Shown here: positions 1 through 64,000 of the stretch, one piece after another | Position numbering within the stretch: position 1 is the stretch's first letter | How the letters are laid out: every line of letters begins with the position of its first letter | DNA from: Desulfosarcinaceae bacterium | GTDB taxonomy: Bacteria > Desulfobacterota > Desulfobacteria > Desulfobacterales > Desulfosarcinaceae | Direction: 5' to 3' | Assembly: GCA_030066015.1 (NCBI GenBank) | Contig: JASJCL010000011.1 | Coordinates: 1 to 64,000, forward strand | DNA length: 64,000 nt | Position numbers and translations under genes: made by a program | Notes under the pieces: generated by a model | Database searches by the model: none | The model's input: the letters and a program-made list of their open reading frames with translations, nothing else | Told to the model about the DNA's origin: nothing

Positions 1-944
1 GCCCCCACGTGGCCGCCAATTGCTGTTCCGGCTTTTTTGCCGGTCTGGGGCGCACACGGCCGATCTTCGTTGTCAACCTCATCGGAATGCTGGTCAATAT
101 CCCCTTGGATTTCGCCCTCATTTACGGTGTCGGGCCCATCCCGGAGATGGGCATTCGGGGGGCCGCTATCGCCACGGTCAGCTGCTGGGCCTTGATTTTC
201 CTTTTGTTCATCGCGTTGATGACCCATTCGTCATGGGAACGCACCTACGCCTTACGGCGCACCTGGGCGTTTCGTGCGACAATGATCCGTCGACTCTTGC
301 GTTTCGGATTGCCCAGCGCCGCGCAGTTGTTTCTGGACGTGCTCGCGTTTACGGTGTTTGTGTTGGTGGTGGGACGCATCGGGCGGGAGGAATTGGCGGT
401 GACCAACATCCTCTTGTCGATCAATTCACTGACCTTCATGCCCTCTTTGGGGTTTTCGGTGGGCGTCAGCACCCTTGTGGGGCGCGCTCTGGGCAGTGCG
501 CGGATCGATGAAGCCCTGGCCGCCGTGACCGCCACGCGGCAGCTATTGCTGGCCTACACGGCCGTCCTGGCCACCGTATTTATGGTGATACCGGAAGCCG
601 TAATCGGCCTCTTCATTCCAGCGGACGGCGGCCAGGCCTACGCTGGGGTGATGGATCATGGACGTATTTTATTGCGCCTGGTGGCCGTCTATGTATTCTT
701 CGACTGTCAATACATGACCTATGTGGGCGCCCTCAAAGGTGCCGGCGACACCCGTTTTATCATGACCTGCATCGCCGTCGGTGCTTTGGGCTGCATGGTG
801 GCTCCCGTGACCATTGGGGTGCTGTTCTTCGATGCCGGGCTCTACTACTGCTGGGCCTGTGCGGCCCTCTTCATCGTTGTTCTCTTCGGCCTCACTGCCG
901 TCCGATACCGACAGGGACGCTGGAAACAGATGCGGGTGATTTAG
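1..944 (+). CDS. MATE family efflux transporter, 5'-truncated by window edge
   Basis: The reading frame is open from base 3 and runs into the left edge, so about 314 C-terminal residues are seen and the true start lies outside. The protein is strongly hydrophobic, with about seven to eight membrane segments, and has the MATE/NorM feel: a Gly-Leu-Gly-Arg-Thr-Arg-Pro stretch near the start of the visible part, an NxP-type membrane segment (about residue 25), and a repeated bundle that ends in a short basic tail. MATE proteins export drugs or metabolites against a sodium or proton gradient at the inner membrane. The family call is firm; the substrate cannot be read. A perfect 12-bp palindrome of C4/G4 type starts 2 bases after the stop, at 946-957. 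Confidence 0.85.
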   Translation, partial: PHVAANCCSGFFAGLGRTRPIFVVNLIGMLVNIPLDFALIYGVGPIPEMGIRGAAIATVSCWALIFLLFIALMTHSSWERTYALRRTWAFRATMIRRLLRFGLPSAAQLFLDVLAFTVFVLVVGRIGREELAVTNILLSINSLTFMPSLGFSVGVSTLVGRALGSARIDEALAAVTATRQLLLAYTAVLATVFMVIPEAVIGLFIPADGGQAYAGVMDHGRILLRLVAVYVFFDCQYMTYVGALKGAGDTRFIMTCIAVGALGCMVAPVTIGVLFFDAGLYYCWACAALFIVVLFGLTAVRYRQGRWKQMRVI

Positions 945-1157
945 TCCCCGCGCGGGGCTGCGGGCCCGGCCGCCATGGCGGCGATTCAGTCCTGGAGCAA
1001 GCGCATCCCAACCTGCTGCCGCATGAGCTCGAGCGGTCCGCCAACCATATCCTCACTGGGACGACCACCCTCCACCGCACGGGGGCCCGCCACCGCTTCG
1101 ATGTCGCCCCCCAATAGCCGCCGCACTCTCCTACCAGAAAAAACGCCTCAATTTTGG
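945..1157. other. Intergenic region with two perfect palindromes
   Basis: No convincing gene is seen. Two perfect GC-rich palindromes lie just after the MATE stop codon, 946-957 (12 bp) and 969-982 (14 bp, arms GCCGCCA/TGGCGGC). Neither is followed by a T tract, so a rho-independent terminator is possible only in a weak sense. Confidence 0.4.
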
Positions 1158-1189
1158 TTGACACCTCTGGAAAAGGATATTCATATAAT
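1158..1189 (+). promoter_or_regulatory. Candidate sigma-70 promoter of the carbamoyl-phosphate cassette
   Basis: A perfect TTGACA lies at 1158-1163 and a perfect TATAAT at 1184-1189, within a local AT-rich stretch. The spacer is 20 bases, longer than the usual 17, so the active pair may use an alternative hexamer (for example CATATA at 1182-1187, spacer 18). The promoter lies about 90 bases upstream of the GTPase-like gene and immediately before a palindrome. Confidence 0.55.
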
Positions 1190-1205
1190 GATATAACTAA
1201 AAAAT

Positions 1206-1225
1206 CTCGATTTGACCAAATCGAG
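1206..1225. promoter_or_regulatory. Palindromic operator candidate
   Basis: Arms CTCGATTT (1206-1213) and AAATCGAG (1218-1225) form a perfect 8-bp inverted repeat around four bases. It lies just downstream of the expected transcription start, where a repressor would block elongation or initiation. As RNA it could also form a small hairpin, but no T tract follows, so an operator is the better reading. Confidence 0.45.
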
Positions 1226-1276
1226 GCTGATTGAGGGATCGCAGGTTCAGAACACCGCATTCAAGGAGGATGGGGA

Positions 1277-2596
1277 ATGGTGGAGAAGGTGATCATCATG
1301 GGCGCCGCAGGGCGCGATTTTCACAATTTCAACGTCTATTTCAGAGACAACGCGCGCTACCGGGTGATCGCGTTCACGGCCACCCAGATTCCCGACATCG
1401 AGGGGCGCCGCTACCCGGCCGAATTGGCCGGTCAGCTGTATCCGGACGGGATCCCCATCCACAGCGATACGGAACTGGTAACGCTGATCAAGGACCACGG
1501 GGTCGATCTGGTGGCCTTTTCATACAGCGACGTACCGCACACCGAGGTGATGCACCGCGCGTCGCAAGTCACCGCCGCCGGTGCCGACTTCATCCTCGCC
1601 GGCGCCCCTTACACCATGCTCAATGCCAAGAAGCCGGTGGTGTCGGTGTGCGCTGTGCGCACCGGCTGCGGCAAGTCACAGACCAGCCGGGAGGTGTGTC
1701 GAATCTTGCAGGATGCCGGCAAGCGGGTCGTGACCATTCGTCATCCCATGCCCTATGGGGATCTCCGTCAGCAGATTGTTCAACGCTTCTCCACTCATGC
1801 AGATCTCGATACCCACCGCTGCACCATCGAAGAGCGCGAGGAGTATGAGCCGGTCATCGACATGGGGGCCGTCATTTATGCCGGCATCGATTATGGCAAG
1901 ATTTTGCAGCAGGCGGAACGGGAAGCCGATGTGCTCATTTGGGACGGGGGCAACAACGACACCCCCTTTTACACGCCCGACGTGGCCGTCGTTGTCTTCG
2001 ATCCCCACCGCGCCGGTCACGAAACCCGCTATCACCCCGGGGAAACCAATATGCTGATGGCCGACATCGCCGTGATCAACAAGGTCGACAGCGCCGAGGC
2101 GAAGCAGGTCGACCAAGTTGCCGACACGATCAGGGCGCACAACCCCGCTGCCGCCATCGTCACGGCGGCGTCGGCCATTTTGCTGGACAAGCCCGAGGCG
2201 CTACGCGGCAAACGGGTACTGGTAGTGGAGGACGGCCCCACCCTGACCCATGGCGAGATGGCCTTCGGTGCCGGCATCATCGCGGCCCAGCGAGGCGGCG
2301 CCGCCGCGGTGGTCGACCCCAGACCGCATCTGGTGGGGCGACTTCAGGAGACCTTTGACCGCTACCCCCACATCGGCGATCTGCTGCCCGCCATGGGGTA
2401 CAGCGAGGCGCAGGTGGCGGATCTCGAGGCCACGATCAACGCCACCCCGTGTGATGCCGTCGTGATGGCGACCCCCATCGACCTGGGGCGTCTGATGCGG
2501 ATCGACCGTCCGGTCGTCCGCGTCCGCTATAGTTACCAAGACCACGGATCGCCAACCCTGGAGGCGTTGTTGCAGAAAAAACTGGAATTGTCCTAA
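1277..2596 (+). CDS. COG2403-type P-loop GTPase/cyclic-2,3-DPG synthetase-like protein
   Basis: A 439-residue soluble protein that starts at ATG 1277 with AGGAGG eight bases upstream. A Rossmann-like N-terminal part (VIIMGAAGRDFHNF) is followed by a P-loop-like CAVRTGCGKSQTSR (about 125-138; the first glycine of a classical Walker A is not present), a DGGNND acidic motif (223-228) and NKVD (268-271), which resembles the guanine-specificity motif of GTPases. This set is typical of the COG2403 family, named after archaeal cyclic 2,3-diphosphoglycerate synthetase. The bacterial members have no settled function. It is the first gene of a three-gene run with carbamate kinase and aspartate carbamoyltransferase, so a role tied to carbamoyl phosphate is inferred from context only. 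Confidence 0.75.
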   Translation: MVEKVIIMGAAGRDFHNFNVYFRDNARYRVIAFTATQIPDIEGRRYPAELAGQLYPDGIPIHSDTELVTLIKDHGVDLVAFSYSDVPHTEVMHRASQVTAAGADFILAGAPYTMLNAKKPVVSVCAVRTGCGKSQTSREVCRILQDAGKRVVTIRHPMPYGDLRQQIVQRFSTHADLDTHRCTIEEREEYEPVIDMGAVIYAGIDYGKILQQAEREADVLIWDGGNNDTPFYTPDVAVVVFDPHRAGHETRYHPGETNMLMADIAVINKVDSAEAKQVDQVADTIRAHNPAAAIVTAASAILLDKPEALRGKRVLVVEDGPTLTHGEMAFGAGIIAAQRGGAAAVVDPRPHLVGRLQETFDRYPHIGDLLPAMGYSEAQVADLEATINATPCDAVVMATPIDLGRLMRIDRPVVRVRYSYQDHGSPTLEALLQKKLELS

Positions 2597-2677
2597 GTGG
2601 CTCCGCTCCGGTCCGGACGGTGACGATCCCTCATGCCCGCCCGGCTTCTTCATCCCAATGAGTATCAAGGTACTGCC

Positions 2678-3625
2678 ATGTCACCAACGAACACCACAAC
2701 GGCCAAACCGATCCTGCTGGTCGCCCTGGGGGGCAACGCGCTGATCCGCAAAGGACAGAAGGGGTCGGTCGAGGAACAATTCGACAACCTCAGGCTGCCC
2801 CTGCAGCAGATCGCCGAACTCTCGCGCACCTTCCGCATCATCATCACCCACGGCAATGGTCCCCAGGTGGGAGACCTGCTGCTGCAGCAGGAGTGCTGCA
2901 CGGAAGATGTTCCCAAGCTCCCCCTGGAGATTCTGGTGGCCCAGACCGAGGGCCAGATCGGCTACATGATCGAGTCCACCTTGGATGGGGAACTGATGGA
3001 GCGGGGCGTGCACACCCGTCCACTGGTGAGTCTGATCACCTATGTGGTGGTGGACAAGGCCGATCCCGGTTTTCAGCATCCCACCAAGCCCATCGGGCCG
3101 GCCTTCACCGCAGAACAAGCGGCCGCGTTGCCCTATCCCACCATGAAAACCCCCAAGGGGTACCGCCGGGTGGTGGCCTCCCCAAGGCCGGTCACCATCA
3201 TCGAAAAACGGGAGATTCGCAAACTCATCGAGATGGATTTTATCGTCATATGCTGCGGGGGCGGCGGCATTCCGGTGACGCGCGAGGACCGTGCCTTTTT
3301 AGGGGTGGATGCCGTCATCGACAAAGACTTGGCCAGTGCCCGTCTCGCTGCCGAGGTGGGCGTGGAGGTCTTCATCATCGCCACCGATGTCCCCGGTGTC
3401 TACACCGATTTCGGCGGGCCGTCGCAGGCCCTGATGTCCGACCTCTCCCTGGATCGGGCCGAAACCCTGGCCCGCGAGGGGGCGCTGGGTACCGGCTCCA
3501 TGCTACCCAAGGTGGAGGCCTGCTGCCAGTTCGTGAAACATGGCGGGCGTACGGCGGTGATCACCGATATCGGCAACATCACCGCAGCGGTGGCAGGAGA
3601 GGCCGGGACGCGTTTCCGGGTGTGA
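2678..3625 (+). CDS. arcC: Carbamate kinase
   Basis: A 315-residue cytosolic enzyme of the amino-acid kinase fold, the normal length for the family. It interconverts carbamoyl phosphate plus ADP with carbamate plus ATP. Diagnostic blocks are VALGGNAL near the N terminus, ITHGNGPQVGDLL, CGGGGIPV, ATDVPGVY and GSMLPKVEA. ATG 2678 is preferred because the family begins about ten residues before VALGGNAL; an in-frame ATG at 2633 would add 15 atypical residues. It lies 81 bases after the GTPase-like gene and 88 bases before pyrB. The partner gene is an aspartate, not ornithine, carbamoyltransferase, and there is no arginine deiminase. The direction may therefore be synthesis of carbamoyl phosphate as in some thermophiles, or ATP recovery; the sequence does not decide. 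Confidence 0.93.
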   Translation: MSPTNTTTAKPILLVALGGNALIRKGQKGSVEEQFDNLRLPLQQIAELSRTFRIIITHGNGPQVGDLLLQQECCTEDVPKLPLEILVAQTEGQIGYMIESTLDGELMERGVHTRPLVSLITYVVVDKADPGFQHPTKPIGPAFTAEQAAALPYPTMKTPKGYRRVVASPRPVTIIEKREIRKLIEMDFIVICCGGGGIPVTREDRAFLGVDAVIDKDLASARLAAEVGVEVFIIATDVPGVYTDFGGPSQALMSDLSLDRAETLAREGALGTGSMLPKVEACCQFVKHGGRTAVITDIGNITAAVAGEAGTRFRV

Positions 3626-3713
3626 GCCTGCGGCCTGGGACTTGACAGGAGGCGAGTTTCAAGGCAAGTGGTGCATCAACCCCACCCACCACAAACAGGA
3701 GAGGAGATGAGCG

Positions 3714-4652
3714 ATGGCCGGGTTCCCCCTGAACCACGTGATCGAGGCGCAGCAGTTCGACCGCGCCCTCTTGGCCGAGGTTTTTTCCACCGCCGACCAG
3801 ATGCGGGCAGACCTGAATGCCGCCCAGCGCGTTTATGCTGACGCGCTGCGGGGGCGGATTATGGCCTCACTCTTCTACGAACCGTCGACGCGGACGCGGT
3901 TCTCCTTCGAAAGTGCCATGGCCCGCCTGGGCGGTCGCATCCTCACTACGGAGAACGCCAAGGAGTTCTCCAGCGCCGCCAAGGGGGAGAGTCTGACCGA
4001 CTCCACCCGCATCATGAACGGCTACGCCGATATCATCGTCATGCGTCACCATGAAGCCGGCAGCGCCCAGGCGGCGGCGGCGGTGTCCGAGGTGCCCATC
4101 ATCAACGCCGGCGATGGCGCCGGCCAGCACCCCACCCAGGCGCTGCTCGATCTCTACACCATCCGAGATACCCTTGGCGGCATCGACAACGTCCGCATCG
4201 CCATGGTGGGAGACCTCAAGTACGGCCGCACAGTGCGGTCACTGGCCTATCTGCTGGCCAAGTACGACAAGGTGACCATTCACTTCATCGCACCGGCAGT
4301 CTGCGCCATGATGGAAGATATCAAGGACTATCTGGACCGCCACCACACAGAGTGGCACGAGGAGGGCGATCTCACCAAGGTGCTGCCCGAGGTGGATTGC
4401 GTGTATATGACCCGCATCCAGCGGGAGCGTTTCATCGTTCCGGAGGAGTACGACGAAGCGGTGGGAAAATACATCCTGACCCGGGAGAAGGCCAACCGCA
4501 TGCCGAAGGATGCCATCATCATGCACCCCCTACCCCGGGTGGACGAAATCCCGCCCGAAGTGGACGACGATCCCCGCGCCCACTACTTTCAGCAGGCCAA
4601 GAACGGGCTCTTCATTCGGATGGCACTGCTCTATCTGCTGTTGAGCACCTGA
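3714..4652 (+). CDS. pyrB: Aspartate carbamoyltransferase catalytic chain
   Basis: A 312-residue enzyme that joins carbamoyl phosphate and L-aspartate, the committed step of pyrimidine synthesis. The phosphate-binding FYEPSTRTRFSFES, the SSAAKGES loop (equivalent to the Ser80/Lys84 loop of E. coli), GDGAGQHPTQALLDL, RIQRER and HPLPRVDEI are all present. HPLPRVDEI rather than HCLP marks aspartate instead of ornithine specificity. The start is ATG 3714 after a GGAGAGGAG ribosome site. No regulatory chain gene pyrI is next to it. Being third in a cassette with carbamate kinase instead of a pyrimidine operon is unusual, and a second pyrB elsewhere in the genome is likely. No clear terminator is seen in the 69 bases before the convergent parC. 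Confidence 0.92.
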   Translation: MAGFPLNHVIEAQQFDRALLAEVFSTADQMRADLNAAQRVYADALRGRIMASLFYEPSTRTRFSFESAMARLGGRILTTENAKEFSSAAKGESLTDSTRIMNGYADIIVMRHHEAGSAQAAAAVSEVPIINAGDGAGQHPTQALLDLYTIRDTLGGIDNVRIAMVGDLKYGRTVRSLAYLLAKYDKVTIHFIAPAVCAMMEDIKDYLDRHHTEWHEEGDLTKVLPEVDCVYMTRIQRERFIVPEEYDEAVGKYILTREKANRMPKDAIIMHPLPRVDEIPPEVDDDPRAHYFQQAKNGLFIRMALLYLLLST

Positions 4653-4721
4653 CAGCCCGCGCCGTCACCGGATCTGGGAACGGCGGCGGTACCGGCAGGG
4701 CCCTCCCCATGACGACTGGTT

Positions 4722-7004
4722 TCAGATCAGCGGCGGCTGCTCGGGCAGTTCCAAGGTCAAGCGCTCGACGTTCTGGAAACCGCGGGGCAGTTTGCGGCCG
4801 CGGCGACCCCTTTCGCCGGCATAATCCTGAAGATTGCCGGCAGTGAGGCGAAAATGGCGCTTGCCGGCGTAAACGGTCAGGGCCGCCCCAGCAGGTAGCA
4901 CCGTCAGGTGGCGCACCAGTTCTTCCCGGGCCGCGGCCCGCTTTGCCGGGATACCGATGATTTTATTGCCCTTGCCTTTGGGCAGGATGGGGAGATCTTT
5001 GAGGGGGAAGAGCAACATTCGCCCCTCGTTGCTGATGGCGCAGAGCAGGGCGGATTCCACGGACGCCGATGCCCCGATGGTGATGGGGGGCAAGGGCAGG
5101 GCGCCTTTGGGCAGGGTCAGCATGGCCTTGCCCTTTTGGTTTTTTGTGACGAGGTTGTCCAGCTCGGTGAGAAAACCGTAGCCGGCGTCACTGGCCAGCA
5201 GCAGAAGGGTGTCGGCAGCTCCCATGAGCAGATGGGAGAACACGGCCTTGGCCGGCGGTGTCAGGCGGCTGGTGAGGGGTTCGCCGTAGCCGCGCGCCGA
5301 GGGCAGGCTGTGGGCCGGCAGGCTGTAGCTGCGGCCGGTGGAATCGAGGAAGATGGCCGCCTGGTTGCTGCGGCCGCGTGCCAGGTCCAGGGAGCGGTCG
5401 CCGGCCTTATACATGAGCCCGTCCGGATCCACCTCGTGTCCCTTGGCGGCGCGCACCCAGCCGTTGAGGGAGAGGACCACGGTGACCGGCTCCACCGGCG
5501 CCAGATCCACTTGTGAGATCGCCTGTGCCTCGGGACGCTCCACCACCGCCGTGCGGCGGGGATCTGCAAAATTCTTGGCATCGGCCTTGATTTCCCGCTT
5601 GATGAGGGTCTTCAAGCGACGCTTGGAAGAGAGCAGTTTCTCCAGCTGGACCCGCTCCTTCTCCAGGGCATCCTGCTCGCCCCTCAATTTCATCTCCTCC
5701 AGGCGGGCCAGATGGCGCAGGCGCAGCTGGAGGATGGCCTCGGCCTGGATGTCGCTGAGGCCGAAGCGCTTCATCAGCACTGGCTTGGGGTGATCTTCCC
5801 GGCGAATGATGCGGATCACCTCGTCGATGTTGAGAAAGGCGGTGAGAAGACCCTCGAGGATGTGCAGCCGGTCGGTGACCTTGGCCAGACGGAAGGTCAA
5901 CCGACGGCGCACCGTTTCTTGGCGGTACTGCAGCCATTCGTGCAATATCGCTACCAGACCCATCACCTTGGGGCGACGGTCCAGGCCGATGAGGTTGAGA
6001 TTGACCCGCTGGGTCTTCTCCAGATCGGTGGTGGCGAAGAGGTGGGCCATGAGGGCGTCCTTGTCCACCCGATTGGAGCGCGGTACGATGACGATGCGAA
6101 TGGGGTCCTCGTGGTCCGAATCATCCCTGACATCCGCCACCATGGGCAGGCGCTTCTTCTGCATCTGGGACGCGATCTGCTCGATGATGCGGGCTGGTGA
6201 GACCTGGTGGGGCAGGGCGGTGATGACGACCTCCCCGTTTTCCAGCTCGTAGGCGGCCCGCAGGCGGATGGTGCCCTTGCCGCTGCGGTAGAGCCTCAGC
6301 AGATCCTCCCGTTGGCTGATCAACTCGGCACCGCCGGGATAGTCGGGACCTCGGACGTGCCGACAGATCGTCTCAAGATCCGCCTTGGGATTCTCCAACA
6401 GGGCGATGCAGGCCTGGGCGACCTCTCCGGCGTTATGCGGCGGGATGTCGGTGGCCATGCCGACGGCGATGCCCGTAGTGCCATTGAGCAGGATCGTGGG
6501 CAGCCGCGCCGGCAGGGTGAGGGGCTCTTTTAGGGTGCCGTCAAAATTGGGACCCCAATCCACGGTGCCCATGGGCAGCTCCTCCAGCAGAAGCTCGCTG
6601 AAAGCCGCCAGGCGTGCTTCTGTGTAACGCATGGCGGCGAAGGATTTGGGATCCTCCGGGGCGCCCCAATTGCCCTGCCCGTCCACCAGGGGATAGCGGT
6701 AGGCGAAGGGTTGGGCCATGTGGACCATGGCCTCGTAGCAGGCCGTGTCGCCGTGGGGGTGGAATTTGCCGAGGACGTCGCCCACCGTGCGGGCCGATTT
6801 CTTATATTTGGCGGTGGCCTTGAGACCCAGCTCGGACATGGCGTAGATGATGCGCCGCTGGACCGGCTTGAGACCGTCGCCCACATGGGGCAGGGCGCGG
6901 TCCATGATGACATACATGGCGTAATCCAGATACGCTTTCTTGCTGAACTGGGCCAGGGGCATCTCTTCGATGCCGTCGATCAGGGCCGATGGGGTGGTGC
7001 TCAT
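4722..7004 (-). CDS. parC: DNA topoisomerase IV subunit A
   Basis: A 760-residue breakage-reunion subunit, close to the 752 residues of E. coli ParC. It unlinks daughter chromosomes together with ParE. The N-terminal part matches the ParC type almost word for word ([56 protein letters not shown]). The active-site tyrosine is Tyr127. The quinolone-resistance region reads GDTACYE, with Thr87 where E. coli has Ser80. The C-terminal beta-pinwheel part (about 500-760) is ParC-like and lacks an obvious GyrA box. The start ATG has AGAGGAG upstream. It is separated from its partner parE by a gene on the opposite strand. Confidence 0.93.
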
Positions 7005-7292
7005 CGAATGGGTCTCCTCTGGTGCGGCTGTCGCGTCAATTGGGCAAGTTCACGGATCGAGTGCCACGTGTGGCTGGGTCGCCCTTATAGCATCCAGTGG
7101 GAATTATTGTCGAGTCAGCATCGCTAAGGACCAACGGCATGCCGCCGGAAGAAGATGCTTCCATGCGACAGGTGGCCGGCGCAACATCCAATATTGAAGG
7201 CCCTGGGCGGATCTGCTATGCATGCGGTCAACGATGCCCCGCCAGGGCGATGGCGCGGCGGCGGAATACCACGATGACGAAGGTGGGGCCAG

Positions 7293-8642
7293 ATGACGGC
7301 GATATTGGAGCAGATAAAGACGGTGGATCCCCAGGAAACCGAGTTTCACCAGGCGGTCAAGGAGTTGGTCGAAAGTGTCACACCGCTCCTGGCGCAGACT
7401 CCCGAATATGTGATGGCCGGCGTGTTGGAGCGGCTGGTGGAGCCGGAGCGCGTCTTGAGCTTCCGGGTCCCCTGGGTGGATGACCGCGGCAAGGTGCAGG
7501 TCAACCGCGGGTATCGCGTGGAGATGAGCAGTGCGGTCGGCCCTTACAAGGGCGGATTGCGCTTCCACCCGTCGGTCAACCTCAGCATCATGAAGTTCAT
7601 GGCCTTCGAACAGGTGTTCAAGAACGCTCTCACCACCATGCCCCTGGGCGGCGCCGCAGGCGGCTCCAATTTTGACCCCAAAGGGAAGTCGGATGAGGAG
7701 ATCATGCGCTTCTGCCAGGCCTTCATGGGGGAACTGCATCGCCACATCGGCCCGTCGACCGACATTTTGGCCGCCGACATCGGCGTCGGCGCCCGCGAGG
7801 TCGGCTATCTGTTCGGCATGTACCGCCGTCTGCGCAATGAGTTTACCGGCGCCATGACGGGCAAGGGAACGGGTTGGGGCGGCAGCCTGATGCGACCGCA
7901 GGGCGCCGGCTACGGCTGCGTCTATTTTGCACAGGAGATGCTGGCCACCCGCAAGACCAGTTTGGCGAAGAAAACTTGCCTGGTCTCCGGCGCCGGCAAT
8001 GTGGCCCAATCCACGGTGGAGAAGCTCATCGAATTGGGGGCGCGGGTCCTGACACTCTCCGATTCGAGCGGTTTTATCTACGATGGCGAGGGAATCGACA
8101 TGGAGAAGCTGGCCCACGTTCGTCTCATCAAGAACGTGCGGCGGGGACGTATTGAGGAGTATGTCGAGAAGTACCCCCAAGCCATCTACACGCCCCTGAC
8201 GGCCGACATGGAGAGCAACCCGCTCTGGCGCAACCGGGCGGACTGCGCCTTCCCCTGCGCCACCCAGAACGAGATCAACGAGCCGGACGCCTACCACCTG
8301 ATCAACAACAATATCAAGCTAGTGGTGGAGGGCGCCAGTATGCCCTGCACGCCCCGGGCCATCGAGATCCTGATGGGCAAACGAACCCTCTTCGGTCCCA
8401 ACAAGGCCACCGGTGCCGGCGGGGCGGCCCTCTCCGGCCTTGAGATGGCCCAAAACAACATGCGCCTCTCATGGACCCGGGCCGAGGTTGACGAGCGCCT
8501 GCAACTGATCATGAAGGAGGTCCATCAGACCTGCCTGGACACTGCAGCGCGACACGGCACCCCGGGCAACTATATCAACGGGGCCAATATCGCTGCCTTC
8601 AACAAGGTGGTCAGCGCCATGCAGGACCAGGGTGTGGTGTAG
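7293..8642 (+). CDS. NADP-type glutamate dehydrogenase homologue lacking the catalytic lysine
   Basis: A 449-residue protein, co-linear with E. coli GdhA (447 residues). It has the GPYKGGLRFHP substrate loop (83-93), GAGNVAQ of the nucleotide fold (233-239), DSSG and PCATQNEI. The catalytic block, PMGGGKGGSDFDP in active enzymes, here reads PLGGAAGGSNFDP (117-129), so the proton-transferring lysine is Ala122 and the following Asp is Asn126. Other normally fixed positions also differ: AAD at 160-162 for AGD, EGASMP for EGANMP, and TGAGG for ANAGG. The codons for the A-A pair (gcc gca, 7653-7658) are clear. Asp162 is kept. The protein probably folds as a GDH hexamer but is unlikely to be a normal glutamate dehydrogenase. 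It lies between parE and parC on the other strand. Confidence 0.85.
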   Translation: MTAILEQIKTVDPQETEFHQAVKELVESVTPLLAQTPEYVMAGVLERLVEPERVLSFRVPWVDDRGKVQVNRGYRVEMSSAVGPYKGGLRFHPSVNLSIMKFMAFEQVFKNALTTMPLGGAAGGSNFDPKGKSDEEIMRFCQAFMGELHRHIGPSTDILAADIGVGAREVGYLFGMYRRLRNEFTGAMTGKGTGWGGSLMRPQGAGYGCVYFAQEMLATRKTSLAKKTCLVSGAGNVAQSTVEKLIELGARVLTLSDSSGFIYDGEGIDMEKLAHVRLIKNVRRGRIEEYVEKYPQAIYTPLTADMESNPLWRNRADCAFPCATQNEINEPDAYHLINNNIKLVVEGASMPCTPRAIEILMGKRTLFGPNKATGAGGAALSGLEMAQNNMRLSWTRAEVDERLQLIMKEVHQTCLDTAARHGTPGNYINGANIAAFNKVVSAMQDQGVV

Positions 8643-8729
8643 CGAGGCTTCGCCGTCGGCAACCTAAAAGAGATCCAATTACCATATTGGCGCACTGGTT
8701 AACCGGCTCATTGGTGCACGGTCCAAAGC

Positions 8730-8759
8730 ACCAAGGTCGCCCAACGGGACGGCCTTGGT
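8730..8759. terminator. Hairpin between convergent GDH-like gene and parE
   Basis: ACCAAGG (8730-8736) pairs with CCTTGGT (8753-8759). The stem extends inward to about ten pairs including one G-T, with a short inner stem beyond one mismatch. It sits midway between two converging stop codons and is followed by only a weak T run (TTTAT on the plus side). It fits a bidirectional terminator of moderate quality. A second inverted repeat (TTGGTGC 8711-8717, GCACCAA 8728-8734) overlaps it. Confidence 0.5.
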
Positions 8760-8794
8760 TTATGGTGTAATCTGTTTGCCTACCGACGGCCGCA

Positions 8795-10957
<2,163 letters not shown>

Positions 10958-10999
10958 TCACATTCAGTAGGGAGGGTAATATTCACCATCGGAATCCTG

Positions 11000-11028
11000 T
11001 TGACTTACCAGGACTTTTCTCTTATTTT
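11000..11028 (+). promoter_or_regulatory. Candidate sigma-70 promoter for the PilZ gene
   Basis: TTGACT at 11000-11005 and TATTTT at 11023-11028 are separated by exactly 17 bases. A leader of about 160 bases follows before the PilZ start and contains a small perfect hairpin (GCGTGA 11071-11076, TCACGC 11080-11085). The divergent parE start lies on the other side. Confidence 0.45.
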
Positions 11029-11193
11029 TACCACCACTATACTACTTCGTGCAGGGCATTCCTTAGCGACGCGTGACTCTCACGCCTCGATTAAATAATA
11101 ATTGCGCGATCCCACTCTCATTCGCGCCGCCCCGGCCTACCTTGACGGGGTCATGAGACAGCACACCGTGTACTGTCAATGGGTGCTAACGTG

Positions 11194-11565
11194 ATGTCTA
11201 TTCTCAAACGCTTGATAACGCTACGGGTGCGTAAACAGAGACGCTACAAGGCCAGAGACGGTGTCTACGTCATTTACGATCAGTCCATGTCCAAGAACCA
11301 GATCGACAATATCAGCATGGGCGGCCTCTCCTTCTACTACGTGGACAACGGCATCAAGATTGACAAAGGTTCCTACGAGCTCTCCTTGGTCAATCGTAAC
11401 CGGATCTGCCTCGGCAAGGTGCCCTTCAAGACCGTTTCCGATACGGAGACGGGCGAGATTCTTTTCCGTAACAAACGGGTCAAACGTCAAAGCGTTCGCT
11501 TCGACAACCTCAGCGGCCCCCAAAAGACGCAGCTCAAGGCCATTATCGCCAACTTTACCGAGTAA
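11194..11565 (+). CDS. PilZ domain protein, predicted c-di-GMP receptor
   Basis: A 123-residue basic cytosolic protein. Two PilZ signatures are visible: the arginine-rich RKQRRYKARD near residues 13-22 and DNISMGG (a D/NxSxxG motif) about 20 residues later. Together they bind cyclic di-GMP. No other domain or membrane segment is present, so it is a stand-alone PilZ adaptor whose partner cannot be read. ATG 11194 is chosen; an in-frame ATG at 11179 and a GTG at 11191 are alternatives, and none has a good ribosome site. The next identifiable c-di-GMP element in the window is the riboswitch near 25.1 kb. Confidence 0.75.
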   Translation: MSILKRLITLRVRKQRRYKARDGVYVIYDQSMSKNQIDNISMGGLSFYYVDNGIKIDKGSYELSLVNRNRICLGKVPFKTVSDTETGEILFRNKRVKRQSVRFDNLSGPQKTQLKAIIANFTE

Positions 11566-12167
11566 GCGGCCAAGGCCGGCGCCACAGCGGCAAACGCTAG
11601 TGCATCTGCCCGCATCTGACTAACAAGGCAATTGGCCTAATATGCCAGTGCGCTGTAAATAGCCGTTGCCATGCATTTCGTGCGGCTATCAGTCGTGTTG
11701 CGGCTGCCATAGAGCTGCGATCGCTATACCCTCCCTTATATTTCCGTCGTTATGTATCCACGCTGATCTTTACGCCTAGCTAAATAAACCTTCCATGGAT
11801 TTGTTTCGCCATGATCAAATGTGGCGATGATAACGCTGGCCATTAGACCACAGCGGCGAGAGCGCCCGATTGCTTGCGCTGCGTCATGGATAGGGCCACA
11901 GAGACACATTTACACCTTGCCGCAGCAAGCGCAGGCCACCGCTGGGAAGTGAGCGATGCGGTCGATCAGGTGGATTTGCTCAAGTCATCTGAAGGGCTCT
12001 CGACGTGCGCGGGTGGGAAAAGCGAAGCCGTAGTCCCTTGTTCGATGACCCATCTGGCACTTCACGACGTGAAAGTGCCCCCGCTGCAAAATCCACTTTC
12101 AGAGCAGGTAGGGTGCGCCGGTATCGGTATCGCAGCCAGTGGCGGCAACTGTTTTTTGGGCTTTGCC
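11566..12167. other. Long intergenic stretch, no supported gene
   Basis: About 600 bases follow the PilZ gene. An open frame at 11874-12251 has no ribosome site, no recognisable motif and an irregular composition, and a promoter for the next gene lies in its 3' part; I do not call it. An imperfect inverted repeat (CACTTCACG/CGTGAAAGTG) is seen at about 12058-12077. Confidence 0.4.
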
Positions 12168-12194
12168 TGTAACCTTTTGCCCACGGAGCCGTTA
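12168..12194 (+). promoter_or_regulatory. ECF-type promoter 1 (lipoprotein gene)
   Basis: TGTAAC at 12168-12173 and CGTTA at 12190-12194 are spaced by 16 bases. The same pair at the same spacing occurs upstream of the Gly/Ser-rich gene and of the sigma factor gene. The form (AAC-containing -35, CGT-containing -10) is typical of group IV (ECF) sigma promoters. It implies a leader of about 110 bases. Confidence 0.7.
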
Positions 12195-12309
12195 ATTTGG
12201 GATACAGTGGCGTACGGCAACTTCATCCTCATCTTCATCGTCGACGCCTGACACCGCCTGTCTGCCGATGCCAATCCATATCGACGCTTTCTAAGATGGA
12301 GGCATGCCC

Positions 12310-12633
12310 ATGTGGCGACCGCTTTTATTGACTTGCATCATATTCCTGGGGCTGTCGGGTTGCGCCCGTCACTACTACCGTGAGGTCAATCACCAGGTGA
12401 CCTTTTACCTGAAACACGACACGGCCTCCGAGGCGCATTTGGCCTGCTCCCTTGACGGGTTTCAGCCACGTCGGGCGACGCTCGCGTCGGGCCGCTGGGA
12501 GGTGACCGTTCCCGCGGACCGGACCTTTCGCTACTTCTACCTCGTGGATGGCGAGCCCTTCACTCCGGCCTGCCGCTTGAAGGAGAACGACGACTTCGGC
12601 GCCCAGAACTGCATTTTTGAGCCCGGCATGTAA
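12310..12633 (+). CDS. Lipoprotein with AMPK/CBM48-like E-set domain
   Basis: A 107-residue protein with a signal peptide and lipobox (LSGC, Cys18), so it is predicted to be lipid-anchored on the envelope side. Residues about 28-104 look like the early-set glycogen-binding domain of AMP-activated kinase and isoamylases: a beta-rich stretch with GRWEVTV, a YLVDG turn and an ending DDFGAQN. The C-terminal part of the membrane protein at 14771-15346 has the same layout (YWEV, YILDG, DDFGGEN), so the two domains are probably homologous. Three cysteines after the lipobox could form a disulfide. GGAGG at 12298-12302 favours ATG 12310 over ATG 12304. It is the first gene behind an ECF-type promoter. 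Binding to a glucan is possible but unproven. Confidence 0.7.
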   Translation: MWRPLLLTCIIFLGLSGCARHYYREVNHQVTFYLKHDTASEAHLACSLDGFQPRRATLASGRWEVTVPADRTFRYFYLVDGEPFTPACRLKENDDFGAQNCIFEPGM

Positions 12634-12655
12634 CCTTTCAAGGCCCAGCCCGTTA
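12629..12655 (+). promoter_or_regulatory. ECF-type promoter 2 (Gly/Ser-rich protein gene)
   Basis: TGTAAC at 12629-12634, overlapping the lipoprotein stop codon, and CGTTA at 12651-12655 with exactly 16 bases between. The TGTAACCTTT block is shared with promoter 1. It lies 35 bases upstream of the next start codon. Confidence 0.7.
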
Positions 12656-12689
12656 TGGGAGTAACACAGCAGCCCAACGGAGGCCCCAA

Positions 12690-13928
12690 ATGAAACGATT
12701 CATCACCACCTTCTTACTATTCCTGCTGGCCACCAGCGGTCCGGTGCTGGCCGTCGATCACGAACCGCTCAGTCAGGAAAACCAGCAGCAGATCCGGCAG
12801 CGCACCCGCGACATGAGCAACGCCGGCGTTCCCGAAGAGCCGGCCAAGAAGATGCTTCGGCAAATGCTGCAGAATCGTTTCCGGGAAGAGAATGTGGAAC
12901 GCGCCCAGCGGATCGTCATGAGGAGTGCCGATACGGGTCTGGCCACCGAGCCGGTGATGAACAAGGCGATGGAGGGCATGGCCAAGCGGGTGGATGAGGA
13001 GCGCATCCTCCAGGCCATGGAGCGGGTCCAGCAGCGGCAGACCTTCAGCCTTCAAATTGCTCGGCGTCTCTGCGAAGATCCCGAAATAGTGCGGGCCATG
13101 GCCGAGGCGGTTTATGACAGCCTCACGGCCGATATGCAGGAGATGGACGTGGAGCGGGTCGCCGAACGCCTGGAGGTGCGCATCCGCCAGCAGACCCGCA
13201 ACGAAGGGGAAGCGCTGGCGCTGCAGACCATGCAGACGGTGCGCACCATGGCGCGCCTGGGGGCCCACAGCATCGATGTGGGTGAAACGGTCTGCCAGGC
13301 CCTCCAGCACCGCTATTCGACCCGCCAGATGCAACAGTTGGGGGCCAGCTTCGCCGACGATGCCCAGCACACCGCTCCCGGCCCGTTGGCCAAGCAATAC
13401 GCCCGTGCACTGGGTAGCGGAGAGGGGATCGGCAGCGCCCACAAGTATGGCCGTGAAGAGGACCACGACTCGGGTGGCCAGGGCAGCGGGTCTACCTCCG
13501 GCAGTGGCGGCAGCGGAAACGGCGCCGGCGGGAGCGAGGGCGGCAGCGGTCAAGGCGGCAGCTCGGGTGCCAATGGCGGCAGTGGCGAAGGCGGCGGCTC
13601 CGGCAGGACGGGAGACGGTGGCGGCAGTAGTGGCAATGACGGTGGCTCCGGCAGCGGTGGCAGCGGCGCCAGTGGGAGTTCGGGCAGTGACAGCGGCAGC
13701 GGTGGTTCAGACGATAGCGGTGCCAACGGGAGTGGCTCCAGTGGGAGTAGCTCCGGTGGTAGCTCGGGCAGCGGCAGCGACAGCGGTTCGGGTGGCGGCC
13801 CCAGCGGAAGCGGCACCAGCGGCAGCGCAGGCAACGGCGGTAGCGGTTCCAGCGGGAGTGGCGCCGGTGGGAGTGGCGCCGGTGGGAGCTCCGGCAGCGG
13901 CAGTGGCGGCTCTGGCAAAGGCAACTGA
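12690..13928 (+). CDS. Exported protein, helical domain plus Gly/Ser-rich tail
   Basis: 412 residues; no family recognised. Residues 1-21 form a signal peptide with likely cleavage after VLA. Residues about 25-240 are predicted alpha-helical, charged and rich in Gln, Arg, Glu and Met. Residues about 261-412 are almost only Gly and Ser with scattered Asp, Asn, Ala and Thr, made of irregular GGSG/GSSG-type units, and end in GSGKGN. There is no membrane anchor or sorting motif at the C terminus. Such tails are flexible and may be surface-exposed or span a polymer layer. The gene has its own copy of the ECF promoter and sits between the lipoprotein and the sigma factor, so it is inferred to be an output of that system. 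Confidence 0.75.
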   Translation: MKRFITTFLLFLLATSGPVLAVDHEPLSQENQQQIRQRTRDMSNAGVPEEPAKKMLRQMLQNRFREENVERAQRIVMRSADTGLATEPVMNKAMEGMAKRVDEERILQAMERVQQRQTFSLQIARRLCEDPEIVRAMAEAVYDSLTADMQEMDVERVAERLEVRIRQQTRNEGEALALQTMQTVRTMARLGAHSIDVGETVCQALQHRYSTRQMQQLGASFADDAQHTAPGPLAKQYARALGSGEGIGSAHKYGREEDHDSGGQGSGSTSGSGGSGNGAGGSEGGSGQGGSSGANGGSGEGGGSGRTGDGGGSSGNDGGSGSGGSGASGSSGSDSGSGGSDDSGANGSGSSGSSSGGSSGSGSDSGSGGGPSGSGTSGSAGNGGSGSSGSGAGGSGAGGSSGSGSGGSGKGN

Positions 13929-13989
13929 TTCGTTTCCGAATCTACATACTGCATCAACACCTGCTACAGCATCTGCCAAGAACCCGGTG

Positions 13990-14135
13990 TCCAGAACCTC
14001 GCTCTCCTCCTTGGCGGCGCCATTGCTCGACTGCTGATTGCGGGCCATGCTCATGTGGCAGTGGATGCACTTCTCCTGAATCACCTGCTTGAGGCCGGCA
14101 TCGGCCTGCGGGGCCACCTCGGCGCTGATCTTCAC
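13990..14135 (-). pseudogene. Possible remnant of a c-type cytochrome
   Basis: On the minus strand, a frame beginning at a GTG (14135) reads as plausible protein and contains a heme-binding CIHCH (bases 14069-14055) within a helix-like context (GLKQVIQEK before it, MSMARNQQ after). Upstream the frame stops at once, and other frames give short protein-like pieces. The stretch then runs into the 3' end of the Gly/Ser gene. It looks like a decayed end of a larger cytochrome gene. One CxxCH motif is weak evidence. Confidence 0.3.
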
Positions 14136-14257
14136 TTGTCAGAAAGGGTCCTTGGCACTCTACCCTACAGGGGGCGTGCCAGACCTGATCGACACGATCC
14201 CATCGAAGGTCATATCATTCAGCTGCGACACGGTAGGTCATTTTCGCCCACGTCACT

Positions 14258-14284
14258 TGTAACGAATATTGCGCCAAAGCGTTA
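14258..14284 (+). promoter_or_regulatory. ECF-type promoter 3 (sigma/anti-sigma operon)
   Basis: TGTAAC at 14258-14263 and CGTTA at 14280-14284, spacer 16, the third copy of this pair in 2.1 kb. It implies autoregulation of the sigma factor. The expected start of transcription is only a few bases before the ATG at 14295, so the mRNA may be nearly leaderless. Confidence 0.72.
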
Positions 14285-14294
14285 TACTACTGAA

Positions 14295-14771
14295 ATGGAC
14301 GACTACAGTCGTTTTTACAGCCGATACAGGGGAAGCGTTTTCGCTTATCTGCTGCGCCTCACCGGGGACTATCAGCTGGCCGGGGATCTCACACAAGAAA
14401 GCTTCACCCGCTGTCTGTCCCGCTACGGCCGCAACGGCTCCAATCCCTCGCTGCTGTTCACCATCGCCCGCAACGCGGCTCTGGACGCGGCCCGTAAGCG
14501 GCGCGAGGAGGCGCTGAGCGGAAACGAGAAGGAGGCCGATGACGCCAACCCGGAGCGGCAGCTGATCCAGAAACAGGCGGTGACGCGCATGCTGGCGGCG
14601 ATCGGCCAACTGCGTTTGGTGGACCGCGAGTTGATCGCCCTGGTGGCCAGCGGGTCCTTGAGCTACCGGGAGATCGGCAAGCTGCTCAAGATCAGCGAGG
14701 CCAATGTCAAGGTTAAGGTGCACCGGGCGCGTTTGCGGCTAAAGGCGATCCTCAACCAAGGGGGGCAGTGA
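14295..14771 (+). CDS. ECF (group IV) RNA polymerase sigma factor
   Basis: 158 residues, the usual size of a minimal ECF factor. The sigma-2 domain (about 5-72) includes YRGSVFAYLLRLTGD, the DLTQESF helix and the LLFTIARNAALDAARKR segment that contacts the -10 element. The sigma-4 domain (about 95-152) has a helix-turn-helix ending SYREIGKLLKISEANVKVKVHRAR. ATG 14295 is chosen because sigma-2 homology starts at once; upstream codons do not look like protein. The next gene overlaps its stop (TGATG), so the two are cotranscribed. Three matching promoters nearby suggest that it drives its own operon, the lipoprotein gene and the Gly/Ser protein gene. Confidence 0.9.
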   Translation: MDDYSRFYSRYRGSVFAYLLRLTGDYQLAGDLTQESFTRCLSRYGRNGSNPSLLFTIARNAALDAARKRREEALSGNEKEADDANPERQLIQKQAVTRMLAAIGQLRLVDRELIALVASGSLSYREIGKLLKISEANVKVKVHRARLRLKAILNQGGQ

Positions 14772-15346
14772 TGGAGATGGACCACGACTACCTCGCCAGC
14801 GTGTATATCGACGACGAGATGGATCTGGACGAAAAGCGGCATTTCGTCGAGAAGGTGCATACAAATGCCGGCTTTTACGCCGAGACGCTGGAGCTGCTGG
14901 ACCAGGAGAAGCTACTTCGGGAAATGCCCGAACTGCCTGCCATTGCGCCCGTAACCGTCTGGCAGCCGTCGCTGCGGGAGCGTCTGGCCGGTCTGCTTCG
15001 CCCGCTGGGATTCGCCACGGCCGGTTTCGCCGCCGCGATATTGGTGCTGTTCACCCTCTTTCAGCCGCCGGCCCCGGCCCTCTGCCACAACCGCTTCGTC
15101 CTGTACCAACCTACCGCCGCCCGGGTGGAGCTGACCGGCTCCTTCATCGACTGGCAGCGGGTGGCCCTGAAGCCAATCGGCAGTTCCGGCTACTGGGAGG
15201 TGCATCTGCGGGTACCCGCCGGTGAGCACCGCTTCGCCTACATCCTGGACGGCAAGCGCCGGGTGGCCGATCCCACCATCCCCACCAGCGAGAAGGACGA
15301 TTTCGGCGGCGAAAACTCTATTCTGCAGGTGACCGACCTCATCTGA
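14771..15346 (+). CDS. Membrane anti-sigma candidate with periplasmic glycogen-binding-like domain
   Basis: 191 residues. Residues 1-77 are cytosolic and begin like anti-sigma domains (DYLASVYIDDEMDLDEKRHF) but lack the zinc motif HxxxCxxC. One membrane helix spans about 78-98. Residues about 107-188 outside the membrane form an AMPK/CBM48-like E-set domain: VELTGSFIDWQ, YWEVHLRVPAG, YILDG, then DDFGGENS. Coupling to the sigma gene (TGATG overlap) plus this topology supports a sensor that holds the sigma factor until its outer domain meets a ligand. The same outer domain in the lipoprotein at 12310 suggests that both see the same ligand or each other. A GTG at 14768 is an alternative start. 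The anti-sigma role is inferred. Confidence 0.75.
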   Translation: MEMDHDYLASVYIDDEMDLDEKRHFVEKVHTNAGFYAETLELLDQEKLLREMPELPAIAPVTVWQPSLRERLAGLLRPLGFATAGFAAAILVLFTLFQPPAPALCHNRFVLYQPTAARVELTGSFIDWQRVALKPIGSSGYWEVHLRVPAGEHRFAYILDGKRRVADPTIPTSEKDDFGGENSILQVTDLI

Positions 15347-15439
15347 GCAGCCTGACAGGATTATCCCCCTCAAATGTGATCCAGGCATTCAGCGGCATAC
15401 CGACGGGTAGCCATTAGAAGTCTCAGAGGGAGTGGCTAA

Positions 15440-15589
15440 CCGTGTTCCTCCATATTGGCTGCGTTCTTCTCATTGGATGCCAACACCTATGGGTACCACG
15501 ATCAGATTTACAAGGACGTACGCCTGACAGCCCATCTAAGGGATCCGGGTAAAAACGCCAATCCCTATCGCTTGCAGACCATTACTTAA
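15440..15589 (+). pseudogene. Protein-like C-terminal fragment, origin unknown
   Basis: A frame with no start of its own ends at TAA 15587-15589. Its last 35 or so codons read like real protein (the piece YGYHDQIYKDVRLTAH, then DPGKNANPYRLQTIT). The frame is closed by TAA at 15437. I do not recognise the family. It is most likely the tail of a deleted gene. Confidence 0.25.
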
Positions 15590-15775
15590 AATAATCGATT
15601 TGAAGACCCTACGATTCATCGTCAACCGCGACCAAAACACCAACACGAATAGATTCCGCCGAATCTTTGAGCCGGACACAGATTCTTCAGATCGCTAAAA
15701 GCACACACGATAGACCGTTTCGCGATATCTCCTCGGACGCGGATCCGTTGACGCCCCTTCGATGCCTGCCAACTA

Positions 15776-15810
15776 TAAAAAAAGGGCTTACGTGCGCCAC
15801 GTAAGCCCTT
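15776..15810 (-). terminator. Rho-independent terminator after tRNA-Val
   Basis: A perfect 13-bp stem (15782-15794 with 15798-15810) closes a three-base loop. On the minus strand it is followed by a run of seven T (complement of 15777-15783, the last two shared with the stem). It lies eight bases past the encoded CCA end of the tRNA. Confidence 0.93.
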
Positions 15811-15818
15811 GCTAGCTG

Positions 15819-15893
15819 TGGTGGGCGATACTGGGATTGAACCAGTGACTTCTACCGTGTGAAGGTAGCACTCTCCCACTGAGTTAATCGCCC
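15819..15893 (-). tRNA. tRNA-Val (anticodon CAC)
   Basis: A full cloverleaf is read on the minus strand: acceptor GGGCGAT pairs with ATCGCCC, a D arm with AGTGGGAGAGT, the anticodon stem CTACC/GGTAG with loop TTCACAC, so anticodon CAC for GUG codons, and a T arm with GGTTCAATCC. The CCA end is encoded (complement of 15819-15821). It sits 59 bases after scpB on the same strand. Confidence 0.95.
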
Positions 15894-15952
15894 TGAATAG
15901 TGGAACATCTCATACGCCGAGTTGGGTTGGCAAGTCAAGCGCATTTTCGCCT

Positions 15953-16933
15953 TCAGGACCGGTCCTTCGGCCCTTCAGGCGAGGCCCCTACTGCGGTCTC
16001 TGTTGAGGTCTCTGTTGAGGCCTCAGTTGAGGTCTCAATTGAGGTCTCAATTGCGACGTCGATCGGGGGCGGCGCGCTGGCGTCGTCGGCCGCCTCCGCC
16101 ATCGGTGTCTCTTGGGCGGGCGCCACGGCGTCGGTCGTCGGGGTTGTTGTTGGCTGTTTTATTGGCTGCGGGGATGTTGACAACGGCATTTCAACAGGAT
16201 CCATCGCGGGATCCTGGTGATCCACGCTGCGGTCTGCAGGCAGGGTCCGCGCTTCCGAAACAGGTGCAATCTCTTCCCCTCCTCTGTGCGGCGATACCGC
16301 TGAACCTGCGTCGTGCGTCCCAATTTCGACCAAGGTTTCCCCATTCTCTGGCTCTTGGGCAGTGAGCTCTTCGATCTCCTTCGGCGTGGGCAGGTCCTTG
16401 AGGTTCTTGAGGTCGAATACTTCGAGGAAGTGTTTGGTGGTCGCGTAGATCAGGGGGCGGCCGGGAATTTCACGGCGACCGAGGACCCTCACGAGCTTCT
16501 TCTCCATGAGGACCCGCAGCACGCCACCCGAGTCGACCCCGCGGATGTGTTCGATGTCGCTTCGAATGATGGGCTGCTTGTAGGCGACGATGGCGAGGGT
16601 TTCCAAGGCCGCCCGGCTCAGGCGCGAGGGGGGTGGCTTGAGCATCCGTCGGATATAGGCCTGACACTCGGGGTGGGTCCGGAACTGATATCCGCCGGCG
16701 ACCTCGTGCAGGCGAAAGCCGCGCCCCGGATTGTCAAATTCGCAGAGGAGTTCCTGAAGCGTCGAACGAATCGCCTTGGCGTCGGCCTCTTCGATGATCT
16801 CAGCCAGCTTCTCGACGCTCAGAGGCTTATCGGCCACGAACAGCAGGCTCTCGATGATGGCTTTCAGGTCCTCCATGGTACGCTGGTCCGATCCCATTTG
16901 GTTTATGGTTGAGCTGCAATCTCTCTCAGGCAT
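15953..16933 (-). CDS. scpB: Segregation and condensation protein B
   Basis: 326 residues; the core (about 20-195) is ScpB, two winged-helix domains that bind ScpA and the SMC ATPase in chromosome condensation. Seen blocks are IIESLLFVADKPLSVEKLAE, RLSRAALETLAIVAYKQPIIRSDIE, RGVDSGGVLR and RREIPGRPLIYATT. The remaining 130 residues are a disordered Pro/Thr/Glu/Ala tail with a tetrapeptide repeat, well beyond the usual 180-220 residue length. The ATG at 16933 overlaps the scpA stop by eight bases; an ATG at 16876 (MEDLKAIIESLLF) matches the family start better and is a fair alternative. It is cotranscribed with scpA. Confidence 0.92.
   Translation of the reverse strand: MPERDCSSTINQMGSDQRTMEDLKAIIESLLFVADKPLSVEKLAEIIEEADAKAIRSTLQELLCEFDNPGRGFRLHEVAGGYQFRTHPECQAYIRRMLKPPPSRLSRAALETLAIVAYKQPIIRSDIEHIRGVDSGGVLRVLMEKKLVRVLGRREIPGRPLIYATTKHFLEVFDLKNLKDLPTPKEIEELTAQEPENGETLVEIGTHDAGSAVSPHRGGEEIAPVSEARTLPADRSVDHQDPAMDPVEMPLSTSPQPIKQPTTTPTTDAVAPAQETPMAEAADDASAPPPIDVAIETSIETSTEASTETSTETAVGASPEGPKDRS
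15995..16054. repeat. 12-bp tandem repeat, five units, inside scpB
   Basis: Five adjoining 12-base units of the form GGTCTCTGTTGA with small changes (units start at 15995, 16007, 16019, 16031, 16043). On the coding strand they give a four-residue Glu-Thr/Ala-Ser-Thr/Ile repeat in the ScpB tail. The unit is a multiple of three, so copy-number change would keep the frame. Confidence 0.85.
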
Positions 16934-17648
16934 CCACGAAGAAGAGCCGGATGATGCCGCTTTGAGCGTGCTGTGCCACCCGTAAGAGCGTGAGTTTGAC
17001 CATTTCCAAAATCGCCAGAAAGGTGACGATCACCTCAGCGCGGGAGGGATTTGGGCTGAAGAGTTCAGCGAAACTCAAGGAGCCTTTCTCTTCGAGCAGG
17101 TCGGTGAGTTCGCTGATTTTCTCCTTGACCGAGAACTTGTCGGTCTGCAGGTCCACCTTGTGCAATCCACCGCTGGCTTTTAGGACTTTCTGGAACGCGT
17201 CGATCAGTTCAAAGAGGCCTATCTTGATCAGCTCCTCCTCCTGACCACCGGCAAATTGTCCTTTTTCCGCCGGTCTGGCGAAGGTCGCCTCACCCAGTAG
17301 AGGACGCTCGGCCAGCTGATCCGCCACGGACTTGATTTCAAGGTATTCCAGGAGCGGCCGGGCAATCTCCAGGCGGGGATCCTCCAGCTCTTCATCCTCG
17401 TTGCCATGAACGGGCAGGAGGGTGCGGGATTTGATCTGCGCCAGGGTAGATGCCATCAACAGAAAATCACCGACGCTGTCCAGGTTCATCAGGCGGATCC
17501 ACTCCACATACGCCAGGTATTGCTGGGTGATGCGGGCGATGGGGATATCGTGGATGTCCACCTCGTTCTTTTTGATGAGGTAGACCAGCAGGTCCATGGG
17601 ACCCTCGAAAATATCGCTCAATTGAACCCGGTAGGCCTCGCTGCTCAT
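16926..17648 (-). CDS. scpA: Segregation and condensation protein A
   Basis: A 240-residue kleisin that bridges SMC heads and binds ScpB. The N-terminal FEGPMDLLVYLIKKNEVDIHDIPIARIT is the family hallmark, and LLMASTLAQIKSRTLLP follows. The C-terminal winged helix ends in VTFLAILEMVKLTLLRVAQ. The length is normal. It lies 30 bases after trpS and overlaps scpB, so trpS-scpA-scpB look like one transcript, an order common in Desulfobacterota and Geobacter-type genomes. Confidence 0.93.
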   Translation of the reverse strand: MSSEAYRVQLSDIFEGPMDLLVYLIKKNEVDIHDIPIARITQQYLAYVEWIRLMNLDSVGDFLLMASTLAQIKSRTLLPVHGNEDEELEDPRLEIARPLLEYLEIKSVADQLAERPLLGEATFARPAEKGQFAGGQEEELIKIGLFELIDAFQKVLKASGGLHKVDLQTDKFSVKEKISELTDLLEEKGSLSFAELFSPNPSRAEVIVTFLAILEMVKLTLLRVAQHAQSGIIRLFFVDA

Positions 17649-17678
17649 GGCACCCGCATCCTCGCCGTAAGATGATGC

Positions 17679-18671
17679 CTAGAGGGTGATCTTCAAGGCG
17701 GCGCGCACCGCTGTCATGGTTTCGCGGGCGACATTGCGCGCCTTAGCGCTACCATCCTGAATCACCACCTCCACGAGCTCCGGATGGGCCTCGTAGTGGC
17801 GTCGCCGTTCATACAGGGGCGCCATCGCCTGGATGAGGTAATCGGCCATTCGCTTTTTACACTCCACGCAGCCGATCTCGGCTTTCCGACACATTTTGTC
17901 AATTTCCGCCGACACCTTCTCGCCCGAATAGAGATTGTGGAAGGAAAACACGTTGCAAATGTCTGGATTCCCAGGATCTTTGCGGCGCATGCGGTTGGGA
18001 TCGGTGATCATCTGAGAGACTTTGCGGCTCACTTCTTCCGGTGGATCGGAGAGATAGATGGCATTGTTATAGCTCTTGCTCATCTTGCGCCGGTCCATTC
18101 CCAAGATCTTGGGTGTCGGTGTCAGAATCGCCTCAGGTTCCGGAAAGACGTCGCCGTAGAGGAAGTTGAAGCGCCGGGCGATTTCGCGGGTGATCTCGAC
18201 GTGCGGCACCTGGTCCACGCCCACTGGTACGGCGTTGGCACGGTAGATAATGATGTCCGCGGCTTGAAGAACGGGGTACCCTAAAAACCCGAATGTGGAC
18301 AGATCCTTGTTCTGAATTTGGACGATCTGGTCCTTGTAGGTGGGGTTGCGTTCCAGCCAGGGAACCGGCGTGATCATGGACAGATAGAGAAACAATTCCG
18401 CGTGCTCGGGCACCAGCGACTGAACGAAAATGGTGCTCTTCTCCGGCGTGAGACCAGCACTGAGCCAGTCGATGACCATTTCGCGAACATAGCCGGTAAT
18501 CTTGCTGGTGTCTTCGTAGTCGCTCGTCAGGGCATGCCAGTCGGCAATGAAAAAGTGACAATCGTATTGATCCTGCATGGAGACCCAGTTGGCCAGAGCC
18601 CCATGGTAGTTCCCAAGATGAAGGGGGCCGGTGGGCCGCATTCCGCTCAAGACACGCTTTTTTTCTGTCAT
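17679..18671 (-). CDS. trpS: Tryptophanyl-tRNA synthetase
   Basis: A 330-residue class I synthetase of compact bacterial type. The ATP-binding signature appears as PTGPLHLGNYHG (HLGN for HIGH) and the second signature as DRRKMSKSYNN. ADIIIYRANAVPVGVDQVPHVEI lines the tryptophan and dimer region. ATG 18671 has GAGGAGCG upstream; a longer frame from 18725 lacks similarity. Confidence 0.96.
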   Translation of the reverse strand: MTEKKRVLSGMRPTGPLHLGNYHGALANWVSMQDQYDCHFFIADWHALTSDYEDTSKITGYVREMVIDWLSAGLTPEKSTIFVQSLVPEHAELFLYLSMITPVPWLERNPTYKDQIVQIQNKDLSTFGFLGYPVLQAADIIIYRANAVPVGVDQVPHVEITREIARRFNFLYGDVFPEPEAILTPTPKILGMDRRKMSKSYNNAIYLSDPPEEVSRKVSQMITDPNRMRRKDPGNPDICNVFSFHNLYSGEKVSAEIDKMCRKAEIGCVECKKRMADYLIQAMAPLYERRRHYEAHPELVEVVIQDGSAKARNVARETMTAVRAALKITL

Positions 18672-18836
18672 GAATCGCTCCTCAACCTGATGGTGGCCGG
18701 GCATATACGGTCTAGACTCGATCAAAACACGGTATGATATAGAGGGGGCTGGTCAGAATCAAGTGATTTGTCCCATCAATCCCGCATGCCGGACTGAGGG
18801 TTCTGTTTCGCCGACGATCCCGGGATTGACCATGGA

Positions 18837-21521
18837 CTAGCGGGCTTTTTTGAGGTGTTTCTTGGCCAGGCGCCGGAGCAGATTTCGCTCCTGCTGGGCA
18901 CCCTTGATACGGCCATCTAAGAGAGACTCCCGCACGGCCGCCAGTATCTGACGGTAGGCGGGGCCTGCGGGCAGGCCGAGTGCTTTCAGATCCCTGCCAG
19001 TGACGGAAAGCGTGATATGCCGCAAATTGGTAAAATAATGAGAAATGGCCCGTTTGACACGGTCCTGGTTGGTGGCCGCCATCATATAGAGAATCAGCTC
19101 GGTGCGAAAGTCATTGAGGGCCTTGTCCATGTAGCTGTTGGTAAGTCTGCGTCGATGGTGCAGCCGATAGAGGCAGTGGTCGGCCGCTTCGCGCCCCCTG
19201 CAGAAGGCTTGTACATGGCGGGGCGCTAGCTCCAAACGATGTCCGATCTCCATTGCCGTATCCAGGGGCGAGGGGCGCGTCAACACCATGAAGTAGACAG
19301 CCCACTTTAGATAGGGCTCCTCGATGAAGAGCAACTCGCGCCAGGCGATTACGCGCTGGGTTGCCTCCAGTTGCGAGATCATGGCCTTGTCCAGTACGAG
19401 AGAGGGGTGGATGACTTGGAGCAGGTTGAGCTCGGCCATGCGGGTTAGCGCCGGCACTGGGTTCACCTCCTCCAGAATTTGGCGCAACTCCCCGAAAACA
19501 CGACGACCGCCGAGGCGTTTGAAAAAGTTGTGCCGAACGGCGTTGTTGATCAGGCCGATGGTCAGCCGGCCGATACTGAATCCGAAGCGTTGCTCGAAGC
19601 GGATGGCGCGAAACACCCGTGTGGGATCCTCCACGAAACTGAGGTTGTGCAGAACGCGGATGGCCTTGTCCTTGATGTCCTTCTGCGCCGAGAAGAAGTC
19701 GATCAGACGACCCAACCGGTCGGGGTTGAGTTGGATGGCCAGGGTGTTGATGGTGAAATCACGCCGGTAGAGGTCGAGTTTGATGGAGCTCATCTCCACA
19801 TCGGGAAGGGCCGCCGGGAATTTGTACGATTCGGTGCGGGCGCTGGCCACATCGATTTTGAATCCGTCTTCCATGATGATGACGGCGGTGCCGAACTTAT
19901 GGTAGGCGTGGATACGGGCCCCTCGCCGTTTGGCGTAGGTACGGGCAAAAGCGATCCCGTCACCCTCAATCACGATATCGATATCTTCATTGGACCGATA
20001 GAGAAACAGGTCGCGCACAAATCCGCCCACCACATAGGCCTTGGCATCGATCTCAGCAGCCGTTTTACCCAAGTCTTCCAGTAGCCGCATTAGATGCTGC
20101 GGCAGCCGTTCGCGCATGAAATTCAGCACATAGCGTGTCCGGGCCTGCAATTCTCTCTTGGTTGGATCTGGCGGTAGCAGGTGGTCCATTGGCTGCTGGT
20201 GAACAAGGGTGTTGAGCAGGTCGGTCCGGGTAATCACGCCGAGTACGCTTTCGCCGTTGACGACGGGCAGGAGGCGCTGCTTGTTTTCGATGATCTTGTT
20301 CTGAATCTCCACCAGGTCCGCATCGGGGGAAACGGATTCCAGCTCAGTGGTCGTATATTCACTGACCGGCACATGGCCCAATTGATGATAGATGGCCTTC
20401 TCGATCACCTGGCGGGTGATATATCCCGCCATGCCGGGCGGCGGCAGGTCGGTGCCGGTGACCAACAGTGCGTTGATGTTGTAACGTGTCAGCATCTGTT
20501 TGGCCGCTTCGCACGATAAACCCTCATCCACGCTGATGGCCGGCTCCGACATGAGGTGGCGGGCCTGGCGCCGGGAGCGAATGTTGGCCTGCAGGAGTTT
20601 GAAAAGCTCTTGCTCTGCCTGGGCAAGCGTCCGGTCCTTGATGGAGGCAGACGCCGCGTAGGGGTGCCCGCCGCCGCCCATGGCCGTTACGATGGCGCCC
20701 GCATCCACATCCCGAATTCGACTGCGTGCCACCAACTGGATTTTATTGTCCATCAGCGCCAATACGAAAATGGCGTTGATGTTCTCCATCTTCACCATCT
20801 TGTGCACCAAGAAGGCCAAATCGGGGACGTAATTATCCACCGACAGGCGCGCCACGACAACGTCCACACCGTTGATGTCATAGTGCCGCGCGGCCTGAAT
20901 AAGGTCGTTGAGCAAACCCACCTGCTCAGGGCTGATCTCTCGGGTTATCATCCCGGCGACGGTGTTGAGATTGGCCCCTTTTGAGACCAAATAGGCGGCC
21001 GCCTGAAAATCCCGGGCGGTGGTGGATGGGAAAGTAAAGGAGCCTGTGTCCTCATAAATTCCCAGGCACATGATGGTGGCCTCTTCGGCCGTGATGGCAA
21101 GCCGCTTTTTCTGAATCAACTCGGTCAGGATGGTGACCGTAGCGCCGGTCAGGTCCAGTACTTCGTATTGGCCTCTGATGTCATCGTGCTTTGAAGGGTG
21201 GTGATCGTAGATGTGGATTTCCAACCCCGGTAGTTCCAAAAGATCGGCCACGGCGCCGATGCGGTCGGCCCGGCGGGTATCCACCAACACCAGGCGTTTC
21301 AATTGGGAGGCATCGAGTTTTTTCAGGTCCACCATATTGTACAGGTACACCATTGACTGAATGAAGAAATTGCGAAGATTGCGCTCCTGAGAACCGGGAA
21401 ACACAACGACGGCTTGAGGATAGAGTTTTTGTGCCGCCAGCATCGATGCCAGCGCATCGAAATCTGCGTTGATGTGCGTCGTGATAAGGGTGTGTGTTTT
21501 TTCGGAGGTTGGGCGGTTCAA
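18837..21521 (-). CDS. DHH-CBS-nucleotidyltransferase fusion, tRNA A/CCA-adding or poly(A) polymerase type
   Basis: 894 residues with three modules. First, a DHH phosphoesterase (THINADFDALAS at 14-25, DHHPS near 105, DHHA1 with GGGGHPYAAS near 280). Second, a CBS pair (about 315-435). Third, a class II nucleotidyltransferase head (AYVVGGFVRDLF near 485, NEDIDIVIEGDG, RRDFTINTLA, EDPTRVFRAIRFEQR). The last module adds nucleotides to tRNA 3' ends. Long DHH-CBS forms occur in Aquifex and in Desulfobacterota-type genomes; in Geobacter separate C- and A-adding enzymes were described, so this one may add only part of CCA. The start is TTG 21521, with no ATG available before the DHH motif. The phosphoesterase may act on oligo-RNA or bis-pAp; this is not known. 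Confidence 0.88.
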   Translation of the reverse strand: MNRPTSEKTHTLITTHINADFDALASMLAAQKLYPQAVVVFPGSQERNLRNFFIQSMVYLYNMVDLKKLDASQLKRLVLVDTRRADRIGAVADLLELPGLEIHIYDHHPSKHDDIRGQYEVLDLTGATVTILTELIQKKRLAITAEEATIMCLGIYEDTGSFTFPSTTARDFQAAAYLVSKGANLNTVAGMITREISPEQVGLLNDLIQAARHYDINGVDVVVARLSVDNYVPDLAFLVHKMVKMENINAIFVLALMDNKIQLVARSRIRDVDAGAIVTAMGGGGHPYAASASIKDRTLAQAEQELFKLLQANIRSRRQARHLMSEPAISVDEGLSCEAAKQMLTRYNINALLVTGTDLPPPGMAGYITRQVIEKAIYHQLGHVPVSEYTTTELESVSPDADLVEIQNKIIENKQRLLPVVNGESVLGVITRTDLLNTLVHQQPMDHLLPPDPTKRELQARTRYVLNFMRERLPQHLMRLLEDLGKTAAEIDAKAYVVGGFVRDLFLYRSNEDIDIVIEGDGIAFARTYAKRRGARIHAYHKFGTAVIIMEDGFKIDVASARTESYKFPAALPDVEMSSIKLDLYRRDFTINTLAIQLNPDRLGRLIDFFSAQKDIKDKAIRVLHNLSFVEDPTRVFRAIRFEQRFGFSIGRLTIGLINNAVRHNFFKRLGGRRVFGELRQILEEVNPVPALTRMAELNLLQVIHPSLVLDKAMISQLEATQRVIAWRELLFIEEPYLKWAVYFMVLTRPSPLDTAMEIGHRLELAPRHVQAFCRGREAADHCLYRLHHRRRLTNSYMDKALNDFRTELILYMMAATNQDRVKRAISHYFTNLRHITLSVTGRDLKALGLPAGPAYRQILAAVRESLLDGRIKGAQQERNLLRRLAKKHLKKAR

Positions 21522-22152
21522 ATTTTTCTCATCTCTTCATCCGGTTACGGTGGATGGCAGATTCGCTTGGTGGTCGGCGGGCTAAAAATCGACCACTTTT
21601 ACACAAGAAAACTTAATAAAATTGATAAACTGACGATTTAGGATACGACAGTATCACGACATCTCTGTTGCCGTAAACCGATATGCGCTTCACCGGATCT
21701 GTCAAACAGCGGCGGTTTCTTTCGGTTTTCCACTCTTGGTGCGGAAAATGCAGCGGATAAGCCGGATACGATTCTGGTGGCGGAAAACAGCTGTCCCAGC
21801 CGACCCCATCACTATCGCCCATGAATATACTGGTTGTTGATTGAAACGCTTTATGCTACTAAAATCACGAAAAAAATATCAAGCCCATGATCTCCACGGG
21901 CTTGCGGACGTGCCAACGATCGCCCATCAACCTTGCGTTAGCAGACTCGTCTACCCGAGACGCCTCCGCATTCCTTTTTATGCAACCTGGATCATCGCTG
22001 CGATTATGACGCTATCCCAGTTCGGGATTCGTACGCATGCGGTACGCCTGCGCTAAATCAGGTGTGGATGGGGTCGGTCTACATATTTTCAACCAACGGC
22101 CTGTCGGCGGCAGGACGCCCTGACAATTCCTTTGTGACCAAGGGGGAGTAGA
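21522..22152. other. Intergenic 630 bases upstream of pilC
   Basis: AT-richer than its surroundings, with no supported gene. A short inverted repeat (CAAGCCC 21880-21886, GGGCTTG 21898-21904) follows an A-rich stretch. A weak promoter-like pair may lie at about 21834-21862. No -24/-12 element was found here. A purine-rich AAGGGGGAG precedes the pilC start. Confidence 0.35.
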
Positions 22153-23361
22153 ATGCCGGTCTACCTGTGGGAAGGTAAAAACAAAAACAATCTGGTTCAG
22201 AAGGGTGAACTCGATGCGCCTAACGAAGAGGCGGTTCGCGCCCACCTCGGTCGTGCACGCATCACCGTGACGAAAGTCAAAAAGAAACCCAAAGACCTGT
22301 TTGAGAACGTCGCTTTTCTGCAGCCACCGGTGAAGGAGAAGGACGTTATCCTCTTCGCGCGGCAGTTCTCGACCATGATCGATGCTGGGCTGCCCATTAT
22401 TCAGTGCCTCGATATCCTGCATTCCCAGCAGGAGAATAAAACCTTCAAGGTAATGCTCAAGGAGATCAAGGAATCGGTTGAAAGTGGTGCGACACTCGCC
22501 GACTCTCTTAAAAAGTATCCCAAGCACTTCGACGACCTCTTCGTCAATATGATCGCCGCGGGTGAGGCCGGTGGTATTCTCGATACCATCCTCCGGCGCC
22601 TGGCGGCCTATATGGAAAAAGCGGCCAAGCTGAAAAGCCAGGTCAAGGGCGCCATGACCTACCCGGTAGTGACCATGATCATTGCCGTCATCGTGGTGGC
22701 CGTCATCCTGGTATTCGTCATCCCCGTTTTTCAGGAGATGTTCGCGGATTTCGGCGGGGATCTGCCGGGTCCCACCAAGATCGTCGTAGGGGCCAGCGAT
22801 TTTGTGAAATCGAAAATCCTCTACATCATCATCGGTCTGATCATATTCGGGTTTGCTTTCAAAAAATATTACGCCACCCAGAAGGGGCGCGAATCCGTCG
22901 ATGCCATCATGCTCAAGTTGCCCGTCTTCGGCATCCTCATTCGCAAGGTCGCCGTGGCCAAATTCACGCGTACCATGGGCACCATGCTCTCCAGTGGTGT
23001 GGCTATTCTTGAAGCACTCGACATCGTAGCGAAAACGGCCGGCAACACCAGCATTGAAAAGGCGGTATATCATGTGCGCAGCGGTATCTCTGAAGGGCGC
23101 ACAATGGCCGACCCGCTCATGGAAAGCGGCGTTTTTCCATCCATGGTGTGTCAGATGATCTCGGTGGGGGAATCCACCGGCGCCCTGGACGCCATGCTGG
23201 GAAAGATCGCCGACTTTTACGATGAGGAGGTGGATCAGGCCGTGGAAAATCTGACCTCCCTGATCGAGCCTTTCATGCTCGTTTTCCTCGGCACCGTCAT
23301 CGGTGGGCTGGTCGTGGCCATGTATCTGCCGATCTTCAAGATGGCCGGCGCGATTTCATAA
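22153..23361 (+). CDS. pilC: Type IV pilus inner-membrane platform protein
   Basis: 402 residues with two GspF domains (about 70-195 and 270-395). Each begins with a conserved block (DVILFARQFSTMIDAGLPI, then VAKFTRTMGTMLSSGV) and holds an AAGEAGG or SVGESTG motif. Three membrane helices lie at about 170-195, 220-240 and 370-395. PilC recruits the PilB and PilT motors and drives pilin insertion or removal. It begins at ATG 22153 behind AAGGGGGAG. The usual neighbours pilB and pilT are absent; only pilS follows, 97 bases downstream. Confidence 0.95.
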   Translation: MPVYLWEGKNKNNLVQKGELDAPNEEAVRAHLGRARITVTKVKKKPKDLFENVAFLQPPVKEKDVILFARQFSTMIDAGLPIIQCLDILHSQQENKTFKVMLKEIKESVESGATLADSLKKYPKHFDDLFVNMIAAGEAGGILDTILRRLAAYMEKAAKLKSQVKGAMTYPVVTMIIAVIVVAVILVFVIPVFQEMFADFGGDLPGPTKIVVGASDFVKSKILYIIIGLIIFGFAFKKYYATQKGRESVDAIMLKLPVFGILIRKVAVAKFTRTMGTMLSSGVAILEALDIVAKTAGNTSIEKAVYHVRSGISEGRTMADPLMESGVFPSMVCQMISVGESTGALDAMLGKIADFYDEEVDQAVENLTSLIEPFMLVFLGTVIGGLVVAMYLPIFKMAGAIS

Positions 23362-23458
23362 CAGAGCTCGATAAAGCACAAGTATTTAAATTCACTTATT
23401 AATATATTCGTCTTCAATGGATCCTTTGAAGGACACATTGATCCATCGAAGGGAACGC

Positions 23459-24859
23459 GTGAATCAGCACAGCCCACCGGTCGCCAAGCCACTCGCGTCG
23501 AAACGGGAGAGGGATTCCCGTGGCGTCGAATTGCGCAATCCCCTTAAGTGGCTGATGCTCTGCCGCCTGCTGTTTTGTAGCTTCCTGCTGGGGTCCACCA
23601 TCTTACTGCAGGTGCGCTTCAGCCCTTCCCTCACCACCGCGCCCCTGCTAGTGCTCTACGTCCTTACCAGCATCATCTTTCTGCTGACCGCTATTTACGC
23701 CGTTTCGCTGGCAAAGGTCCGACGCCTCCGACGATTTGCCGGGCTTCAGGTGGCCGTCGATACCCTCATCGTTTCGTTGATCCTATTTGTCACCGGCGGT
23801 TTCTTCAGCGTTTTTTCGTTTCTCTATCTCATCGTCATCGTATACGGCACCATTCTCCTCGGCCCCAGAGGCGGTCGCTGGTTAGCGGCCGGCTGTTGCC
23901 TGCAGTACATCTGCATGGTCGCTGTCGGATATCAGGGCTGGCTGTTGCCGCCAGCTATCGATCCCGAGTTGCAACGGCAGGCCATCAGTGGGTCGGTCAT
24001 TCTATACCGCGTAACCGTGACCACCCTTGCTTGTTTCGGCGTCGCCTTTCTAAGTGGTCTTCTGGTGGATAAGGCCAATCGTTCGCACCTCAAACTCATG
24101 GCCATGGAGGATCATGTAAAGCGGGTGGACCGTATGGCGGCCATCGGTGAGATGGCGGCTGGGCTTGCTCACGAAATTAAGAACCCACTCGCATCCCTGG
24201 GGGGTGCCATTCAGATGCTCAGGGAGGAGATACGCTATCAGCCCGAGCATGAACGTCTTATGCACATCGTCCTGCGTGAAACCGACCGTCTCAGCTCGCT
24301 TGTGAATAATTTTCTCATGTTCGCGAAGCCGACTCAGGGTCGCGTTGAATACGTGGCCTTAGACGGTGCTGTCAGAGAAACCTTGGCTCTGTTCGAGAAG
24401 GACAAAGCCATTTTCGGCAAAGTGTCTATCCATCAGTCCCTTACGGCCGATGTCTGGGTGGAGATCGATCCGGTCCATCTCAGGCAAGTGCTTTGGAACC
24501 TACTACTCAATGCTGCCGAGGCGGTGTCCGCCACATCGGCTCCCCGTCATGCTTCCAGTGGTGAGACGATCAATCGCGCCATGCATCACCAATCGGGCCT
24601 GATCGATGTTCAGATGAAGACCCCCGGCGAAGATGAGGTGGTCCTTAGCATCGAGGACAATGGCGAGGGGATGTCCAAGGAAACCGTCGCAACCATTTTC
24701 GACCCCTTTTTTACCACCAAGCCGGAAGGCACTGGTTTGGGGCTCTCCATCGTTCACCGTATCCTTGAATCCTACCAAGCGCCCTTGGATGTTTATTCCC
24801 GTCCCGGACAAGGCAGTCGATTCAGCATTTCGTTCCGGAGGACGCAGGCACCCGCCTAA
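23459..24859 (+). CDS. pilS: PilS-like sensor histidine kinase
   Basis: About 466 residues: an N-terminal block of roughly six membrane helices (about 25-220), then HisKA and HATPase_c. The phospho-acceptor motif is AGLAHEIKNPLASLGG, the N box VLWNLLLNAAEA, the G1 box SIEDNGEGM, and the G2 region TGLGLSIV. This layout matches PilS, which phosphorylates the sigma-54 activator PilR to control pilin genes. GTG 23459 has AAGGG five bases upstream; ATG 23417 is an alternative without a ribosome site. No pilR follows, so the partner is encoded elsewhere. A -24/-12 type promoter stands about 180 bases after its stop. Confidence 0.85.
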   Translation: MNQHSPPVAKPLASKRERDSRGVELRNPLKWLMLCRLLFCSFLLGSTILLQVRFSPSLTTAPLLVLYVLTSIIFLLTAIYAVSLAKVRRLRRFAGLQVAVDTLIVSLILFVTGGFFSVFSFLYLIVIVYGTILLGPRGGRWLAAGCCLQYICMVAVGYQGWLLPPAIDPELQRQAISGSVILYRVTVTTLACFGVAFLSGLLVDKANRSHLKLMAMEDHVKRVDRMAAIGEMAAGLAHEIKNPLASLGGAIQMLREEIRYQPEHERLMHIVLRETDRLSSLVNNFLMFAKPTQGRVEYVALDGAVRETLALFEKDKAIFGKVSIHQSLTADVWVEIDPVHLRQVLWNLLLNAAEAVSATSAPRHASSGETINRAMHHQSGLIDVQMKTPGEDEVVLSIEDNGEGMSKETVATIFDPFFTTKPEGTGLGLSIVHRILESYQAPLDVYSRPGQGSRFSISFRRTQAPA

Positions 24860-25039
24860 CCGCCGACCACGCCAATTTCACTGATTTGCACAAAGCTGTA
24901 CTCTCTAGTTGCACAGAGGTGCAATCTTAGGAGATCTGCAACCAGCTTTTGCGACACCCCTAATTTGGTGCGGCTTGCAGAGCCCTTAAACGCTACGCTC
25001 TCCTTCAATATTGTGTTTAAATTCATTATCTTATTTTTT

Positions 25040-25053
25040 GGCAAAGAGTTTGC
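25040..25053 (+). promoter_or_regulatory. Candidate sigma-54 (-24/-12) promoter
   Basis: TGGCAA then five bases then TTGCAT. GG is at 25040-25041 and GC at 25052-25053, exactly 12 apart as in RpoN promoters; only the C at the sixth position of TGGCAC differs. A T-rich stretch precedes it. The expected transcript starts near 25065, about 50 bases before the riboswitch. A PilS-like kinase, whose partners are RpoN activators, lies just upstream. Confidence 0.6.
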
Positions 25054-25116
25054 ATAGATATTGGCCGTTACCGGTCAGGTGGGACCGGCGTCTCAAGTTA
25101 ACCGAATTTTCGATTC

Positions 25117-25211
25117 GCTTGATAATGGCAAACCGCTCGAAAGAGCGGGACGCAAAGCCGACGGCCTAACCTCTTGCTTCCGGCGAGAATATGGCGGCAG
25201 GGCTGCCGAGC
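25117..25211 (+). promoter_or_regulatory. Cyclic di-GMP-I (GEMM) riboswitch
   Basis: The aptamer hallmarks appear in order: ATGGCAAACC, a CCGCTC-GAAA-GAGCGG stem with GNRA tetraloop, GGACGCAAAGCC, GGCCTAACC, and the receptor arm GGCGGCAGGGCTGCC. GCTT (25117-25120) and GAGC (25208-25211) can close the outer stem. The base aligned with the ligand-contacting G20 of the Vibrio Vc2 aptamer is G, which favours c-di-GMP over the cGAMP-selective GEMM-Ib form. Downstream, ATTCCTA (25235-25241) pairs with TAGGAAT (25251-25257), seven bases before the GGAGGA ribosome site. No T tract follows, so translational control is more likely than termination. Confidence 0.88.
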
Positions 25212-25276
25212 TGAGGGGATCTCCTGCAAGGCGAATTCCTACAGCACGGTTAGGAATAGTCTTGGAGGATACCCGC

Positions 25277-26644
25277 ATGTTGCACCGCTCAATTCGTCCC
25301 TTTTCGCTCACCTGGGCATTGTTCTTTGTCCTATTCAGTCTGACCACCGTGACGGCCGCCCACGCGGTCGTGACGCTGGAGTGGGACGCTAACGATCCCA
25401 GCCCTGATGGCTATCGGCTATTCAGAAGGTTGGACGGCGACACCTTCGATTATACCGCTCCCTTGGGGACAGTGACCGGGACCCGGTTTGTCGACGAAAC
25501 CACCAATCCTGGCGAAACCTATCACTATGTGGTTCGCGCTTACGAAGGCGACGCTGAAAGTGGTGATTCCAACGAGGTTACCTACTCTGCTCCCGTCGAT
25601 GACACGACTGGCAGCGGCTATGACGGTGATTCCGCTTCCGACACAGACAACGACAATTCGGATACGATCACCGATCAGGAGACGCCCGAGACGCGCATCG
25701 GTTTGACCCCGCTTCTTTCAACCACAATATCCGTGGACGGCCACCAGCACACCGCTACACGTTGGCAGATCAGTCTTGACGAGACGTTTACCAGCTTGAT
25801 CCTGGACCAGGTCAGCGAGGCGCAGTTGACCCGGTATCCAGTGCCCGACATGGTTCTTGAAACCGAAACGGTCTACTATTGGCGCGCCACCTATCTCGAC
25901 CAAGATCACCAGGTGCTTACTCAATCCAGTCCTGCGGTTTTCGAGACCATCACCGCCGCCGACACAGACGATCTGGATGCCAATGGGTTGGTTGACAATC
26001 AGGAAGTGGACGGCAGTGAACTTGATCTGGACGGCAATGGCGTACGTGACTGTGACCAAGACGACCTCTCTTTTGTCGCAGCCGAGACTGGTGACGGCCA
26101 CCTTGGGCTGAAAGTCGCCAATGATTGTGCCCATGTGGTGGGGCTCAAATCGGTATGCCCCACCCAGGTCTCGAACACGCGCAACCTCCCCGAAATGACC
26201 GACCTTGGGGCGGTGAGTTTCAAGCTTTTTCTGCAAGAAGGCCAGCAAGAGGCTACCGTAACTGTCTATTTCTCCGAGCCGGCCCCGGAAGGCACCGAAT
26301 GGTTCAAATACAATGCCGAGTTGGGCTGGCAACTCTATGAGAACGCCGAGTTCAGCCCAGATCGCCGTTCGGTGAGCTATACGCTGATCGACGGCGGCAC
26401 CGGCGATGATGATGGTGTTGTCAATGGTATCATCATCGATCCTGCCGGGTTGGGGTATCGCCAATTTGCCGATGCGGACTCCGATTCGGATACCACCATC
26501 CCCGCAGGGAATGCTTCCGCCAGCTCCGGCGACGGCTGTTTCATCGGGGCCTCCGCCCAGGCAGGTGGCACACCAATCTATGTGATTGCGGCCGCCATTA
26601 TGACTTTGATTGGCGGCACCATGGCGAATCGCAATCGGGATTAA
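25277..26644 (+). CDS. Exported FN3 protein with choice-of-anchor-U-like domain and Cys-membrane-basic tail
   Basis: 455 residues. A signal peptide (about 1-28, ending TAAHA) is followed by a fibronectin type III domain (about 30-110) and an Asp/Ser-rich linker. A second beta region (about 145-230) then leads into an Asp-rich, calcium-repeat-like stretch (DLDANGLVDNQE, DLDGNGVRDCDQDD). The next part has TVYFSEPAPEGTEWFKYN and DGDD-type turns typical of choice-of-anchor-U proteins. The end is SGDGCFIGAS, a hydrophobic helix and NRNRD, which resembles Cys-containing C-terminal sorting signals (CFI-box type). It is likely displayed on the surface in an adhesin or matrix role. ATG 25277 follows GGAGGA. 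Expression appears to need RpoN and to respond to c-di-GMP. Confidence 0.75.
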   Translation: MLHRSIRPFSLTWALFFVLFSLTTVTAAHAVVTLEWDANDPSPDGYRLFRRLDGDTFDYTAPLGTVTGTRFVDETTNPGETYHYVVRAYEGDAESGDSNEVTYSAPVDDTTGSGYDGDSASDTDNDNSDTITDQETPETRIGLTPLLSTTISVDGHQHTATRWQISLDETFTSLILDQVSEAQLTRYPVPDMVLETETVYYWRATYLDQDHQVLTQSSPAVFETITAADTDDLDANGLVDNQEVDGSELDLDGNGVRDCDQDDLSFVAAETGDGHLGLKVANDCAHVVGLKSVCPTQVSNTRNLPEMTDLGAVSFKLFLQEGQQEATVTVYFSEPAPEGTEWFKYNAELGWQLYENAEFSPDRRSVSYTLIDGGTGDDDGVVNGIIIDPAGLGYRQFADADSDSDTTIPAGNASASSGDGCFIGASAQAGGTPIYVIAAAIMTLIGGTMANRNRD

Positions 26645-26700
26645 CGCGACCGACGCACCCAATCTCCACCATCGCTCGCTACATGCGAGCGTGAATCAAG

Positions 26701-26747
26701 CCACCGACTTTGACCCTATCCTCCGGTCGAAGTCGGTGGTCTTTTTT
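26701..26747 (+). terminator. Rho-independent terminator of the riboswitch-controlled gene
   Basis: CCACCGACTT (26701-26710) pairs perfectly with AAGTCGGTGG (26730-26739) and is followed by TCTTTTTTG. The loop is 19 bases. Confidence 0.9.
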
Positions 26748-26753
26748 GTGAAC

Positions 26754-26817
26754 TTGACACCCAGGGGAGAATACGTTACCAATCACAATTCGGACCATTG
26801 GGTCCGCTTTTATTTTT
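26754..26817 (+). promoter_or_regulatory. lysS leader: TTGACA box and attenuator-like hairpin
   Basis: TTGACA lies at 26754-26759, without a convincing -10 at 17 bases (TACCAA at 26777-26782 is the best). Just downstream, CGGACC (26791-26796) and GGTCCG (26801-26806) form a tight hairpin with a four-base loop followed by CTTTTATTTTT. This is terminator-like and lies about 145 bases before lysS. It could be a second terminator or a leader attenuator. Confidence 0.4.
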
Positions 26818-26962
26818 GGAATTATTGGACATCCTGACGGGAATTGCCACTCCACTGCAGCTGGGAGGCGGTAATTCCTCTTTTTAATTTCAGACCGCGC
26901 ACCTCCGGCATTACCGGGTTATCGCATGCGGCCGCACCCCATGCACCACAGTGGAAATAGCG

Positions 26963-28441
26963 ATGCAAAAAACAAGTGACCTCCTCCAAAAGCGTCTGGA
27001 AAAGTTGGCGGCGATGAAGGACAGCGGATATAACCTTTTCCCCAACGATTATCGTGTCGAGCACACTGTTTCGCACGTCGAGGCGATCTTGGCCGATCCG
27101 CAGGTGGCGCCGGACGAAAATGGCCCCGAATTTCGACTCGCTGGGCGGATCATGGCGATCAACCGCTTCGGCAAATCCGCCTTTGTCCGCTTCCGTGACC
27201 GCACAGGCCAACTGCAGGCCTATATTCGCAAAGATAAAGTCGGAAACGAGGCCTACGCCCTTTTCAAACAGATCGATGTGGGTGATTTCGTCGGTCTTGA
27301 GGGGACTCTTTTTCAGACGAAAACCGGCGAATGGACACTACTCGCTGGGCGATTGGAGTTGGTCGCCAAAGCGAGCCGTCCTCTCCCGGAGAAGTTCCAC
27401 GGTCTCAAGGATCCGGAAAAGCGGTATCGTCAGCGATACCTCGATCTCATCATGAATGCCGAAGTGCGGGAGACCTTCCTACGACGCAGCCAGATCATTC
27501 AGGAGGTGCGCAGCTTTTTTCTTGAACGGGACTTCCTCGAGGTAGAAACTCCCATGATGCAGCCGATACCGGGGGGGGCCGAAGCGAAGCCGTTCCGAAC
27601 CCACCACAAGGCTTTGGGGATGGATCTGTTTCTGCGCATCGCACCGGAACTTTACCTCAAACGGCTGGTGGTGGGTGGCTTTGAACGTGTCTTCGAAATC
27701 AATCGCAACTTTCGCAACGAGGGCGTTTCTACCCAGCACAATCCAGAGTTCACCATGATTGAATTCTATCAGGCTTACGCCACATACACAGACTTGATGG
27801 CGTTGACCGAAGCTTTGCTGGCGCAAGTGGCCGATGCGGTGACCGGTAGCACCACCATTACCTATCAAGGTGACGCCATCCATATGGGGGAGGCTTTTCG
27901 GCGCATCGACCTTATGACCTCCTTGATCGAGATCGGCGGCGTACCCGCTTCGATTCTGGGTGATCGGGACAAATTGCTTGCCTTTGCCGCCGAAAAAGGG
28001 GTCAAAATTACCAAGTCCGGGCGCATGGGCAAGATCATTACCAAGCTCTTCGACGCCTTGGTTGAGCCCCAGCTCATCCAGCCGACCTTTATCACGGGCT
28101 ATCCGGTGGAGGTGTCGCCCCTTTCGCGGCGCAGCGACGCGGCACCGGATTATACGGAGCGTTTCGAATTGTTCATCGCTGGACGGGAGATAGCCAACGG
28201 CTTTTCAGAGCTCAACGATCCAGAGGACCAACGGTGTCGTTTTCTACAGCAGGTCGAGGACCGTGAGGCCGGTAATGAAGAAGCCCACCTGATGGACAGC
28301 GAATATGTCGAAGCACTTGAATACGGCATGCCGCCCACAGCGGGGGAGGGGATCGGCATCGACCGCCTCGTCATGCTACTCACCGATGCACCCTCCATCC
28401 GCGAGGTGATCCTCTTCCCGCATCTCAAATTGAAGCCATAG
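26963..28441 (+). CDS. lysS: Lysyl-tRNA synthetase, class II
   Basis: 492 residues. The N-terminal OB-fold anticodon-binding domain (about 55-150) has GRIMAINRFGKSAFVRFRDRTG. The catalytic core has motif 1 (FLERDFLEVETPMMQP), motif 2 (FRNEGVSTQHNPEFTMIEFYQAYATY split by a turn) and motif 3 (GEGIGIDRLVMLL). The lysine pocket signature GGAEAKPF is present. ATG 26963 is taken; an in-frame GTG at 26951 is possible. It is the first gene of the long envelope operon, 59 bases before lolC. Confidence 0.96.
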   Translation: MQKTSDLLQKRLEKLAAMKDSGYNLFPNDYRVEHTVSHVEAILADPQVAPDENGPEFRLAGRIMAINRFGKSAFVRFRDRTGQLQAYIRKDKVGNEAYALFKQIDVGDFVGLEGTLFQTKTGEWTLLAGRLELVAKASRPLPEKFHGLKDPEKRYRQRYLDLIMNAEVRETFLRRSQIIQEVRSFFLERDFLEVETPMMQPIPGGAEAKPFRTHHKALGMDLFLRIAPELYLKRLVVGGFERVFEINRNFRNEGVSTQHNPEFTMIEFYQAYATYTDLMALTEALLAQVADAVTGSTTITYQGDAIHMGEAFRRIDLMTSLIEIGGVPASILGDRDKLLAFAAEKGVKITKSGRMGKIITKLFDALVEPQLIQPTFITGYPVEVSPLSRRSDAAPDYTERFELFIAGREIANGFSELNDPEDQRCRFLQQVEDREAGNEEAHLMDSEYVEALEYGMPPTAGEGIGIDRLVMLLTDAPSIREVILFPHLKLKP

Positions 28442-28500
28442 GGAATCGGCGGACCGGTGGTGGCACGTGACCATCTTCGCCCCGAATCGGGACCATTGCG

Positions 28501-29745
28501 ATGGGTTTTGAACGCTTCGTCGGAAGCCGTTATCTAAAAATAAAGCCATCTCAGGCATTTATCTCCTTGATTACCCTCCTTTCGGTCGCCGGTGTGACGG
28601 TGGGCGTCATGGCCCTCATCGTGGTGATCGCCGTAATGGCGGGATTTGAAGAGGACCTGCGCGGACGCATTGTCGGTGTGGAATCCCACCTGGTTATCCT
28701 GCGTCCTGAACAGATGCTCCAGGTCGACAATCCCGAAGTGACTGCTGCCATCGGCCAACTCTCCGGCGTTCAGGCGGCCATGCCTTTCGTGGAGACGCAG
28801 GTTATGCTCCGATCTGCCTCACGCGTGGCGGGAGCCCGCTTGAAAGGCGTTTCTCTCACCGATGCGGCCGCGGTGATTCAAAAACTGGATGTGTCCGCAT
28901 TGACCCAGTCGCCTGCAGATGCGCTGGGGAAGGCCGACGAAATTCAAATCGATGCTCCACCCATGATCTTGGGTAAGGAACTCGCCCGTCACTTGGGCCT
29001 CATCAAAGGCGATCCGGTCTACGTGGTGAATCCGCGTGGGATGTTGTCTCCCATGGGTCACGTACCGGCTATGCGGCGTTTTCGAGTGGCTGGATTTTTT
29101 GAGTCGGGGATGTACGAGTACGACAGCAGCCTGGCCTTCATGGAACTGGGTGTAGCCCAGCGACTCCTGCGCATGGTCGATCGTATCGATGGCATCGACT
29201 TGCGTCTCGATGACCTCTTCAATGCCGAACCCGCGGCTGAAAGGCTGACTTCGGCCTTGGGGCCGAGCTACCGCATCTTAAGCTGGGGGCAGATGAACAA
29301 GAACCTTTTCTCCGCTCTCAAGCTTGAAAAGACGGTGATGTTCATCATCCTGGCACTCATTGTACTGGTGGCCGCCTTCAACATCGCCAGTTCGCTGATT
29401 ATGATGGTGATCGAAAAGACCAAGGAGATCGCCATCCTGAAGGCAATGGGTGCCACCAACGACAGCATCCGCAAAATTTTTGTGTTTAAAGGTCTGGCCA
29501 TCGGTATCATCGGCACCGCTATTGGCACATTGGCCGGTCTGGGGTTGTGCTGGGCCCTAAAGCACTATCAATTCATTGAATTACCCGGAGACGTGTACTA
29601 TATCACCACCTTGCCGGTGGTGCTCAAGGTTCGCGACGTTGTGGCCATTGCAGCCGCCGCTGTCCTGATCTGTTTTCTGTCGACCCTCTATCCGGCAACG
29701 CAAGCCGCCCGGCTCCAGCCGGTGGAGGCCATTCGTTATGGCTGA
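28501..29745 (+). CDS. lolC: Lipoprotein-releasing ABC transporter permease
   Basis: 414 residues of the LolC/LolE family. One helix sits at about 20-48 (SLITLLSVAGVTVGVMALIV), a large periplasmic MacB-like domain at about 50-265 and three helices at about 275-400. It extracts lipoproteins from the inner membrane and passes them to LolA. Only one permease gene is present, so the transporter may be a homodimer (LolF-type) instead of LolC plus LolE. The ATG directly begins MGFERFVGSRYL, the typical N-terminal form. It overlaps lolD by eight bases. Confidence 0.93.
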   Translation: MGFERFVGSRYLKIKPSQAFISLITLLSVAGVTVGVMALIVVIAVMAGFEEDLRGRIVGVESHLVILRPEQMLQVDNPEVTAAIGQLSGVQAAMPFVETQVMLRSASRVAGARLKGVSLTDAAAVIQKLDVSALTQSPADALGKADEIQIDAPPMILGKELARHLGLIKGDPVYVVNPRGMLSPMGHVPAMRRFRVAGFFESGMYEYDSSLAFMELGVAQRLLRMVDRIDGIDLRLDDLFNAEPAAERLTSALGPSYRILSWGQMNKNLFSALKLEKTVMFIILALIVLVAAFNIASSLIMMVIEKTKEIAILKAMGATNDSIRKIFVFKGLAIGIIGTAIGTLAGLGLCWALKHYQFIELPGDVYYITTLPVVLKVRDVVAIAAAAVLICFLSTLYPATQAARLQPVEAIRYG

Positions 29746-30451
29746 TGTGCCCCCAACTTCAAAGTTCAACGAGCCACTGATGCGGCTTGAGGGTATCTGC
29801 AAACACTTCAGCACCAGTGGCAATCGTATCGACGTCTTGGACGGTGTCGATGCGGCTGTTAGAAGCGGCGAACGACTCGCCATCGTTGGGGCCTCGGGCA
29901 TTGGTAAGTCGACCCTGTTGCACATTTTGGGCACGCTTGAGCGGCCCGATTCCGGCAACCTTTGGGTGGCGGGCCACAAGGTGTTCGACATGGACGATCG
30001 ACGGCTGGCTGAGTTCCGCAATGCCACCGTTGGTTTTGTCTTTCAGTTTCACCACCTGCTGGCCGAATTCTCGGCTCTTGAGAACGTGATGATGCCCGCC
30101 CTCATCCAGGGTTGGTCGAAACATCGGGCGAGTGAATCGGCGCAGGAGATCCTGCTGCGCGTGGGCCTGAAAGAGCGGCTGCGGCACCGTGCCACCGAAT
30201 TATCCGGCGGTGAACAGCAGCGTGTGGCGCTGGCGCGGGCATTGGTTTTGAGACCGGCTCTGCTCCTGGCGGACGAGCCCACCGGTAACCTCGATCAGCA
30301 TACGGGGGAGCAGGTACACGATCTGCTTTTTGAGCTCAACGAAGAGCTGTCCATGACGATGGTTGTGGTCACGCACAATCTTCGCCTGGCCGCTCAGATG
30401 TCTCGCTGCATGACGTTGATGGACGGCAAATTGGCGGAAACAGGCTGTTGA
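29738..30451 (+). CDS. lolD: Lipoprotein-releasing ABC transporter ATPase
   Basis: 237 residues. Walker A is GASGIGKS (51-58), the Q loop follows at FQFHHLLAEF, the signature is LSGGEQQRVALARAL and Walker B LLLADEPTGNLD, with the switch His in VVVTHNLRLA. It powers lolC for lipoprotein release from the inner membrane. It overlaps the end of lolC, and a GGAGG-containing ribosome site lies inside lolC. Confidence 0.95.
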   Translation: MADVPPTSKFNEPLMRLEGICKHFSTSGNRIDVLDGVDAAVRSGERLAIVGASGIGKSTLLHILGTLERPDSGNLWVAGHKVFDMDDRRLAEFRNATVGFVFQFHHLLAEFSALENVMMPALIQGWSKHRASESAQEILLRVGLKERLRHRATELSGGEQQRVALARALVLRPALLLADEPTGNLDQHTGEQVHDLLFELNEELSMTMVVVTHNLRLAAQMSRCMTLMDGKLAETGC

Positions 30452-30625
30452 TGAAGATATGGCAAAAGATCCAAGCCAGGCGCTTGCCACGATCGGACGC
30501 ATCCGCCTTGGGATGCTTGCTCAGGCCATCGCTGCTGCGCAGCACCAGCTTTCATCGTGGTTAGGTCGACCCTATTGCAAATAAAGGAAGAAATAGGATT
30601 GCAGATTCGTTACTTGCGGAGCTCC

Positions 30626-33295
30626 ATGCGTGCGCTGCGTGCGCCAGCGTTGATTCTTCCTATCCTGCTCACCTTTATTCTCGTTGAGATGGCAGGGGTC
30701 ACGGCGACCGCCGGGGCGGCTGGCGATGGCGTGCGCATTATGATCCCCCCATTCCAAGTCAACGCCCTTTCCGAGTCAGCCTACCTCGGCGATCAGATTC
30801 CCCAGGTTCTTGGAACCTACCTGCAGGACGAGGGGGCTCTATTGGTAGATGTGCCCCAAACAGCGGAACCTTTTGAGGATCTGTCCTTGGACGCCGTGCG
30901 CCAGTTGGCGCAATCCGCCGGTGCCGGGCATGTCGTTCGTGGCAGCTATACCCGTATCGGAGAAGACTTCAGTTTGGATGTGCAGGTGCTCGACATGGTC
31001 AATGAACGCGGTGGCGCCTCCTTTTTCCAGGAGGGACGGGGGATCGAAAATCTGCTCGGGAAGGTTCGCGAATTGGGCCGCCAGATCAGTAACCATCTCT
31101 TTGACCGCCAGTTGGTGGTGGAACTGCGCATCGACGGCAACCGGCGCATTGAAAGCGACGCCATTCGCAAGGTGATACGGACCAAGGTTGGGGATGTTTA
31201 TAATCCCAAGGGAGTCTCCGAGGATATCAAAGCGATTTTTGCCTTGGGCTATTTCGCCGACATCCGAGTGGATGCCCAAACGACGCCCCAAGGACAGCGC
31301 CTCAACTTTCAGGTGCAGGAACGGCCGACGATACGGCAGATCAGCGTCAGCGGCAATCGGGTATATGAAGACGAAGAGGTCCTCTCCAACCTAGATATCA
31401 AGACTGGTTCGATCTTCAACATCTACAAGGTCAAAAGCAACATCCAACAGATAGGATCACTGTATAAGGAAAAGAACTACCACAACGTCCAAGTGGACTA
31501 TAAGGTTCATGAACTTAAGAATAACCAGGCCGACATCGAATTCATCGTCACCGAAGGCAAGAAGGTGCGCATCAAGACTATCACCTTCGAGGGCAATGTG
31601 GCCTATGCGTCCAAAAAGCTGCGCACGCTGATCAAGACCAAGGAGAAGGGCTTCTTCTCCTGGTTGACCTCCTCCGGTGAACTTAACCGAGACGACCTCA
31701 ACCAGGATGCCACGAAATTGGCCGCCTTCTATCACAACAATGGCTATATCCAGGCGCGCGTGGGTGAGCCGCTCGTGGAGTTTGTCGAGGACTGGATCTA
31801 CATCACTTTCAAAATCGAAGAGGGGCCGCAGTTTCGCGTCGGCCAGGTGGCGATCGAAGGTGATCTGGTGCTGCCGGAAGCGGAGCTGATGGCCAAGCTC
31901 AAAATCGGCAAGGAGGAGTTTTACAATCGCGAGGTGATCCGTAGCGACATCCTCCTGCTCACCGATATATATTCCGACGAAGGCTACGCCTATGCCGATA
32001 TATCGCCACGAGTGGATGAGGACCTGGAGAACTTGGTGGTCAACATTCGGTATGCCATCAACAAGGGCTCACAGGTGTATTTTGAGAAGATCATCATCAG
32101 TGGCAACACCAAAACCCGCGACAAGGTGATTCGCCGTCAGCTGCGTGTCTACGAACAGGAGCTCTTCAGTGGCAAGGGTTTAAAGCGCGGGGTGCGCAAC
32201 CTTTACCGACTGGATTATTTCGAAGATGTCAAGGTAAATACCGTTAAGGGCAGCGGCGACGACAAGATGGTGCTCAAGCTGGAGGTTACCGAGAAACCCA
32301 CGGGAACTTTCAGCTTCGGTGCAGGATACAGCACGATTGAGCGCTTTTTTACTATGGCCTCGGTTTCCCAGCGCAACCTTTTCGGACGGGGACAGACCCT
32401 CAGCCTCGAAGGTAATTTCGGTGCAAGAACCAACACCTACAAGCTCAAATTTACGGAACCTTGGCTGTTCGATATCCCACTTTCGGCCGGATTCGATCTC
32501 TACAACTCAGAACGTGATTACGACACTTACGATCGGGAGTCCAAAGGCGGTCGGATCCGGTTTGGGTATCCGGTGTTTGACTACACGCGGCTATATCTCT
32601 CCTACGGGTACGACGTCAGTGACATCCGGGATATCGACGAAGAGGATGCTTCCGACAATATCAAGGACCTGGCCGGCATCAACGTCACCAGCAGCATCAT
32701 TACAACCCTGCGCTACGATTCACGCGATCGCGCTTTCAATCCCACCGAGGGGGGCGACCACAGCTTATCCGTTGAATACGCTGGTCTGGGCGGAAACATT
32801 GGCTTTACCAAATACTTGGCGGAGACGGGCGTCTATTTTCCCCTCTACAAGGAGGTTGTCGGATTTCTGCACGGCAAGGGTGGCTATGTGTATGAAAACG
32901 CTGGTAAAGATCTACCCGATTACGAACGCTTCTACCTCGGTGGCATGAACTCTCTGAGGGGATTCGGCTGGCGGGATGTGAGTCCGACCACCATCAATGA
33001 GGACGGTGAGGAGGTACAGATCGGCGGGACCCAGATGGTCCAGTTCAACGCCGAGGTCATCGTTCCCCTTGTGAAGAAAGCCGGTATCGTGGGCGTTCTC
33101 TTTTTCGATACCGGAGATGCTTACAGCCCCCATGAAACCATCGATCTGTTTGACCTGCGCGAAAGCGCCGGATATGGTTTCCGGTGGTTTTCGCCCATCG
33201 GGCCCATGCGGCTGGAGAACGGCTATATCCTCGATCCACGGGATGGTGAAAAAACGGGCGGGCGCTGGGAATTCGCCATCGGCGGAGCTTTTTAG
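30626..33295 (+). CDS. bamA: Outer-membrane protein assembly factor BamA with extra N-terminal domain
   Basis: About 889 residues from ATG 30626, which has GGAG five bases upstream; a GTG at 30557 is an alternative start. A signal peptide (about 1-31) is followed by a domain unusual for BamA (about 33-160) that resembles the TolB-N/FlgO-like fold (IMIPPFQV, GDQIPQVLGTYL, VVRGSYTRIGEDFSLDVQVLD). Five POTRA domains then start near LVVELRIDGNRRI. The C-terminal 16-strand barrel includes the L6 motif GGMNSLRGFGW and ends in Phe. BamA inserts beta-barrel proteins into the outer membrane. It is followed by ompH and lpxD as in many Gram-negatives. Confidence 0.95.
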   Translation: MRALRAPALILPILLTFILVEMAGVTATAGAAGDGVRIMIPPFQVNALSESAYLGDQIPQVLGTYLQDEGALLVDVPQTAEPFEDLSLDAVRQLAQSAGAGHVVRGSYTRIGEDFSLDVQVLDMVNERGGASFFQEGRGIENLLGKVRELGRQISNHLFDRQLVVELRIDGNRRIESDAIRKVIRTKVGDVYNPKGVSEDIKAIFALGYFADIRVDAQTTPQGQRLNFQVQERPTIRQISVSGNRVYEDEEVLSNLDIKTGSIFNIYKVKSNIQQIGSLYKEKNYHNVQVDYKVHELKNNQADIEFIVTEGKKVRIKTITFEGNVAYASKKLRTLIKTKEKGFFSWLTSSGELNRDDLNQDATKLAAFYHNNGYIQARVGEPLVEFVEDWIYITFKIEEGPQFRVGQVAIEGDLVLPEAELMAKLKIGKEEFYNREVIRSDILLLTDIYSDEGYAYADISPRVDEDLENLVVNIRYAINKGSQVYFEKIIISGNTKTRDKVIRRQLRVYEQELFSGKGLKRGVRNLYRLDYFEDVKVNTVKGSGDDKMVLKLEVTEKPTGTFSFGAGYSTIERFFTMASVSQRNLFGRGQTLSLEGNFGARTNTYKLKFTEPWLFDIPLSAGFDLYNSERDYDTYDRESKGGRIRFGYPVFDYTRLYLSYGYDVSDIRDIDEEDASDNIKDLAGINVTSSIITTLRYDSRDRAFNPTEGGDHSLSVEYAGLGGNIGFTKYLAETGVYFPLYKEVVGFLHGKGGYVYENAGKDLPDYERFYLGGMNSLRGFGWRDVSPTTINEDGEEVQIGGTQMVQFNAEVIVPLVKKAGIVGVLFFDTGDAYSPHETIDLFDLRESAGYGFRWFSPIGPMRLENGYILDPRDGEKTGGRWEFAIGGAF

Positions 33296-33365
33296 AAAAT
33301 GAACGTTTGCAAGCCGGCATTGACCCTCTGCCGGAGATTAGAGCATGGTGAACCAAGGAGGAATT

Positions 33366-33902
33366 ATGCGATTGAGGAGTTTCGTCTGTTTAGCGGTGAT
33401 GGCATTGTTTGGCCTAACGCAACCTGTATTCGCTGCAGACGTCGCCAAGATCGGCATTGTCGATTTTCAGAAAGTTTTTGAGACGTCAACAGCGGGAAAG
33501 GCCGCCAAGGATGAGATCAACACCCAGGGAAAGAAACTGGAGGCCGATCTGAAAGCAAAGGGGTCCGAGCTCGAGGAGACCAAAAAACGCCTCGAGCGAG
33601 AGGCCTTGGTGATGAGCCGCGAAAAACGTGAGGAGAAGGAGCGCGAATTCCGTATCCAGGTCAACGATTTCAAGTCCCTTCAGAAGAAGTATGAGCGGGA
33701 TCTGCAGCGCACCCAGAAACGCCTTCTGGGAGAGATGCGGAAGGATGTTCTTGAGATCATCGCCGAGGTGGGTAAATCGGAGGGCTATCTGATGATTATC
33801 GAGAAGATCGGCGTGCTTTACGCGCCCTCAGCTCTGGATATTTCAGACCTCATCATTCAGAAATACAACGAAAAAATGGCAAAGTCCGGAAAGAGCGAAT
33901 GA
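33366..33902 (+). CDS. skp: OmpH/Skp family periplasmic chaperone
   Basis: 178 residues. A signal peptide (MRLRSFVCLAVMALFGL, cleavage near FAADVA) is followed by the family start KIGIVDFQKVFE and a long charged coiled coil (about 55-140) that forms the tentacles of the trimer. It holds unfolded outer-membrane proteins on their way to BamA. ATG 33366 has AAGGAGG upstream and is preferred over 33345. It is placed between bamA and lpxD, the classical order. Confidence 0.92.
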   Translation: MRLRSFVCLAVMALFGLTQPVFAADVAKIGIVDFQKVFETSTAGKAAKDEINTQGKKLEADLKAKGSELEETKKRLEREALVMSREKREEKEREFRIQVNDFKSLQKKYERDLQRTQKRLLGEMRKDVLEIIAEVGKSEGYLMIIEKIGVLYAPSALDISDLIIQKYNEKMAKSGKSE

Positions 33903-33931
33903 GGCGTGTGGGCCCCATCAGAGGAGCTTGA

Positions 33932-34981
33932 ATGACCATACCATTGACGCTGCCGAAAATTACCGAGCTGACGGGTGGAAGGCTTATCGGAGACGGGCCG
34001 GCGACGATCAGCGGTGCTGCCCCTTTCGATACCGCTGGCCCCGGCGAGATCACCTACGCCGGAGATGGCAAGTTTCTCAAGCGGATATCGGATTCCGCTG
34101 CCGGAGCGATTCTCGTCCCCAAGGCGGTTCAGGGGTTTTCCGGATGTCAGGTGGTGGTGGCCAATCCACAACTGGCATTCGTGCAAATTTTGAACTATTT
34201 CCACCCTCAGACGCGCCCCGAAACGGGTGTCGATCCACGGGCGGTTCTGGGGTCAGATGTGCATATCGGAACGGAAGTGTCCATCGGTCCTTACGCCGTC
34301 ATTGGCGAAGGGGTAAGCCTGGGTGACGCGGTCGTTATCCATGCCAACACCGTGATCGGCGATGCCGTCGAGATCGGTGACGGCTGCATCCTCCATCCCA
34401 ATGTAACCATCGGTGAGGGCACTCGGATTGGTAATCGCGTCGTCATCCATGCCGGGTCCGTCATCGGCAGCGACGGCTTCGGCTACGCGCCAGACGGTGA
34501 TCGCTATCACAAGATCCCCCATACGGGCATCGTTCAAATTGACGATGACGTGGAGGTGGGCGCCAACGTCACCATCGACCGTGCCACCTTTGGACGTACC
34601 TGGATCCAGGAGGGGGCCAAGATCGACAATCTGGTGCAAGTGGCCCACAACGTCATCGTGGGAGCCCACAGCATTTTGGTGGCTCAGGTGGGCATCGCCG
34701 GCAGTGTCACCATCGGTCACCATGCGGTTCTGGCGGGGCAGGCCGGCATCGCTGGACATATCGACCTTGGTGACCGTGTGACCATCGGTCCGCAGGCCGG
34801 TGTCGGCAAGTCGATTCCCGCCGGAACGGTTGTCTCCGGGTCGCCCGGCATCCCCCACCGGCAGTGGCTGCGCGTGCAGCGCATCGTTGCCCATCTCCCC
34901 GATCTTAAGAGAAAACTGGACAATCTGGAACGGCAGGTGGATGTCCTGACGGCGGCGGCAGACGCTGAGCGTGAAGATTAA
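33932..34981 (+). CDS. lpxD: UDP-3-O-(3-hydroxyacyl)glucosamine N-acyltransferase
   Basis: 349 residues, normal for the family. An N-terminal uridine-binding domain (about 1-100, with [11 protein letters not shown]) precedes a left-handed beta helix of hexapeptide repeats (about 105-320, with [12 protein letters not shown] and [15 protein letters not shown], where the catalytic His lies in AHN), then a C-terminal helix. It adds the second 3-hydroxyacyl chain from acyl-ACP in the third step of lipid A synthesis. 29 bases separate it from skp. Confidence 0.96.
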
Positions 34982-35030
34982 CCGTGGCCGGGTCGTCCGC
35001 TTCGCTTCCCACTAATGAGGAGTACTCTTT

Positions 35031-35474
35031 ATGGAAAGCGCCGATATTCAAAAAGTGATGCAGTTGTTGCCCCACCGCTATCCCTTCCTTTTGGTGGATC
35101 GGATATTGGAAATTGAACCCAATAAGCGGGTCGTGGGTCTGAAAAACGTCACCATCAACGAACCGTTTTTCCAGGGCCATTTTCCCCGCCAGCCCATCAT
35201 GCCCGGTGTGTTGATCATCGAAGCCATGGGGCAGGCCGGCGGCGTCCTGGCCGCCTCGACCCTCCCTGAGGAGGAGCAAGGCCAACTCATCATCTTTATG
35301 GGGATGGACAAAGTGCGCTTTCGCAAACCGGTGGTGCCCGGAGATCAGCTGATTTTCGAATTGAAGGTCCTCAAACAACGACGCAAAATCCTCAAGATGT
35401 ACGGCGCGGCCACTGTAGATGGTCACATCGTCGCAGAGGCGGAGCTCATGGCGGGCTTCCAGGAGGCAATATGA
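35031..35474 (+). CDS. fabZ: 3-hydroxyacyl-ACP dehydratase FabZ
   Basis: 147 residues, single hot-dog fold. The motifs are [14 protein letters not shown] and [23 protein letters not shown], with catalytic His in GHFP and Glu in EAM. It dehydrates 3-hydroxyacyl-ACP for fatty-acid elongation and so competes with LpxA and LpxD for the same substrate, which explains its usual place between their genes. It overlaps lpxA by four bases (ATGA). Confidence 0.97.
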
Positions 35475-36241
35475 TCCATTCTACGGCCATCGTTAGCTCG
35501 AGGAGCGATATTGCCCCGGACGTCGAGATCGGGCCCTACACCATCATCGGCGATCATGTCAGCGTCGGCGCCGGCACCCGCATCGGCCCCCATGTGGTGA
35601 TCGACCCTCACACGACCATTGGCGCCAATTGTCAAATTTACCAATATGCTGCGCTGGGCGCCATCCCGCAGTCCGTCAAGTTTGAGGGTGAGGTGTCCGA
35701 GGCCCGCATCGGTGACAACACCGTCATCCGTGAGTTCGTCACCGTCCATCGCGGTACGGCCTTCGGTGGCGGGGAGACCACGATCGGTGCCAATTGCTTT
35801 CTCATGGCCTACACCCACATCGCCCACGATTGCCGCATCGGTGAGGGGGTTGTGATGGCCAACAACGCCACCCTGGCCGGTCATATCATCATTGGCGATT
35901 TCGCCACTGTGGGGGGGCTGGTGGCCATCCACCAGTTCGTCAACATCGGGGAATACGCCTTCGTGGGCGGCAAGTCGGCGGTGGTCAAAGACGTGCCGCC
36001 TTACATGATCGCCGCCGGCGATCGCGCCAAACTCCACGGTCTCAACCGCGTGGGGCTCAAGCGCCACGGCTTTTCCCGCTCGACGCTGGCCGCATTGAAA
36101 AAAACCTATCGCATCCTCTTCCGATACGGATTGACCATCAATGAGGGGCTTGAGCGGGTGGCGGCCGAGATTGAGCCACTGGCCGAAGTGAATCGGGTGG
36201 TGAACTTCATCAAGGCGTCTGAGCGGGGCGTCACACGCTAA
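35471..36241 (+). CDS. lpxA: UDP-N-acetylglucosamine O-acyltransferase
   Basis: 256 residues: hexapeptide beta helix, then a C-terminal helical part ([23 protein letters not shown] split by turns). The catalytic His lies in [10 protein letters not shown], and NNATLAGH and GGLVAIHQF follow. By eye, the position matching E. coli Gly173, which sets acyl length, is also Gly (MIAAGDRA), which fits a long 3-hydroxyacyl donor. It catalyses the first step of lipid A synthesis. The ATG overlaps the fabZ stop. Confidence 0.96.
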
Positions 36242-36296
36242 TGCGGGATCCGTTCGCACGCAACCGTGCCTTTGCTTGAGCGAGTTGGTAGTGAAC

Positions 36297-37124
36297 ATGC
36301 AAAAGATTGGATTGATCGCCGGCGGTGGCCAATTTCCCATAATATTTGCCCAAAAAGCTCGAATAAACGGCTTTCAAGTGGTTGCCGCAGCGTATCGCAA
36401 CGAAGTCGACCCTGGCCTTGAAGGGGTAGTGGACGCCATAGAGTGGTTTCACCTGGGCCAGGTCAAGCGCCTGCTGCGATTTTTTCACCGCAACGGGGTC
36501 ACCCAGACGGTCATGTTGGGTACCATTCGCAAGACGCGTCTGTTCACCGACGTTAAGCCCGACATCAAGGCGCTCGCAATGGTGGCCAAAATGCGCCATA
36601 CCCATGACGATGGAATCCTGCGCGCCTTTGCCGGGTTGCTGGAAAAGGAGGGCATCCATGTTCGTCCCTCCACTTTTCTATTGCCCGAGCTGTTGGCGCC
36701 TGCCGGGGTCTGGACTCGCCGCAAACCCACACGGGATGAGCGCAAGGACATGGCCCTCGGATGGCGAATTGCCAAGGCGATCGGTCGGCTCGATATCGGG
36801 CAATGCATCGTGGTGGGCGGCGGCAGCGTGCTTGCCGTAGAGGCCATAGACGGCACCGACGCAACCATCACCCGGGGCGGCCAACTCGCGCGGGGTGAAG
36901 CGGTGGTGGTGAAGGTTTGCAAACCGGAGCAGGACACCCGCTTCGACATACCGGCCATCGGCGTCGCGACCATCGAGACGATGCAGGCCGTCGGCGCCCG
37001 GGCCTTGGCCGTGGAAGCGGACAGAGCGGTGGCATTCGACCGCCATGAAATGATCGCCGCAGCCAATGATTACGGCATGGCAGTGGTTGCCCTCACGGGT
37101 GCGGACGATCCCATCATCGCGTGA
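36297..37124 (+). CDS. lpxI: UDP-2,3-diacylglucosamine pyrophosphatase LpxI
   Basis: 275 residues of the former DUF1009 family. The N-terminal KIGLIAGGGQFPI and later RTRKxTRDExxDM-like region (RRKPTRDERKDMALGW), VVGGGSVLAVEAIDGTD and DIPAIG are diagnostic. LpxI replaces LpxH in bacteria such as Caulobacter and many Desulfobacterota and cleaves the alpha-phosphate to give lipid X. ATG 36297 fits the family start; TTG 36276 and GTG 36291 are in-frame alternatives. Confidence 0.94.
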   Translation: MQKIGLIAGGGQFPIIFAQKARINGFQVVAAAYRNEVDPGLEGVVDAIEWFHLGQVKRLLRFFHRNGVTQTVMLGTIRKTRLFTDVKPDIKALAMVAKMRHTHDDGILRAFAGLLEKEGIHVRPSTFLLPELLAPAGVWTRRKPTRDERKDMALGWRIAKAIGRLDIGQCIVVGGGSVLAVEAIDGTDATITRGGQLARGEAVVVKVCKPEQDTRFDIPAIGVATIETMQAVGARALAVEADRAVAFDRHEMIAAANDYGMAVVALTGADDPIIA

Positions 37125-37171
37125 CGATTGATCCCACCACTACATGGGCGAGACGGGAGAACAGGAGCTGA

Positions 37172-38143
37172 ATGGATATGACGGATCTGCGAGTAGCGGT
37201 GATCGGCGCAGGCTACCTGGGACGCTTCCATGCTCAGAAATACGCTGCCATGCCCGATGTTGAATTGGTGGGCGTGATGGACATTCAGCGTTCCCAGGCC
37301 GAGGCTGTGGCGGCCGAGGTGGGGTCCACGGCGTACACCGACATAACGCCGCTCCTCACGGCTGTGGACGCCGTCAGTATCGTCGTGCCGACAGCGGCCC
37401 ATTTCGAGACCAGCCGATCCTTTTTGGACCGAGGGGTGGATTTGCTCATCGAAAAACCGATGACCTCCACCCTGGACGAGGCCGACAGGCTCATTGAGAT
37501 TGCGGAAGCCAATGGCGCCATCATTCAGGTGGGGCACTTGGAGCGATTCAATTCCGCCGTGGTCGCGTTGGAGGATATCGTCCGAAATCCGCGCTTCATC
37601 GAGAGCCATCGCCTGAGCACCTTCAAGAACCGCGGCACCGATGTGAGTGTGGTGCTGGACCTGATGATTCATGATATCGATATTATCCTCAACTTTGTGC
37701 GCTCAGAGGTCGCCGAGATCCACGCTGCCGGAATTCCCGTCATTACGGAGGAGATCGACATCGCCAACGCTCGTCTGGAGTTCGCCAATGGTTGCGTGGC
37801 CAACGTCACGGCCAGCCGCATCTCTGCCAAGAACCAGCGCAAGATCCGCCTTTTCCAATCGGATGCATATGTGTCGGTGGACTTCGCTAGCCATGATATC
37901 ACCATCATCAAAAAGGAGGGCGGGCATCAGAACCCGGGCGACCTGATCCCCGGCATGGCCATTGACCAGCGCTGCTTCACCAAGGGCGACGCCTTGGACG
38001 ACGAGTTAAAGTCCTTTGTTAAGGCGGTACGCCATCGCCTTGCCCCCGAAGTCACCGGTGAGATGGGCCGCGATGCCCTCAAGATCGCGCTCTCCATCAT
38101 GGGCCAGATCGAGAAATCCAGCGCCAAACTGCTGGGGCTCTGA
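37172..38143 (+). CDS. Gfo/Idh/MocA family oxidoreductase in the lipid A operon
   Basis: 323 residues. A Rossmann fold (VIGAGYLGRFH, residues about 9-19) is followed by the EKPM motif near 100 (LIEKPMTSTLDEA) and a C-terminal alpha/beta domain with DLMIHDIDI, where the His is the likely catalytic residue. It lies between lpxI and lpxB with an AGGAG ribosome site, so a role on a lipid A sugar nucleotide is likely. GnnA, which oxidises C3 of UDP-GlcNAc for amide-linked lipid A, belongs to this family, but its aminotransferase partner GnnB is not seen in the window. Another sugar-nucleotide dehydrogenase role remains possible. Confidence 0.85.
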   Translation: MDMTDLRVAVIGAGYLGRFHAQKYAAMPDVELVGVMDIQRSQAEAVAAEVGSTAYTDITPLLTAVDAVSIVVPTAAHFETSRSFLDRGVDLLIEKPMTSTLDEADRLIEIAEANGAIIQVGHLERFNSAVVALEDIVRNPRFIESHRLSTFKNRGTDVSVVLDLMIHDIDIILNFVRSEVAEIHAAGIPVITEEIDIANARLEFANGCVANVTASRISAKNQRKIRLFQSDAYVSVDFASHDITIIKKEGGHQNPGDLIPGMAIDQRCFTKGDALDDELKSFVKAVRHRLAPEVTGEMGRDALKIALSIMGQIEKSSAKLLGL

Positions 38144-38153
38144 GGTAGGGCCC

Positions 38154-39320
38154 ATGACGACCGCGACGGTGATGATCGTTGCCGGGGAGGCTTCCGGTGA
38201 CGCCCACGGGGCGAAAGTGGTGCGCGCCATGCAGACGCAGCAGACGGGGCTTCGTTTTCTCGGCATCGGCGGCGAGCACCTGCGTGCGGCCGGGGTGGCG
38301 GTGCGGATTGACGCGCATACCCTTTCGGTAGTGGGGATAACTGAAGTGATCACCAAGCTGCCCAAGCTGCTGCGGGCCGCCTCTGAGGCAAAGCGCCTCA
38401 TGGTCACTGAGCGGCCAGCCCTGCTGATCCTCATCGACTTTCCCGATTTCAACCTCCACTTGGCAGCCCATGCCAAACGTCTCGGTATTCCGGTGCTCTA
38501 TTTTATCAGCCCCCAGATCTGGGCCTGGCGGCCCGGCCGGGTACGCAAGATCAAGCGGCTGGTGAACCACATGGCGGTGATTCTGCCATTTGAAGAGCGT
38601 TTTTACCACGCCCATGATGTGCCGGTGACCTATGTGGGCCATCCTCTGATGGATGACCAACCACCAGCCACCGTCCGGCATGCCGATGCAGGGGATCTGG
38701 CCAATCCGGTCATCAGCCTGCTGCCAGGCTCCCGCGACCGTGAGGTGGAGAAACACCTTCCCTTGCTCTTGGGTGCTGCGGAGCGGCTTCACCAACAATA
38801 CCGGGGAGCCCGGTTTTTGGTGTCCTGTGCACCGACGATAGACGCCTCCCAGGTGCTGCGCCAGGTGGATCAGCGCAACAAACAACGGCCCAAACTCCCA
38901 TTGACGGTCGTCTGCGAAGATGTCCGCACTCTCTTCGCCCGCAGTACGCTGAGTATCGCCGCTTCTGGAACGGTGACGCTCGAAGCGACTCTCTGCGGGA
39001 CCCCCACCATCATCATCTACTGCATTTCACCGTTGAGCTACCGTCTCGGTCGGCTGCTCATTCAGGTGGAGCACATCGGCTTGGCCAATCTCATCGCCGG
39101 TCGCACCATCATGCCAGAATTGATTCAGGCCGACGCCAGCCCCGCGAAGATCGCCGCAACGGCGGATCTCCTCCTGAAGAGTCCGGCCCGCCTTGACAAG
39201 ATGCGGGCCGATCTGCAGATGGTGAAGCAGCTGCTCGGCCGAGGGGGGGCCTCCCGACGAGTGGCCGATATCGCCTTGAAGATACTGGCCCAAAACGCTG
39301 TTATAGGAGCACCGTGCTGA
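38154..39320 (+). CDS. lpxB: Lipid A disaccharide synthase
   Basis: 388 residues, GT19 family. It begins VMIVAGEASGDAHGA, the family signature, and has FPDFNLHLA, YFISPQIWAWRPGR, LPFEERFY, the LLPGSRDREV loop and SGTVTLEATLCGTPTI. It joins UDP-diacylglucosamine to lipid X. ATG 38154 follows GAGGTAGGG; upstream codons in the same frame overlap the previous gene and are not used. It overlaps msbA by seven bases. Confidence 0.96.
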   Translation: MTTATVMIVAGEASGDAHGAKVVRAMQTQQTGLRFLGIGGEHLRAAGVAVRIDAHTLSVVGITEVITKLPKLLRAASEAKRLMVTERPALLILIDFPDFNLHLAAHAKRLGIPVLYFISPQIWAWRPGRVRKIKRLVNHMAVILPFEERFYHAHDVPVTYVGHPLMDDQPPATVRHADAGDLANPVISLLPGSRDREVEKHLPLLLGAAERLHQQYRGARFLVSCAPTIDASQVLRQVDQRNKQRPKLPLTVVCEDVRTLFARSTLSIAASGTVTLEATLCGTPTIIIYCISPLSYRLGRLLIQVEHIGLANLIAGRTIMPELIQADASPAKIAATADLLLKSPARLDKMRADLQMVKQLLGRGGASRRVADIALKILAQNAVIGAPC

Positions 39321-41080
39321 CCCTCAAGCCGCGGCATCTCTATTTGATTGATCTGGTCCGCCAGCGCTGGTGGCGCATGGCCTTGGCCATGCTGTGCATG
39401 CTGCTCATGGCCACCGCCAGCGCTGCCATCCCCTTTCTCATCAAGAACGTCGTGGACGATATCTTCGTTCAGCGCAACGCCGAGATGCTGCGCCTGCTGC
39501 CGCTGGTGGTGATCCTGATATACACGGTTCTGGGAACCTCTATGTATGGCCAGGAGTATCTCATGTCTTACGTGGGCCAGGACATCGTGCGCCACTTGCG
39601 AGACCGCCTCTACGCCCGAATTCAGGCCATGCCCATCGCCTTCTTTCATGCCCATCAGACCGGCGTTCTCATGTCGCGGGTGACCAATGACGTCAATATT
39701 ATCCGCAACATGGTCTCTTCGGCCATCACCGGCTCCTTGCGGGACGTCTTCACTATTGTCGGCCTGATCTGCGTCATCTTCTACCGCGACTGGAAGATGG
39801 CCCTGGCCGCGCTGGTGATCCTGCCGGTGGCCTACTTTCCCATTGTGGCCCTCGGCAGACGGGTGCGCCGGGCGACGGGCGGTGGCCAGGAGGCCTTTGC
39901 CGAGATGAACACGCAACTGCACGAGACTTTCGCTGGGAATAAAATCGTAAAGGCTTTCGGGCAGGAGGAGTTCGAAAAGGAGCGCTTCATTGCCAAGACC
40001 GGGCGTCTATTCCGCTTGGAGATGAAGGCGGTGCGCTACAAGGCGCTGACCTCGCCGGTGATGGAGAGCCTAGCGGGCGTGGGCGTTGCCTTTGTGATTT
40101 GGTATGGGGGCAGCAAAGTGATCAGTGGCGCATCCACAGCCGGCACCTTCTTCTCCTTTATGGCCGCCGTGCTCATGCTGTACGGGCCGGTGAAAAAGCT
40201 CAGCAAGCTAAACAGCAAGGTCCAGGCCGGCCTGGTCGGAGTGGACCGGGTTTTCGACATCCTCGAAGCGGAGACCGTCATCCCTGAGGCCGAAAAGCCC
40301 AAACCCCTGCCGCGCCGTCCCCACAGTGTGATCTTCGAAAAGGTGTCTTTCAGATACGAGTCGGAACTGGTGCTCGAGGAGATCGACGTCGCAGCCGCCC
40401 CCGGGGAGAACCTCGCGCTGGTGGGAATGAGCGGCGGCGGGAAAACCTCGCTGGTGAACCTGATACCACGCTTCTATGATGTCTGTGCCGGAGCCGTTCG
40501 CATCGATGATCTGGATGTCCGCGACCTCTCTTTGGCCGAACTGCGGTCCCAGATCGCCATCGTCACCCAGGAGCCCATTCTCTTCAACGAATCGGTGCGC
40601 GACAATATCGCCTACGGCAATCGCAGCGCCTCTGAAATCGAGATTATCGACGCCGCCAAGGCGGCCTTCGCCCATGACTTCATCATGAACTTTCCGCAAG
40701 GAATGGACACCCGCATCGGTGAGTTGGGGAGCCGCCTCAGCGGCGGTGAGAAACAGCGCATCTGCATCGCCCGGGCACTGCTCAAGGATGCACCCATTCT
40801 CATCCTTGATGAAGCCACCTCGGCCCTGGATGCGCAAGCCGAGACCCTGGTGCAGAAGGCCCTGGAGAACCTCATGCGGGGTCGCACCACCTTCATCATC
40901 GCCCACCGCCTGTCCACCATTGATTTCGCCGATCGCATCCTCGTGCTCAAGCAGGGCCGCATCGTGGAACAGGGAACCCAGCAGGAATTGCTGGCAAAAG
41001 GCGGCATCTATCGTGATCTGCACGACATGCAGTTCAAGCCGAACGCATCTGACCGGCAGCGACCCGCTCAGCCTATTTAA
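39314..41080 (+). CDS. msbA: Lipid A flippase MsbA, ABC exporter
   Basis: A 588-residue half-transporter: six membrane helices (about 15-310) and an ATPase with Walker A GMSGGGKTS, Q loop VTQEPILFNESV, signature LSGGEKQR, Walker B ILILDEATSALD and switch IIAHRLST. It flips core-lipid A across the inner membrane. It starts at GTG 39314 after AGGAG, within the lpxB end. It is the last gene of the operon. Confidence 0.93.
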   Translation: MLTLKPRHLYLIDLVRQRWWRMALAMLCMLLMATASAAIPFLIKNVVDDIFVQRNAEMLRLLPLVVILIYTVLGTSMYGQEYLMSYVGQDIVRHLRDRLYARIQAMPIAFFHAHQTGVLMSRVTNDVNIIRNMVSSAITGSLRDVFTIVGLICVIFYRDWKMALAALVILPVAYFPIVALGRRVRRATGGGQEAFAEMNTQLHETFAGNKIVKAFGQEEFEKERFIAKTGRLFRLEMKAVRYKALTSPVMESLAGVGVAFVIWYGGSKVISGASTAGTFFSFMAAVLMLYGPVKKLSKLNSKVQAGLVGVDRVFDILEAETVIPEAEKPKPLPRRPHSVIFEKVSFRYESELVLEEIDVAAAPGENLALVGMSGGGKTSLVNLIPRFYDVCAGAVRIDDLDVRDLSLAELRSQIAIVTQEPILFNESVRDNIAYGNRSASEIEIIDAAKAAFAHDFIMNFPQGMDTRIGELGSRLSGGEKQRICIARALLKDAPILILDEATSALDAQAETLVQKALENLMRGRTTFIIAHRLSTIDFADRILVLKQGRIVEQGTQQELLAKGGIYRDLHDMQFKPNASDRQRPAQPI

Positions 41081-41191
41081 TCCCCATTGCCGTCTTCCTG
41101 AACCATGCGGTCTTCAACAGCGGCCACCACACGCCTCGCCGGGGGTGCACGAGGCGCTATTGGGGGAGATTGATCGGCTGCCGGTCGGTGT

Positions 41192-41914
41192 CTATAGGCG
41201 TCTACCGGCGAGCCGTAGGTGCCACACCCGCCAGACGGCTTCCCAAACGATGCGCCGAGACATTTTGGAGTGCCCTGCAAACCGATCCTCAAATACAATG
41301 GGGATTTCGATCCCATGAAATCCCCGCTGGACGGCACGATACTTTAGCTCGATCTGAAAGGTGTAGCCGTCGCTGCAGATGCGGTCTAACCCGATCGTCT
41401 CCAGCACGTGGCGGGACCAGAGATTGTAGCCGCCGGTCAGATCATGGATTGGCAGGTTCAAAATTGCCCGGGCGTACAAGGAGCCGCCGCGTGACACAAT
41501 CCGGCGCCACATACGCCAGCCCTTGACACCACCACCGCTGGTGTAGCGCGATCCTACGACAAAGTCCCGGCTTTTCAGCGCCGCCGCCATGCGGGGCAGG
41601 TAGATGGGGTCGTGGGAAAAGTCGGCATCCATCTCAGCGATGGCATCGAACTCGTGTGCCAGTCCCCATCTAAATCCTTCCACATAGGCCGATGCCAAGC
41701 CCATTTTGGCGGGACGGCATAGGGTGGAGATACGGCCTGGGTAGCGGTCGTGCGTCAGATCGGTGACGATGTCACAGGTGCCGTCGGGGGAGTTGTCATC
41801 CACCACCAGAATATGCGGGGCGAGTGTGTTTCCCAACAGTCGCTGGATGCGATGAAGCAGATCGGCGATATTCTGGGCCTCGTTGAAGGTGGGGATGACG
41901 ATGAGAAGACGCAT
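41192..41914 (-). CDS. Polyprenyl-phosphate sugar synthase, DPM1-like GT2
   Basis: 240 residues with no membrane segment. It has VIPTFNEAQNI, VVDDNSPDGT and the metal-binding MDADFSHDP, then VGSRYTSGGGVKGW, which is typical of dolichol-phosphate mannose synthases. It should transfer a hexose from a nucleotide sugar to undecaprenyl phosphate. The GT39/83 gene directly upstream on the same strand, which uses such a donor, is the natural partner. ATG 41914 follows AAAGG; a longer frame from 42031 overlaps that gene. Confidence 0.88.
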   Translation of the reverse strand: MRLLIVIPTFNEAQNIADLLHRIQRLLGNTLAPHILVVDDNSPDGTCDIVTDLTHDRYPGRISTLCRPAKMGLASAYVEGFRWGLAHEFDAIAEMDADFSHDPIYLPRMAAALKSRDFVVGSRYTSGGGVKGWRMWRRIVSRGGSLYARAILNLPIHDLTGGYNLWSRHVLETIGLDRICSDGYTFQIELKYRAVQRGFHGIEIPIVFEDRFAGHSKMSRRIVWEAVWRVWHLRLAGRRL

Positions 41915-41930
41915 GGGACCTTTCTGCCTG

Positions 41931-43520
41931 TCAGCGATCCGGTGAAGATGGGGGCGTCGAGCTATCCGGCGCACTGGTGCGGATGTCGGCGCTGTTGCGG
42001 GGCGCCCAGCGATGACCGCCTTTAAAGCCATATGCGCGGTAGAGATAGAGGGTTCTGACCAACCGGCGCTCCCCCTTCCATCCCGTTCGATGGTCCTCTA
42101 GGGTTACCGCTATCGGCGGGTCGACGGCCCTGAAATAGGGGGCCAGACGGGTCTTGGCCAGATCGGCGTATTTTGCGACACCAATGGCGTCGCGGCCAAC
42201 GAGGTCCTCGTCTGTCCACCAGTAATCGTATGTGTTCGGGCGTTTGTCGCGATTCAAGGCGACGGTGCGTGGATGACCGGGGGTGTAGAAGGCCAATTTG
42301 CTTGCCATTTGATAGTTGAACGCGAATATGAAAGGCTCCCCTGGTTGCGACCGATCAGCCGTCAGGTCGTTCACTACCCGTCCCACCGGGACCCAGTCGC
42401 CGAACTCTTGAGCGATGCGATCCGACTTGAGGGGCAGGGGCACCAGGGGGAAGACGACCTGGATCAGCACGACAAGACTCACCACACCGGCGGTCCCCAG
42501 CGCCCAGGGCCAAATCGGACGTTGTCGGTAGCGCGCTGCCAGGAGGAGGCAGGCGCCCAGGTAACCGAACGCCGGCCAATTGCCCTCCACACGGGTGTGG
42601 CTGCTGAGGAGCGCGAATGCCAGGAATACCGGCACGGCCGTTAACCAGAGGTAGCCGTCCTGCCAATTGGATTCCGAATGCCGCCCCATCCGACCGCCGC
42701 GCATTAGTGTCGCCAGAAAGAGCAGAAAGACGATGGGCGAGAGCAGGGCTGCCTGACTGAGGAGATAATCGCCGAAATAGCGGGGTACGAACCAGTTGGC
42801 GCTGGCAACCCCCCCCTGATGGGCGACATGGCGAAACGCGCGCCAATCATTCTCCAAATTCCAGATCACCATCGGCAAGGTCAAGAGGAGCCCCAGCAGA
42901 CATCCAAGATAGGGCCGCCAGCTGCCGAGCCGCTGGCGATGCCGGTGACTGATAAGTCCGTAGAGGAGGACCAAGGGGGCAAAGATCGCCATGGAGAGTT
43001 TTGAGAGCAGCCCCAGCCCGAACCAGAGGCCGCCCAGACACCAATGGCGGCGCTGGTTTCCCTCATAGCCGCGTGCGACGTGATAGATGGCACCCGCCCA
43101 GGCCAACGCCTGGAAACTGTCCGGCGTGGTGATGATGGCGCCGACGTTGAAGAGCAGCAATGTCTGGGCGAGCAGCAGCGATGCCAGGGCGACACCATCG
43201 CCGTACCAGCGCTGCGCCATCACGATGAGATAGGCACTGGCCCCTGTGAGTGCACCAATGGCCGGGAGGCGCACCGCCGTCTCGTTCGTCCCCAATAGTG
43301 TGGTAGCGAGCCGGATCATCCACGCCACCATGGGGGGGTGATCGTGATAGCCCAGGTCCAAATGGCGGCTCCACTGCCAGTAATAGGTTTCGTCCGCACT
43401 GAGGGGAAAGCGGCCGGCATACCATATGCGAATGATCGTCAGGCCTGCCAGCAACCCCCAGGCCAGTCGGGTTTCCGGCTGGGTACGCCAAGAGTGTCTC
43501 GATCCGATCTGCATGGGCAC
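41931..43520 (-). CDS. GT-C glycosyltransferase, GT39/GT83 (ArnT-like) family
   Basis: 529 residues with about ten to twelve membrane helices up to residue 350 and a periplasmic tail. The first loop holds the acidic catalytic motif LSADETYYWQW and HDHPPMVAWM, as in ArnT and protein mannosyltransferases. It moves a sugar from a polyprenyl-phosphate carrier to lipid A, core or a glycan on the outer face of the inner membrane. Sugar and acceptor cannot be read. It is divergent from lptF. Confidence 0.87.
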   Translation of the reverse strand: MPMQIGSRHSWRTQPETRLAWGLLAGLTIIRIWYAGRFPLSADETYYWQWSRHLDLGYHDHPPMVAWMIRLATTLLGTNETAVRLPAIGALTGASAYLIVMAQRWYGDGVALASLLLAQTLLLFNVGAIITTPDSFQALAWAGAIYHVARGYEGNQRRHWCLGGLWFGLGLLSKLSMAIFAPLVLLYGLISHRHRQRLGSWRPYLGCLLGLLLTLPMVIWNLENDWRAFRHVAHQGGVASANWFVPRYFGDYLLSQAALLSPIVFLLFLATLMRGGRMGRHSESNWQDGYLWLTAVPVFLAFALLSSHTRVEGNWPAFGYLGACLLLAARYRQRPIWPWALGTAGVVSLVVLIQVVFPLVPLPLKSDRIAQEFGDWVPVGRVVNDLTADRSQPGEPFIFAFNYQMASKLAFYTPGHPRTVALNRDKRPNTYDYWWTDEDLVGRDAIGVAKYADLAKTRLAPYFRAVDPPIAVTLEDHRTGWKGERRLVRTLYLYRAYGFKGGHRWAPRNSADIRTSAPDSSTPPSSPDR

Positions 43521-43563
43521 CTGGATTATCCCTCGGCAGGAACAAAGTCAAGCGCCAATCTTA

Positions 43564-43590
43564 TTGACACGGAAGAGAAATTCAAATAAT
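43564..43590 (+). promoter_or_regulatory. Candidate promoter for lptF operon
   Basis: TTGACA at 43564-43569 is followed by an AT-rich AATAAT at 43585-43590 (spacer 15) or TAATAA at 43587-43592 (spacer 17). It is in the 153-base gap between the divergent GT-C gene and lptF. Confidence 0.45.
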
Positions 43591-43673
43591 AAAAACAACT
43601 TGTTAGTGTTCGGCTACGCGTCAGGCAGACGGCTGCCCGCCAGCCGCTCCGGCAGAGGTAAGGTCAACCCAAC

Positions 43674-44867
43674 GTGAACGCCACCATCCATCGCTATCTC
43701 ATCCGGGAGATGATCCCTCCCTTCAGCATCACGCTGATCTTCTTCCTGTTCATTTTTCTCATGACCAAGCTTCTCGAGGTGACCAATTTCGTGGTCAACT
43801 ACGATGTGGATGTCTGGATCATCGGTTTGATGCTGCTCTATTCGGTCCCTTTTTTCCTCCAGTTCGTCATTCCCATGGCGGTAATGATGGGGGTCTTACT
43901 GGCCTTTTTGCGCCTTTCGAGCGATAACGAAACCGTGGCCATGAAAGCCTGCGGGATCAGTGTATACAAGGTGTTGAGCCCGGCGCTGGGCTTCAGCCTG
44001 TTGGGCACCCTCGTCACCGCATGGGTGACTGTCTACGCCATGCCCTGGGGCAGCAGCGCCATTAAACAGATGGCAATCAAGCTTGCGGCCTCCAGTCTGG
44101 AGATCGGTCTCAAAGAGCGCAGCTTCAACGATCAGTTTGAAGATGTGGTGGTCTATGTCAGCAAGGTGGATCCCCACAGTGGAGCGCTGCAACATCTCTT
44201 CATAGAGGATCGCCGCAATCCCAAGGTGATCAGCACCATCATCGCCCCCGAAGGCCGCCTTCACAAAAGCGCCACGGCGCTCAGTGCCCATCTTCAACTC
44301 ACCGATGGATCGATCACACAGGTGGATTTGGCCACCCGCAGTGCCAACGCCGTTCACTTTGACCGTTACGACCTGCGGCTCAACCTTCAACTCGATTCCG
44401 TCGCAGAAAAGGAGAACGGCAAGCATCGTTCCGAGATGAGTCTGACCGAAATGCGGGACTACCTCAACACATATGAGAAGCGCGACAGCCGCTACTATCG
44501 GACCCTCATGGATTATCACAAGAAATTCTCCATTCCGCTCGCGGGTCTCGTTTTGGGTCTATTGGCGGTGCCGCTGGGATTTCAATCCGGGGGCGCGCGC
44601 AGATCGTATGGGGTCGGTTTGGGGCTGATGCTCTTTCTGCTCTACTATGTAGTGCTCACCGCCGGCTGGACCTATGGTAAAACCGGGGCGGTGCCACCCA
44701 TGATCGGAATGTGGGCGCCCAATGTGCTGTTCGCCCTCCTGGGGGCCTTCTTTCTGCGCCGCTGTGCCAACGATCGCGGTTTTGGTCTAGACCAACTCTA
44801 TGTCTGGGCCAGCCATCTTTGGCGGCGGCGAGTCCGCCGCATCCGGGGAGGTCGGCCGCGGCCATGA
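43674..44867 (+). CDS. lptF: LPS export permease LptF
   Basis: 397 residues with the YjgP/YjgQ layout: helices at about 20-40, 55-85 and 100-125, a periplasmic beta-jellyroll (about 130-265) and three more helices. It starts TIHRYLIREMIPPF and contains the family MKACGIS motif. With LptG and LptB it extracts LPS from the inner membrane. GTG 43674 follows an AGAGGTAAGG site. It overlaps lptG by four bases (ATGA). Confidence 0.92.
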   Translation: MNATIHRYLIREMIPPFSITLIFFLFIFLMTKLLEVTNFVVNYDVDVWIIGLMLLYSVPFFLQFVIPMAVMMGVLLAFLRLSSDNETVAMKACGISVYKVLSPALGFSLLGTLVTAWVTVYAMPWGSSAIKQMAIKLAASSLEIGLKERSFNDQFEDVVVYVSKVDPHSGALQHLFIEDRRNPKVISTIIAPEGRLHKSATALSAHLQLTDGSITQVDLATRSANAVHFDRYDLRLNLQLDSVAEKENGKHRSEMSLTEMRDYLNTYEKRDSRYYRTLMDYHKKFSIPLAGLVLGLLAVPLGFQSGGARRSYGVGLGLMLFLLYYVVLTAGWTYGKTGAVPPMIGMWAPNVLFALLGAFFLRRCANDRGFGLDQLYVWASHLWRRRVRRIRGGRPRP

Positions 44868-45940
44868 GCACGATCCATCGCTACGTATACAAGGAGTTGG
44901 CCCGCTATTTGGTCATGGTGCTGGTTTGCGTGGCTGTCCTATATCTGGTGGTGGACTTTTTCGAGAAGGCGGACCGGTTCGTGAAAGCGGGCCTCGGTAT
45001 GGAACGGGTGTTGACCTTTTTCGTATGCAATCTGCCATCTATAATGGGACAGATCGCACCCCTGGGCTTTCTTCTGGCGGTCCTGATCACCTTTGGACTG
45101 ATGGGAAAAAACAACGAGATAGTGGCTCTGAAAAGTGGCGGCGTCAGCCCATACTACCTGATGCGGCCGGTCCTTTGGGTCGGGCTATTGATGAGCGTTG
45201 GCCTGTTCCTCTTTAAAGACGCGGTGGTGCCGGTAACCCTCAGTCAGGCCAATCGGATTTGGGTCCTGGAGGTAAAGAAGAAGCAGTTGGACCGGTTGCG
45301 GACCAAGAATATTTGGCTGAAGGAGAAGGGGCGCATCATTCATGTGGCCTTGTTCAAGCCGCGCAATCGGACCATTCACGGGGTCACGATCAATGATTTG
45401 AATGACAATTTTCGATTGGTGCGACGCTTGGATGCCAGATCGGGCCGCTTCACCGATGATGGCTGGCTACTGTCGGAGGTACTGGAGCAGCGGTCGCAGG
45501 ATGCTCGTGGTGAACCCGTGGTTCGCTACCACAGCGAATATCCCGTCGACATCCACCTGGCGCCGGACGATTTCAAGCAGGTGGTGCGCAGTACAGACGA
45601 GTTGTCTTTTAGAACGCTCTTGCGTGAAATTGCGGCCATCGAAGCCGACGGTTTTGACGCTCGCTCTCAGCGGGTGGACCTGCATGCCAAAGTCAGCTTT
45701 CCCTTGATCTGCTTGATTTTGGCGCTCGTCGGGGGCGGTATCTCGCTGCGGGGCAACCGGGGTGAGGGCATCTTCGCCGGTATCCTCATCGCCATTGGGA
45801 TCGCCTTCTGCTACTGGTTCAGCCATAGTATCTGTCTCTCTTTGGGGTATGGGGGGGTGTTGCCGCCGATGGCGGCTGCCTGGGCCACCAACCTCGTTTT
45901 CCTCTGTGTTGGGCTCTTTGTCATCATGCAGGTGGAGTGA
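44864..45940 (+). CDS. lptG: LPS export permease LptG
   Basis: 358 residues with the same fold as its neighbour: STIHRYVYKELARYL start, helices at about 10-35, 50-80 and 95-120, a jellyroll domain, and a second helical bundle after about 270. It is the partner of LptF in the LPS transport bridge. lptB, lptA and lptC are not in the window. ATG 44864 overlaps the lptF stop; the next gene overlaps its stop (GTGA). Confidence 0.92.
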   Translation: MSTIHRYVYKELARYLVMVLVCVAVLYLVVDFFEKADRFVKAGLGMERVLTFFVCNLPSIMGQIAPLGFLLAVLITFGLMGKNNEIVALKSGGVSPYYLMRPVLWVGLLMSVGLFLFKDAVVPVTLSQANRIWVLEVKKKQLDRLRTKNIWLKEKGRIIHVALFKPRNRTIHGVTINDLNDNFRLVRRLDARSGRFTDDGWLLSEVLEQRSQDARGEPVVRYHSEYPVDIHLAPDDFKQVVRSTDELSFRTLLREIAAIEADGFDARSQRVDLHAKVSFPLICLILALVGGGISLRGNRGEGIFAGILIAIGIAFCYWFSHSICLSLGYGGVLPPMAAAWATNLVFLCVGLFVIMQVE

Positions 45941-47100
45941 AGATGGCCGCCGGGAAGCTTCAAGAAGTTGTCCGCTTCGACAGTTGCCGTTCGTGGCTGG
46001 AGACCATCATGGGGGATGACGGCCGGCGTCATGATCCGCTGAGGTGGTTGCTCTACGGTTGTTCCCGGATATACGCTAAGATCGTCGAGTCCCGTGTCCG
46101 CCGCTACCACCACCACACCGGTAGGATCCTGCAACTGCCCCGACCGGTTATTTCGGTGGGCAATCTCACCACAGGAGGGACGGGGAAAACACCCATGACG
46201 GTCTATTTGGCCGGCCTCATCAAATCAACGGGGCTGACCCCTGTGATTCTCAGTCGTGGATACGGCGGCAGGGCGGAACGCAGCGGCGCATTTGTTTCCA
46301 CCGGGTCAGGTCCGCAGCTCCCGGTGGAGGTGGCCGGGGACGAGGCTTATCTGCTGTCCCGTCGCCTCCCCGATGTGCCGGTCGTCGTTGGACGCGATCG
46401 TCACGCGATGGGACTGGCAGCCATGGATCGGCTTTCCCCCGATTGCTTCATCCTTGACGACGGATATCAGCACATCCAATTGCATCGGGACTTGAACTTG
46501 GCCCTCATTGATTGTAGACGTCCCTTCGGCAACCGTCACCTGCTGCCCCGGGGACATCTGCGGGAACCACTGACGGCGCTGAAGCGAGCGGACGCCGTCA
46601 TTCTAACCCGCTGCGATCTGAACACCACAGGGGGCCTCCCCGAAGTAAACGCCCACTGTCCGGGTAAGCCGGTGTTTCGATCCAGGCACCGCTCCTATGT
46701 TTCAGGGCGATGGACCGCGGGGCAATCCTCACCGGCGCCACCGAGGGGTGATCTGCCCTCTGGTGCGGCGGTTTACCTCTTCTCGGGAATTGCCGATAAT
46801 CTGGCCTTCCAGGCGTCCATCGCGGCGATGGGGGCACAGTTGGTGGGGGTCGCTGCATTCGCCGACCATCACCCGTACACTGGTGAGGACTTACGGAAGA
46901 TCGCGGCGGCGGCCGAGCACACGGGGGCCGAGGTGCTGATAACCACTGCCAAAGACGCCGTCCGCTTGCCACACCCCTTGCCCTGGCGCAAGGCGCTACT
47001 GGTCGCTGATGTGGCGTTGGAGTTCGCTGACGACCGCTTTGAGGCGTATTGCCTCCAAATACTCTCACGCCTCGGCGGGGAGCGATCTGTCGCGGCTTGA
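45937..47100 (+). CDS. lpxK: Tetraacyldisaccharide 4'-kinase
   Basis: 387 residues. It has an unusual P-loop (GNLTTGGTGKTP, about 73-84), LSRGYGG, GDEAYLL, DDGYQHIQL and IDCRRPFGNRHLLPRG, all LpxK hallmarks, and TTAKDAVRLP near the end. It phosphorylates the 4' position of the lipid A precursor at the inner membrane. The start is GTG 45937 (overlap with lptG) or ATG 45943. Confidence 0.94.
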   Translation: MKMAAGKLQEVVRFDSCRSWLETIMGDDGRRHDPLRWLLYGCSRIYAKIVESRVRRYHHHTGRILQLPRPVISVGNLTTGGTGKTPMTVYLAGLIKSTGLTPVILSRGYGGRAERSGAFVSTGSGPQLPVEVAGDEAYLLSRRLPDVPVVVGRDRHAMGLAAMDRLSPDCFILDDGYQHIQLHRDLNLALIDCRRPFGNRHLLPRGHLREPLTALKRADAVILTRCDLNTTGGLPEVNAHCPGKPVFRSRHRSYVSGRWTAGQSSPAPPRGDLPSGAAVYLFSGIADNLAFQASIAAMGAQLVGVAAFADHHPYTGEDLRKIAAAAEHTGAEVLITTAKDAVRLPHPLPWRKALLVADVALEFADDRFEAYCLQILSRLGGERSVAA

Positions 47101-47264
47101 GGGCCCTGGGCAATTGTTGGACGACGCCGCTGCCTGTGATTGAGGGAGCGGACCAGGGCATCCTCCTCATTTTGGCGGTTAGAAACCTGACGCGGCACCA
47201 AGGCGCTCGACCGACATCCCCGCCATGGTGACGGGGCCGTTCGAACCGATATGAGACAGTCATC

Positions 47265-48272
47265 TTGAAATTGAATACGAGCCGGCAAGCGCCCTTTTCG
47301 AGAATACCCGCTCCCCTCAAGGAGATACGGGCTTTTGTCGGTGCCAACACGCGGAAACCTGCAGCAGGGGGGCATCCACTTGCCAAACGCTTGTTGGCCT
47401 GGCTTACGAACCGCATGCGCGCACTGACCTGGGAGCAGGCCTATTTTCTAGGCGGTGCCATCGGTGCCGCATTGGCCGCTCTTGGCGTTCGTTGGCCGGT
47501 AGCACGCACCAACTTGGAGATTGTATTCGGCAATCGGCTCACGCTGGTTGAAAAGCGTCGCATCTTCAAAGCCGCCTGGGTCAACTTTGGTCGGGTGGCG
47601 ATCAACCACTTGCGGCTGCCCTACATGCCGCCAGAGTTCTGGTCCAGCCACGTCCGCTTCCCTGATGAAGGCAACCTGCGGGCGTTGTTTGATCGGCGGC
47701 GGGGGATTATCATCGCCTGCGGTCATATGGGGATGATGGATTTGGCCGGAGGACGGCTGGGCAAGTGCGGGTATCCGGTTGCGGTTGTGGCCAAGCCCAT
47801 GCGATCACCCAGCATCGATCACTTGGTTCTCAGTGCCCGCGAGGCCCTGTACATGAGCACCATTCCCCACCGCGACTCGGCTCGTCGGATTTTGAAAGGA
47901 TTGCGCAGCGGCGAAGCGATTTTCTTCATCATTGATCAGAACATGAAGCGCAGCCAGGGGATTTTCGTGGACTGGTTTGGCCAGCCGGCGTCCGTCAGCC
48001 CTGCCGCGGCCGTATTTGCCCGGCAGACCAAGGCACCAGTGGTGGCCGGCTATCTTGAACAGACAGGACCGAAACAATTCATCCTGCACATGAGTGCACC
48101 GCTGCCTTGGATTTCGATCGCCGACGACCCGGACACCGAACTGGTCGTCAACTCCCAGAACCAGGCCAACGCCTATCAGAAGCTGATTCTAGCAAAACCC
48201 GAACTCTGGTTCTGGATCCACCGGCGCTGGAAAATTCAACCCAAGGGCAAGAAATGGCCCTATCCCAACTGA
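47265..48272 (+). CDS. LpxL/HtrB-like lysophospholipid/lipid A acyltransferase
   Basis: 335 residues from TTG 47265; a start some 35-50 residues later is also possible, since the first 38 residues are atypical. The HxxxxD motif is GHMGMMD, and FIIDQNMKRSQGIFVDWFG corresponds to the DQ...G.FVPFFG block of late acyltransferases. The C terminus IHRRWK is typical (WxHRRxK). It adds a secondary acyl chain to Kdo-lipid A. It is the only LpxL homologue in the window. Confidence 0.87.
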   Translation: MKLNTSRQAPFSRIPAPLKEIRAFVGANTRKPAAGGHPLAKRLLAWLTNRMRALTWEQAYFLGGAIGAALAALGVRWPVARTNLEIVFGNRLTLVEKRRIFKAAWVNFGRVAINHLRLPYMPPEFWSSHVRFPDEGNLRALFDRRRGIIIACGHMGMMDLAGGRLGKCGYPVAVVAKPMRSPSIDHLVLSAREALYMSTIPHRDSARRILKGLRSGEAIFFIIDQNMKRSQGIFVDWFGQPASVSPAAAVFARQTKAPVVAGYLEQTGPKQFILHMSAPLPWISIADDPDTELVVNSQNQANAYQKLILAKPELWFWIHRRWKIQPKGKKWPYPN

Positions 48273-48340
48273 GCGTCCAACGGTTTCCCGATAGGGGTTG
48301 CTAAGGACGTCGCACATATGAAACTATTGGAAAAGAGCCG

Positions 48341-48715
48341 ATGAAAATTGAAGTGGCCAACGGCGAGATTGTTGACAAATTCACCATCTTGTCCATCAAA
48401 CGGCAGCAGATCACCGATCGATCAAAGCTGAAGAATATTCGCAAGGAGTACGACCTCCTGGCGGAGGCCCTGGTGGCACTCGGCATCCCGACGGACGACC
48501 CCGACCTGGTGGCCTTGCAGGCCGTTAATCAGGCCCTTTGGGAAATCGAGGATCTGATTCGCCGCAAAGAGGCTGACCAGTGCTTTGATGACGAGTTCAT
48601 CGAACTGGCCCGCCGTGTTTACAAGAGCAACGACCGCCGGGCGGCCCTGAAGCGCCGCATCAATGAGAAAACGGGTTCCTTGCTGTTGGAGGAGAAGGCG
48701 TATGCGGCCTATTGA
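48341..48715 (+). CDS. DUF6165 family protein
   Basis: A 124-residue soluble charged protein, predicted all-helical after a short N-terminal strand (IEVANGEIVDKFTILSIKRQ). Proteins of this kind sit in LPS and glycan loci but have no assigned function. It lies 68 bases after the acyltransferase, and its stop overlaps a possible TTG of the next gene, so it is part of the same transcript. Confidence 0.75.
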   Translation: MKIEVANGEIVDKFTILSIKRQQITDRSKLKNIRKEYDLLAEALVALGIPTDDPDLVALQAVNQALWEIEDLIRRKEADQCFDDEFIELARRVYKSNDRRAALKRRINEKTGSLLLEEKAYAAY

Positions 48716-48777
48716 AGCTGGGCATAACGGCTGGCTTTCTCGGCAATCGCCTACCTCGACAGCGCGGGCTGCTTAGC

Positions 48778-49569
48778 ATGGAGACGAGACTACCGCTGTC
48801 GGTCGCCATCATCTCCTTCAACGAGGCCGAGAACATCGCCCGCACTCTGCGCAGTATCGCCGATATTGCTGCGGAGATCGTGGTCGTGGACTCCCACTCC
48901 GGTGATGCCACCCGCGAAATCGCCGCTCAATTCGGGGCCAATGTTTACACGGAGGACTGGAAAGGCCATGTGCGCCAGAAGAATTCGGCGCTGATGAAAT
49001 GCACGCAGCCGTGGGTGTTGGCGCTGGATTGCGATGAAGTTGTCGGCGCGGATCTGAAACGAAGCATTATCAGCGCAGTGCGCACGAAGGCGGCGGGCGG
49101 CTTTCGCGTCTGCCGACGTAGTGACTATCTCGGTAAACGCCTGCGCCACAACTGGTATCCGGATCGCAAACTGCGGCTGGTCAGACGAAGCGCGCAGCCG
49201 CGCTGGGAAGGCTACGATCCCCACGACCGTCTTGTCATCTCAGGCCCTGTTGGCGACCTCAATGGAGATTTGATCCACTACTCCTATAAAAATATCGAGG
49301 ACCATTTTATCCGTCTTGTTCACTATGCCCGCATCGCCGCCGACTCCTACTACCAAGAGGGCCGGCGGTTCCACCTCCACCAGCTGGTCACACGGCCACT
49401 GGCTGCTTTCATCAAGAAGTACTTCCTGCGGGCCGGTTTTCTGGACGGCCTCCAGGGGCTGGTGATCGCCGTAAGCAGTTTGGTGTACGTCTTCTTGAAG
49501 TACATGTTCTTATGGGAACGACAGCATGATGTCCAAAACTCCACAGGCGACCCATATGCTTCCAAATGA
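48778..49569 (+). CDS. WaaE/KdtX-like family 2 glycosyltransferase
   Basis: About 263 residues. The start LSVAIISFNEAENI and VVDSHSGDATREIA, the DxD-like ALDCDEVV and the RHNWYPDRKLRLVRR stretch match the LPS core beta-1,4-glucosyltransferase group (WaaE). A membrane-associated helix lies near the C terminus. ATG 48778 matches the family start; a TTG at 48712 overlapping the previous stop is an alternative. It probably adds glucose to an inner-core heptose. Confidence 0.85.
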   Translation: METRLPLSVAIISFNEAENIARTLRSIADIAAEIVVVDSHSGDATREIAAQFGANVYTEDWKGHVRQKNSALMKCTQPWVLALDCDEVVGADLKRSIISAVRTKAAGGFRVCRRSDYLGKRLRHNWYPDRKLRLVRRSAQPRWEGYDPHDRLVISGPVGDLNGDLIHYSYKNIEDHFIRLVHYARIAADSYYQEGRRFHLHQLVTRPLAAFIKKYFLRAGFLDGLQGLVIAVSSLVYVFLKYMFLWERQHDVQNSTGDPYASK

Positions 49570-50746
49570 GCGGGCCAGACCGCCCTGGCGGACGCTGTTT
49601 CTGCTGTTGCTGGGCAGTGCTCACCTCATCTCCATCAGCGCAACCCAGAGTCTGCTGGCCGGGCTGGTGATCTATGTCGTTTACCGGATCTACCGGCAGG
49701 ACTACCACTTGAACGTATTCCCCTATGTCATCACTTTCGCGATCATATTTTTACTGGCCTCTCTGTCTGCTCCGCTGGGGGTGAATCCGGAAAAGTCCCT
49801 AAAAAAAATCTTCGGCTGGTGGATTTACCTCTTCTTTCCGACCATGTTCCTGATGGTGTATTACGAGGAGAACATCCTCCCCCGTTTGGCCTGCTTCATC
49901 ACGCTGGGTGCCAATGTGGCCGCCACCGTTGGCGCTTATCAATTTTTTATCGGCGGCATGGATCGTGCGACTGGGTTCTTTGCCCACGCGTTGACCTACG
50001 CCAACACGCTCAGTATCGTACTCTGTTTGGTGATTGCGATGCTATTGTCGCACGATTACACCCGTCGCTGGGAGTTTTGGTATTACGCCCTGTCTCTACC
50101 ACTCATTCTCTTGGGCCTCGGAATATCCATCAGTCGCGGCCCCATGCTTTCCGCCCTGATCACCCTTTTGCTGATACTTGTCATCCGTCTGCGCCGCAGG
50201 GGGGTCTTGATCTGCGGTCTCATTCTGGTGTTCTCGGGCCTCCTCATCGTCAGTACACCCGACCTGAAGAACCGCTATGTCGAACTGGTTGACAAATCCT
50301 GGGCGGACCCTCATACATCGGTCGGCGTCCGCATCCCGCTGTGGAAAGTGGCCGTTAAAATCATCGCGGATCACCCCATTTTCGGTATTGGTGAGCGCAA
50401 TTTTCGGCAGGTGGCCTTGGCGCATCTCGAAACCCCCCTGCACACCATGGCCCACGCCCACAATGCCTACCTGCAATTTGCCCTGACCCACGGAATTCCC
50501 GCCTTTTGCGTACTGGCCTACCTGCTGGCCCGCATCTTTCTGGTGGCGACCAGAAAAGCCCTCTCAGCGGCGCCCTTCGGGCTTGCCAGCCTGGCGGTGC
50601 TGTGTGTCTTCCTGCTGGAGGGGCTGACCGAGAACGTGCTCGGCGACTCTGAGGTGGCCATGCTCTTTTTTTCGCTCATGGGCGCCTTTACCGGCCTGTT
50701 TCAGCGGGACCGCCTCCCGTTGCGAGCGGCGGATCCCTCATCCTGA
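49526..50746 (+). CDS. O-antigen ligase/polymerase (WaaL/Wzy-like)
   Basis: 406 residues with about eleven to twelve membrane helices and one large periplasmic loop (about 275-320) carrying HPIFGIGERNF and MAHAHNAYLQ. The HxHN-type motif is the hallmark of the Wzy_C superfamily. It joins O-chains to the lipid A core or polymerises glycan units. It overlaps the previous gene by 44 bases; ATG 49556 would shorten the overlap. Confidence 0.87.
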   Translation: MMSKTPQATHMLPNERARPPWRTLFLLLLGSAHLISISATQSLLAGLVIYVVYRIYRQDYHLNVFPYVITFAIIFLLASLSAPLGVNPEKSLKKIFGWWIYLFFPTMFLMVYYEENILPRLACFITLGANVAATVGAYQFFIGGMDRATGFFAHALTYANTLSIVLCLVIAMLLSHDYTRRWEFWYYALSLPLILLGLGISISRGPMLSALITLLLILVIRLRRRGVLICGLILVFSGLLIVSTPDLKNRYVELVDKSWADPHTSVGVRIPLWKVAVKIIADHPIFGIGERNFRQVALAHLETPLHTMAHAHNAYLQFALTHGIPAFCVLAYLLARIFLVATRKALSAAPFGLASLAVLCVFLLEGLTENVLGDSEVAMLFFSLMGAFTGLFQRDRLPLRAADPSS

Positions 50747-50782
50747 CCAGCGGCGTGGCGGGAAGGAGAAGCGCATTTCCCA

Positions 50783-51961
50783 ATGACGGCCACAGCGTCG
50801 AATAGGCGTCGCGGATCGCGCGAGCAACCCCGATTGCGGGCCGCAGTGGTGACCCACACCCTGGCGCTTGGGGGATCGCCCCGGAGTCTGTTGAACGTGG
50901 CGGGTGCTGTGCGCCTGCGTGGTTTTACCCCTATGCTCTACTACGGCACCCCAGGGCCGCTCGAGACGGAGTTCAGCGCTGCGAATATCCCATCGCGTCA
51001 CCTCCCCAAGTACAAAGGCCTATGGGGCCTGCACCTGGGGTTCATTTATCGGATCATGCGCCGTTACCGGCGTGACAATATCCGCCTCGTTTTCCTCAAT
51101 TGTCTGGTCTCCTATTACAAATACCACGCCTTGGCAGCGCGCCTGCTCGGGTTGCCGATCATATGGTCCATTCGTGAGGACGTTCACAGCAAGCGCGGCC
51201 GCAGACTGTTTCGATGGCTGAGACGGCTGGCCGACATCGTCATGCCCTGCTCCAGTGCAATCGCCAATACTCTCCGGCAACGGGGATTGGACTTGCCCAT
51301 AGAAGTGGTTCACAATGGGATCGATGTACCGCCGCTGGATGATACCGACGACGCTGATTTGCGCCGCCGGCTGCACATTCCCGCCGACCGATGGGTGGTC
51401 GGCTGCGTGGGCAGTATCGAAGTCAGAAAAGGACAGCTGGATCTTGTAGCAGCGCTGAACGGCTGGACCTGCCAGGATGGTGCGCTGGATCTGGTTCTCG
51501 TCGGGGCGCCTGGAAGGAAGGGGGATGCCGATCCATACTTGCTGGACCTTCAACACACCGTCGACCGGCTACCAGGCCATGTTCGGGTTCATCTCATCGG
51601 TGCCCACCGGGATATCGCCCCTTTATACAAAGAGATGGACGTTGTCTGTCTGCCGAGCCACTGGGAGGGGAGCTCGCGCACGATCCTGGAAGCGATGCGT
51701 GCCCAACGCCCCCTGCTGACAACGACCGCTGGCGGCAATCCAGAGATCGTGCGCCATATGGAGAGCGCCTACCTCGTCTCGCCAGGTGACCGTCATGCCC
51801 TGGTCGAAGGTCTCCGATACCTGAAACGGCATCCCCGTAAAGCAGCCGCCCTCGCACAAATCGCCCATCGGGATCTGTGCGCCGATTACACCTTGAGCCA
51901 CTACAGGGAGCGGGTCGCAGCCGTCATCGATGCGGCGTTATCGAGTTGTAACCGCCGGTAG
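50783..51961 (+). CDS. Family 4 glycosyltransferase
   Basis: 392 residues of GT-B fold. The C-terminal domain has VGSIEVRKGQLDLVAAL and an EGSSRTILE (ExxxxxxxE) donor site. LGGSPRSLLN near the N terminus is the acceptor-side loop. The sugar is unknown. It follows the O-antigen ligase by 36 bases. Confidence 0.87.
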   Translation: MTATASNRRRGSREQPRLRAAVVTHTLALGGSPRSLLNVAGAVRLRGFTPMLYYGTPGPLETEFSAANIPSRHLPKYKGLWGLHLGFIYRIMRRYRRDNIRLVFLNCLVSYYKYHALAARLLGLPIIWSIREDVHSKRGRRLFRWLRRLADIVMPCSSAIANTLRQRGLDLPIEVVHNGIDVPPLDDTDDADLRRRLHIPADRWVVGCVGSIEVRKGQLDLVAALNGWTCQDGALDLVLVGAPGRKGDADPYLLDLQHTVDRLPGHVRVHLIGAHRDIAPLYKEMDVVCLPSHWEGSSRTILEAMRAQRPLLTTTAGGNPEIVRHMESAYLVSPGDRHALVEGLRYLKRHPRKAAALAQIAHRDLCADYTLSHYRERVAAVIDAALSSCNRR

Positions 51962-51999
51962 AGGCGGCCGTGGACAAAGGGGCCTTCAGAGATGCGCTC

Positions 52000-52035
52000 C
52001 TGGATGCGGTCTTGGATGCGGTCTTGGATTCGGTC
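52000..52035. repeat. 12-bp tandem repeat, three units
   Basis: Three units of the type TTGGATGCGGTC (52000-52011, 52012-52023, 52024-52035, one change each in the outer units). They lie in the gap between the GT4 gene and the epimerase gene. No gene was supported there on either strand. Confidence 0.7.
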
Positions 52036-52160
52036 TGGCAAATGCAAGCGCTTGCAGAGAGACCTTGCATAAGGTGGCCTCAATGGCGTAAGGAAGCACC
52101 GGTTTGGCGGAAACGGAACTGGCGGTCGTCCTGGGCACGACCACTGCGAAGGAGCGCTGG

Positions 52161-53198
52161 ATGCAGGAGATATTGATTACGGGAGGGGCGGGTTTCACCG
52201 GCACCAACTTTGCGGCCGCCTATTTGGCCAAGGGGTGCCGGGTCACCCTTTTCGACAACCTGTCGCGCAAGGGCAGCCGTGAGAATCTGGAATTCCTGAA
52301 GCGGCATGCACAGGCTGAGCACTTGTCGATCATAGAGGGCGATATCCGGCAGCCCACTGCGGCGGTCAAGGCCGCCGTCGAGCGGTCCGATGTCCTCTTC
52401 CACTTCGCCGCCCAGGTGGCCGTGACAACCTCGGTGGCAGATCCGCGAGACGATTTTGAGCACAACGCCCTGGGCACCCTCAACATGCTCGAACTGGTAC
52501 GCACATCGCAGGGAAAACACCCGGTCTTCTTCTTCGCCTCCACCAACAAGGTCTACGGCGGCATGGAGGATGTGGTGATCGAGAAGGGCGACACCAGCTA
52601 TTACTACCGCGACTTCCCCAACGGTATTCCCGAAGATCGCATCCTCGACTTTCACTCCCCGTATGGTTGCTCCAAGGGCGCCGCCGATCAATACGTACGC
52701 GATTACGCCCGCATCTACGGCATTCGGAGCGTGGTTTTTCGCCAGAGCTGCATCTACGGATATCGTCAATTCGGCATCGAAGACCAGGGCTGGGTGGCCT
52801 GGTTCGTCATAGCGGCCATTCTCGGGCGCCCGATCACCATCTATGGCGACGGCATGCAGGTGCGAGACGTGCTCTTTGTCGAGGACCTTATCGAGGCCTA
52901 CGACATGGCCTGGAACCAGATTGAGGTCACCAGTGGACAGGTGTTCAACATCGGCGGTGGGCCTGTGAACACCATGTCCCTGCTGCAACTGCTGGACATT
53001 CTGCGCAACACCTTGTCCATTGAGCTGCCAGTGACGCATACCGACTGGCGTCCAGGAGATCAACCCGTCTACGTGTCGGACATCGGTAAGGCGGAGCAGA
53101 CCTTCGGCTGGCGTCCCAGAACCAATTGTCGGCAAGGGGTTGCCAAGCTCATCGCCTGGGTCCAGGAGAACCACCCGATGCTTGCGCAATTGTTTTGA
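52161..53198 (+). CDS. NAD-dependent sugar epimerase, CDP-paratose 2-epimerase-like
   Basis: 345 residues of extended SDR type: TGGAGFTG cofactor motif at about 7-14, FDNLSRKGSRENL, FHFAAQVAVTTSV, the catalytic YGCSK (Tyr-x-x-x-Lys) and FRQSCIYGYRQFGIEDQGWVAWF split by a turn, a block characteristic of the CDP-tyvelose/paratose epimerase branch. It should change one sugar centre of a nucleotide sugar for the O-chain or core. ATG 52161 follows GGAGCG. No rfbFGHS genes are nearby, so the substrate may differ. Confidence 0.83.
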   Translation: MQEILITGGAGFTGTNFAAAYLAKGCRVTLFDNLSRKGSRENLEFLKRHAQAEHLSIIEGDIRQPTAAVKAAVERSDVLFHFAAQVAVTTSVADPRDDFEHNALGTLNMLELVRTSQGKHPVFFFASTNKVYGGMEDVVIEKGDTSYYYRDFPNGIPEDRILDFHSPYGCSKGAADQYVRDYARIYGIRSVVFRQSCIYGYRQFGIEDQGWVAWFVIAAILGRPITIYGDGMQVRDVLFVEDLIEAYDMAWNQIEVTSGQVFNIGGGPVNTMSLLQLLDILRNTLSIELPVTHTDWRPGDQPVYVSDIGKAEQTFGWRPRTNCRQGVAKLIAWVQENHPMLAQLF

Positions 53199-53226
53199 CG
53201 GTTGGACGGGCGGCGACTTCTGCCGC

Positions 53227-54366
53227 TCAGCGACTGAAACGTCGGTAGACGCTTAGGGTCTGCGCAGCCATGGACCGCGGGGAGAAGCGATCGGCGTGAC
53301 GATAGCCGCGATCGATGCAGCGCCGGCGCAGGTCGGCATCGGTCAGCAGCCGCTCGATCCCATTGGCGATCTCCTCCACCGAGGTGGGATCTACCAGGAT
53401 GGCGGCCTTCCCCCCGGCCTCGGGCAGGGATGAGACTTTGCCGGTCAAGACCGGTGTCCCCAGGCGCATCGCCTCCAAGACAGGATAGCCGAAGCCCTCG
53501 AACTCCGATGGGTAGGCCATGGCGGTGGCCAGCTGGTAAACACCGGCCAGATCCATCTCGTAGATGGGGCCGGTCAGGCGGATACGCTCTTGGTGTCTCA
53601 AGGCGGCGATTCCCCGTAGGATCTCCTTGTAAAACCACCCTTTGGAACCGACGATGAGAAACACACTCTCCGGCGGGATGCGACCGTCTGCGAGAAGGCG
53701 GTCGAATGCCTGGGCCGTCCGCAAGATATTTTTCCGGGGCTCAATGGTGCCCACGTAGAGCAGATAGATCTCCGGCAGATGGTAGGTCTGGCGTATCTTC
53801 GCCAGCCGTGCCGGTTTCAGCGGTATAAAAACGTCGTCGAAGGCCGGATAGATTACCGTTATCTTTTCTTCAGGGATATCGAAACGATCTACCAGATCTC
53901 GTTTGGTGGCCTGCGATATGCTGATGATGTGGTCGGCGCGCTGGGCCGATTTGCGGAAGATATAGCGGTAGTAGTTCCGATCCCAGGTGCGAAAATACTG
54001 CGGGTATCTCAGAAAGATCAGATCCAGCATGGTCACTACCATTGGGCAGGTGGTGCAGTTCGGCAAGACATGGCTGGGCCCGTGGAACAGCCCGTAATCC
54101 CCCTGATCCAACAGCTTTGGCAGACGGTGAAAGCGCCAGAGCGCATTACCCAAATCGCCGCCCAAACGCTGCTGTGCGGTGATGGTCGCCACCCGGGCGC
54201 TTCGTGGAGGGGCGAAGGCGCATTCGCCGGGAGGCTTGAACAGTGTCAGGCGGAGTTGATCATCAAAGTCAGGTGCCAGCAGCGCATTGACCAGGGTCCG
54301 GCTGTAGCGGCCCAGCCCGGAGGTGTTGCGGAAAAAGCGTTTGGCGTCCATAGCCACGTGGATCAT
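53227..54366 (-). CDS. Family 4 glycosyltransferase (mannosyltransferase-like)
   Basis: 379 residues. DAKRFFRNTSGLGRYSRTLVN at the start (split by turns) and VGTIEPRKN, then EGFGYPVLE (ExxxxxxxE), match the GT4 mannosyltransferase branch with the R-x-x-x-G-I/L-G-R-Y acceptor loop. ATG 54366 has GAGAGG upstream. It is convergent with the epimerase (28 bases apart) and divergent from the WaaG-like gene. Confidence 0.86.
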   Translation of the reverse strand: MIHVAMDAKRFFRNTSGLGRYSRTLVNALLAPDFDDQLRLTLFKPPGECAFAPPRSARVATITAQQRLGGDLGNALWRFHRLPKLLDQGDYGLFHGPSHVLPNCTTCPMVVTMLDLIFLRYPQYFRTWDRNYYRYIFRKSAQRADHIISISQATKRDLVDRFDIPEEKITVIYPAFDDVFIPLKPARLAKIRQTYHLPEIYLLYVGTIEPRKNILRTAQAFDRLLADGRIPPESVFLIVGSKGWFYKEILRGIAALRHQERIRLTGPIYEMDLAGVYQLATAMAYPSEFEGFGYPVLEAMRLGTPVLTGKVSSLPEAGGKAAILVDPTSVEEIANGIERLLTDADLRRRCIDRGYRHADRFSPRSMAAQTLSVYRRFSR

Positions 54367-54505
54367 GCAGATGCCTCTCGTCAGGTAAGTGGGGAGCGCC
54401 CTCGTTGAACGCCGCACCTTTGCGGCGGCTGGGCTGGCATAATGACCAGCGATGGCTGAAAATGCAACCCTCTGTTTACACCAGCAATGGTTCCAAGGGG
54501 TATTT

Positions 54506-55675
54506 TTGAAGATTGCCCTCACCCATATCCGTCAAGCCTGGTCGGGCGGCACGGAAACCTACCTCAACCAACTGGCCGCCTACCTGGCAGTGCAGGGGCA
54601 TTCGGTAACCATTATCTGCCGACGGCGTCAGGAAACGCCCCATACGGCCGTTCGTTTCGTGGTGCTGCGATCGCCCACCTTGGGTGTCGCCCACCGGGTG
54701 TGGCAATTCGCCCGAGATGTCTCCCGCCATCTCGATCAGCAGGCCTATGATCTCGTATACGGTCTGGGACGGACCTGGCGCCAAGACGTGATACGCCTCG
54801 GTGGCGGCTGTCACCAGAGCTATCTGGAGCGTTCGCGGCCCCACACACTCTCCTGGGCCCAGCGGTACCTGGGCGCGGGTCGACTCAAGCACGCGCTCTA
54901 CCGCAAAATTGAAACCCGCACCTTGTCTCCTCACACTCGCCAGATTATCGTGTGCAATGCCCGCATGGTCCGCGAGGACATCGTTGCCCGTTATGGCGTT
55001 CCGCGCAGACAGATCTCCGTGGTCGGCAACGGCGTCGACTTGGACCGCTTCCATCCGGTTCTAAAGGAGGACCGCGGTCGCCATCTGCGACGGTCCTGCG
55101 GATTTAGAAAGGGGGAAACCGTGCTCCTGTTTCTGGGATCGGGGTACAAGCGCAAGGGCCTCGACCTCTTGCTCACGGCCATGCCGGCCGTCATCCGGCG
55201 ATGCCCCCGGGCACGGTTGCTCGTGGTGGGTTACGATCGCCACCAGGCGGCCTTTGAGCGCAGCGCGGGTGAATTGGGCATCTCTGACCGGGTGGTGTTT
55301 CTCGGCGGGCGCCGCGATGTGGCGGACTGCTACGCTGCCAGTGACCTCTATATTTTGCCGACGCGCTACGATCCCTTCGCCAACTCGACGCTGGAGGCCA
55401 TGGCCGTCGGCCTGCCCGTCATCACCACCACGGCCAACGGCGGCAGCGAAGTGATCAGGCCGGGAATTGATGGCGAGGTCGTCGCCCCCGAGGCGGCCTC
55501 CCTCACCGAGGCGCTGCTGAACTGGTTGGACCCGGTGCGGTGCAGGAGCGCCGGCATTGCCGCCCGCCAGGCGGCCTCTCGACACAGCGCCGCATCCAAA
55601 TTGGCGGCAACCATGGAACTTCTGGAACAGACCGCCGCAGCCAAACGGGCGAGTCGCCACGGCGTGCCGCAATGA
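54506..55675 (+). CDS. WaaG-like family 4 glycosyltransferase
   Basis: About 389 residues from TTG 54506, where KIALTHIRQAWSGGTETY matches the WaaG start and AAGGGG stands five bases upstream; ATG 54452 would add 18 residues. The family traits are RLGGGCHQSYL, VVGNGVDLDRFHP, LLFLGSGYKRKG and a donor site DPFANSTLE. WaaG adds the first outer-core glucose to heptose. Its stop overlaps the LPS kinase start (ATGA), as in waa operons. Confidence 0.85.
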   Translation: MKIALTHIRQAWSGGTETYLNQLAAYLAVQGHSVTIICRRRQETPHTAVRFVVLRSPTLGVAHRVWQFARDVSRHLDQQAYDLVYGLGRTWRQDVIRLGGGCHQSYLERSRPHTLSWAQRYLGAGRLKHALYRKIETRTLSPHTRQIIVCNARMVREDIVARYGVPRRQISVVGNGVDLDRFHPVLKEDRGRHLRRSCGFRKGETVLLFLGSGYKRKGLDLLLTAMPAVIRRCPRARLLVVGYDRHQAAFERSAGELGISDRVVFLGGRRDVADCYAASDLYILPTRYDPFANSTLEAMAVGLPVITTTANGGSEVIRPGIDGEVVAPEAASLTEALLNWLDPVRCRSAGIAARQAASRHSAASKLAATMELLEQTAAAKRASRHGVPQ

Positions 55676-56487
55676 GTCAGGATTACACGACCATCAGCGT
55701 CAACGGATTTCAGGGATGGGTGGTGGGTGGCGTTGCTTCTGGCGGCCTGCAAAACCACCTGGCGGCGATGCTGGCAATGGAGGGCGGCGCAGCCTGGCCA
55801 GCGGGACGGGATCGCCGCATCCGCAGGATCATCTGGGCCGGTCGCCCCTATTTTGTCAAGCACTATCGGTCGCTGACCTCCAGGGCCCGCTTACGATATG
55901 CGCTTCAACGGTCCAAGGCCCACAATGCGTGGCGGCATGCGCGAGGTCTCCAACAGGCCGGTGTCGCCACGCCCGAGGTGGTCGCCTATCTTCAGCGCGG
56001 TCACTGGTGGGACCAGCCCGAACAGGTGCTGGTGATGGAGGGGATCCCCGGAACAACCTTGCGGGAGGCGGTGCAGTCGTCCATGCCGCCTCGCCTGCGG
56101 CGGCGCCTGATCCTAGCGGTGGCCCGTTTCGTAGCCCGCCTCCACGATGCGGGGATCTACCATGGAGATTTCTCGGCCTTCAACATCATGGTGGCCAAGG
56201 CGGCGGACACCCCCGTGGGCTGGAAAATCTATCTCATCGATCTGGACGCCATTCGGTCGGTCCGCCGAATCTCCCTTCGCCGCCAGATCAAAAACTTGGA
56301 TGAGCTGGGCCGCAACTTCACGCTCCTGTCAGAGGTTTCTGTCTTGGAGCGCCTTCGCTTTCTCCGCGCTTACGCCAGCGCCCGAAACGGGATGCCCCTG
56401 CCACTGCCCGCGCTCAAGCAAGCGGTTTGCCGCCGCACCGACACACGCATGCGGCGCTATGGCAAACGCTTTATCCCCCCCAGCTGA
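55672..56487 (+). CDS. WaaP/InaA-like LPS core heptose kinase
   Basis: 271 residues with a protein-kinase-like fold. FVKHY provides the ATP lysine, LVMEGIPGTTL the hinge region, YHGDFSAFNIMV the catalytic loop (HGD for HRD) and LIDLDAIR the metal-binding Asp. WaaP phosphorylates inner-core heptose, which stabilises the outer membrane. It begins at ATG 55672 inside the stop of the WaaG-like gene, the usual pairing. Confidence 0.87.
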   Translation: MSQDYTTISVNGFQGWVVGGVASGGLQNHLAAMLAMEGGAAWPAGRDRRIRRIIWAGRPYFVKHYRSLTSRARLRYALQRSKAHNAWRHARGLQQAGVATPEVVAYLQRGHWWDQPEQVLVMEGIPGTTLREAVQSSMPPRLRRRLILAVARFVARLHDAGIYHGDFSAFNIMVAKAADTPVGWKIYLIDLDAIRSVRRISLRRQIKNLDELGRNFTLLSEVSVLERLRFLRAYASARNGMPLPLPALKQAVCRRTDTRMRRYGKRFIPPS

Positions 56488-56498
56488 CTTGGCGCGCG

Positions 56499-57515
56499 TC
56501 ACCACCCCAGCTCCGCCATGGCCCATCTGCGAAACGCAGCCAATGCCGCCCGCGGGTCGTAAGTCGTAAGGCAGATGATCCCAATATCGCAATAGTTCTG
56601 ATTGCAGGGTTGGCACTCGATGCCCTTGCGCACGCTGAGGTGCCGATCGGACGGGTAGGCCCAGCCGCGGCTGGTGGATCCCAGTATGGTGAAGCTGGGC
56701 GTATTCACCGCCACTGCGATGTGGCGGGGTGCCGAGCAGTTGCCCAAGTGGGCGTCGGCAGCCTTGATCAGCGCGGCGGACTGGCGCAAATCGGTCGCCG
56801 GTGCCACCACGGCACTTCCCCGCGACGCCTTCACGACCGCCTCGGCCACCGGCAGTTCATCCGGCCCCCAGAGCACCACTGGCAGCAGATCCAGCCGGTC
56901 GGCCAACATCCGGCACAACTCGCCGAAGTGCGCTGCCGGCCATCGTCGCGTCGCGCGCCGATGGCTGGGATCAACGGTGATGAGGCGCTGACGGCCATGC
57001 TGCGCCAATTCCTTACGCAGCTCTTGGCCCCACAGAACTTCCATGGGTGTCAAGAAGATTTCCGGCCGAAGCCAGTCGGAGGTGATCTGCAGGGGAGCTA
57101 GAAGGCTTTTTTTGTAGGTGACCGCATAGCCGTCGGCGGGCGTAACCTGGTGGGTGTAGAGCCGGCCCCGCCCTTTTTTGGGATAACTGATGCGCATTGG
57201 GGCGCCCGATCCGAAGGCCAATTGGGCGGAGCGGGGATTGGCCATGAAGTCGAGCACGGCATCGAAACGGTGCTGACGCAAGCGCCAGATAGTGTTGAGG
57301 GTGCGCCAAACCCCGTCTCTACGGCGCGTGACGAGCACCTCGTCGATATAGGGGTTGTGGGACAGCAGATGGTGGCTGGGACTTTCGGTGAGAAAGGCAA
57401 CCCTCGCCGCCGGATGCGCCTCCTTGAGAATGTGGGCGATGGGGGTCGTGAGAATGACGTCGCCCACTTGGCGCAGCTGAATGATGAGAAACCGCTTCAT
57501 GGAACGCTGTATCAT
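56499..57515 (-). CDS. Family 9 glycosyltransferase, heptosyltransferase
   Basis: 338 residues. The hallmark RQVGDVILTTP at the start, DPSHRRATRRWP (acceptor/donor loop), NCSAPRHIAVAV and ILGSTSRGW identify an ADP-heptose transferase of the WaaQ/WaaF group. The ATG at 57515 overlaps the stop of the upstream GT4 gene by four bases. One of two GT9 genes in the locus. Confidence 0.9.
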   Translation of the reverse strand: MIQRSMKRFLIIQLRQVGDVILTTPIAHILKEAHPAARVAFLTESPSHHLLSHNPYIDEVLVTRRRDGVWRTLNTIWRLRQHRFDAVLDFMANPRSAQLAFGSGAPMRISYPKKGRGRLYTHQVTPADGYAVTYKKSLLAPLQITSDWLRPEIFLTPMEVLWGQELRKELAQHGRQRLITVDPSHRRATRRWPAAHFGELCRMLADRLDLLPVVLWGPDELPVAEAVVKASRGSAVVAPATDLRQSAALIKAADAHLGNCSAPRHIAVAVNTPSFTILGSTSRGWAYPSDRHLSVRKGIECQPCNQNYCDIGIICLTTYDPRAALAAFRRWAMAELGW

Positions 57516-58654
57516 TTCAAGTCGCCGAACAATTCCATATAGCGGCCGTAGAACGCCGCCTCCGAATAGTGTTGTTGGTAGGTTTCGGCCGCCCTGCGGG
57601 CCATGTCCCGGCGTAAAGCGGGCGTGTCGACGAGACGGATGATGGCGCGCGCCAGCGCGGGGCCGTCGCCTGCCGGTATGCGCTCGCCCGTCACGCCGGG
57701 GATGACGATCTCGCCGACGGCGTTCACCGCAGTGGCGACCACCGCCTTGCCCAGGTACATAAACTCCAGCAGGACCCGGCTGATGGTTTCCGAGGTGATG
57801 GAGTTCACCACACCGATATCGATCCGCTGCATCAGCCCGGCGATGTCATCCACCTGTCCGACAAAGGTGAAGTGAGACGAAACACCAGCCGCCGCCACAC
57901 GCCGCTGAAGTGCTTCGCGGGAAAGATCCACATCCTTGCCCGCTACGAGGAAGTGTAGATCGCTGCGCAGGTGTGCGAGGGCGATGGCGACGGTGATGAA
58001 GCGCGCCTGGTCCTTGACCGCGCTCAGCCGGCCGATCATTCCAATGAGGATTCTATCCGGCGGTATCGCGTATCGGCTTGCGATGGTTGCGGTTGGGGTT
58101 CGGGGGCGGAAGTGATCCTCATCCACACTGCCGTAGATTACGCGGACCCGCTTCTGGATCGGATCAAACACCGCGGCATTGTCTCGCAGCAGTTGGCGGC
58201 AGGTGAGCACGACGGCATCCGCCAGGCGATAGCGAAGACGGGATAGAAAATGCGGCTGAATGCGGCGCTGGTCTCCGCGGGTGATCACCAGACGGGTGCG
58301 GCAGCAGAACTTGGCCAGCAGGCCGAAACTGTGGTCCTCGGAGCGATGGGAGTTGATGATTTCGATCCCTTGCGTTCTGACCAACTTCATCAGGCGGCGG
58401 AAACTGCGCAGTAGCTTGAGCGGATGACCACCGTAGAAGGCCAGTGGGGCGACCTGCAGGCCATATCGGCGCGCCATAGCATAGGCCGGGTAGCCGGGAT
58501 CACAACCCACCCAGACCCGGTGGCCGTTGCGATGCAGCAGACGGGCGATATTCACCGCATAGAACGCCGTGGCATTCCACCAGCGGACATTGATGAGAAT
58601 GAGAATACAGTATGAACGCGGCGGCGGCATAGACTCCCAGTTGTCTGTGGCCAT
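57512..58654 (-). CDS. Family 4 glycosyltransferase
   Basis: 380 residues from ATG 58654 (GAGG before it). ILINVRWWNATAFYAVNIA near the start, IGMIGRLSAVKDQ and the donor site SETISRVLLEFM are visible. The form resembles core transferases that follow a heptosyltransferase. Its end overlaps the GT9 start. A longer frame from 58768 is not supported by similarity. Confidence 0.86.
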   Translation of the reverse strand: MATDNWESMPPPRSYCILILINVRWWNATAFYAVNIARLLHRNGHRVWVGCDPGYPAYAMARRYGLQVAPLAFYGGHPLKLLRSFRRLMKLVRTQGIEIINSHRSEDHSFGLLAKFCCRTRLVITRGDQRRIQPHFLSRLRYRLADAVVLTCRQLLRDNAAVFDPIQKRVRVIYGSVDEDHFRPRTPTATIASRYAIPPDRILIGMIGRLSAVKDQARFITVAIALAHLRSDLHFLVAGKDVDLSREALQRRVAAAGVSSHFTFVGQVDDIAGLMQRIDIGVVNSITSETISRVLLEFMYLGKAVVATAVNAVGEIVIPGVTGERIPAGDGPALARAIIRLVDTPALRRDMARRAAETYQQHYSEAAFYGRYMELFGDLK

Positions 58655-58864
58655 TGCGTTGGCCTCGGTACTGCACCTGCTGCATCTACAGCCCGCGCCA
58701 GCATAACGAACTCTCCGGTGCGACTCAATCGAAAAGCCCGCCAACTTCTTCGAAAAAAGCATAGACACGGGCCGAGGCGCGTTTTAAAAGGAGCCCACCT
58801 AAGGTCGCCCGGTAGCGCTGGCGAAACGCTGTTCGGGGGATTCCGTTTGATGGTGGAGGGAACG

Positions 58865-59968
58865 ATGTCGATCCGGGTGCTGCACATCGATGCCGAATAT
58901 GGCTGGCGTGGCGGTCAGCAGCAGGTCGTCTACTTGCACGAGGGACTGCACGACCGGGGGTGGCCCACCACCCTGGCCTGCCAGCCGAAGTCCGATTTGT
59001 GGAACTACTGCCGCGGGCACGAGCTGCCCTGTGCAGCGGTTCGCATGCGCAACGAAGTGGATCTTTTGGCGGCCTATCGCATCGCTAGGCACTGTCGCCG
59101 CATGGGGGTCCAGGTGATCCACGCCCACGCCGCCCATGCCCACGCCATTGCGCTCTGGGTAAAATGGTTCCATCCTTCCCTGCGCTTCATCTCCACCCGG
59201 CGAGTCGACTTCTCCATTCGCCACACCATCTTCAGCCGTCTCAAGTACACCCATAAAAGCGTTGACCGCATCGTGTGCATCAGTGACCTGGTGCGACGAG
59301 TTCTGGTTGCCGATGGTGTCTCGCCCCATCGCTTGACCACCATCCATAGCGGCGTCGACACGGGCAAGCATGCCCACATTGGCAAGATGGGCACATTTAA
59401 AGCGGAACTGGGGATTCCCACGGACCACCTCCTCGTGGGTACCATCGCCGCTGTGGTGGGGCATAAAGACTATCCCAATCTCCTTCGAGCGGCACGTCAT
59501 GTTATCGATGGGAATGATAAGGTGAGCTTCTGTGCGGTTGGAGACGGCGACCAATGGGACGCCGCCCAACAACTGCACCGCGAGCTGGATCTGGCGGGGC
59601 GATTTGTCTTTGCCGGTTATCGACGCGATGTGGGGCGCTTCTTGAAAAATTTTGATCTCTTTGTGTTGGCCTCACGGGAGGAGGGGTTGGGAACCTCCCT
59701 GCTCGACGCCCAGGCGGCAGGGCTGCCCGTCGTGGCCACCAGGGCCGGCGGCATCCCCGAAGTGGTGACGGATGGTCGCAACGGACGCCTCGTGCCGGCC
59801 CGGGATGCCCGGGCGCTGGCCGATGCCGTCCTGCAGCTGGCGGCAGACACAGCGTTCCGGCAACGCTTGGGAGATCAGGCCCGGCAGGATGTAGCGCGCT
59901 TCGCGGTGGAGAACACCGTGGATGCCTACCTCAAGCTCTATTCGGAATTGCTGACCCCTCACGCTTGA
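58865..59968 (+). CDS. Family 4 glycosyltransferase
   Basis: 367 residues. It begins SIRVLHIDAEYGWRGGQQQV, typical of core GT4 enzymes that act after heptose, with VIHAHAAHAHAIA, GTIAAVVGHKDYPNLL and donor site EGLGTSLLD. ATG 58865 has GGAGGG upstream; the frame from 58718 is too long. Its stop overlaps the converging GT4 gene by ten bases. Confidence 0.87.
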   Translation: MSIRVLHIDAEYGWRGGQQQVVYLHEGLHDRGWPTTLACQPKSDLWNYCRGHELPCAAVRMRNEVDLLAAYRIARHCRRMGVQVIHAHAAHAHAIALWVKWFHPSLRFISTRRVDFSIRHTIFSRLKYTHKSVDRIVCISDLVRRVLVADGVSPHRLTTIHSGVDTGKHAHIGKMGTFKAELGIPTDHLLVGTIAAVVGHKDYPNLLRAARHVIDGNDKVSFCAVGDGDQWDAAQQLHRELDLAGRFVFAGYRRDVGRFLKNFDLFVLASREEGLGTSLLDAQAAGLPVVATRAGGIPEVVTDGRNGRLVPARDARALADAVLQLAADTAFRQRLGDQARQDVARFAVENTVDAYLKLYSELLTPHA

Positions 59969-60987
59969 AGCCCCAGGGTTTTCCAAAGCGATCGGGCGCT
60001 GGGCTTCAGATCAAACCGCGCGACAACCTTCTCGCGCGCCTTGTCCGCCATCTGCCGTCGCAGCCCCGGATGCTGCACCAATCGCCCCACATAGCGGCGC
60101 CAGTCGGTGATCTCCTCCACCAGAAAACCATCCTCGCCATGATCGATAATTTCCGTGTTGAATCCCACCGCCGAGGCCACCGGCACCACACCGCAGGCCA
60201 TGTACTGGAGGAGCTTGAAGCCGCATTTGCCGCGGGTGTATTCATCGTCGCTGAGGGGCATCAGGCCCACGTCGAAAGTCTGTAATTGTCGGATCTCCGC
60301 TTCGGCGGACCACAGATGAAAGTCGATGCCGGCGGAATCTCGGTCCAGCCGGTTTTCATTGGAGACCACCTGAAGAATGGGCGTTGGGGAGAGGGCGCGC
60401 AATCGCTCGAGAACCTCGGGGAGGAAGTGCTGGTTGGCGGCGGTCCCCATCCAGCCTACCGTTGGGGGACCCTCCTTGGGCGCGTCCGCAGCGGCCGGGC
60501 GGTAACGTGTGGTGTCAATGGGGGTGGGCAGGACGGTGACCCGCGAGTGATACTGCTGCGCTTTCTGGGCCAGAAAGCGATTGCCGGCGATGATGCCGTC
60601 CACCCGTCGACAGGTGGCTGCAAAGCGCCCCTCATCCTTAGTGGTGGCGCGCGCGGCTCCTGGATGATGGGTCCATACGGCGTCGTCGAAATCGTAGTAA
60701 AGCCGTCGGCAGCGGCGTTGGAGCAATGCCAGAAAAGCGGTCGGCAGCAGTTTTTTCTGCAACACGATGCTGTCCGCATGGGGCAGCTGCAGAAAGGTCA
60801 GGAAACGGGCGAAGAAGTTTTTGGGGATGCGGCGCCAGCCAATTTGGTAGCCCATTTGGGAGCCCAGCCTTACATACGGCAGCACCCGGAAGCGGACACT
60901 GGGCAATCGGTCGCCGCCCTGGGTGAGAAAAAGAAGGCGCCACCGCTCATCGTCGGCAACGATGGATTCGCTCACCGATGGCCTCAC
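59959..60987 (-). CDS. Family 4-like glycosyltransferase
   Basis: 342 residues. A short N-terminal domain with VRFRVLPYV and a YYDFDDAVW motif is followed by VGWMGTAANQHFLPEV and KCGFKLLQYMACGVVPVAS, a layout of GT4 enzymes with a non-canonical donor site (GxKLLQYMA for ExxxxxxxE). GTG 60987 overlaps the stop of the upstream GT9 gene (GTGA). It belongs to the hldD-hldE-GT9 operon. Confidence 0.85.
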   Translation of the reverse strand: MRPSVSESIVADDERWRLLFLTQGGDRLPSVRFRVLPYVRLGSQMGYQIGWRRIPKNFFARFLTFLQLPHADSIVLQKKLLPTAFLALLQRRCRRLYYDFDDAVWTHHPGAARATTKDEGRFAATCRRVDGIIAGNRFLAQKAQQYHSRVTVLPTPIDTTRYRPAAADAPKEGPPTVGWMGTAANQHFLPEVLERLRALSPTPILQVVSNENRLDRDSAGIDFHLWSAEAEIRQLQTFDVGLMPLSDDEYTRGKCGFKLLQYMACGVVPVASAVGFNTEIIDHGEDGFLVEEITDWRRYVGRLVQHPGLRRQMADKAREKVVARFDLKPSARSLWKTLGLQA

Positions 60988-61982
60988 CGCACCACCTGTT
61001 GATCAATCACGGCACGAACCACATCGGGCGTCAGTTTGCGCATGCAGTCGAAATGGCCCTGGGGACATTGGCGGTCTCCATGGAGGGAGCAGGGTGCGCA
61101 GGCGGTGTCTGCCCGGATCAGGACCGCGCGGTCGTCATAAGTGAACATACCGGGGTCGGTTGGTCCGAAGATCACGAACGCTTGGCTGCCGACGGCCCGG
61201 GCCATGTGGAAGCTGACCGAATCGTTGCAAACCACATATCTGGCAGTCGCCAAGAGCGCACCGCTCTCCTTCAGGCTGAGTGCGCCGGCCAGGTTGGTGC
61301 AGCGGCTCCCGATACGCCTTCGGATGCGCTCGCCGTCTCGCTTTTCGGCGTTACCCCCGATAATGACGATGGGATCCGACAGCATCTCGCCGAGACGGGC
61401 AAAATGTTCCACGGGCCATCTCTTGGTGGGGTTGGCGGCGCCGATCGCCAGGACGACGGCACCGGCATGGGCCGCCACCCGTTCCTGGTCCGCCCGGCTG
61501 AAGCGAAAGCTCAGATTCTCTTCCCCCGGGGGGATCTCCAGGGACGCCAGGGCCTTGAAATAGCTGCTGACGATGGTGGCGTCGGCCCGGTATCGTACCA
61601 GGCGCAGATGGACGAGGAGCGCTTTCCACCAGGATCTTTTTCGATAGCGCAGAACACTGCCCGGCACTAAGACGCTGAGAATACGGGAACGTAACTTGGC
61701 GTGGAGGTCGATGATGAGATCGTATCGGTCCAGGCGGCGGGCGAAGGCCGTCAGGCCGATGAGGCCGCCGTAGCGCTCCTTGTCGAAGCGGATCAAGGTG
61801 TCGATATGGGGGTTGCCCTCGATCGCCTCGGAACAGCTCTGCATGACCAGATAGTCGATGCGGGCCTGTGGATAGCGCTCCCGCAAGGCGGCCACCACCG
61901 GCGTCGTGAGGATCACGTCGCCCAGCGAAGTGAATCGGATGACGAGGATACGCAATTCTCGGGTCCTCTGTGCGCTGTTCAA
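60984..61982 (-). CDS. Family 9 glycosyltransferase, heptosyltransferase
   Basis: 332 residues. VIRFTSLGDVILTTPVV, IDLHAKLRSR, AANPTKRWP, CNDSVSFHMARAVGSQAFVIFGPTDP (in parts) and CAPC/CMRKLTPDVV near the end mark an ADP-heptose:LPS heptosyltransferase (WaaC/WaaF group). It is directly downstream of hldE, its start TTG 61982 overlapping the hldE stop, so donor synthesis and transfer are coupled. Whether it is I or II is not decided. Confidence 0.92.
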   Translation of the reverse strand: MNSAQRTRELRILVIRFTSLGDVILTTPVVAALRERYPQARIDYLVMQSCSEAIEGNPHIDTLIRFDKERYGGLIGLTAFARRLDRYDLIIDLHAKLRSRILSVLVPGSVLRYRKRSWWKALLVHLRLVRYRADATIVSSYFKALASLEIPPGEENLSFRFSRADQERVAAHAGAVVLAIGAANPTKRWPVEHFARLGEMLSDPIVIIGGNAEKRDGERIRRRIGSRCTNLAGALSLKESGALLATARYVVCNDSVSFHMARAVGSQAFVIFGPTDPGMFTYDDRAVLIRADTACAPCSLHGDRQCPQGHFDCMRKLTPDVVRAVIDQQVVR

Positions 61983-63448
61983 GCCGTGGCATCCGGATGT
62001 CGGCCGTTGGGCGCGATCCGTTCGATCACCCGGGTGGTGCTCACACCGGGCACCAGGGGCAGGATGGCGACCCGCCCGCCGGAGGCTTCCACGATGTCGC
62101 GTCCCACCACTGTATCCGGGGTATAATCCCCTCCTTTGACCAGTACGTCCGGGCTCAATTTACGGATCAACGCCAGCGGGGTATCTGTGTCAAACTTCAC
62201 CACCATGTCGACGCAAGCCAAACCGGCCAGCAGGGTCATGCGCTGCGTGTCGGGCGTTACCGGTCGGCTGTCGCCCTTGAGGCGTTTTACAGAGGCGTCG
62301 CTGTTGACCCCGACGATGAGCCGATCGCCCAATTGGGCGGCGGCGTTGAGCAACTGCAGATGGCCCACGTGGAGGATGTCGAAACACCCATTGGTGAACA
62401 CCACCTGGCGCCCCGCCGCGCGCCAGCGTTGGCGAAGAATCGCGGCCGCCTGAAGGTCCATGATTTTGGTGGCGGTGGCTTTGTTTTCCATCCGCAGGGC
62501 GCGCGCCAATTCATCTGCCTGGATCGCCTGGGTGCCCACCTTGGCGACCACCACACCGGCCGCTGCATTGGCGATCTCGGCGGCTTGCGGCATGGTCGCC
62601 CCGGCCGCCAGGCTGGCTGCCAAGGTGGCGATGACGGTATCACCCGCTCCCGATACGTCGAACACCTCCTGCGCACGAGAGCGGATGTGCAGGGAGGGCT
62701 GCCCCATCCCCATGAGACTCAGACCGTGGGAACCGCGGGTCACCAGGAGCCACTGTAAATCGAAGCGGTCTCTCACCGCCTCCGCCTGAGCGGTCAGTTG
62801 CCCTTCCTCATTGGATGCCGCCCCGGCCACGGCTTGGAATTCGGCCGTGTTGGGTGTGATCGCTGTGGCACCCCGATAGCGTTCCCAGTCGGATCCTTTG
62901 GGATCGACAAGGACCGGCAGCCGGCGCCGACGACAGGCGGCGATGATCCAGGCCGCCAGATCCCCCAGAAAAACCCCTTTGCCGTAGTCGCTGAGGATGA
63001 CCGCGCCTGCCTGGGGCAGGGCCTCCGCAATGCGTGCTTTTAGGTCGGCTAGGGTGGCTTCGGCCAGCTGCCGTGGTGCCTCTTCATCCATCCGAAGGAG
63101 CTGCTGGCCCTGGCCGAGAATGCGGGTTTTGGTGGTCGTGGGCAAATCGTCAGTGGCAATCAAGGCATGTGCAAGCGTGTGTTCACCGAGGAGGTTTTCG
63201 AGATAATCGCCTTGCGAGTCGCTGCCGCGTACGCCCAACAGTTGGACGTTGGCGCCCAACCCGGCGATATTGAGGGCCACGTTGCCGGCGCCGCCAAGCG
63301 CCTGGCTTTTCTGTGTCACCCGAACCACAGGCACGGGGGCCTCTGGCGAGATGCGGGTGACTTCCCCCCAGAAGTAGCGGTCCAGCATGACGTCGCCGAC
63401 AACGAGAACGGCGGCGGTCGAATAGTCGGGCATCGAGAGCGCGGTCAC
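61979..63448 (-). CDS. hldE: Bifunctional heptose-7-phosphate kinase/heptose-1-phosphate adenylyltransferase
   Basis: 489 residues, the length of the fused HldE. The N-terminal ribokinase-fold domain (about 1-325) has GDVMLDRYFWG, SPEAPVPVV, LGGAGNVALNI and DVSGAGDT (catalytic Asp). The C-terminal nucleotidyltransferase (about 350-480) has FTNGCFDILHVGH and VKGGDY. It makes ADP-D-glycero-D-manno-heptose via the bis-phosphate route, with a phosphatase GmhB elsewhere. It is 19 bases after hldD. Confidence 0.97.
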   Translation of the reverse strand: MTALSMPDYSTAAVLVVGDVMLDRYFWGEVTRISPEAPVPVVRVTQKSQALGGAGNVALNIAGLGANVQLLGVRGSDSQGDYLENLLGEHTLAHALIATDDLPTTTKTRILGQGQQLLRMDEEAPRQLAEATLADLKARIAEALPQAGAVILSDYGKGVFLGDLAAWIIAACRRRRLPVLVDPKGSDWERYRGATAITPNTAEFQAVAGAASNEEGQLTAQAEAVRDRFDLQWLLVTRGSHGLSLMGMGQPSLHIRSRAQEVFDVSGAGDTVIATLAASLAAGATMPQAAEIANAAAGVVVAKVGTQAIQADELARALRMENKATATKIMDLQAAAILRQRWRAAGRQVVFTNGCFDILHVGHLQLLNAAAQLGDRLIVGVNSDASVKRLKGDSRPVTPDTQRMTLLAGLACVDMVVKFDTDTPLALIRKLSPDVLVKGGDYTPDTVVGRDIVEASGGRVAILPLVPGVSTTRVIERIAPNGRHPDATA

Positions 63449-63467
63449 AGGAGAACTCCCTCGTGTT

Positions 63468-64000
63468 TCACAGGTATGGGTCCTCTTGCTGGAGGTATTG
63501 GGTGACGTAGTCGCTCACCCCCGCTTCTAGGCTGGTAAACGGTCTATCGTAACCGGCCGACCTTAAAGCGTCGACCTCGGCACAGGTGAAGTACTGGTAG
63601 TGGTCGCGCAGATGGTCCGGCATCTCCTTGAATTCAATCGTGGGCGCCAGCTTGAGCGCTGCGAAGACGGCCGCTGCCAGGTCATACCAGGTGCGGGCTT
63701 GACCAGTGCCCACATTGAAAAGCCCATGGACGCCAGGGTGTTCCAGAAGCCACCAGATCACATCGACACAATCTTTGACATAGATGAAATCGCGCTGCTG
63801 ACCGCCATCGGAGTAGTCCGGGCGATAGGATTTAAAGAGGCGGATTACCCCTTCGGCCGCGACCTGGTGAAAGGCCTTGAACACCACGCTGCACATGTCC
63901 CCTTTGTGATATTCATTGGGGCCGTAGACGTTGAAGAATTTCAACGAGGCCAGACGATCAAAGCACCGCTCGCGTAGCGCCCAGAGATCGAACAGGTGTT
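63468..64000 (-). CDS. hldD: ADP-L-glycero-D-manno-heptose-6-epimerase, 5'-truncated by window edge
   Basis: About 176 C-terminal residues; the frame stays open to base 64000 (HLFDLWALRERCFD is the first visible part), so the start lies beyond the window. FFNVYGPNEYHKGDMCSVVF, DFIYVKDCVDVI and GLFNVGTGQARTW (in parts) are HldD-typical. It converts the D,D- to the L,D-heptose nucleotide that the two GT9 enzymes use. It is the first visible gene of the minus-strand hldD-hldE-GT9-GT4 run. Confidence 0.95.
   Translation of the reverse strand, partial: HLFDLWALRERCFDRLASLKFFNVYGPNEYHKGDMCSVVFKAFHQVAAEGVIRLFKSYRPDYSDGGQQRDFIYVKDCVDVIWWLLEHPGVHGLFNVGTGQARTWYDLAAAVFAALKLAPTIEFKEMPDHLRDHYQYFTCAEVDALRSAGYDRPFTSLEAGVSDYVTQYLQQEDPYL

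Follow-up and report, generated by a model that had tools for sequence, protein, structure and literature searches.

A predicted autoregulated ECF sigma factor/anti-sigma factor switch with an AMPK-type CBM48 domain and a fixed-spacing promoter motif in Desulfobacterota

Genes and sites at the locus

The window, i.e. the whole stretch of 64,000 nucleotides of Desulfosarcinaceae DNA that was analysed, carries on its plus strand a gene (14295-14771) for an ECF sigma factor, as the original prediction had claimed. The product of 158 amino acids matched the Pfam domains Sigma70_r2 (2.5e-10) and Sigma70_r4_2 (3e-9) and the NCBIfam model sigma70-ECF (4e-21), in each case above the cut-off, and it can be placed among the ECF (group 4) factors since it contains only sigma regions 2 and 4, connected by a short linker. 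Orthologues with 43-71% identity occur in some members of the same family and order, and the window genome harbours six additional matches to the ECF query.

The start of the following gene (14771-15346, plus strand) overlaps the stop codon of the sigma gene (TGATG, 14771). It encodes a predicted membrane protein of 191 amino acids with three N-terminal helices, one transmembrane helix and an external C-terminal beta domain of the AMPK-type CBM48 family (Pfam AMPK1_CBM, 4.6e-10). In the AlphaFold2 model (mean pLDDT 88) the helices comprise residues 4-12, 18-27 and 32-50, and they are followed by the transmembrane helix at 67-95. Because of its position, the gene overlap and this layout the protein is predicted to be the cognate anti-sigma factor. 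The Hx3Cx2C zinc motif is absent from the window protein, and zf-HC2, a known anti-sigma domain, matched the N-terminus of only 2 out of 65 homologues; class I anti-sigma factors (ASDI) are characterised by an N-terminal bundle of three helices with a fourth helix and by a gene next to that of the ECF factor. The zinc motif is optional in this class, and anti-sigma domains without zinc are frequent (PMC7406223).

The lipoprotein gene (12304-12633, plus strand) codes for a signal peptide and one further domain. The signal peptide ends in the cysteine of the lipobox LSGC, as is characteristic of bacterial lipoproteins; this residue, Cys20, is invariant (50/50), and Cys90 and Cys103 are conserved as well. 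According to profile comparison the lipoprotein domain is related to the external domain of the anti-sigma factor (98.2% probability, E 2.8e-14). The region 3' of the anti-sigma gene (15347-15760) was considered as a lipoprotein pseudogene and rejected, since in a profile alignment that tolerates frameshifts it scored 19.2, with shuffled sequences at 18.6 +/- 2.4.

Between the lipoprotein and the sigma genes lies the gene of an exported protein, GSR (12690-13928, plus strand), which consists of a signal peptide, an all-helical repeat domain of about 215 residues and a long Gly/Ser tail. The N-terminal domain (window 12690-13442) was modelled with confidence as an all-helical repeat (AlphaFold2 pLDDT 94). 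Comparison with PDB structures yielded no clear relative, the best VIA-align rows being designed helical repeats with Z 9.9 and lower; helical repeats in general would be expected to score as well as this, and the fold gave no family assignment. The PDB sequence search of the helical domain gave no significant match. Two further frames lie close to these genes: a small protein upstream of the lipoprotein promoter (11179-11565, plus strand) with a weak, under cut-off PilZ match (Pfam 0.0012), and, on the minus strand between the Gly/Ser and sigma genes (13960-14135), a frame with the c-type haem motif KQVIQEKCIHCHMSMARNQQ, which resembles a fragment of a cytochrome gene.

The pattern TGTAAC-N16-CGTTA occurs on the plus strand 5' of the lipoprotein gene (promoter 1, 12168-12194), of the GSR gene (promoter 2, 12629-12655) and of the sigma gene (promoter 3, 14258-14284), and these downstream genes code for the products originally named: a lipoprotein with an LSGC lipobox, an exported Gly/Ser-tailed protein and an ECF sigma factor. 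The sites had been described as three identical promoters sharing one 16-base spacer. The spacing is exact at all three and both boxes match throughout, but the identity holds for the boxes only: the spacer sequences are unrelated to each other, and CTTT, usual after AAC, is absent from promoter 3. The assignment of AAC-type -35 and CGT-type -10 elements to ECF sigma factors agrees with the literature, where AAC and CGT boxes as well as positive autoregulation are given as ECF hallmarks (PMC8103513). The -35 box of promoter 2 overlaps the stop codon of the lipoprotein gene (ATG-TAA-C). At promoter 3 only 10 nt separate CGTTA from the start codon of the sigma gene, and no Shine-Dalgarno sequence is present; consequently, if transcription starts 6-8 nt past the -10 box, the sigma message is predicted to be near-leaderless.

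Rarity and conservation of the promoter motif

When spacers of 14-18 bases were allowed, the window contained just these three pairs of TGTAAC and CGTTA, whereas dinucleotide-shuffled sequence gives an expectation of 0.01. The genome-wide pattern search that had been advised with the original prediction, as a check for scattered matches, returned the same three matches only in the whole 5.73 Mb genome, where the reversed-pattern control gave 4 + 8 matches. The relaxed form TGTAAC-N16-CGTT has seven matches in the genome, three of which are the window sites. Sites with a CGTT that is not followed by A mark candidate further targets in the window genome; for instance a TolC-like outer-membrane gene on contig C77 (L160:2172) is preceded by TGTAACCTTT-N12-CGTTG, i.e. 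with 16-base spacing, and might be one of them.

In the roughly 80 Desulfobacterota genomes that were examined, the ECF gene is part of a conserved module together with the genes of the anti-sigma factor, the lipoprotein and the Gly/Ser-tailed exported protein. When named genomes were scanned with the profile of the anti-sigma factor, 130 loci matched, and among the 80 of these that were listed, those named to group belong to Desulfobacterota (e.g. Desulfosarcina, Desulfobacter, Desulfopila, Desulfogranum, Desulfobulbaceae). The anti-sigma protein was detected in 15 of 297 sampled genomes of the phylum, hence the system is patchy in its distribution. The usual gene order is sigma, anti-sigma, lipoprotein and Gly/Ser protein; the window order is rearranged, the lipoprotein and Gly/Ser genes preceding the sigma gene, and the moved pair has a site of its own. 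The two genes likewise precede the sigma gene in Desulfoprunum benzoelyticum (L085), where a similar site stands 5' of the lipoprotein gene.

Across the loci [TC]GTAAC-N16-CGTT was found no more than 170 bp upstream of the ECF gene in 58 of 79 cases and of the Gly/Ser gene in 42 of 82, and at this distance it precedes none of the anti-sigma genes. The spacer is 16 bases long in all 101 sites that stand before ECF or GSR genes, with no site having 10-15 or 17-23. In front of the ECF orthologues of other genomes the site lies about 37 bp 5' of the start codon, and the distance from the -10 box to the start codon is mostly 10 nt across the loci. A Shine-Dalgarno-like stretch precedes only 7 of 80 ECF genes, compared with 64 of 81 anti-sigma and 57 of 74 Gly/Ser genes. 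At 12 more loci, where the ECF gene has no site of its own, one lies farther off, 0.4-2.1 kb 5' of this gene and on its strand, at the head of a gene run that leads into the ECF gene and with which the latter is probably co-transcribed; the gene directly behind it is for example that of the Gly/Ser protein, of a haem protein or of a small exported peptide. Altogether the site stands directly upstream of the sigma gene or heads its gene run at 70 of 79 loci, and at the other nine it is degraded or not recognisable before the ECF gene; the retention of the motif in relatives that keep the genes, raised with the original prediction, is thus borne out by 58 direct and 12 head-of-run sites.

The same picture emerged from 72 upstream sequences that were aligned at the ECF start codon and taken regardless of whether they contain the motif: no other upstream stretch is as conserved as the two boxes, which average 0.42 and 0.44 bits, compared with 0.07 for the remaining positions. 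Even the overlap with the lipoprotein gene recurs, the stop codon of this gene lying inside the -35 box of the Gly/Ser promoter at 34 of the 40 loci with that site. Such a predicted self-regulating switch with the same site spacing was found in dozens of related mud-dwelling bacteria.

The putative sensor domain and the exported candidate targets

The AMPK1_CBM domain (PF16561) was matched in all 65 anti-sigma homologues. The structural comparison of the external domain with the glycogen-binding domain of the AMPK beta subunit (4yee) gave Z 13.8 and an rmsd of 1.9 over 83 residues, and their relationship was also recognized at the level of sequence profiles (E 2.2e-9). The glycan contacts of AMPK, W100, K126, W133, L146 and N150, are partly retained: among the 65 homologues the position of W100 is W in 65, that of L146 is F in 64 and that of N150 is N in 64, whereas K and W are not maintained at the positions of K126 and W133. 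The fold is alike and three of the five contact positions are retained or similar, yet in the present protein the domain forms one chain with a predicted anti-sigma factor and should lie outside the inner membrane. Since two of the five positions are changed, the ligand of the anti-sigma factor may not be a glycan.

The motif is not confined to the module. In relatives it was also found before small exported proteins with Gly-rich (GPGDGTGN-type) or KDGSC repeats, often encoded divergently from the sigma gene, and before haem proteins. Signal-peptide-like N-termini, called by a simple heuristic, were seen among the non-sigma products behind the motif in 36 of 37 GSR, 25 of 26 Gly-rich, 5 of 5 haem and 3 of 3 KDGSC proteins, as well as in three of seven unclassified calls, some of which are wrong reading frames; the control value was 133 of 490 long ORFs. 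With the Gly-rich repeat and MbnH/MauG-type di-haem proteins included, the predicted output is nearly all exported.

Divergent small exported Gly-rich proteins, many of the GPGDGTGN type, stand behind the motif in L097-L099, L113, L115, L121, L131, L142, L151 and L155, and QDRKKDGSC-type repeat segments occur in small exported proteins behind it in L114, L140, L143 and L134. No NCBIfam family was found for the examples of these two groups that were searched (two in the case of KDGSC). A GPGDGTGN Gly-rich protein was not found in the window genome, a weak result, as the query is of low complexity and had no positive control. Haem-protein genes with the same promoter motif were noted in L114, L117, L145, L150, L156 and L169; those of L117, L145, L150 and L156 share the strand of the sigma gene and stand ahead of it, and that of L169 lies apart from it. 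The likeness to MbnH/MauG di-haem enzymes comes from the motif-bearing gene of L145, whose product, searched as a 242-residue piece, matched both TIGR04039 (MbnH family, 4.3e-19) and TIGR03791 (MauG) with scores far under the curated cut-offs. No MbnH/MauG-type gene with the exact motif is present in the window genome.

Model of the switch, alternatives and meaning

On the basis of these data we consider it very probable that the locus represents an autoregulated ECF sigma factor/membrane anti-sigma factor switch of Desulfobacterota. It is strongly supported that the three sites mark the local regulon of this sigma factor: the original suggestion that a sigma factor and its likely targets stand at one locus is backed by the conservation of the module and of the motif and by the fixed spacing, as far as comparative sequence analysis can tell. 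The comparison adds to this suggestion the predicted anti-sigma factor with its CBM48-type domain, the paralogous domain of the lipoprotein, the depth of the conservation and a wider set of candidate targets among exported Gly-rich and haem proteins. According to the proposed mechanism the N-terminal helices of the anti-sigma factor would hold the sigma factor in the cytoplasm, and the AMPK-type CBM48 domain would sample the periplasm for a cue. The cue might release the sigma factor, most likely through regulated proteolysis, and the free sigma factor would transcribe from TGTAAC-N16-CGTTA its own operon, giving positive feedback, together with the genes for the lipoprotein and for GSR. Since the lipoprotein is a copy of the sensor domain, it has a probable role in feedback at the sensor, either competing for or presenting the same ligand, or shielding the anti-sigma factor.

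The three sites could also be real ECF promoters whose main reader is a different ECF sigma factor of the genome, the one encoded here being a bystander or sharer. Six other ECF matches in the genome make cross-reading possible, all the more as other ECF genes of relatives lie near a similar TGTAACCTTT -35 box, in L021, L028 and L033 for example near TGTAACCTTT-N17-CGTC or a similar sequence. The boxes of those genes differ, however, in the -10 element (CGTC) and in the 17-base spacing, the site keeps a fixed distance from the present ECF gene or heads its run at 70 of 79 loci, and every exact site of the window genome falls at this locus; we therefore regard such a reading as quite improbable. 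That the repetition of the motif is due to chance or to recent duplication is a practically negligible explanation: one small gene is indeed flanked by two of the three sites, but the number expected by chance is minute, the spacers differ, which already spoke against simple duplication in the original prediction, and the invariant spacing over dozens of species contradicts it.

Within the preferred reading of an autoregulated switch it should be considered what the CBM48 domain senses. Direct sensing of an envelope polysaccharide through a glycan-binding surface is conceivable, and we lean somewhat against it: the fold and the nearly invariant W, F and N at the W100, L146 and N150 positions are in line with it, while the loss of the K126 and W133 equivalents argues in the other direction. 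Moreover, CBM48-type folds can act as protein-contact modules too. A more extended proposal, in which this fold outside the inner membrane serves as the anti-sigma sensor of a polysaccharide in the envelope or outside the cell, the regulon forms an extracellular matrix of exported Gly-rich repeat proteins, in some species modified or cross-linked by an MbnH/MauG-type di-haem enzyme, and the lipoprotein, as the second sensor copy, tunes the response, appears rather doubtful.

The proposed switch shares with class I membrane anti-sigma systems of the RpoE-RseA and SigW-RsiW type the two-domain sigma factor, the AAC and CGT boxes, the overlapping downstream anti-sigma gene, the single transmembrane helix and the predicted positive autoregulation. 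It differs from them in the external AMPK-type CBM48 domain, in the missing zinc motif of the window protein and in the local regulon of exported Gly-rich proteins. The likeness to RseA/RseB of E. coli is one of outline, in that an envelope protein from the regulon could bind the sensor domain of the anti-sigma factor and exert feedback; a difference is that the present lipoprotein is itself paralogous to the sensor domain. In a literature search with subscription journals mostly outside its scope no anti-sigma factor with a CBM48-type sensor or such a regulon was described. Autoregulated ECF/anti-sigma pairs are known, and it is the combination of sensor and output that appears to be undescribed.

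To our knowledge a large share of the ECF sigma groups is without any studied member. In the present case the sequences of Desulfobacterota, among them those of culturable Desulfosarcina, Desulfobacter and Desulfogranum species, reveal the promoter, the anti-sigma factor, the sensor domain and a consistent set of exported targets, which makes both the signal and the output directly testable. The promoter with its fixed 16-base spacer is a sharp tool for finding the remaining members of the regulon, and with this system an AMPK-type CBM48 domain would join the sensor modules known from anti-sigma factors.
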